Below are positions 1 to 26,701 of a stretch of 26,701 nucleotides of DNA, piece after piece (the first letter of the stretch is position 1; each line of letters starts with the position of its first letter). Made by a program: the position numbers and the translations under genes. Below the pieces are notes generated by a model. That model was given only the letters and a program-made list of their open reading frames with translations. It was not told the DNA's origin and searched no databases. Source of the stretch: a virus; IMG/VR virus record IMGVR_UViG_3300020428_000068, positions 1 through 26,701 of that record; one strand, 5' to 3'.

Positions 1-679
1 CAACGTCAACGGATTCGGAAATAGAGGCATTTATCGAATCTATTACGCTGTCTGACTTCCCAGTGTTGTCAATTTTGGTTGACAGGTCAACTTCCTTATT
101 AATACCGTTAGATACTTTTGCCGTCTGATTGTTGGGCGTGATGTCTATAATTTCATCAACTGAATGCAAACCGCACAAAACTTCAGGACAATAAAGTCGA
201 ATAAGCATAGTGGCGGAACGATACCTAAGCATTTGCTCTGGGATGCTTTGATATATTTTATTTTTAGTCCATCCGGCTCTTTGGGCCATTTCCATATCAG
301 CCGAAATTTCAATAGCCTCATCGGTGCTTTCTATAACCGCGTGGCAAGTAACTTTTAAACCTTTAGAAGTGTCGGTCGTCCATCTTAACGGGCCTTTAAA
401 CGGGCCGCGCTTATTGGCAAGCCCTATAGCAAACGCGGAAGAAAAACTTGGGCGACCGTGAATGACATTCATATTTTGAAAGCATAAAAGCGGATTAACT
501 TCTAATTGTTGGGCCATCATTAAAACGACCAAGCAATCCTCCGGCTTGTTATGAAATACTTCTGGAATCATTTTGCTTTTCGAAAAATAATTCGCAACTT
601 GCGCGGTATGAGCGAAAGCCGTTTTATCGGTTAAAAAGGCAGTGCTATTTTCTGAGTGGACAAGATTAGATTCAGTCAT
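1..679 (-). CDS. recT: RecT-like single-strand annealing protein (partial, runs off left edge)
   Basis: The reading frame opens at an ATG complementary to 679-677 and stays open for about 226 codons to the window edge, so the C-terminus is missing. RecT-family proteins bind single-stranded DNA and anneal complementary strands during phage recombination. Seen here are a helical N-terminus, a central stretch with QNMNVIHGRPSFSS (around residues 67-80), and the late motif MLRYRSATMLIRLYCPEV, both typical of RecT relatives. The last visible residues are polar and rich in Ser, Asp and Asn, as in the variable RecT tail. The start overlaps the stop of the upstream exonuclease gene by 8 bases (ATGACTGA), so the two are probably translationally coupled, like RecE/RecT. 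Family assignment is by motif reading only. Confidence 0.82.
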   Translation of the reverse strand, partial: MTESNLVHSENSTAFLTDKTAFAHTAQVANYFSKSKMIPEVFHNKPEDCLVVLMMAQQLEVNPLLCFQNMNVIHGRPSFSSAFAIGLANKRGPFKGPLRWTTDTSKGLKVTCHAVIESTDEAIEISADMEMAQRAGWTKNKIYQSIPEQMLRYRSATMLIRLYCPEVLCGLHSVDEIIDITPNNQTAKVSNGINKEVDLSTKIDNTGKSDSVIDSINASISESVDV

Positions 680-1514
680 TGTTGTAACGAGGTAATTCGA
701 GGGGTTGGATTGTGTCAGCTATTCCCGGCCAACGGTTGCTTTCGATACAGGTTTTTAAAGTATCTAAATTTGTGCGGGCGGCTCTTTGACCCGCGGAAAT
801 CATCATCGGCGAGGCGGTATAACAGACAACCGAATAGGGTGGTTTTTTTTCAACCGCTATGAAGATAAATTGTTCAATCTCCTCGCAGCCCATCAAATAA
901 AAACCGCTTTGCACGTGATAGCGATATTTATGAATCGAGCGCGAAAAAGCTTCGGGCCGAGCATCTTCGGTGGTTTTTAAATCCACAATAATTTTTGCGT
1001 CTTTACATAACCAGTCAGGTCGACATTTGCATTGCAAACCTGTCGCATCGTCTTTCCAGATTCGGGTGCTTTCTGCCACACCTTTTAGGCCCATTAATTT
1101 GCCCGCAGCCGGATGATCTAAAACCGAGCTGACCATGTTTTCAATGACGGCATAATCTTCTTCATCAATTAGATCTTTGCCAGCCGCTTGCTTTTCAAAT
1201 TCGGCCCACGCTTCTTTTCCCGCTTTAGTCCGTTTGTTAATTTTAGGCGCGACGGCGAAGTCGTCATGAAAATTTTGCGGTTCGGTCTGAAGCTTGTGAT
1301 AAGCCGAGCCGATCAGCATCGCGGGTGTTTGTGTTCTAGTAATTACCTTGTCGATGTATTCCGCTTTGTAGTAAGCCGGATATTTGGCGATAGCATCGAG
1401 GCGACTTTTGTTTATTTCGTCGCGGGCGTGATATTCGGCGTTCGAAAGCCGCACATCCTTGCGCATAACTGGGGTTAATTTGGGGTCGGCTTGTATCTTA
1501 GCGGCTCCGTTCAT
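672..1514 (-). CDS. RecE/lambda-exonuclease-like PD-(D/E)XK nuclease
   Basis: A 280-residue protein resembling phage exodeoxyribonuclease VIII-type nucleases, which resect one strand of double-stranded DNA ends and hand the single strand to a RecT partner. Visible motifs in order are GSAYHKL (69-75, with the conserved His), CRPDWL (164-169, Asp167), IIVDLKTT (175-182, the D178-x-K180 catalytic pair) and YHVQSGFYLMG (199-209, the Gln/Tyr motif). The ATG at 1514 is preceded by a purine-rich ribosome site (GGGAGGTGG) about six bases upstream. The gene is followed immediately and with overlap by the RecT-like gene. Both are divergent from the replication genes. The nuclease fold is clear; the exact subfamily is inferred. 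Confidence 0.85.
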   Translation of the reverse strand: MNGAAKIQADPKLTPVMRKDVRLSNAEYHARDEINKSRLDAIAKYPAYYKAEYIDKVITRTQTPAMLIGSAYHKLQTEPQNFHDDFAVAPKINKRTKAGKEAWAEFEKQAAGKDLIDEEDYAVIENMVSSVLDHPAAGKLMGLKGVAESTRIWKDDATGLQCKCRPDWLCKDAKIIVDLKTTEDARPEAFSRSIHKYRYHVQSGFYLMGCEEIEQFIFIAVEKKPPYSVVCYTASPMMISAGQRAARTNLDTLKTCIESNRWPGIADTIQPLELPRYNND

Positions 1515-1531
1515 CTATTGCCACCTCCCTC

Positions 1532-1559
1532 TTTATACTTACTAACATATTGATTTCAA
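1532..1559 (-). promoter_or_regulatory. candidate sigma70-type promoter for the exonuclease/RecT operon
   Basis: On the minus strand there is a TTGAAA box (1559-1554), a 16-base gap and a TATAAA box (1537-1532). Both are close to the sigma70 consensus. The predicted transcript would start only about 10 bases before the ATG, giving a very short leader that still includes most of the ribosome site. This is a pattern match only. Confidence 0.35.
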
Positions 1560-1577
1560 ACACTTATTTCATATATG
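1550..1577 (+). promoter_or_regulatory. candidate sigma70-type promoter for the helicase/replication operon
   Basis: On the plus strand TTGATT (1550-1555) and TATATG (1572-1577) are separated by 16 bases and lie 35 bases before the helicase ATG. It overlaps the opposite-strand promoter candidate, so the 97-base divergent gap may coordinate the recombination and replication operons. The -10 match is imperfect. Confidence 0.3.
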
Positions 1578-1611
1578 GTGATTCGGGTCAATACCTCAAA
1601 GGGCCGGAGAA

Positions 1612-2994
1612 ATGGAAATTAGTCTGAGACATTACCAGCGGGAGAATGTAAATACTTTGAGATACTTCTACTCTAAAAAAATATCCTCGCTCCTTTATGT
1701 TTTACCAACAGGCGGCGGGAAAACTTTCGTTTTTTGCCACATAGCGCGGGAAGCAATTAAGAAAAAAAACCGAGTTTTAATACTTGTCCACCGACAAGAA
1801 CTAATCGACCAAACTTGTAATTCTTTAAAGGCGCTGGGTTTAGGTTTCGGAATAATAGCCCGCGGGCATGAAACCGATTATGAAAAATATATTCAGATTT
1901 GCAGCGTTCAAACTTTAGTCCGGCGCATAAATGTTCTTCCCAATAACTATTGTCAATTATTAATCGTCGACGAGGCGCATCACGCGGTCGCGGGTAGTTG
2001 GGACAAAATTATTTCTACCTTTAGCGAGGCGAAAGTTTTAGGCGTTACAGCCACCCCCGAAAGGTGCGACGGAAAAGGTCTTAAAAGTAAATTCCAAGAA
2101 ATGATTATAGGCCCGCAAATGGCCGAGTTACAGCAACAAGAATATTTGGCTCCTTATAGAGTTTTCGCGCCGCCGGAACAAATAGACCTTTCCTTATTAA
2201 AAAAACGTGCGGGCGATTACGCACGGGAGGATGTAGACAAGCAAGTAACGACCCAACACTTTATTGGGGACGCGATAAAGCATTATAAAAAATATTTATA
2301 TAACCAAACCGCAATAGCTTTTTGCAGTTCAGTTCGCCACGCTCAAATTGTCGCCGATACCTTTAACGAAAATAATATTCCCGCCGTTTCGTTGGACGGA
2401 AAAACCCCCCCCCATGAGCGCCGATTAATTTTAAAAAAACTTGAGAAAAGTCAAATAAAAATAGTTACCTCTTGCGAAATTATTAGCGAAGGCACGGACA
2501 TACCTTCAGTCGGTGGATGCCTTTTATTGCGCCCCACGTTATCCCTTTCGGTTTACTTGCAACAGGTTGGGCGGTGCTTAAGACCACAAAAAAATAAGAC
2601 GGCTATCATCCTCGACCATGTTGGTAATGTAAAAAAGCACGGCTTGCCTAACGAGGTAAGGGAGTGGTCTTTAGAAGGTGCAAAAAAAAGAACGCAAAAT
2701 AAAACTGACGCGATAAGCGTTAAAGTTTGCCCCGTTTGTTTTTCCGCGCTGATGTCTATTACCAAACAATGTGAGTGTGGCCACGTTTTTCGTGCGAAAG
2801 ACCAAAAGCGCATAACAATAGATACGGATCTTGAAGAAATTAAAGCCGTAAAAAAAGAAGAAAAAAAAGAGGTCGGACGCGCTCGTACATTGGCCGAGCT
2901 TTTAGCCGTGGCAGATCGGCGAGGCTACAACCGCAAATGGGCTTATCATATTTTGAAGGCTAGGGAACCGCGCAATCGCGGCCTTAATTACTAA
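1612..2994 (+). CDS. DEAD/DEAH-box SF2 helicase with C-terminal zinc ribbon
   Basis: A 460-residue superfamily 2 helicase, probably unwinding or remodelling DNA during phage replication or recombination. Motifs in order: LPTGGGKT (31-38, Walker A), VDEAHH (119-124, Walker B), VTATP (145-149, motif III), SEGTDIPSV (292-300, motif V) and QQVGRCLRP (317-325, motif VI). After the two RecA-like domains comes a probable zinc ribbon with Cys373, Cys376, Cys387 and Cys389. A charged linker rich in Lys and Glu follows, then a short helical tail. A GGAG ribosome site precedes the start. It is the first gene of a plus-strand replication block and is followed nine bases later by a VRR-NUC nuclease gene, a common phage pairing. 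The biochemical role within SF2 is not resolved. Confidence 0.92.
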   Translation: MEISLRHYQRENVNTLRYFYSKKISSLLYVLPTGGGKTFVFCHIAREAIKKKNRVLILVHRQELIDQTCNSLKALGLGFGIIARGHETDYEKYIQICSVQTLVRRINVLPNNYCQLLIVDEAHHAVAGSWDKIISTFSEAKVLGVTATPERCDGKGLKSKFQEMIIGPQMAELQQQEYLAPYRVFAPPEQIDLSLLKKRAGDYAREDVDKQVTTQHFIGDAIKHYKKYLYNQTAIAFCSSVRHAQIVADTFNENNIPAVSLDGKTPPHERRLILKKLEKSQIKIVTSCEIISEGTDIPSVGGCLLLRPTLSLSVYLQQVGRCLRPQKNKTAIILDHVGNVKKHGLPNEVREWSLEGAKKRTQNKTDAISVKVCPVCFSALMSITKQCECGHVFRAKDQKRITIDTDLEEIKAVKKEEKKEVGRARTLAELLAVADRRGYNRKWAYHILKAREPRNRGLNY

Positions 2995-3003
2995 AGGAAC
3001 AAA

Positions 3004-3375
3004 ATGACCCAACAAAGCGAGCAGGGGATACAAAATAGAATTCGATTAGATTTATCACGCGGGCCGACCCGATTGTTTCGAAATAACACGGGTGCCTTAA
3101 AAGACGAAGGAGGGAGACTTGTCCATTTCGGTTTATGTAAAGGATCGTCCGACCTTATTGGTTGGAAAACAAAAACAATCACACAGGACATGGTTGGTTC
3201 TAAGGTGGCTATTTTTACCGCTATTGAGGTCAAAAAACCTAAAAAAAACGCCACAGATTTGCAAGATCATTTCATTAAAGTGGTCAACGCGGCGGGAGGA
3301 ATTGCGGGAGTGGCCCACAGTTCGGAAGCGGCTAAAAGGCTCCTTTATGGAAGAAATACTCATTTGCTAACATAA
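3004..3375 (+). CDS. VRR-NUC domain endonuclease
   Basis: A 123-residue single-domain protein matching the VRR-NUC nuclease family, whose small phage members cut branched DNA. Visible features are a Glu in the first helix (Glu6), the GSSD motif (47-50) with the catalytic Asp50, AIEVKKP (73-79) with the E75-x-K77 pair, and a conserved Gln87 in the following helix. These are the PD-(D/E)XK-like catalytic elements expected for the fold, and the length is normal for stand-alone versions. It sits between the SF2 helicase and the primase gene, consistent with processing replication or recombination intermediates. The ATG follows an AAGGAAC ribosome site. Substrate specificity cannot be read from sequence. 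Confidence 0.88.
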   Translation: MTQQSEQGIQNRIRLDLSRGPTRLFRNNTGALKDEGGRLVHFGLCKGSSDLIGWKTKTITQDMVGSKVAIFTAIEVKKPKKNATDLQDHFIKVVNAAGGIAGVAHSSEAAKRLLYGRNTHLLT

Positions 3376-3390
3376 GCTCGCTCCATAAAA

Positions 3391-3417
3391 TTGGTTCATT
3401 TACCAAAGAAACGGTAA
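3391..3417 (+). other. two mutually exclusive short hairpins before a small gene
   Basis: TTGGT (3391-3395) can pair with ACCAA (3402-3406), or TTACC (3400-3404) can pair with GGTAA (3413-3417). The two hairpins share bases and cannot form together. There is no T tract, so this is not a classical terminator. It may be chance in a 69-base gap. Confidence 0.2.
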
Positions 3418-3444
3418 GCTCCGAAAACCCCCAAGGAATAAAAA

Positions 3445-3648
3445 ATGGAACTACAGGACAAAAACGCATTTAATGAATCGGTGGCCTTTGCCGCTGGTGT
3501 TTCGCACGAAAAAAGTAGACTCCGAAAACTAATAAAAACCCGTTTAGAAGTTTTAAAAGTTTTAAATAAAACTCCTGTTCGCGCTGAAGTGGTTCGTAAT
3601 ATGAGCGCCGAACTTGAAAGACTTTTAGATTGGATAGAGAGCGATTAA
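3445..3648 (+). CDS. small helical phage protein of unknown function
   Basis: A 67-residue protein that I do not recognise. It is highly charged and predicted to be mainly helical, with a basic middle part (KSRLRKLIKTRLEVLKVL) and an acidic C-terminus ending in WIESD. No membrane segment or Cys cluster is present. An AAGGA ribosome site lies a good distance before the ATG. The TAA stop is followed immediately by the ATG of the primase-helicase gene, so the two are likely co-translated. Its place between a nuclease and a primase suggests an accessory replication role, but that is only context. Confidence 0.75.
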   Translation: MELQDKNAFNESVAFAAGVSHEKSRLRKLIKTRLEVLKVLNKTPVRAEVVRNMSAELERLLDWIESD

Positions 3649-5739
3649 ATGTCGGAAAATTTAATTGAACAACTTCGGGCGCTTCCCGATGGTTGGGCCT
3701 TCCTTCCGTGTGGGCCGGATAAAAGACCTTATGGCGAATTTGCCGGAGACTGGTCTAACAAACCACAAAAAAAGAAAACTGTCGAAAGGGAAATAATTGA
3801 AGGGCGGTGCGTTTCTGTAGGCGTTATGTCCGGCCCTAAATCCGGCGGGCTATTAATGGTCGATCACGACGGGCAAGGGGCTTCTGAAGAATTAAAATTG
3901 TTGGGCCTTCAAAAAGGGCTTGGCGATCTCCCAAAAAGTTGGGCGTGTACCTCCTCAAAAAATGCTCGCCTTCAAATTATTTACAGAGTCCCTGAAAAAT
4001 ATTGGGACAGGATAAAAACTACAAAACTTTGGAAAGCGCGGATAAGTAGCTTTAACGAATTTAAGGGTAAAGAGGAGCAAGAAAAGCTTGAACTTAGATG
4101 GGACGGATGCCAAAGTATTTTATTGGGCTATCACCCCGAAACAAAGGGATATAGATGGTTAAAAGGACGCGCCCCTAATGATTTACCAATAGCAGACGCG
4201 CCGGATATATTGTTGCGCCAAATGCTAAAACCCCAACAGCGGGAAACAAATAAAGCACCTTATGTCACTAAAACAGACAGCGAACGCGCACGGTCTTATT
4301 TACGCGCATTAAGTGCGGGACGGTCTGATGATTACGACGAATGGCTAAAAGTAGGAATGGCTCTTCATAGCACAGGAGATGATAGTTTACTTTTTGATTG
4401 GGATTCTTGGTCTAGCCAATCCGCTAAATATGAACAAGGGATTTGCGATGCTAAATGGAACAGCTTTGAAGCGGGCGGCTCGGTCACTTTAGGAACGCTC
4501 CACGAGTACGCAAAACAAGACGGTTGGATACCTGATTTACCAACGCGGCAATATAAAAATACAACTAACCAAGAACAACAAACTCGCCCCGATAATGACA
4601 GCGGCGCAATCCAATTACGCAAATTAGAAGCGATTGAACTTTTAACAATTTTACGTCAACAGCGCGTTTCCGATAATATTCGTTTTAATGTTTTTACACA
4701 GGAAATAGAGATAAACGAAAAACCTATTGAGGGAATAGATCGCTTCTATTTAACGCTTGCCCAAATGGGTTATAAAGTACCAAAAGAATTGGCGATAGAT
4801 TGCCTCGTCGAGGTCGCCCGTGAAAACGAATACGACCCTGTCAAAAACTATTTAGAGTTCGTAAGCGAAACAGTAAAACCGACTTATGTAGACGCACTTT
4901 CCACTACATACTTAAGGCCGGAAGATGAAGCCGGATGCCTTTACGATGAGATGTTAAAAAAATCATTGATCGGCGCGGTTAAGAGAATTTACGAACCGGG
5001 ATGTAAACATGACACCTCGTGCATTTTGATCGGATGCCAAGGCGCACGAAAATCAACTTTCTGGAACGTATTAGGCGGGCCGTTCTTTTCTGACAGCCTC
5101 AAAGACATAGGATCAAAAGACGACCTAATGGTGTTACATCGCTCTTTCATTATGGAAATGAGCGAACTTGATCACATAACTACTAAAAAGCAAGCGGGTT
5201 TAATAAAAGCATTTTTAAGTCAGTCGACCGATATTTATCGGGTGCCTTACGGTAAATCGACGGAGGTTTTTCCCCGCCGCGGGATAATTGTAGGCAGTAC
5301 AAACCGAAATAATTTTCTGATGGACGAAACGGGCAATAGAAGATTTTGGTGCATACCCGTAACGAAAAATATCACCGACCCGATTGATACTCCCAATTTA
5401 ATAATTGAGCGAGATGCGATTTGGTCGGGCATTGTTAAAGCTTACAAAGAAGGGGAAACCAATTATTTAGACGCGACAGGCGAAATAAAAGTTGACGATG
5501 AAAATCAGGATTATTTAGTAGCGTCGCCTTGGCAAAAAGCGATTGAAGAATTTATCGACAATAAACCTTTCGAAACTTTAACCACTGAACTTTTATTACG
5601 AGCCGCGATTGAAAAACCTTTAGACCGCCAAACGAAAGCCGATCAAATGCAAGTGGCTGATGTTTTAAAGCGGCTTGGCTACGACAAAAAGCGCATAACG
5701 GTAAACGGTCGCCGTCAGTGGGAATGGTACAAAGTATGA
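3649..5739 (+). CDS. primase-helicase (Prim-Pol-like N-terminus, PriCT, VirE-like ATPase)
   Basis: A 696-residue replication protein. The N-terminal part (about 10-190) resembles bifunctional primase/polymerase domains, with VDHDG (71-75) as likely metal-binding acidic residues and a GYRW segment near 167. Residues about 210-292 look like a PriCT helical domain (RSYLRALSAG, then DAKWNSFEAGG). The C-terminal part (about 430-600) is a virulence-associated-protein-E-like P-loop ATPase. It has a Walker A GCQGARKST (462-470), acidic EMSELD (503-508), GSTNRNNFL (549-557) and GNRRFWCIPV (562-571) motifs. Such proteins prime and unwind phage DNA. The gene begins directly after the previous stop and overlaps the methyltransferase gene by four bases (ATGA). 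Domain borders are estimates. Confidence 0.88.
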   Translation: MSENLIEQLRALPDGWAFLPCGPDKRPYGEFAGDWSNKPQKKKTVEREIIEGRCVSVGVMSGPKSGGLLMVDHDGQGASEELKLLGLQKGLGDLPKSWACTSSKNARLQIIYRVPEKYWDRIKTTKLWKARISSFNEFKGKEEQEKLELRWDGCQSILLGYHPETKGYRWLKGRAPNDLPIADAPDILLRQMLKPQQRETNKAPYVTKTDSERARSYLRALSAGRSDDYDEWLKVGMALHSTGDDSLLFDWDSWSSQSAKYEQGICDAKWNSFEAGGSVTLGTLHEYAKQDGWIPDLPTRQYKNTTNQEQQTRPDNDSGAIQLRKLEAIELLTILRQQRVSDNIRFNVFTQEIEINEKPIEGIDRFYLTLAQMGYKVPKELAIDCLVEVARENEYDPVKNYLEFVSETVKPTYVDALSTTYLRPEDEAGCLYDEMLKKSLIGAVKRIYEPGCKHDTSCILIGCQGARKSTFWNVLGGPFFSDSLKDIGSKDDLMVLHRSFIMEMSELDHITTKKQAGLIKAFLSQSTDIYRVPYGKSTEVFPRRGIIVGSTNRNNFLMDETGNRRFWCIPVTKNITDPIDTPNLIIERDAIWSGIVKAYKEGETNYLDATGEIKVDDENQDYLVASPWQKAIEEFIDNKPFETLTTELLLRAAIEKPLDRQTKADQMQVADVLKRLGYDKKRITVNGRRQWEWYKV

Positions 5740-6521
5740 AAACTAATTACTTATACAATGAATGCTGCCTAACTACCCTTAAAAAAATTCCTGATAATTT
5801 TATAAAAACAACGATCACATCCCCGCCTTACAACCTAAATCTAAGGATCAGAAATAAAAAATATTGCTCGCGGGAAATAATAGATGAAACTGGCGGATCT
5901 AAATATTCTGATTTTTCGGATAATTTACCTGTTGATGAATATTACAACTTTCACACCAAAGTCATTGACGAGTTATTACGCGTAAGCAATTTAATTTTTT
6001 ACAATGTCGCGATAGTAACTGGCAGCAAAAGATCGGTCTTTAAAATGATCGGGGAATATTCTGATTATCTAAAAGAAGTAATCGTATGGGATAAAGGCCG
6101 AGCCGAACCGTCTATTCAAAAAGGAGTCCTAAATAGAAGAACTGAATTAATTTTCGTTTTTGAAAAAGAAAATGCAATTAGCAGACAATTTAAAAGCGCC
6201 TCCTTCGATAAAGGAACCTTAGAAGACATTTGGCTAATACAGCGCCAAAAATCAGATTATAAAGGTCATAAAGCTATTTTCCCCGAACAGCTAGTTTCAA
6301 ATATCCTTACTAATTTTTCTGAAGAAAACGATATTATCTATGACCCGTTCGTAGGGACAGGCACGACCGCTTTAGTTTGTAAAAAAATGAACCGACGGTT
6401 TATAGGTAGCGAAATAAATAAAGAATATATCGAGATAGCTAACCAACGATTAAAAACGGGTAAACTTGAACCAATTGATGACAACAATAAAAAATACACC
6501 CAATCAGTTTTAGACTTTTAA
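5736..6521 (+). CDS. DNA methyltransferase, N4-cytosine or N6-adenine class
   Basis: A 261-residue amino-methyltransferase in the order target motif then AdoMet motif (beta-class permutation). The catalytic motif is TSPPYN (28-33); the AdoMet-binding motif is DPFVGTGTTA (203-212), followed by FIGSEINKEY. TSPPY occurs in both N4-cytosine and N6-adenine enzymes, so the target base is uncertain. I prefer the ATG at 5736, which overlaps the primase stop as ATGA; an in-frame GTG at 5718 would add six residues. No restriction endonuclease is adjacent, so it is probably an orphan enzyme that protects phage DNA or marks it for regulation. The recognition sequence cannot be deduced. Confidence 0.9.
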   Translation: MKTNYLYNECCLTTLKKIPDNFIKTTITSPPYNLNLRIRNKKYCSREIIDETGGSKYSDFSDNLPVDEYYNFHTKVIDELLRVSNLIFYNVAIVTGSKRSVFKMIGEYSDYLKEVIVWDKGRAEPSIQKGVLNRRTELIFVFEKENAISRQFKSASFDKGTLEDIWLIQRQKSDYKGHKAIFPEQLVSNILTNFSEENDIIYDPFVGTGTTALVCKKMNRRFIGSEINKEYIEIANQRLKTGKLEPIDDNNKKYTQSVLDF

Positions 6522-6533
6522 AAAAAACTCCCT

Positions 6534-6707
6534 ATGAAATTCCTTTTACCTTTATTTTTTGTTCTTGCTGGCTGCACGAATAGCGGAATGGGTTCTATTG
6601 ATTGGTCTACTCCCGGAAAAGCTGATGCTTACACTTGCGAAGAAGCCGCGGGTTTTACTCAGCAATATTGCGCGACAGGAGAACACCCTAATCTTTGTGA
6701 TTGCTAA
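6534..6707 (+). CDS. small predicted lipoprotein
   Basis: A 57-residue ORF starting at an ATG 12 bases after the methyltransferase stop. Residues 1-13 form a short signal peptide (basic Lys2, then Leu/Phe-rich) ending in a lipobox V-L-A-G-C, with Cys14 as the expected lipidated residue. The mature part is about 44 residues with four further cysteines (Cys35, Cys46, Cys55, Cys57), suggesting disulfides in the periplasm. Its stop overlaps the start of the next small membrane protein (TAATG). Phage lipoproteins this size include outer-membrane spanins and superinfection-exclusion proteins, but it lacks the Pro-rich character of Rz1, so no role is assigned. Confidence 0.7.
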   Translation: MKFLLPLFFVLAGCTNSGMGSIDWSTPGKADAYTCEEAAGFTQQYCATGEHPNLCDC

Positions 6708-6859
6708 TGAACGAAGGCCCGCCGCTATACATTATTTTCCTAGTAATTTTCATAAATTTATATGTCTCGCTGAAAGTGGCCGAGTTTATTTTTAATGTTT
6801 ATTTGTTACCACCCGAAGATATAACCGTTATATGGCGCGACAGTATCGTTTTAGGGTAG
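6707..6859 (+). CDS. small single-span membrane protein
   Basis: A 50-residue ORF whose ATG overlaps the stop of the lipoprotein gene (TAATG), implying coupled translation. Residues about 7-21 are strongly hydrophobic (LYIIFLVIFINLYV) and can span the membrane once; a second mildly hydrophobic stretch follows near 27-34. The C-terminus is polar. I do not recognise a family. Coupling to a lipoprotein suggests the two act together at the envelope, perhaps in lysis or exclusion, but no endolysin or canonical holin is nearby to support that. Confidence 0.55.
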   Translation: MNEGPPLYIIFLVIFINLYVSLKVAEFIFNVYLLPPEDITVIWRDSIVLG

Positions 6860-6915
6860 AGTAATTTCATACGGCGGCTCGTAGCTTTGGTCGCCTATAA
6901 CCTTTTTTTAAACCG

Positions 6916-7104
6916 ATGAAACCCCTTTGTTATGCGGCTTGGATCGCCGTTCTTTTTTCGTTGCCTTTTATTTTATTTCTTAGGGCGCTCGAAACTCCCC
7001 GCACTCGAATTAACCGTTTGCGCCGACAAAATTGGACTTGGAAGCGTATCGCGGCAATTTACGCGGTTAGCCCTTCAACAGTTCGACGGTGGGCTTCTGC
7101 CTAA
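6916..7104 (+). CDS. small protein with N-terminal membrane segment and C-terminal helix-turn-helix
   Basis: A 62-residue ORF. Residues about 6-24 are hydrophobic and could span the membrane. Residues about 31-61 are basic and read like a helix-turn-helix (a WKRIAAIYAVSPSTVRRWA segment), similar to resolvase/transposase-type or homeodomain-like DNA-binding helices. The ribosome site before the ATG is poor, so a later start giving only the DNA-binding part is possible. Its stop lies inside the first copy of a 12-base direct repeat that opens the adjacent repeat region, so it might bind that DNA. This is inference; no family is claimed. Confidence 0.5.
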   Translation: MKPLCYAAWIAVLFSLPFILFLRALETPRTRINRLRRQNWTWKRIAAIYAVSPSTVRRWASA

Positions 7105-7344
7105 CCTCGCGGGTCTGAGGTAGGGCGCGGCAATCGCTTGTAATAACTAATTTTCTTGCTTTTGCTGCCTAACCTCCCAACCTTTTCCAAACTTCCCTTT
7201 TATCCCCCTCCCCTCTACCCTCTTCTATATTATTAAACTCTTAGAGAAAGGTAAGGTAGGAGAGGCAGGTAAGGCAACCGCTTGGCCTGTAATGGATTTC
7301 GTCTGCCCTACCTCTGCCCAACCTGCCCAACCTATACACAGGGC
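7097..7344. repeat. strand-asymmetric repeat region, candidate replication origin or control element
   Basis: This mostly non-coding stretch has a direct repeat CTGCCTAACCTC at 7097-7108 and 7165-7176, and a second pair GGCAATCGCTTG (7129-7140) and GGCAACCGCTTG (7273-7284), each pair followed by TAAT or nearly so. From 7168 to 7243 the plus strand contains no G at all. From 7241 to 7265 it contains no C. The switch is at about 7244. ACC-type boxes (CCCAACCT, CTACCTC) and GGT-type boxes (GGTAAGG, GGTAGG) lie on both sides, allowing imperfect long hairpins. Clustered short repeats with strand bias are typical of origins or protein-binding control sites; function is not proven. Confidence 0.5.
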
Positions 7345-7374
7345 GTAAAATAGCCGCATAACCGATTTAAAAGT

Positions 7375-7572
7375 ATGTTCGGAAGATCTGGTTTACGGAT
7401 TACCAAGCGTAAAGGCGTTAATTTAATCGTCGCGATAGATAATTTATTATCAACAGTCGACGATCTAACGCCGGAAGAAATTGAATGTTTTTTAGAGACT
7501 GAAAACATTATTAGAAAGCATTTTGAATTGCCTCCCTTTCAAAAAAGTGTGCCACGTCGAACTACGAAATAA
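7375..7572 (+). CDS. small phage protein of unknown function
   Basis: A 65-residue ORF following the repeat region. The first 20 residues are basic and hydrophobic, the middle is acidic (DDLTPEEIECFLETEN) and probably helical, and the last residues are basic (PRRTTK). No membrane span, Cys cluster or known motif is seen. The ribosome site is weak. It could be the first gene downstream of a promoter or origin in the repeat region. Function unknown. Confidence 0.5.
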   Translation: MFGRSGLRITKRKGVNLIVAIDNLLSTVDDLTPEEIECFLETENIIRKHFELPPFQKSVPRRTTK

Positions 7573-7735
7573 AAAGTAACGATTTATAATAGAAACACGT
7601 TCACCCATATTATCGGGCGCAACCTTAAGCAGCATGGAACGGGGCTGCATTATAGGCGCTAAAAATGACTTGCCAAACTCCAAAAAATTCATCAGTTAAA
7701 CTTTGCTATAGGGGAATTCCTTACACCAAGAAGTG

Positions 7736-7921
7736 ATGAAATTGTTAGCGATTAAGCTTGTCTTTGCCGTAGTTATGTTTCAACTAATGATCGTGGCGGC
7801 GACATTGACAGGCTGTTTCGTTAAAGCAGCAACGTGCGACGAAAAGGAACACGACAAAATTCTTCAATTAATGATGCAAATATCCGCACAATCTTTTGCT
7901 CTTTACGCGGCTGAAAAATAA
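7736..7921 (+). CDS. small predicted lipoprotein or membrane protein
   Basis: A 61-residue ORF read from the ATG at 7736; a GTG three bases upstream is also possible. Residues 1-26 form a long hydrophobic segment with two lysines near the start, ending in L-T-G-C with Cys27 as a possible lipidation site. The rest (about 35 residues) is polar and helical with one extra Cys. It can be read as a lipoprotein or a simple signal-anchored peptide. It lies just before another small membrane protein, and both may belong to an envelope or lysis group. No specific role is assigned. Confidence 0.6.
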   Translation: MKLLAIKLVFAVVMFQLMIVAATLTGCFVKAATCDEKEHDKILQLMMQISAQSFALYAAEK

Positions 7922-7952
7922 TTGCTAAACTAATAAAAAATTCGACCCCGTC

Positions 7953-8114
7953 ATGTTAGATCCTCTCGCTAAAGACGAAGTCGATTTAATGATAAAAAAA
8001 GCAATAGATCAGCACAATAAAAACGCCACCTTAATTAGCATGGCGCTCGGTTTTTCCCTTTTAGGTTTTTACGCTGACGGTCTTCTAAGAGTCGTTGATA
8101 TAGTCTCCAAATAA
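7953..8114 (+). CDS. small single-span membrane protein
   Basis: A 53-residue ORF. An acidic and basic N-terminal helix (DEVDLMIKKAIDQHNKN) is followed by a hydrophobic stretch around residues 27-41 (LISMALGFSLLGFYA) and a short C-terminal tail. The size and one-span layout are compatible with small holin-like or accessory membrane proteins, but no family is recognised. It lies 31 bases after the preceding lipoprotein gene and 13 bases before the oxygenase gene, so they are likely co-transcribed. Confidence 0.55.
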   Translation: MLDPLAKDEVDLMIKKAIDQHNKNATLISMALGFSLLGFYADGLLRVVDIVSK

Positions 8115-8127
8115 ACAGGCACCTTTA

Positions 8128-8721
8128 ATGAAACACGAAACGATTGAAATATTTCCTACAACAGTTTGCAAAAGCAAAGTCGACAAAAGCTTAATAAATG
8201 AAATAATAAAATGGCAGAATGAATCGACCGATTTTGTATATCAAGAGGTTTTTAATAATCCGATCTTCGCCGAGCTTCAAAACGCAGTCGAAACCGAAGC
8301 ACAACGAATTTGCCCTAAAACTGAAAGAATTGACCAATGGAAAATAGTAAGCGCGTGGGCCAATAATCAACCGCCGCAACAAAAAGGATTTGGTTTTCAT
8401 GGCCACGCTGATTCATTTATTTCCGCCGTTTTATATTTACAGGGTGAAGAAATGTCACTTTCCTTTCGGGATAGCCCGCGAGAAAGCCCTACAACAAACA
8501 CGGCCCAAACTAAGTTTGATATAATTGTCCGTCATACTTGGCACGACGACGTTTCTATACCTGTTGAAATAGGCGATTTATTATTTTTTCCTTCTTACCT
8601 ATTGCACGAACCTAATCATAATTTAAGTAATAAAGAGCGAGTTTCTATCGCTTATAATTTATTTCCTACCCGTAAAAATCCTCCCTCTAGCCCACCTTGG
8701 AGCATGGCTTTTAATTTATGA
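8128..8721 (+). CDS. 2OG-Fe(II) dioxygenase
   Basis: A 197-residue protein with the features of 2-oxoglutarate and iron-dependent dioxygenases, which hydroxylate or demethylate a substrate while converting 2-oxoglutarate to succinate. The iron-binding triad is readable as His93-x-Asp95 (in GHADSF) and His160 (in LLHEPNHN), with Arg171 (in KERVSIAYNLF) positioned to bind 2-oxoglutarate. The conserved GDLLFFPSYLLH segment (149-160) is typical of phage and cyanobacterial members of the hypothetical TIGR02466-like group. Its stop overlaps the next small gene (ATGA). The substrate is unknown; protein, free nucleotide or DNA base are all possible. It is one of two such enzymes in the window. Confidence 0.85.
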   Translation: MKHETIEIFPTTVCKSKVDKSLINEIIKWQNESTDFVYQEVFNNPIFAELQNAVETEAQRICPKTERIDQWKIVSAWANNQPPQQKGFGFHGHADSFISAVLYLQGEEMSLSFRDSPRESPTTNTAQTKFDIIVRHTWHDDVSIPVEIGDLLFFPSYLLHEPNHNLSNKERVSIAYNLFPTRKNPPSSPPWSMAFNL

Positions 8722-8882
8722 AAGACGCTTATAAAACGGTTTGGATCTTAATTAATTACGCTAAAGCCCACGGGATAAAATCAACAGTAGGACGATTAGG
8801 TAAATTAAATCGGCTTATAAAAACCCAACCCTTGGTAAAACCTAAATGGTTCAAAGGTAGTCGAGAACGTGGCCTTAGATGA
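8718..8882 (+). CDS. small basic protein of unknown function
   Basis: A 54-residue ORF whose ATG overlaps the oxygenase stop as ATGA. It is very basic, with 17 Lys/Arg, including VGRLGKLNRLIK and a tail KWFKGSRERGLR, and has no obvious membrane segment beyond a short WILINYA stretch. Basic peptides of this size often bind nucleic acid, but no motif proves it. Its end overlaps the next ORF by four bases, continuing a chain of coupled genes. Function unknown. Confidence 0.55.
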   Translation: MKDAYKTVWILINYAKAHGIKSTVGRLGKLNRLIKTQPLVKPKWFKGSRERGLR

Positions 8883-8998
8883 GTTGGATAATTCCAGCCG
8901 TATGCCTAGCAGCCACATTTACTTATTGGATAATATATATAAGGCCGGAACGAACCTATGCAAATAAACGTAGACATTTTTGGGGACGTAGAAGTTAA
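8879..8998 (+). CDS. 39-residue membrane peptide overlapping the gpZ-like gene
   Basis: The ATG overlaps the previous stop (ATGA) and the frame ends 41 bases inside the next gene. Residues about 3-21 are hydrophobic (IIPAVCLAATFTYWIIYI), followed by a basic tail rich in Arg and Lys, the usual topology of a tiny membrane protein with its tail in the cytoplasm. It could instead be an artefact of dense coding. The good overlap with the gene before it argues for translation. Confidence 0.4.
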   Translation: MSWIIPAVCLAATFTYWIIYIRPERTYANKRRHFWGRRS

Positions 8999-9542
8999 AG
9001 CGGCTTTGGTTGCTATGACGGCACCCCAAGCACAAAAAGCTATAAGCACAGCGGTGCGCAAAACTGCAAACCGTGGAAGTCCCCTACTATCGAAGGCCAT
9101 ACGGCAAAAGTATAAAATCTCTGCGAAACGTATAAAACAAGACATCCCTAAAAAAGCCTCAAAAATAAATAATTTTAAATACCACGTAAGGGCTAGTTAT
9201 GAGCCTATTACTGCAATGTCATTTGCGGCTAAAGCAGTAAAAAGAGGCGGTATATCCTTTTCAATTTATAAGGGATCAAACGTGAGAATTCCTAAAGGTT
9301 TTATCGCGTCCCCTTCAGGGCAAAGCCACAGCCTTCCTTTTGTGCGTATGAAGAAGGCAAGTAAGTACGTTGGGCGATTGCCTTTAAGGGTAATAATGGG
9401 GCCAAGTATTTCAGGTATAACGCTCGGAAAGAGTAAAGGAGGTGTTTCGATAATGGATACTGTCGAGCGCCAAATGATTAACGCATTAGAAACAGAAGTT
9501 AAACGCGTGCTAGATGGAATGGCTCGCGGCTTCGGTAGGTAA
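8958..9542 (+). CDS. tail protein, lambda/P2 gpZ-like (minor tail or tail-completion protein)
   Basis: A 194-residue protein resembling the prophage minor tail protein Z family, which acts at the head-proximal tail end. Recognisable features are a basic helical N-terminal half (AVRKTANRGSPLLSKAIRQKYKIS, around 32-55), a beta-rich middle with SFAAKAVKRGGISFSIYKG, and the C-terminal helix with RQMINALETEVKRVL. In lambda-like genomes gpZ lies between FII and U. Here it lies far upstream, while the FII-like and U-like genes (20383-21296) are directly adjacent to each other without a Z between them, which supports this being the missing member. Family call is by eye. Confidence 0.65.
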   Translation: MQINVDIFGDVEVKAALVAMTAPQAQKAISTAVRKTANRGSPLLSKAIRQKYKISAKRIKQDIPKKASKINNFKYHVRASYEPITAMSFAAKAVKRGGISFSIYKGSNVRIPKGFIASPSGQSHSLPFVRMKKASKYVGRLPLRVIMGPSISGITLGKSKGGVSIMDTVERQMINALETEVKRVLDGMARGFGR

Positions 9543-9824
9543 TAAGCACCCCCTCCCAAAAGGTACTTTGACAACTTTTACTTAGCGGCGGCCCCCCGGC
9601 GCAAAAAAACGCTAGCGTTTGACAATTCTTGGGGTAGCGCAAAAAAAAATATCTAGTATTTGCAAGGGGTCTGGTGGGCGGGCTGAAAACGTAGTCCGTA
9701 ACGAGAAAAAAAACTAGCAAAAAACTGGTTTTAAAATACGGGATTAAGTAACGGGAAAAAGAAAGACGGTTGCGTAAAAGTTGCGACAGTCCGATAATCT
9801 AGTAAACAATTTAAAGCCCCAAAA
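9543..9824. promoter_or_regulatory. 282-base non-coding region with palindrome and repeats, probable control region
   Basis: No plausible ORF is seen here. It contains a perfect 14-base palindrome at 9607-9620, a TTGACA box at 9619-9624 overlapping it, another TTGACA at 9568-9573, and four CTAG sites, two of them within ATCTAGTA (9651-9658 and 9797-9804). GTAACGAGAAAAA (9698-9710) recurs as GTAACGGGAAAAA (9748-9760), exactly 50 bases apart. Neither TTGACA has a convincing -10 at normal spacing. It precedes the modification/packaging operon, so an operator for late transcription or a packaging site is plausible. Confidence 0.45.
9607..9620. repeat. perfect 14-base palindrome
   Basis: AAACGCTAGCGTTT reads the same on both strands. 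It adjoins a TTGACA box, the layout expected for a dimeric regulator overlapping a promoter. The preceding A run makes the minus-strand transcript look weakly terminator-like, but the hairpin would have only five pairs. Confidence 0.45.
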
Positions 9825-11300
9825 ATGGACAGTAGTATTAACCCCTCGATGGCAAAGCGTGTCGAAGTTTGGAGCATCGACAGACTTAAACCTTATAAAA
9901 AAAACGCCCGCACCCACGATGCAGATCAGGTGGCGCAAATAGCCGCGAGCATCACACAGTTTGGTTTTTTAAATCCGATTTTAGTCGACGGCGAAAACGG
10001 AATAATTGCGGGGCACGGTCGTTTACTAGCGGCAAAAGATTTAGGAATGACGGAAGTGCCTGTCGTTCCCTTGGAACATTTAACGCCGGAGCAAAAAAAA
10101 GCTTATGTAATAGCAGACAACCAGCTAGCGCAAAACGCGGGTTGGGATGAAAGTCTTTTGCGTGAAGAATTACAGGATTTAAAACTTAGCGAATTTGATT
10201 TAGACCTTCTTGGCTTCGGGCCGGAAACTTTAGATAGTTTATTTGACGATGATATGGAAAATATTTTCGGAGATAATGACCCAACAGAACCCGAAGGCGA
10301 TCCACTAGCTTACGGTGATCCAAAAGAACTACAGGGATCTTTGGCTGAAAGTTTTGGTATCCCACCATTTTCAGTTTTAAACGCCCGCGAAGGCTGGTGG
10401 CAAACTAGAAAAAAACATTGGATTAATTTAGGCATACAGTCAGACGAAGGCCGCGATGAAAATATTTTAGGTTATGACAATTTGGCAAAAACTCTTGGGC
10501 GCACTGGTGTTTTGGCTAGCTCGACAAGTATTTTTGACCCTGTATTAGCAGAACTTTGTTATAGGTGGTGGTCGCCTTCCGGCTCTTTAATCCTTGACCC
10601 GTTTGCGGGCGGAAGCGTTCGAGGGATAGTAGCGGGCAAATGTGACCGTAAATATTTCGGCGTTGATCTAAGGGAAGAACAAGTATTAGCCAACGAACAA
10701 CAAGCCGCAGTCGTCGCACCGGAATGCGATATTAAATGGCAAACGGGAGACAGTTTAGAAATAAAAACTTTGCTTCCTGATCTAGAGGCGGACATGGTTT
10801 TTACTTGCCCGCCTTACGCGGATTTAGAAAAATACAGCGATGATCCTCAAGACTTAAGCAATATGAAATACCCTGAGTTTATTGAAAAATATAAAAAAAT
10901 AATCGCGGATAGTTGCAGCCTCTTAAAAGACAATCGGTTCGCCGCGATAGTAGTTGGCGAGATTAGAAAAAAAGACGGCGGCTATTACAATTTTGTGGGT
11001 GATACTATTCAGGCATTTTTAGACGCGGGCCTTAGTTATTACAATGAAGCAATATTAGTAACTATGGCGGGGAGCCTTCCACTTAGGACTAGGCAATATT
11101 TCGAAGTATCAAGAAAACTAGGCAAAACTCATCAAAATATATTGGTTTTCTGTAAAGGCGACCCGCGTATAGCAACGCAAGCGTGCGGCGAATGTGAATT
11201 TGGTGAGATTAACGAAGATTTAGCAGACCACGAACAGGAGCCAGAAGCAACAGAATATGGCGAAAAAGTAACGGCTGAATCAATTGGAGGAGAATTATAA
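9825..11300 (+). CDS. ParB-like domain fused to DNA methyltransferase
   Basis: A 491-residue two-domain protein. Residues about 12-100 are a ParB/Srx-like domain (SIDRLKPYKKNARTH, FLNPILVD, then GIIAGHGRLLAA with the box-II-like GHGR at 63-66). Residues about 185-455 are an amino-methyltransferase with AdoMet motif LDPFAGGSVRG (257-267) followed by YFGVDLREEQ, and catalytic motif TCPPYADLEKY (327-337). These fused proteins are common in phages and methylate DNA at adenine N6 or cytosine N4; the ParB-like part may bind DNA or hydrolyse nucleotide. The stop overlaps the next start as TAATG. A start at the ATG at 9849 is an alternative. An acidic linker lies near 136-170. Confidence 0.9.
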   Translation: MDSSINPSMAKRVEVWSIDRLKPYKKNARTHDADQVAQIAASITQFGFLNPILVDGENGIIAGHGRLLAAKDLGMTEVPVVPLEHLTPEQKKAYVIADNQLAQNAGWDESLLREELQDLKLSEFDLDLLGFGPETLDSLFDDDMENIFGDNDPTEPEGDPLAYGDPKELQGSLAESFGIPPFSVLNAREGWWQTRKKHWINLGIQSDEGRDENILGYDNLAKTLGRTGVLASSTSIFDPVLAELCYRWWSPSGSLILDPFAGGSVRGIVAGKCDRKYFGVDLREEQVLANEQQAAVVAPECDIKWQTGDSLEIKTLLPDLEADMVFTCPPYADLEKYSDDPQDLSNMKYPEFIEKYKKIIADSCSLLKDNRFAAIVVGEIRKKDGGYYNFVGDTIQAFLDAGLSYYNEAILVTMAGSLPLRTRQYFEVSRKLGKTHQNILVFCKGDPRIATQACGECEFGEINEDLADHEQEPEATEYGEKVTAESIGGEL

Positions 11301-12448
11301 TGGATGATCCCGCTTGGGCGTTAGGGTTTGAACTTTCTTTTTTAAAAGAAGTCGCCGCAATTTTCAAAAAGGAATTTAAACCACATACATACGGTGCATT
11401 TGGATTACCCAAAGAAAGAGACATCGCCACTGCTTTAAAGGACAAACAACTCGCTTGGGTTCGTTCTGAATCAGAAATCACGGCAGTTGCTATTTTTCGA
11501 CTATCTAAATCAAAAAGCTTACAGACTGATTTTGCTCAAAGGAAAATTGCTGTATTGAAAAATGATTTACAAGTTAAGGCGATAGCTGGCACAACGGCTG
11601 GAATTAATACCCTGTTAACAAAATTAAGAGAAAACGCTGGCCCTCGGCCTACATGGGTTGAAGTCCACGCAGAAAACAGCCGAGTACAAGACGTTATCCT
11701 AAAGTTAGGATTCTCATCAGTAGCCACAAAAGTATCTGCTTCGTCTGACATAAAAACTTTATACGTTAAAAATGTCAACGAAACTCAACGGGTTTCCGGT
11801 TCCCTTTTTGAGTCTGACATTCCGGCTTTAAAATTATTAGGGAAAGGAGCAGATGTTGAAACAGTTCAACAGTGTTTAAAAGAAATCAATCAATTTAAGC
11901 CACCGTGGGAGCAACATTATAGTTCCTACAACAAACGCAAATCTTGGACGGCGGTTGCGTTGCAGGGTTTTGATCCGAATGATCCTCAATTTATTATTAA
12001 ACCCGAAGAGATGTCGAAAGGATGGAAGCTGTCAAATCCGAAAAGGTTATTAGCTAAATGTGCGCCAACATCAGCAGCTACAAGTCTTCCGACTGTATGG
12101 AAATTGGCAAATTCTATACCCGGCAAATTAGAAAGAGTTCGTCTAATGCGATTGCAAGCAAACAATGGCGAGTTAGCAAGACACGCAGACATTACAGATA
12201 GAAATGCCGGAACAGCTAACGGACGGATTGCTCGTCTACATATTCCATTGCAAACGGGGACAGGGTGTATTTTTTCTTCGTGGAATTTATCAGGGGAAAA
12301 GGTAATGTCTCACTTCCCCGCTGGATCTCTTTTTTATTTAGACATTCGAAAACCACACGCAGTTAAAAACACAAGTCAAACAACGAGGATTCATTTAGTC
12401 GTTGATGTTGCCTGTAATTCTGAAACGAGGGCTTTAATCAATGCCTAA
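11300..12448 (+). CDS. GNAT-like domain fused to aspartyl-hydroxylase-like 2OG-Fe(II) dioxygenase
   Basis: A 382-residue fusion. The N-terminal part (about 1-157) reads as a GNAT acyltransferase-like domain: a variable start, an AWVRSESEITAVAIFRL strand pair near 52-68, and the typical ending TWVEVHAENSRVQDVILKLGF (118-138). Residues about 270-372 match aspartyl/asparaginyl beta-hydroxylase-type 2-oxoglutarate dioxygenases, with His295-x-Asp297, a distal His353 (in RKPHAVKN) and Arg363 (in TTRIHLVVDV) as iron and 2-oxoglutarate ligands. A GGAGG ribosome site precedes the ATG, which overlaps the methyltransferase stop; its own stop overlaps the next start by 8 bases. GNAT pairs with Mom-type or thymidine-tailoring DNA modification in other phages; the substrate here is unknown. 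Confidence 0.75.
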   Translation: MDDPAWALGFELSFLKEVAAIFKKEFKPHTYGAFGLPKERDIATALKDKQLAWVRSESEITAVAIFRLSKSKSLQTDFAQRKIAVLKNDLQVKAIAGTTAGINTLLTKLRENAGPRPTWVEVHAENSRVQDVILKLGFSSVATKVSASSDIKTLYVKNVNETQRVSGSLFESDIPALKLLGKGADVETVQQCLKEINQFKPPWEQHYSSYNKRKSWTAVALQGFDPNDPQFIIKPEEMSKGWKLSNPKRLLAKCAPTSAATSLPTVWKLANSIPGKLERVRLMRLQANNGELARHADITDRNAGTANGRIARLHIPLQTGTGCIFSSWNLSGEKVMSHFPAGSLFYLDIRKPHAVKNTSQTTRIHLVVDVACNSETRALINA

Positions 12449-13166
12449 TGAATGGTGGCAACCAAAACCGATTATTGAAGAACACAATCGGTTTCTAGTA
12501 GTTCGTGATGATCTTGTTCCCGGTGGTTCAAAAATGAGGTTTTTGCCTTACTTGGTTAAGGATGCAAAAGAAGTTGTATTCGGCGGCCCTTTTTGTGGAG
12601 GTGCTCCGTATGCACTTTCAGTTTGGGGTGGCAGAACAAAAACCAAAGTGACGTTGTTTTATGCAAAAAGAAAAGAGCTACATATTAGACAAAAAAAAGC
12701 GTTAAAAAATGGTGCAACTATTTATCAGGTTCCGTATGGTTATATGTCTAATGTTCAATCAAAAGCAAAAAAATACGCAAAAGACAAAGGGGCTTTGTTT
12801 TTACCTTTAGGCTTTGATGTGTCAGAAGCATCAAACCCATTTATCCATCAAATGAAATTAGTTCGTTCAATGGTTGGGAAAGTAGACCAAGTATGGGCGG
12901 CGACAGGTTCGGGAATGCTTGCTCGTTGTTTAGGAAAAGCTTTTGATCCTATTCCTGTTCATGGTGTGGTTGTCGGATTAGCAAGTCGAAACGAAAAGCA
13001 AACTTATTCACCAAATGTTACGTTGCATAAGTATCCAAAAGACTTTTCATGGTCTTGTGGATATAAAGCTCCGTTCCCCTCATGTGGCAATTACGATCTA
13101 AAAGCGTGGGAAATGTGTCAAAAATTGTCAAAAGGTAAAACGCTCTTTTGGAATGTTTTGGCCTAA
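12441..13166 (+). CDS. fold-type-II PLP-dependent enzyme-like protein (ACC deaminase/desulfhydrase relative)
   Basis: A 241-residue protein resembling the 1-aminocyclopropane-1-carboxylate deaminase/D-cysteine desulfhydrase family. VRDDLVPGGSKMRFL (21-35) matches the family's RDD...GGNK-R region, with Lys31 as candidate pyridoxal-phosphate lysine. FGGPFCGGAPYALSVW (47-62) corresponds to the substrate/cofactor loop, and WAATGSGMLARCLG (152-165) to the glycine-rich phosphate-binding turn. It is shorter than family members of about 300-340 residues, lacking some C-terminal part. It overlaps the GNAT/oxygenase gene by 8 bases, so the two products probably act on one pathway, perhaps making or transferring an amino-acid-derived group. 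Assignment is moderate; no experiment or alignment supports it. Confidence 0.65.
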   Translation: MPNEWWQPKPIIEEHNRFLVVRDDLVPGGSKMRFLPYLVKDAKEVVFGGPFCGGAPYALSVWGGRTKTKVTLFYAKRKELHIRQKKALKNGATIYQVPYGYMSNVQSKAKKYAKDKGALFLPLGFDVSEASNPFIHQMKLVRSMVGKVDQVWAATGSGMLARCLGKAFDPIPVHGVVVGLASRNEKQTYSPNVTLHKYPKDFSWSCGYKAPFPSCGNYDLKAWEMCQKLSKGKTLFWNVLA

Positions 13167-13171
13167 TGAAT

Positions 13172-13399
13172 TTAATTAAGCTTATATTTTTCTCTCATGG
13201 CATCCAGTCCCGTTTCAATAAGTTCTTCGGGGTCTTTATTTATTTGCCTGTAAAAACCGGGATTAGTTACCGCGGCCCATGCGGTAGTAATATCTCGTTT
13301 TTCGTTGCCAAGTTGAGGAAATTTAGCCGCTATCTTAAGAGCGCCGATTTTATCGCCGTTACTCCACAAATCGCGAACGATAGAAATTTTAGTTTGCAT
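13172..13399 (-). CDS. small conserved-type phage protein on the opposite strand, unknown function
   Basis: A 75-residue protein read from the ATG at 13399, which has an excellent AAGGAGA ribosome site (13412-13406) seven bases upstream; the longer reading from 13420 lacks one. The sequence contains IVRDLWSNGDKIGALKIAAK, FPQLG, and AWAAVTNPGFYRQINKDP, a pattern I have the impression of seeing in other phage hypothetical proteins near head genes, but I cannot name a family. It is the only gene on this strand between 1514 and the right end. It ends five bases from the PLP-like gene's stop, converging on it, and has its own promoter candidate. Confidence 0.75.
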   Translation of the reverse strand: MQTKISIVRDLWSNGDKIGALKIAAKFPQLGNEKRDITTAWAAVTNPGFYRQINKDPEELIETGLDAMREKYKLN

Positions 13400-13424
13400 T
13401 TCAAATCTCCTTGCGTACATTCCG

Positions 13425-13430
13425 ATTATA
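13425..13430 (-). promoter_or_regulatory. candidate -10 box for the opposite-strand small gene
   Basis: Minus-strand TATAAT at 13430-13425, within TGGTATATAAT, can also be read as an extended -10 (TGG before TATATA). It lies about 26 bases before the start codon of the small minus-strand gene, with the ribosome site between. No good -35 box is seen at normal spacing, which is acceptable for an extended -10 promoter. Confidence 0.4.
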
Positions 13431-13482
13431 TACCATTAAAGCCCGCGGAGCGAGGCCTAAGTCATTGCTTTACCAACATAAA

Positions 13483-13872
13483 ATGAGACTTCTGAGTTGG
13501 GCTTCCTTAGACGAAGCCGTCTTCAGGTTAGCGGCGGAATTCGAGGGCCGAGCCTTTAATGGAGTTTACGGTGTACCCAAAAGCGGCACAATTTTAGCGA
13601 CTGTTTTAGCTAATTATTTGGAACTTCCTACGCTCGACAGTCCTGAAGAATGTTCAATTATTGTTGACAGTATTTACAGCACAGGCTCGACCCTTGAAAA
13701 ATACAAAGACATTTTTGGTTGCTCTTACGCGGTATGGATAACCCGCAAAAAGCCTTATTGGTACACCGCGGTCGAATATACGGTAAAAAAAGAGTGGGTT
13801 GTCTTTCCTTGGGAGTGTCCGATTTATAGTGCTAAAGAACGTGACTCTTATTATTTGAGGGTAATCAGATGA
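13483..13872 (+). CDS. phosphoribosyltransferase-like protein
   Basis: A 129-residue protein read from the ATG at 13483. It has the type I phosphoribosyltransferase layout: a loop GVYGVPKSG (27-35), and the PRPP-binding loop region IIVDSIYSTGSTLEKY (59-74), followed by EWVVFPWE (104-111), typical of phage members. In canonical enzymes the PRPP loop begins with two acidic residues (VDD); here the second is Ser63, so catalysis may be altered. Such enzymes make nucleotides from a base and PRPP. Its stop overlaps the next tiny ORF (ATGA). It may supply a modified nucleotide or act on bases in the modification cassette, but only location suggests this. Confidence 0.75.
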   Translation: MRLLSWASLDEAVFRLAAEFEGRAFNGVYGVPKSGTILATVLANYLELPTLDSPEECSIIVDSIYSTGSTLEKYKDIFGCSYAVWITRKKPYWYTAVEYTVKKEWVVFPWECPIYSAKERDSYYLRVIR

Positions 13873-13958
13873 CAAAAATCTGTGACTGCGAACATTGCCG
13901 AAAAATAAAAAGTCAACAAAAGCAGCACGCTTCTTGGCTTAAACGCAAAAAATCTTAA
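13869..13958 (+). CDS. 29-residue Cys/His-containing peptide
   Basis: The ATG overlaps the phosphoribosyltransferase-like stop (ATGA), and its TAA overlaps the terminase small subunit start (TAATG). The peptide begins with a C-x-C-x-x-C arrangement with one His (CDCEHC, Cys5, Cys7, Cys10) that could bind a metal; the remainder is very basic (about ten Lys/Arg). Coupling on both sides supports translation. Its role is unknown, perhaps a nucleic-acid-binding helper or simply a coupling peptide. Confidence 0.5.
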   Translation: MTKICDCEHCRKIKSQQKQHASWLKRKKS

Positions 13959-14491
13959 TGGCCATAAAACTTTCCGATTTTGCTGACCAAATAAAGGTTA
14001 GTCCTCAAGCAGTCCGCAAAGCAATCAAAGAGGGCCGAATTAAGGAGGGCGCGATTAAAGGGAAACGGGGTTGGTTAATAGAACCAAATTTAGCGATAAG
14101 AGAATGGAAAGAAAATACCAATAGCAGCCAACAGCGAAACGCACCAACAGAAGAAAAAGAGCTATTCAATAAAGGCGCGGATTTGCCGCCAAATATTAGC
14201 TACACAAAAGCCCGCGCATACGGGGAACAATTTAAAGCCAAATTATTAGAATTAGAATTTAGGGAAAAAGCGGGGATGCTCGTTAAGGCGGACGACGTAA
14301 AAATTCAACAATTTAAAACGGTGCGTCTTTTACGGGACGCGATTGAAAATATCCCAATAAGAATTGTGAACGAAATATCAGCGACCGCTGGTGTTAAAGA
14401 TCCCGAAATGAGACACGAAATTATGTTAATTATGCAAAGGGAAATAAAATCAGCATTAACTTCTTTGGCGGACAGAAATGGTATTAGCTAA
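13958..14491 (+). CDS. terminase small subunit, Nu1-like
   Basis: A 177-residue DNA-packaging recognition protein. The N-terminus (about 1-60) is a MerR/Nu1-like winged helix-turn-helix: LSDFADQIKVSPQAVRKAIK, then a WLIEPNLAIREW wing. A disordered Gln/Asn/Glu-rich linker (about 53-70) follows, then a long helical oligomerisation region (about 75-170). Small terminase subunits bind the phage packaging site and stimulate the large subunit. The gene overlaps the large subunit gene by 14 bases. The fold and location make this call secure, though direct family homology to lambda Nu1 is by eye. Confidence 0.85.
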   Translation: MAIKLSDFADQIKVSPQAVRKAIKEGRIKEGAIKGKRGWLIEPNLAIREWKENTNSSQQRNAPTEEKELFNKGADLPPNISYTKARAYGEQFKAKLLELEFREKAGMLVKADDVKIQQFKTVRLLRDAIENIPIRIVNEISATAGVKDPEMRHEIMLIMQREIKSALTSLADRNGIS

Positions 14492-16358
14492 AGCAAATGA
14501 AATAGTTTGGGATGTTACCTCGGAGGCTATAAGGCCGGACAGGGAACTTACTGTAAGCGAGTGGGCACAAGCGCACAGGGTACTTTCGCAAAGAGCTTCA
14601 GCGGAGGCGGGAAAGTGGAAAAATTCTCGCACTCCCTATTTAGTAGAAATTATGGACGAGCTTTCAGCTAATAGCTCGACGGAAAAAGTAGTTTTTATGG
14701 CGGGCGCACAAATTGGTAAAACTGAGGCCGGAAATAATTGGATTGGGTACATAATTGATATGTCACCCGGCCCTACGCTTGCAGTCCAGCCCACAGTGGA
14801 ATTAGCAAAACGGAATTCTAGAACGCGAATAGCACCGTTAATAGACGAATCTCCTCGGCTAAGAGAAAAAGTAAAAGACCCGAGATCACGGGATAGTGGT
14901 AATTCGATGTTGGCAAAGGAATTTTTAGGGGGTGTCCTAATCATGACTGGGTCGAATAGTAGCGCTGGCTTGCGCTCTTTGCCCGTGAGATTTTTATTTC
15001 TTGACGAAGTGGACTCATTTGCTGGCGATATTGACGGGGAGGGCGATCCTTGTGCGTTGGCTGAAGCTAGAACGAGAACATTTAGCCGCCGCAAAAGTTT
15101 TTGGACAAGTACTCCAACTGTCGCGAACCGTTCCCGAATTGAAAAAGAATTTATGGGCGGGGATATGCGTGTTTATGAAATCCCTTGTCCTCACTGCGGT
15201 ACTTTTCAGCACTTAGTTTGGGAACAAATGGTTTGGGAAGAAAAAAAGCCGGAAACTGTGAAATATAAATGTGTACATTGCGAAGAGTTATTTGAGGAGC
15301 ATCATAAAAATAAATTATTGCCCCGCGGAGTTTGGACACCGCAAAACCCTGATGGAAAATATCGCTCTTATCATATTTCGTCATTATATTCACCCCTTGG
15401 TTGGTTCAGTTGGAGGGAGTGCGTCGAAAAATACGAGGCCGCGCAAAAAGACGACAATTTATTAAAAGTTTTTAACAATACTGTCCTCGGAATTGCGTGG
15501 GCTGATACAGGGGAAGCGCCGGAATGGGAAACTTTATATCATCGACGGGAGGAATATTCTTTTGGGACTGTTCCCGACGGTGTTGTTTTTATTACCGCTG
15601 GAATTGACGTTCAAAAGAACCGATTGGAAATGGAGATCGTGGGTTGGGGTAAAAATTTAGAAAGTTGGAGCCTCGACTATATAGTTTTAAGTGGTGACAC
15701 CGCGGAAGATCATGTTTGGAAAGAACTTTCAAAGACTATTCAATTGACCTTTCAGGCTTCTAATGGTATCCAAATCCCTATTCGCATGACCGCCATAGAC
15801 ACGGGTTATAGAACCCAAGAAGTCTATAGGTGGGTAAGATCCCAATCCCAAATAAAAGTAATGGCGATTAAAGGGCGCGAACAGCAATCAACAATTTTGG
15901 GTCAGCCGAGCCCAGTCGAATTAACTTTAAAAGGCCGGAAAATAAAATCAGGAATAAAGGTTTGGCCCGTAGGAGTAAGCGTGGCAAAATCGGAGCTTTA
16001 CGGTTGGCTCCGCCGGACAAAACCTACAGATGAAGATGAAGAATTACCGACAGGGTGGTGCCATTTTCCCCAACATTCGGAGGAATTTTTTAAACAACTA
16101 ACTGCGGAAGGTTTAGTGAGCCGAATTGTTAGGGGATACCATAAATATCAATGGGAAAAAACGCGAGAACGCAACGAGGCATTGGATTGTCGTGTTTACG
16201 CGAGGGCGGCTTTCGATGCGGTAGGGGCGCAACGCTGGACAGAAGAAAGATGGGAATATGAGCTAAATCAAAATGGCTTAAATAGCTCCATAAATGCTCA
16301 AAAAACCAAAGAAAACCAACAAAAACAGATCAAAAGAAGGCGTTCAAGCTTTTTATAG
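14478..16358 (+). CDS. terminase large subunit, lambda gpA family
   Basis: A 626-residue ATPase/nuclease motor that cuts and pumps phage DNA into the prohead. The ATPase domain has a Walker A-like MAGAQIGKTE (74-83), a Walker B FLFLDEVD (172-179, Asp176-Glu177) and a coupling segment TSTPT (210-214). A zinc-binding insert has Cys237, Cys240, Cys265 and Cys268. The nuclease domain begins around 370 with TAGIDVQ (373-379, Asp377) and ends with LDCRVYARAAFDA. Length and motif order match the GpA family. It overlaps the small subunit and is followed by the gpW-like gene, giving the standard packaging order. Confidence 0.95.
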   Translation: MVLAKANEIVWDVTSEAIRPDRELTVSEWAQAHRVLSQRASAEAGKWKNSRTPYLVEIMDELSANSSTEKVVFMAGAQIGKTEAGNNWIGYIIDMSPGPTLAVQPTVELAKRNSRTRIAPLIDESPRLREKVKDPRSRDSGNSMLAKEFLGGVLIMTGSNSSAGLRSLPVRFLFLDEVDSFAGDIDGEGDPCALAEARTRTFSRRKSFWTSTPTVANRSRIEKEFMGGDMRVYEIPCPHCGTFQHLVWEQMVWEEKKPETVKYKCVHCEELFEEHHKNKLLPRGVWTPQNPDGKYRSYHISSLYSPLGWFSWRECVEKYEAAQKDDNLLKVFNNTVLGIAWADTGEAPEWETLYHRREEYSFGTVPDGVVFITAGIDVQKNRLEMEIVGWGKNLESWSLDYIVLSGDTAEDHVWKELSKTIQLTFQASNGIQIPIRMTAIDTGYRTQEVYRWVRSQSQIKVMAIKGREQQSTILGQPSPVELTLKGRKIKSGIKVWPVGVSVAKSELYGWLRRTKPTDEDEELPTGWCHFPQHSEEFFKQLTAEGLVSRIVRGYHKYQWEKTRERNEALDCRVYARAAFDAVGAQRWTEERWEYELNQNGLNSSINAQKTKENQQKQIKRRRSSFL

Positions 16359-16389
16359 AGATATAATCAAAAAAAAGGCGGATTAAGTT

Positions 16390-16581
16390 ATGTTTACAGA
16401 AGCAGGGCTTGCAGCGGTGGAGGAAGCGATAGCGGGCGGATTTTTACGTGTCAAATATGATGACAAAGAAGTTTGGTATCGCGATCTAAAAGAATTATTA
16501 ATGACGAGGGATTTAATAAGAAGCAAATTGGGTACTGGCACCGCAAGTCGTAAGTTCGTCAGCTTTCAGAGGGACTTCTAA
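16390..16581 (+). CDS. head-tail connector, gpW-like
   Basis: A 63-residue protein matching lambda gpW (68 residues) in size, charge and position. The sequence has an N-terminal helix (LAAVEEAIAGG), a beta pair with KYDDKEVWYRDLKELL, and a second helix with MTRDLIRSKLG, the expected alpha-beta-beta-alpha layout. gpW binds below the portal to stop DNA leaking and to receive the tail. It lies between the terminase and portal genes, two bases before the portal ATG, exactly as in lambda. Confidence 0.82.
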   Translation: MFTEAGLAAVEEAIAGGFLRVKYDDKEVWYRDLKELLMTRDLIRSKLGTGTASRKFVSFQRDF

Positions 16582-16583
16582 AA

Positions 16584-18056
16584 ATGGCTAATTTTTTCGA
16601 TTCAATTGTCGCGGCTATTAACCCGCAAGTGGCTTTAAAAAGGGAGCAAGCTAGAACGCAAATCGATTTGCTTCGTAAATATGACGGAGCGAGTAAAGGT
16701 CGTCGCGCTGAAAATTGGTTAGCATCATCTTCGAGTGCAGATGCCGCCGCGGAAAGAAGCCGCCAAATATTACGCGATAGATCAAGGGATTTAATCCGCA
16801 ATAGTAGTTATGCGAATAAAGCCGTTGGGGTAATTGTTTCCAATACAATTGGCACAGGAATTATTGGGCAAGCGCGGGCGCAAAGAAGTAAAAAAAGATC
16901 GCAAACTTTTACGGATCTTTGGAATAATTGGGCAAATGATCCTAGCCAATGTGATTATTTGGGGCGCTCGGATTTTTATTCAATACAAGCGCTGTGCATG
17001 AGAACAGTGGTTGAAAGCGGTGAATGTCTTATTCGTCGTGTTATAGCTCCCGATCAAAAAATTCCGCTGCAGCTTTTAGTTATTGAGCCAGATTTTTTAG
17101 ACAACTCGAAAGACGTAACCCTCGAAAAGAATAAAGGGTATATAAAAGACGGGATCGAATACAACAAAAAAGGCAAGCGCGTTGCCTATCATATTTATGA
17201 CGAACATCCGGGAGAAAGACATTTAAGAGTAACTAACATTACATCGACCCGCGTACCCGCTGACGACATACTTCATATTTTTAGGCAAGACAGGCCGGGA
17301 ATGAACAGGGGAGTTAGTTGGGCCGCGCCCGTAATGTTAAGGATGAGGGATTTTGAAGATTACACCGACGCGCAACTTTTAAAGCAAAAAATTTCAGCTT
17401 GTTTTGCCGCTTTCGCTATTGATACAGAGTCGCCGGACATGGGCATGGGAACTGAATTAATAGATAAAATAGAACCGGGAATGATTGAAATTTTGCCGCC
17501 GGGAAAAGACCTTAGATTTGCAAATCCTCCGACTATTGGCGACTTCGATAAGATCTCTCGTCAATATCTCTTGCAAATAGCAGCGGGTTTCGGTATTACT
17601 TACGAAGCACTAACTGGCGACTTAAACAATACGTCGTTTTCGTCGGGCCGAATGGGATGGCTGGAATTTCATAGAAATATTGAAGCTTGGCGCTGGCACA
17701 TGATCGTGCCTCAACTATTGAATCCCACTTGGAAGTGGTTTGTCCAATCCGCATCGGCAAGCGGAATAAAGATGGATGGAATTACCGCGCAATGGACACC
17801 TCCAAAACGCGAATTAATTGATCCTTCGAAAGAAATTAATGCCACCATTGACGCAGTTCGTGGCGGCTTAATGTCATTATCCGAAGCTATTAAAGAAAAC
17901 GGATATGACCCTGAAGAGGTACTTTCAGAGATCAAGCAAGATAATGACAGGCTAGATTCTCTGGGAATTACATTAGACAGCGACCCTAGAAAGATTACAG
18001 GCGCGGGACAAGCGCAACACATTGACCCTTCTGCACAAAGCAACGAAGGGGAATAA
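16584..18056 (+). CDS. portal protein, lambda gpB family
   Basis: A 490-residue portal, the dodecameric ring at the head vertex through which DNA enters. Lambda-family signatures are seen: the N-terminal RSRDLIRNSSYANKAVGVIV (66-91), GTGIIGQ shortly after, ESGECLIRR (around 145-153), the RPGMNRGVSW segment (about 230-240), and the AAGFGITYEALTGDLNNTSFS block (about 332-353), which is highly characteristic. The C-terminal tail is polar and disordered. It follows gpW and precedes the capsid fusion, consistent with lambda gene order. Confidence 0.93.
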   Translation: MANFFDSIVAAINPQVALKREQARTQIDLLRKYDGASKGRRAENWLASSSSADAAAERSRQILRDRSRDLIRNSSYANKAVGVIVSNTIGTGIIGQARAQRSKKRSQTFTDLWNNWANDPSQCDYLGRSDFYSIQALCMRTVVESGECLIRRVIAPDQKIPLQLLVIEPDFLDNSKDVTLEKNKGYIKDGIEYNKKGKRVAYHIYDEHPGERHLRVTNITSTRVPADDILHIFRQDRPGMNRGVSWAAPVMLRMRDFEDYTDAQLLKQKISACFAAFAIDTESPDMGMGTELIDKIEPGMIEILPPGKDLRFANPPTIGDFDKISRQYLLQIAAGFGITYEALTGDLNNTSFSSGRMGWLEFHRNIEAWRWHMIVPQLLNPTWKWFVQSASASGIKMDGITAQWTPPKRELIDPSKEINATIDAVRGGLMSLSEAIKENGYDPEEVLSEIKQDNDRLDSLGITLDSDPRKITGAGQAQHIDPSAQSNEGE

Positions 18057-18171
18057 GATAGGCTGAACGAGCTTTCAGTTCCCATCTTTAAAATTGGCCT
18101 CCAACTAATTCCAAACTATTGGCGCTAGTACGAGTCCGACCTTTAAACTTTAGAGAGGAGGAAAATTCCTT
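18057..18171 (+). promoter_or_regulatory. 115-base leader before the capsid gene
   Basis: The gap between portal and capsid ends in a very strong ribosome site (GAGAGGAGG at about 18153-18161) and an ATG about ten bases later. This fits high expression of the major head protein. I see no clear promoter or terminator; a TTGGCC at 18096 has no good -10. Confidence 0.4.
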
Positions 18172-20055
18172 ATGACAGACGAACTTTTACAAACGCGGGC
18201 ACTTTTTAATCCTGAGTCTGTAGATGTTGAAAAAAGAACAGCGGAAGTCGTTTGGACAACTGGCGCTCGTGTTCAGCGAAGCAACTTCGACGGGCCTTAC
18301 CTAGAAGAGTTGTCCATGTCTTCTGAGTCAATCCGTATGGATAGGCTCAATAATGGCGCACCTTTATTAAATTCTCATAGTGCCGCCGACTTATCCGACA
18401 TTGTTGGAGTAGTTGAGCGTGCATATATTGATGAACAAAATCAAGGTCGCGCACTTGTTCGTTTTTCAAACCGCGATGACGTAACTCCCATTTTCAACGA
18501 TGTGAAGGACGGCATAATCCGATCAGTTTCGGTCGGATACAAGGTTTGGAACTACGAGCGCAGCGAAGAAAAGGGGCAACCCGTTCTTCGTGCCACAGAT
18601 TGGGAACCTCACGAATTATCGTTAGTCCCAATTCCCGCGGATGCTCAAGCGCAAGTGCGTTCTGAAATTTCGCCTAAACTAAACGACAATCCTATAAAAA
18701 AGGAAACTGCAATGGATGAAATCCGTGATCTAGACGCACCAGTAGAAGAGACTCGTGAAATCGAAGTCGAAGCTCCTGTTGCTCAAGACACTTCAGCGGA
18801 AATCCAAGCTGCTTTAGCTACAGAGCGTCGTCGTGTTGCGGAAATTCGCCGCACAGTTCGCGCCGCTGGTTTAGATGCTTCGGTATCTGAAAAGCTAGAG
18901 TCAGAAGGATCAACCGTAGAAGCTACTCGCAAATTCGTTATTGACGAATGGGCAAAAAATCAACCTACCGTTCCAACAACATCGTCTGTGGAAGTAACTG
19001 AAGACGAGGCTCAAAAGCGCTCCGCCTGTATGGAGGCAGCCCTTGAAGCACGTATTGGTTTGGGCGAATGGGAAGGTGCCGCAAGAGAATATGTCTCTAG
19101 CAGCCTTCTTGATATGGCAAAAGAAAGTTGCCAGCGTAACGGGGTAAACATTCAAGGAATGTCCCGTAGCGAAATCGCTAGGCGTGCAATGCACTCCACA
19201 AGTGATTTTCCACTTTTACTTTCTAACACAGCCAATAAAAGTCTTTTAGCCGCTTACGCTGAAGAACAGCAAACATGGCGTCCACTTTCTAGACAGAGAA
19301 ATTTACCTGACTTTAAGGCCGTAACGGAACTTGAAGTAGCGGGTCAGATCTTGCCAGAACCACTCCTAGAGGGCGGCGAGTATAGATCAGCCACTATTCA
19401 GGAGCAAAGCTCTAGCTGGAAAATCTCTACTTACGGAAAGAAAATTTCTGTTACTAGACAGCTAATTATCAACGATGATCTTGATGCTTTAAGCCGTATC
19501 CCTTCCATGATCGGAAGAGGCATGAGCTTATTTGAAAGTAATCAGGTTTGGGCGTTAATTACTGGAAACGCAACACTTAGCGCAGACTCTAAAGCTCTTT
19601 TCCATGCTGATCACAGCAACAGTGGAACAGGTGCTATCGGTACATCTGCAATAAGCGATGCAAGAAAGTCACTTAGAACGCAAACTGACATAGCGGGCAA
19701 CAAGGTTAATCTTCGTCCTAACTTCCTTTTAGTTCCTACTAGCTTGGAAACAGCGGCGCAGCAATTCCTTTCACCTATCCAGCCAGCGACCACAGGAGAT
19801 GTAAATATCTTCACAGGTTCTTTGAGCTTGATCGTTGAGCCTCGTTTGGATGATGCATCTGAAGCTGTTTATTATGTAACCGCTAATCCTTCACAAATTG
19901 ACATGATTGCTCATGGATATTTGGCTGGCGAAAGTGGCCCACAAGTAGACACAGTTTCCGAGCGCGATCCTGACGGCGTTTGTATTTATGCCCGTCTTGA
20001 TTTTGGAACTACTCTGTTAAACCACAGAGGCTTCTACAAATCCACAGGAGTTTAA
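18172..20055 (+). CDS. fused prohead protease and major capsid protein (HK97-type)
   Basis: A 627-residue fusion. Residues about 1-160 resemble the HK97-type prohead serine protease: LLNSHSAADLSDIVGVV holds the catalytic His69, IIRSVSVGY (115-123) the catalytic Ser120, and WEPHELSLVPIPADA (144-158) the family end motif. About 180-290 is a charged, helical scaffold-like delta region (ATERRRVAEIRRTVRAAGL). The rest (about 340-627) is an HK97-fold, Mu gpT-like capsid domain with LPEPLLEGGEYRSATIQE and NHRGFYK. The protease probably cleaves the scaffold during maturation. An internal in-frame ATG at 18712 has a ribosome-like site. The fused form is known in some phages; the site of cleavage is not visible. 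Confidence 0.88.
   Translation: MTDELLQTRALFNPESVDVEKRTAEVVWTTGARVQRSNFDGPYLEELSMSSESIRMDRLNNGAPLLNSHSAADLSDIVGVVERAYIDEQNQGRALVRFSNRDDVTPIFNDVKDGIIRSVSVGYKVWNYERSEEKGQPVLRATDWEPHELSLVPIPADAQAQVRSEISPKLNDNPIKKETAMDEIRDLDAPVEETREIEVEAPVAQDTSAEIQAALATERRRVAEIRRTVRAAGLDASVSEKLESEGSTVEATRKFVIDEWAKNQPTVPTTSSVEVTEDEAQKRSACMEAALEARIGLGEWEGAAREYVSSSLLDMAKESCQRNGVNIQGMSRSEIARRAMHSTSDFPLLLSNTANKSLLAAYAEEQQTWRPLSRQRNLPDFKAVTELEVAGQILPEPLLEGGEYRSATIQEQSSSWKISTYGKKISVTRQLIINDDLDALSRIPSMIGRGMSLFESNQVWALITGNATLSADSKALFHADHSNSGTGAIGTSAISDARKSLRTQTDIAGNKVNLRPNFLLVPTSLETAAQQFLSPIQPATTGDVNIFTGSLSLIVEPRLDDASEAVYYVTANPSQIDMIAHGYLAGESGPQVDTVSERDPDGVCIYARLDFGTTLLNHRGFYKSTGV
18712..20055 (+). CDS. possible internal-start product: scaffold plus capsid without protease
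   Basis: An in-frame ATG (Met181 of the fusion) is preceded by AAAAAAGGAAA with about 7 bases between AAGGA and the ATG. Starting here gives a 447-residue protein with the scaffold-like region and capsid but no protease. This would allow a high capsid-to-protease ratio, as in phages with nested head genes. Evidence is one plausible ribosome site only. Confidence 0.35.
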   Translation: MDEIRDLDAPVEETREIEVEAPVAQDTSAEIQAALATERRRVAEIRRTVRAAGLDASVSEKLESEGSTVEATRKFVIDEWAKNQPTVPTTSSVEVTEDEAQKRSACMEAALEARIGLGEWEGAAREYVSSSLLDMAKESCQRNGVNIQGMSRSEIARRAMHSTSDFPLLLSNTANKSLLAAYAEEQQTWRPLSRQRNLPDFKAVTELEVAGQILPEPLLEGGEYRSATIQEQSSSWKISTYGKKISVTRQLIINDDLDALSRIPSMIGRGMSLFESNQVWALITGNATLSADSKALFHADHSNSGTGAIGTSAISDARKSLRTQTDIAGNKVNLRPNFLLVPTSLETAAQQFLSPIQPATTGDVNIFTGSLSLIVEPRLDDASEAVYYVTANPSQIDMIAHGYLAGESGPQVDTVSERDPDGVCIYARLDFGTTLLNHRGFYKSTGV

Positions 20056-20059
20056 ATTA

Positions 20060-20383
20060 ATGAAAAATTCAGTACAAAAAGGATCTAATTTAGATCTAAT
20101 TGCTTCAGCGGCTTATGCCTCCGGCGATCTTGTAGTAGAAGGAAACCTAGTTGGAGTTGCAGTTACCGATATCGCTTCCGGCGAAACTGGTGCTGTGGCA
20201 ACAAACGGCGTTTTCGAATTTACTAAAGAGACAGCCGCTTCATTAGCTCAAGGCGACATTGCTTACTACGATTCATCTTCTAAAAAGCTTGACGCTACTA
20301 CCTCAAACGACGCTGTCGGTTATGTGGTAGCAGTTACAGGCAACCAAGTAGATGTAAAAATCGTTGGTTTCAAGGTTGCGTAA
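20060..20383 (+). CDS. capsid decoration/cement protein, DUF2190-like
   Basis: A 107-residue protein rich in Ala, Gly, Val and Ser with alternating beta pattern: ASGDLVVEGNLVGVAVTDIA, then GAVATNGVFEF, DIAYYDSSSKKL and VGYVV. This matches phage DUF2190 proteins, which bind the outside of the capsid. It begins four bases after the capsid stop and its stop overlaps the next gene by one base (TAATG). Such genes typically follow the major capsid gene. Assignment is confident as a family, less so as an experimentally proven decoration protein. Confidence 0.8.
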   Translation: MKNSVQKGSNLDLIASAAYASGDLVVEGNLVGVAVTDIASGETGAVATNGVFEFTKETAASLAQGDIAYYDSSSKKLDATTSNDAVGYVVAVTGNQVDVKIVGFKVA

Positions 20384-20703
20384 TGCTTAACGACTTAGCA
20401 AATCGTGCTTTGTCGGCGGGGATAAAGGTCATGGGCGAGCCTGTGACCTTAACTCGCGATTCAAATACTTATGCCCTGAAAGGTATATTTCAAGAAAGTT
20501 ACATGGCAGTCGACCCGCGCACGGGGATGCCAGTAAATTCAGCCCAACCACTTTTAGGAATTAATCGAAGAGATATTACGATTGAACCTAGAAAGGGCGA
20601 CTTAATAACTATTCGGTCAACCAATTACAGGATCAGAGATATTCAAGAAGACGGACATACAGGTATGTCTTTGCTTTTACAAAGAACAAGCTTACGTGAC
20701 TAA
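20383..20703 (+). CDS. head-tail joining protein, lambda FII-like
   Basis: A 106-residue protein of the phage head-tail attachment type (lambda FII is 117 residues). It shows an N-terminal helix (LNDLANRALSAGI), a beta-rich domain with EPVTLTR and the pattern IEPRKGDLITIRSTNYRIRDIQEDG near 66-90, followed by a final strand. FII-type proteins sit at the bottom of the connector and receive the tail. Start and stop both overlap neighbours by one base (TAATG), so it is in the coupled head-completion string. Family call by eye. Confidence 0.65.
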   Translation: MLNDLANRALSAGIKVMGEPVTLTRDSNTYALKGIFQESYMAVDPRTGMPVNSAQPLLGINRRDITIEPRKGDLITIRSTNYRIRDIQEDGHTGMSLLLQRTSLRD

Positions 20704-21296
20704 TGGCCCACGATTACAAACATCCGCGTCGAATACTCCGCGAAGCAATAGCGGACAGATTGGCGACAGTTACGCAAAACGGCGAATATTGGACGCACGC
20801 TGAAGGGCGCGTTTTTAGCACTAGAGGCTCGGCGCAAATATACCCTGAAGAAATGCCGTTAATAATTGTTTCAGCTACTAGCGAAGAATCCCGCCCTATT
20901 GATAAATCAGAATTTGAAGGTGGTTATCAACGGGTCTTAAGAGTCGATATCGAAGGCGTGGCAGAAGCCCTCGACGATGTAGAAGACGAGCTTGATAGTT
21001 TGGCCCTTGGAATAGAAGGCGCGTTGCACGGCTTAATGGTTACAGATGCCGAACACGCTAATCTTTTCATGGTCGGGACGGAAATAGATATCGAACGCGA
21101 GGGCGAAATACCTGTTGGGTCAATCCGCGTTACTTACGAAATTAAATACAACACTTATAAACTTGGGGTCGATTTAGGTCTGTGGGACAGAAATTATCCA
21201 GATAATTGCGGTGTCGATCACATTAACCAAATAACGCTACGCACCCACATTCCCGAGGACAACGTAGAATATGAAGAGGAGATCATTACACCATGA
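20703..21296 (+). CDS. tail terminator-like protein (gpU-like)
   Basis: A 197-residue protein resembling phage tail terminator/completion proteins of the U type. It has the opening RRILREAIADRLATVTQ, then the strand MPLIIVSATSEESRPID, RVLRVDIEGVA and the helix DDVEDELDSLALGIEGAL (about 90-108), the arrangement seen in U-family proteins. It is longer than lambda U (131 residues), with an added acidic C-terminal part. Tail terminators cap the tail tube and join it to the head. It follows the FII-like gene as expected, and overlaps the next ORF as ATGA. Confidence 0.6.
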   Translation: MAHDYKHPRRILREAIADRLATVTQNGEYWTHAEGRVFSTRGSAQIYPEEMPLIIVSATSEESRPIDKSEFEGGYQRVLRVDIEGVAEALDDVEDELDSLALGIEGALHGLMVTDAEHANLFMVGTEIDIEREGEIPVGSIRVTYEIKYNTYKLGVDLGLWDRNYPDNCGVDHINQITLRTHIPEDNVEYEEEIITP

Positions 21297-21646
21297 CACC
21301 AGCCAAAAAAACTACAACAAAGAAAAAAACAACAACTAAAAAAGTCCCCGACAAAACTTACCAAATAAACGCTGCGGATTTAGGGCGCTTTTTGCAGTTA
21401 AAAAAAATAGATAAGGAAACTTGCCAAGGGTATGTGTCGGACGCACTTAAAGCGGCTGATGATTTTATTGGCGGTAAAGTTAGTGCATCGAACTATGGCC
21501 ATTACTACGCGCAAGGCGTTTTGCATTTAGCCGCAAAGTTTTACGCAGCGGGGTCAAGTACCGTAGAGAAAGATCAGGATATTCCTCCTGTATGTCGTTA
21601 TTTTTTCGAGTTAGCACGCCGTGAGTTTTCAAGTACAGCGCAGTAA
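21293..21646 (+). CDS. structural protein with Lys/Thr-rich start, possibly gp6-like head-tail connector
   Basis: A 117-residue protein. The first 20 residues are a repeated Lys/Thr tract that is basic and disordered. The rest (about 25-115) is helical, with DALKAADDFIGG, HYYAQGVLHLAAKFYAAGSS and FFELARRE, vaguely like gp6-type connector proteins. It lies between the tail terminator and the baseplate V gene and overlaps both neighbours (ATGA, and 26 bases with gpV). I would not name the family with confidence; a structural role is inferred from location. Confidence 0.5.
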   Translation: MTPAKKTTTKKKTTTKKVPDKTYQINAADLGRFLQLKKIDKETCQGYVSDALKAADDFIGGKVSASNYGHYYAQGVLHLAAKFYAAGSSTVEKDQDIPPVCRYFFELARREFSSTAQ

Positions 21647-23165
21647 CAGGGCAACGGGCGGAGTAGGAAACTTCGAAGCAACAGAACATGGAAGGCACAT
21701 AACAAACCTAATTCGAATGGCGACTATTAAAGAAGTCGATCTGACGAAAATACGGGCCAAAGTTATGTTCGGAAATGAACAAGTTGCTGACAGTTCTTTT
21801 TTATCCGGCTGGCTCCCTTTAATACAACCAAACACATCCGTTTGCCGCGGCGGTGTTAGTGAATGGCAACCGCCAAAAATTGGCGACATTGTTCCCGTTT
21901 TTTGCATTGGCGGGGAAATGGAAAACGGTCAAATCTTACCGAGCGCAAACTTTATGACCCCGCAAGAATCCCCTTTTGGGACGATTGCTAACGGTTATGA
22001 GTTTGGGCCGCTTGAAGATATTCGCGATGATGTTTGGCGGAAAATATTCGCCGATGGAACCTTAATTGAATTTGATTTAGGCAAAAATTTAGTAAGAGTG
22101 GAAACGCCGGGAAGCGCAAAAATTTACGCGGGCGGACAAATTATTTTAAAAAGCCCCTTCGTTCAAGTTGATTGCGATGCGATGCACGTTAAAGGAAAGC
22201 TTCTTTGCTCGGACACTATTGTCGGTATGACAGACGACTTATCCGGCAACAAATCTCTTGACCTTTTAGGCGATCCGATAAATTTAAACGACGGCGGTGG
22301 GGTAGCGGGTATCGCGGCGGGGCTTATAGGACAGGTCGCGTCTTTACCTAGTATTTCGGACGCGGTAAATACTTTTGGAAACGCGGACAGTTTATTTACA
22401 AACGTAACCGCGGCGGCTGGCCCTTTATCAGATATTTCATCTTTAACGGGTGTTTCCGGCTCGTTAGTAAATGCAATTCCGCAAGATATTTTAGGCGCGG
22501 CGATGAACGTGACGGGGGTGGATAAATATTTAGGCCCGCTATCGGAAGCCATGAGTTTTATTGAAGATCCCGTAGATGGATTTAACACGACTAATATGCT
22601 TAATTTTGCGGTCAGCGTTGCCAATAGTGCGGGGCTTTCAGTTCCTAGCCAAAACGGTTTTGATTTTCTGCAAAGCAATTTGACGGCGGGAAATTTGAAT
22701 ATTAATCAGCTAATGGATCAAGCTTCTACTTCGGGAATTATTTCAGGCGATATAGCGAACCAAGCAAGTTTAGTGCGTAGCGTAATTTCAGATGTGCAAA
22801 CGACCGAAAATTTAGATGAATATGATCCCGCCGATTTAATTACAGGTTTGCGATCTAATTTATCTAATATTTCTGATGACAATTTAATTGAAACAATAGC
22901 GGCGCAAAATTTTGAGCCGTCATGGGAACTGCTATTAAGAGGGGATACAAATACGGGTTCCATGATTTCGCAAGTTGTAAATAACGGCGAAAGAAATGTA
23001 GAGCAACTTTTAGACGTAGCAACCCAACTAAATAGGGGCGATCATTCTACAGGGCAATCACAAAATACAGCCCAAAGCGATCCGCGTTTGCAAGACCAAA
23101 TAGATTACGCGCCCGCGCAAACAACATCTTCAATTTCGTTAAATTGTCCGACCACATCGGGCTAG
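21621..23165 (+). CDS. baseplate assembly/spike protein V-like with long C-terminal extension
   Basis: A 514-residue protein. The first 190 residues match P2 gpV/Mu gp45: an N-terminal helix with ITNLIRMATIKEVDL (27-41), an OB-type fold with VMFGN, WLPLIQP (68-74) and GDIVPVFCIGGEMENGQIL (87-105), then a beta-rich spike with GTLIEFDLGKNLVRVE (145-160). Normal gpV is about 200-210 residues. The remaining 300 or so (about 205-514) are Asn, Ser, Ala and Leu rich with repeated I-S-D and S-N patterns, and no metal-binding spike-tip motif. The start is a GTG at 21621, inside the previous gene; later in-frame ATGs would cut the first helix. The spike pierces the outer membrane. Confidence 0.82.
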   Translation: MSFQVQRSNRATGGVGNFEATEHGRHITNLIRMATIKEVDLTKIRAKVMFGNEQVADSSFLSGWLPLIQPNTSVCRGGVSEWQPPKIGDIVPVFCIGGEMENGQILPSANFMTPQESPFGTIANGYEFGPLEDIRDDVWRKIFADGTLIEFDLGKNLVRVETPGSAKIYAGGQIILKSPFVQVDCDAMHVKGKLLCSDTIVGMTDDLSGNKSLDLLGDPINLNDGGGVAGIAAGLIGQVASLPSISDAVNTFGNADSLFTNVTAAAGPLSDISSLTGVSGSLVNAIPQDILGAAMNVTGVDKYLGPLSEAMSFIEDPVDGFNTTNMLNFAVSVANSAGLSVPSQNGFDFLQSNLTAGNLNINQLMDQASTSGIISGDIANQASLVRSVISDVQTTENLDEYDPADLITGLRSNLSNISDDNLIETIAAQNFEPSWELLLRGDTNTGSMISQVVNNGERNVEQLLDVATQLNRGDHSTGQSQNTAQSDPRLQDQIDYAPAQTTSSISLNCPTTSG

Positions 23166-23194
23166 TTCTAAACTGCACAAAGGGGTGGAATTAA

Positions 23195-23539
23195 ATGCAA
23201 GGAGTAAACGCCACAACGGGCAAGGACTTAACGCACTTTGCCCACATTGAACAATCAGTTCGGGACATACTTAGTACCCGTGTGGGGACGCGAGTTATGC
23301 GACGGGACTACGGAAGCGATCTACCCGTTTTGCTGGACAGACCTTTAAACCAAAGAACCCTTGGAAAAATAAGGGTAGCGGCGGTCGAAGCGCTTGAAAA
23401 ATGGGAGCCTCGACTAAAATGCAACGAGGTGAAAGTTTCCAACATAGGATCAGGTTTCGCCACCTTCGATTTGACATTCACTTATTTGGTGAACGGATCG
23501 GAATTTGAAATAAACAATCTTCGCGTCGGAGGTAACTAA
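23195..23539 (+). CDS. baseplate wedge protein, P2 gpW / T4 gp25-like
   Basis: A 114-residue protein of the gp25 lysozyme-like baseplate family. It has the characteristic opening HIEQSVRDILSTRVGTRVMRRDYGSDLPVLLD (17-48), which is the strong family signature, then a mixed alpha/beta body ending in LVNGSEFEINNLRV. The protein forms part of the inner baseplate wedge with gpJ. It lies between the V-like and J-like genes, exactly as in P2, and its stop overlaps the next ATG (TAATG). An AAGGGG ribosome site precedes the start. Confidence 0.92.
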   Translation: MQGVNATTGKDLTHFAHIEQSVRDILSTRVGTRVMRRDYGSDLPVLLDRPLNQRTLGKIRVAAVEALEKWEPRLKCNEVKVSNIGSGFATFDLTFTYLVNGSEFEINNLRVGGN

Positions 23540-24513
23540 TGGCAGTCACAGGTGTTGATCTTCCCGATCCTCAAATTGTTGAGACTTTAAATTATGACGA
23601 AATTTTTTCAGCATTAGTTGCGGATTTTAAATCTAGAAATGCGGGTTACGACGCGTTCCTTTATTCCGACCCCGCGATGAAATTGTTAGAAGTCGCGGCC
23701 TATAGAGAAGGGCTATTAAGACAGCGCATCAATGACGCGTTTAAAGCTACTTTATTGGGACTGGCGACAGGAAATGATTTAGATAATTTGGCCGACTTTT
23801 ATAACGTCGCTAGAAATACAGGCGAAACAGATACAGCATTACGCACCCGCGTAGTAGAAAAAATTAAAGGATCTAGCACAGGCGGTGGAGGCTCTTGGTA
23901 TAGATATCAGGCTTTAACATCCGACGACCGGGTTCAGGATTCATTGGTTACGAGTCCCGCAAGTGGTCAGGTTCAAGTCGCAATACTTAGTAACGAAGGA
24001 ACAACAATAAGAAACACAACAGGGGACGCGCTAGATACTTTGGGCGTTACTTACGGCGTGACTCGCATAAGTAATCCCGCTGAAAATGATGACGATTATC
24101 GGCTAAGAATTAGAACCGCCGCGTTGGGTACGTCGGGCGACGGCACAGCATCCACGCAATTAATAAGTGTCGTGGACGCGACTATGCAACGCGATGATGT
24201 AAAAGTCATTACTGACCTTTTAAGTGTGGTTTCTGCCAACATTATCGAAACGCCGATAACCGCGGATATATATTTATACCCTGACACTCCTTCTTCAATT
24301 CTTACAGGTTTAGAAGATTCAATACGGGCCGATTTTACGAGCGAAGGCGGTCTTGGGTGGAACCTTTCCCGTAGTTGGATAATTAAAAAGCTACACCTAG
24401 CTGGCGTGCAGCGGGTGGAATTAAACACCCCCGCTTTGGACTTAGACATTGATGATTCATCAGCCGCCGCGCTTGGTTCTATAACTATAAACCTCGCTGG
24501 CTATGATAGATGA
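23539..24513 (+). CDS. baseplate assembly protein J-like
   Basis: A 324-residue protein matching P2 gpJ, the wedge protein related to T4 gp6. The first 90 residues carry the usual motifs: DLPDPQIVETLNYDEIF (6-22), SDPAMKLLEVAAYRE (43-57), ATLLGLATGNDLDNLADF (70-87). The middle has a DDDYRLRIRTAALGTSGDGTAS segment (about 183-205) typical of the family, then a beta sandwich and the final KKLHLAGVQRVELNTP. It overlaps gp25-like and I-like genes on both sides (TAATG, ATGA), so wedge components are made together. Confidence 0.93.
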   Translation: MAVTGVDLPDPQIVETLNYDEIFSALVADFKSRNAGYDAFLYSDPAMKLLEVAAYREGLLRQRINDAFKATLLGLATGNDLDNLADFYNVARNTGETDTALRTRVVEKIKGSSTGGGGSWYRYQALTSDDRVQDSLVTSPASGQVQVAILSNEGTTIRNTTGDALDTLGVTYGVTRISNPAENDDDYRLRIRTAALGTSGDGTASTQLISVVDATMQRDDVKVITDLLSVVSANIIETPITADIYLYPDTPSSILTGLEDSIRADFTSEGGLGWNLSRSWIIKKLHLAGVQRVELNTPALDLDIDDSSAAALGSITINLAGYDR

Positions 24514-26363
24514 CCACAGACTTACTCCCGTCTAGTTCGAGCCAACTAGAAAAAGACCTTTCGCTTGCGAGCGATCTTATTACGCGTCTTGGGGCATCGG
24601 CTGAAACGATAAGAACGTCTAAATTTTCAAATATTAATGACTCAATTCTTGGGTGGTTAATTTATGAATACGGATTAGGGGAAATTTTACCTTATGTGCC
24701 GGATACGCAAAAGGCGGTCGCGGAAGGTATTCAGTGGCAAAGAATTAGGGGAACAAAAGCGGCAGTTGCGACAGCTTTAGGTTGGATTGATTTCACAGCC
24801 ACAATCGAAGAAAGCGAAGCCGGAACATTAAGATGGGCTGACTTTCAGTTAGGGCTAGACCAAGCGCCGAACGGTTTAGCTTTTACACAAAATGTGATTG
24901 AGGTAAGTAAACTTTCCTCCCCTGTTAGATCAAAATTATTTAGGCTTTATTCTTCACAGTACGATTTCAGACGTTTTGCTCTTGACGATACTGACCTAAG
25001 TAGCGGTTCTTGGTTAGCGGATCACAGCGGAGTTTATTTATTTCAAGATCAAAATTGGCCCCAATTAAGTTTTGCGCGGAATCATAAAGGCGCGGCAAGT
25101 CCTAGTGCTTCACCGTCGACAGAAAGCGCTATAAATCGGACTCTTACCGACCTTGGCTTTTACGAAGATAGAACTTTATTAGACATCCACAAATTTGGCG
25201 AAAACCCTTGGCGCGGATTACATATTCAAGATATTTCAGGCGTTATTTCGCGTCTTGTTTCTTGGACGGCTGGCCCTTGGTGGTATCGATTAAGTGATAA
25301 GTGGACAACTTCAAATGATACTTGGGAAAGCTTAAACACACAGACTTGGGAAACTTATAATTACAACTGGCAGGGGCCGCAAGCGGATCTTCATACATGG
25401 GAAGCCTCACTTGATTGGGCGCAATACGGAAACAAACTTCAAAAAAGAAGTTTTGCAAAAGCCGGAATATATCTTTCAGATTACGCGGAACTTGGTAATG
25501 AAAATTGCGTATTTAGTCCACGGTTTAGAGAAGAGACAGGCTTTGGCGCGTTTGTATTAAGTGAAGGCGATTTAACTACAGGCGAAGGCGTTCTTTCAGA
25601 ACATAAGGCAACATTTGAATTTGCGGAAATTTTAGAGCGCTTTGTTCGCGTTACTGAGATCGCCGGACTTACCGATACTTCCGTCCAAACCCTTGGAATT
25701 ATTGAGAGTTCCCGTTCAAGTGCGACATCTGGTCGCATAGAATATGGCGGCACTTTCCTATTAGATAACAGCAAGCTTTCTGAGTTTATCCCCGTCAAGA
25801 TTGTTGAGGATCAAGCCCTTAAGCGTGTTCATACTGACTTTATTTCCGATACTTTCTGGCCTCAAGGAATTGATTCCGAGCATAAGAAAGTAATTACAAT
25901 TGTCCTTGATCCCGCCGCTTATCCCGCAATCGGAGAGCGCTTACACGTACGAGAATTGTACGCGACATGGGAACGCTTTATTGACGACCCTTGGATCACC
26001 GAAAGCAGTTGGGCTGGTTTACAAGGCCGAGAAGATTGGGTCGGGACAACGCAACCTTGGGACACATCAGGCCCGTGGTTTACTTCCGAACCTTGGACAA
26101 CGAATACCGCTATTTGGGACAACGCGACTTGGGACGGACTCGAAAGATGGAACGTATCTAATAGAGGTTGGGGCCAATATAATTGGTATTTATCAAGCGG
26201 CGGTTGGGATCAAAGTCCTTGGGGTACAAACACGGACGACTGGCAGAATGGAAAATGGAATACCACCACGGCGACTTGGCAAACCGACGATTGGGTTGGA
26301 TCACTTACAGCTTGGAACGTCACCACGCTCACGATTGAAAGCGTGCACACTACCACCAACTAG
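24510..26363 (+). CDS. tail protein I-like with two tryptophan-rich repeat blocks
   Basis: A 617-residue protein. The first 150 residues resemble P2 gpI tail proteins: LLPSSSSQLEKDL (5-17), a helical part with INDSILGWLIYEYGLGE, and the helix IQWQRIRGTKAAVATALGWI (73-92). P2 gpI is about 176 residues, so roughly 440 residues are extra. The extension contains two blocks packed with Trp (about nt 25250-25440 and nt 25980-26320); the second has about 18 Trp in some 110 residues, roughly every 5-9 residues. Between them is a beta-rich domain. The blocks suggest a surface or carbohydrate-binding function. It overlaps gpJ as ATGA. Confidence 0.82.
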   Translation: MTTDLLPSSSSQLEKDLSLASDLITRLGASAETIRTSKFSNINDSILGWLIYEYGLGEILPYVPDTQKAVAEGIQWQRIRGTKAAVATALGWIDFTATIEESEAGTLRWADFQLGLDQAPNGLAFTQNVIEVSKLSSPVRSKLFRLYSSQYDFRRFALDDTDLSSGSWLADHSGVYLFQDQNWPQLSFARNHKGAASPSASPSTESAINRTLTDLGFYEDRTLLDIHKFGENPWRGLHIQDISGVISRLVSWTAGPWWYRLSDKWTTSNDTWESLNTQTWETYNYNWQGPQADLHTWEASLDWAQYGNKLQKRSFAKAGIYLSDYAELGNENCVFSPRFREETGFGAFVLSEGDLTTGEGVLSEHKATFEFAEILERFVRVTEIAGLTDTSVQTLGIIESSRSSATSGRIEYGGTFLLDNSKLSEFIPVKIVEDQALKRVHTDFISDTFWPQGIDSEHKKVITIVLDPAAYPAIGERLHVRELYATWERFIDDPWITESSWAGLQGREDWVGTTQPWDTSGPWFTSEPWTTNTAIWDNATWDGLERWNVSNRGWGQYNWYLSSGGWDQSPWGTNTDDWQNGKWNTTTATWQTDDWVGSLTAWNVTTLTIESVHTTTN

Positions 26364-26403
26364 AATTAGGACTAAAATCGCTATGACACAGGAGAACCGC
26401 TAA

Positions 26404-26701
26404 ATGGCGACACTCGTTACCAGCGGAAGGGCCGGACTAGCCGCTTCCGTAAAAGCTAGGGAAATCTTCCTTGGCATAGGCTCAGGGCAAACAAGTTGGG
26501 ACACAAGTTTACCCGCCGAAACAACAGCATCCACAGCGCTCGAAACCGCTATCGGATATAGGAAATCAACCCAAAAAGATTTCGTAACTACCGACGCGAA
26601 TGGATCGATTACGCTCCCAAGTGGTAATTACACAGTCTCAGCGAGCGAAACTAATTTGCTCTACATAAAATTCCAGCTTCAGTTCGAAGATGCAAACACA
26701 T
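26404..26701 (+). CDS. tail fibre or tail-collar protein (partial, runs off right edge)
   Basis: The reading frame opens at the ATG at 26404, with AGGAGA at 26390-26395 as a good ribosome site, and runs 99 codons to the window edge. The visible part begins MATLVTSGRAGLAASVKAREI and continues through LGIGSGQTSWD (about 23-33), ETAIGYRKS and LLYIKFQLQFEDA, the layout of the N-terminal domain of phage tail-collar fibre proteins (DUF3751-like). This domain anchors fibres to the baseplate. It follows gpI-like as in P2 (I then H). The receptor-binding part is outside the window. Confidence 0.6.
   Translation, partial: MATLVTSGRAGLAASVKAREIFLGIGSGQTSWDTSLPAETTASTALETAIGYRKSTQKDFVTTDANGSITLPSGNYTVSASETNLLYIKFQLQFEDANT

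Follow-up and report, generated by a model that had tools for sequence, protein, structure and literature searches.

A coupled multi-step DNA hypermodification module, composed of a ParB-methyltransferase, a GNAT-fold/2-oxoglutarate (2OG) oxygenase fusion and a PLP enzyme, is probably encoded by three overlapping genes of a virus from IMG/VR. This assignment is well supported, because the cassette recurs, its PLP genes overlap or abut their neighbours and the PLP domain is inserted in the methyltransferase itself in Erythrobacter phages. The window analysed here is the whole stretch of 26,701 nucleotides (positions 1 to 26,701 of the virus record IMGVR_UViG_3300020428_000068). In the reading preferred here, held at roughly even odds (about 0.48), the methyltransferase would load a base with the 3-amino-3-carboxypropyl (acp) group of SAM; the resulting amino acid would then be remodelled by the PLP and 2OG enzymes, leaving the phage DNA hypermodified.

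The three open reading frames are real, are all encoded on the plus strand and follow the order ParB-methyltransferase, GNAT-fold/2OG protein, PLP enzyme (Table 1). The first-pass annotation had described them as overlapping end to start and lying immediately before packaging genes; indeed, their coordinates and both junctions were found in the sequence, and only small genes intervene before the terminase small subunit (phrog_57 in PHROGs), which starts at 13958. Among the nine window proteins scanned from this 26.7 kb fragment, none was assigned to 5-hmU synthesis, TET, the kinase or the amino acid:DNA transferase (ADDT), in agreement with the earlier statement that a known thymidine pathway is not complete here.

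Table 1. Features of the three-gene cassette, with positions in the window.
Feature	Position	Strand	Basis or remark
Gene 1, ParB-N and SAM-dependent DNA 'methyltransferase', 491 aa, CPPY family	9825-11300	+	Pfam, PHROGs
Motif I/SAM-binding loop DPFAGGSVRG, aa 258-267	10596-10625	+	Loop sequence typical of PLP-linked members
Catalytic motif IV CPPY, aa 328-331	10806-10817	+	Slot of [DNS]PP[YFW]; alignment with SPPY of 2zie
Gene 1/gene 2 stop-start overlap TAATG	11298-11302	+	1-base overlap, from sequence
Gene 2, GNAT-fold/2OG oxygenase fusion, 382 aa	11300-12448	+	Pfam, AlphaFold, Foldseek
GNAT-fold domain, aa ~1-160	11300-11779	+	Canonical acetyl-CoA loop missing
RHAD, aa 294-297, with Fe ligands H295 and D297	12179-12190	+	Invariant in 40/40 homologues
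Third His, H353	12356-12358	+	Invariant in 40/40 homologues
Candidate 2OG Arg, R363	12386-12388	+	Invariant in 40/40 homologues
Gene 2/gene 3 overlap	12441-12448	+	8 bases, from sequence
Gene 3, PLP fold type II enzyme, short, D-cysteine desulfhydrase/ACC deaminase-like, 241 aa	12441-13166	+	Pfam, PHROGs, AlphaFold, Foldseek
PLP lysine K31 in GGSKMRFL	12531-12533	+	Invariant in 31/31
PLP phosphate loop GSG, aa 156-158	12906-12914	+	Invariant in 31/31

The same gene order is present in more than 10 close contigs and in dozens of distant ones in IMG/VR, which carry terminases of several unrelated kinds. Rare co-occurrence of the three genes had been named beforehand as an observation that could refute the first-pass annotation; instead, the order is far beyond chance, and the cassette is conserved and mobile. 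Where enough upstream sequence was available, the PLP gene overlaps the methyltransferase or GNAT-2OG gene or lies within 30 nt of it (85 of 99 PLP genes). Erythrobacter phages ZS04 and R6L carry the PLP domain within the methyltransferase, between its motifs I and IV, and the same insertion is very likely in Pseudanabaena phage Pam4, judging from a tblastn match in two pieces and the product name 'pyridoxal-phosphate dependent enzyme'. The majority of methyltransferase-PLP pairs are without the oxygenase: no GNAT-2OG gene lies near the pair in about 55 deduplicated loci. The core of the cassette is this pair, a single unit whose genes are adjacent or overlapping in nearly all loci. Conserved overlaps, recurrence and domain insertion bear out the earlier proposal of a coupled multi-step base modification rather than ordinary restriction evasion. 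A phage-database search with the PLP protein of the window matched three records only, so most of the evidence comes from IMG/VR and from methyltransferase searches. The cultured phages in the compared groups are R6L, ZS04, Mae-JY30, Pam4, Vincenzo, P2559S, ZRG1 and LilMcDreamy; those of the PLP type include R6L, Mae-JY30 and Vincenzo.

The product of gene 1 matches ParB_N (E 3e-6) and N6_N4_Mtase (E 5e-12) in Pfam, and phrog_498 in PHROGs (E 9e-136). Among the hallmarks of N6/N4 amino DNA methyltransferases, motif I is present, and the CPPY motif, invariant in the alignment, has Cys replacing D/N/S. From its position in motif I, R266 could touch the donor.

The product of gene 2 matches Asp_Arg_Hydrox (PF05118, E 7e-9), and its AlphaFold model (pLDDT 95) has Foldseek matches to 4p7w, 7v4f and 2x7b. 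The GNAT domain recognized in the first pass has no Pfam match; its fold is confirmed by the match of the model to Ard1 (2x7b, TMt 0.58, E 9e-6), yet the acetyl-CoA pyrophosphate loop (Q/R)xxGx(G/A) is missing from 40/40 aligned members. An acetyltransferase role is doubtful because this CoA-binding loop is absent, and acetylation was dropped as a candidate activity. The second domain combines a double-stranded beta-helix, an HxD...H pattern and a 2OG-binding Arg, as indicated by profile and fold (4p7w, 7v4f), and the solved structures closest to it are those of L-proline cis-4-hydroxylase, Cpz10 and AspH. It belongs to this group, in which the substrates known so far are amino acids rather than methylated bases, and the protein has no Pfam match to Tet_JBP (PF12851). 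In distant GNAT-2OG relatives, just upstream of the terminase, TET/JBP (7/7) and an 'amino acid:DNA transferase' (7/7) are encoded nearby, TET being a separate neighbouring gene. A 'Queuine tRNA-ribosyltransferase' of LilMcDreamy was considered as a deazaguanine link and rejected: this protein and six homologues match Tet_JBP and show the 2OG HxD...H pattern.

The product of gene 3 matches PALP in Pfam below the cutoff (E 2e-5) and phrog_7093, 'threonine dehydratase', in PHROGs (E 4e-28). Its AlphaFold model (pLDDT 93) matches 9jqf, 4d9f and 1j0a in Foldseek, with D-Cys desulfhydrase and an ACC deaminase homologue at E about 1e-11. The lysine, the Gly-rich phosphate loop and a tryptophan-synthase-beta-like fold, all expected of PLP fold type II, are present; K31 is taken to be the PLP lysine because its surroundings resemble GGNKxR in D-Cys desulfhydrase. 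The protein has no NCBIfam match, the equivalog models for ACC deaminase and D-cysteine desulfhydrase included, and its substrate-binding loop reads GGPFCGGAP, not the canonical loop of these enzymes.

In 56 deduplicated loci, the partner slot of the same methyltransferase family holds an AdoMet decarboxylase; in two named phages, the Pfam match to AdoMet_dc has E 2e-23 and 2e-19. An E. coli speD mutant regains spermidine when supplied with the decarboxylase of Croceibacter phage P2559S (PMC9992855), and no spermidine synthase is annotated in P2559S. Some phage homologues act on arginine or ornithine (PMC10407285); these substrates are ruled out for P2559S only, whose enzyme is AdoMet-active (PMC9992855). 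The coupling of this family to AdoMet decarboxylase points to transfer of a SAM side chain and not of a methyl group. Motif I reads GGSVRG in all readable members with GNAT-2OG and PLP partners and in nearly all PLP members, and is of the GD[ST]VFG type in about 50 of 54 decarboxylase-linked methyltransferases. The GGSVRG form is common to PLP-linked methyltransferases and members without a recognised partner. In a quick tree, the change in motif I maps to essentially one split; it is therefore counted as one event, and repeated evolution of the change was rejected. Partner swapping, like the gene coupling, the folds and the conserved cofactor residues, is read directly from sequence and structure prediction.

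For the chemistry itself, we infer acp transfer to a target base, an order of steps and a biological role as follows. The ParB-methyltransferase would bind DNA and SAM and would transfer acp, not methyl, to the base, leaving methylthioadenosine. The base would then carry an alpha-amino acid, a substrate type common to PLP enzymes and AspH/proline-type hydroxylases. The PLP enzyme could remodel this amino acid by elimination, deamination or loss of CO2, and in this phage the GNAT-fold/2OG protein could hydroxylate it. The outcome would be a bulky polar base hiding the genome from nucleases before packaging. In favour of this scheme are the methyltransferase-PLP unit, the AdoMet decarboxylases in the partner slot, the partner-dependent motif I, the relation of the 2OG domain to Cpz10, the TET/JBP and 'amino acid:DNA transferase' neighbours of distant GNAT-2OG relatives, and the microcin C precedent. 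Against it count the single split behind the motif I change and the GGSVRG loop shared with partnerless members; no fold type II PLP enzyme is known to decarboxylate SAM or acp, and TET/ADDT systems with the GNAT-2OG gene use another route to add amino acids.

The PLP enzyme could instead act before transfer, editing the amino-acid head of SAM so that the methyltransferase passes an edited group (e.g. aminopropyl) to DNA. A proven SAM-head-editing enzyme fills the same operon slot in a sister phage, and a PLP domain inserted in the methyltransferase could channel a donor; this order is nevertheless unlikely, as PLP-linked methyltransferases keep the GGSVRG loop of partnerless members whereas the decarboxylase-linked ones have changed it. 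Retention of this loop suggests that the PLP-linked enzymes bind unedited SAM, and since it is shared with members without a recognised partner, plain methylation by them is still conceivable. An ordinary N6/N4 DNA methyltransferase beside unrelated metabolic genes would fit the Pfam name of the domain and the 31 of 183 deduplicated family members that stand alone, but it is highly improbable given the gene overlap conserved across unrelated phages and the PLP domain insertion.

The first-pass annotation suggested, as a possible order, methylation of the base, oxidation of the methyl group by the 2OG domain and then PLP conjugation. The three activities are all represented, and methylase plus TET pathways occur in other phages. 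Against this order speak the roughly 55 pairs without the oxygenase, a 2OG domain of amino-acid type rather than TET-like, and the AdoMet decarboxylase partners; a methyl group, moreover, is no PLP substrate, and the scheme is improbable. About equally improbable is a methyltransferase domain that only recognises DNA and flips the base while the PLP enzyme uses serine or O-acetylserine to attach an amino acid by beta-replacement: fold type II does include O-acetylserine sulfhydrylase and other beta-replacement enzymes, and the PLP domain is physically inserted in the methyltransferase, but motif I and CPPY remain intact and the decarboxylase partner implies that the SAM side chain matters in this family. 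Phages also possess SAM-depleting enzymes, namely SAM lyases (PMC12783734), and the PLP enzyme or AdoMet decarboxylase might blunt SAM-dependent host defence by depleting SAM, with no DNA modification; the chance of this is very small, as it leaves unexplained the tight coupling to the methyltransferase, the inserted PLP domain, a SAM loop that varies with the partner and a hydroxylase with amino-acid-acting kin.

More broadly, it can be tentatively proposed, at somewhat under even odds, that a widespread phage 'DNA methyltransferase' family transfers the SAM amino-acid side chain, or the aminopropyl group of dcSAM, to bases rather than methyl, and that PLP and AspH-type enzymes sculpt the product. 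As far as could be checked, such chemistry has no earlier demonstration for a 'DNA methyltransferase'. If true, aminocarboxypropyl and aminopropyl transfer, so far known for RNA, polyamines and natural products, would be added to DNA methyltransferase-fold chemistry, PLP chemistry and amino-acid hydroxylation would be placed on polymeric DNA, and the AdoMet decarboxylase gene of phages without an annotated spermidine synthase (e.g. P2559S) would be accounted for.

Among known systems, thymidine hypermodification (5-hmU kinase and amino acid:DNA transferase; TET variants) likewise places an amino acid on a base and tailors it later, and in LilMcDreamy-type phages the GNAT-2OG gene itself stands alongside TET plus ADDT; here, in contrast, the adduct-forming pair would be the methyltransferase and the PLP enzyme. 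With phage Mu Mom, the established likeness is a GNAT-fold protein in a DNA modification context, the GNAT fold here being fused to a 2OG oxygenase. The carboxymethylcytosine system CmoA/CmoX/CmoY of Synechococcus phage S-B43 also joins a phage DNA 'methyltransferase' to modified SAM, adds a functional handle for subsequent tailoring, and often has ParB-domain genes nearby (PMC12783734). CmoX, however, belongs to the C5-cytosine enzymes, has the motif SPPC and uses carboxy-SAM, whereas the present enzyme is an amino-type methyltransferase with CPPY and a PLP or AdoMet decarboxylase partner, and CmoA is absent among the window genes scanned. In microcin C, the methyltransferase-fold MccD transfers acp and MccE carries a PLP domain (PMC10491745); Cpz10 hydroxylates an aminobutanoyl-type side chain on glycyluridine, for which a SAM origin was proposed (PMC9814697). 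Together with Mur24/Cpz13 and Mur23, these enzymes place SAM-derived acp on a nucleotide or nucleoside, followed by 2OG hydroxylation or PLP decarboxylation (PMC10491745, PMC9814697). Cpz10, from caprazamycin, is also a structural neighbour of the gene 2 2OG domain. The substrates in microcin C and muraymycin/caprazamycin are free small molecules, not DNA. Their PLP enzymes differ in fold from that of the cassette. The methyltransferase plus AdoMet decarboxylase pairs of P2559S and ZRG1 share the methyltransferase family, the slot and the overlapping genes, but have a pyruvoyl decarboxylase instead of a PLP enzyme and a GD[ST]VFG instead of a GGSVRG SAM loop.

The window, a complete IMG/VR record of 26,701 bases from a tailed phage, encodes three genes exactly where the first-pass annotation had placed them, including the TAATG junction and the 8-base overlap: a ParB-methyltransferase (MTase), a GNAT-fold/2-oxoglutarate oxygenase fusion (GNAT-2OG) and a fold type II PLP enzyme. 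The terminase small subunit gene starts 0.8 kb downstream of this cassette.

Coordinates of the cassette, neighbouring genes and compared loci (L-numbers)
Locus	Position	Feature
Window	9825-11300 (+)	MTase; domains ParB_N and N6_N4_Mtase
Window	11300-12448 (+)	GNAT-2OG; C-terminal half Asp_Arg_Hydrox (2OG)
Window	12441-13166 (+)	Short PALP-type PLP protein; Pfam score under curated cut-off; phrog_7093, 4e-28
Window	5718-6521	Second, ordinary-looking N6/N4 DNA methyltransferase; overlaps end of VapE/primase-like gene
Window	8128-8721	Upstream of cassette; separate small 2OG-Fe(II) oxygenase (phrog_81, PF13759)
Window	13411-13872	Between cassette and terminase; weak phosphoribosyltransferase-like ORF (phrog_8995, E 8e-9)
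L017	4242-4862	Extra ~200 aa gene between MTase, GNAT-2OG and PLP; no Pfam or PHROG match
L038	6308-6907	Same extra gene; no Pfam match
L026 (LilMcDreamy gp2)	855-1787	Annotated 'queuine tRNA-ribosyltransferase' (phrog_6059)
L035	4050-7143	GNAT-2OG gene; divergent PALP protein and canonical GNAT (Acetyltransf_1, E 1e-13) upstream; no adjoining MTase
L181 (Mycobacterium phage Vincenzo gp1-gp2)	1-2275	Divergent MTase and 'carboxylate deaminase' (PALP) directly 5' of terminase
L185 (phage ZRG1)	3356-5201	CPPY-type ParB-MTase overlapped by AdoMet decarboxylase
L186 (phage P2559S)	3356-4997	CPPY-type ParB-MTase overlapped by AdoMet decarboxylase
L216	1959-3143	~390 aa PP-loop-like protein (AFSGGKDCLA) overlapping MTase-family gene in place of PLP/decarboxylase; no PHROG or NCBIfam match; MTase with third SAM-loop variant, DCFAGDTQKG
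L218	4556-5710	Same PP-loop-like arrangement

The order and overlaps of the three genes are kept in close relatives on many IMG/VR contigs, whose remaining genes are unlike those of the window. A wider search revealed a GNAT-2OG gene at 73 loci; PLP stretches numbered at least 448, and the best 79 of them were retained. Among the judgeable PLP genes, 85 of 99 overlap the MTase or GNAT-2OG gene or lie within 30 nt of it. In two Erythrobacter phages, ZS04 and R6L, an insertion between motif I (the SAM-binding loop) and CPPY places the PLP domain inside the MTase; Pseudanabaena phage Pam4 appears to carry the same insertion. Terminase genes of several unrelated clusters usually follow the cassette (86 non-redundant PLP loci), and prophage copies are found mainly in Rhodobacterales and Rhizobiales. 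PLP-only and PLP plus GNAT-2OG members are intermixed on the MTase tree, so GNAT-2OG is optional in the cassette. The extra gene of L017 and L038 is present in a few phages. Vincenzo, a cultured M. smegmatis phage, would be a convenient test system for its MTase and PALP pair.

The predicted GNAT-2OG structure (pLDDT 95) matches GNAT Ard1 in its N-terminal domain and L-proline cis-4-hydroxylase, Cpz10 and AspH in its C-terminal domain; profile searches agree for the 2OG part, and a weak NCBIfam match reads 'putative nonproteinogenic amino acid hydroxylase'. All 40 of the 40 sequences conserve the residues for Fe and 2OG, without variation, but none of them contains the acetyl-CoA loop. GNAT-2OG has a second context: LilMcDreamy, a Mycobacterium phage, belongs to a remote group with the order ParB, TET/JBP, amino acid:DNA transferase, GNAT-2OG and terminase, where the tested TET neighbours match Tet_JBP (7/7) and the tested transferase neighbours match ADDT (7/7). 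Given these two contexts, GNAT-2OG accompanies two different routes that probably lead to an amino-acid-bearing base. Homologues of LilMcDreamy gp2 show Tet_JBP matches up to 7e-21 and an HxD...H pattern, and its queuine-related label looks wrong. The L035 layout is possibly an alternative arrangement.

In Pseudomonas phage ZRG1 and Croceibacter phage P2559S, the same MTase family is overlapped by an AdoMet decarboxylase, as in further loci (L188-L263). Across deduplicated loci from IMG/VR and fetched phage records, the partner is a decarboxylase (56), PLP (55), PLP plus GNAT-2OG (35), none (31), GNAT-2OG only (4) or an inserted PLP domain (2). The P2559S enzyme was shown in E. coli to be a genuine AdoMet decarboxylase (PMC9992855), and no spermidine synthase is annotated in that genome. 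The SAM loop reads DPFAGGSVRG with PLP and D[CPT]FAGD[ST]VFG with the decarboxylase; this is a strong correlate of the partner, yet a single event, since it follows essentially one split of the MTase tree.

Read most simply, the MTase would transfer the 3-amino-3-carboxypropyl (acp) group of SAM to a base, or aminopropyl where the decarboxylase is present, and the PLP and 2OG enzymes would then act on the base-borne amino acid. The pair of MTase and decarboxylase is probably a self-standing system for DNA aminopropylation. Sequence and structure prediction establish the gene coupling, the folds, the cofactor residues and the exchange of partners; we infer the transferred group, the order of steps, the target base and a protective role. 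Plain methylation is possible, because PLP-linked and partner-less MTases have the same SAM loop; alternatively, the PLP enzyme may edit SAM before transfer by the MTase, or may itself attach an amino acid by beta-replacement.

Iyer et al. 2013 reportedly predicted phage modifications built from modified forms of SAM, and the decarboxylase branch may therefore have been predicted already. The PLP branch did not turn up in the literature searched, which did not take in that paper or Lee et al. 2021.

Compared with known enzymes, the MTase has CPPY in the slot of the [DNS]PP[YFW] of N4/N6 enzymes. The predicted PLP structure (pLDDT 93; K31 and GSG loop invariant) matches CJ0600, D-cysteine desulfhydrase and ACC deaminase but differs from them in its substrate loop. 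For acp transfer followed by tailoring, as proposed here, microcin C MccD/MccE provide a precedent, and in nucleoside antibiotics the acp group, once transferred, is hydroxylated by Cpz10 or decarboxylated by Mur23 (PMC10491745, PMC9814697).
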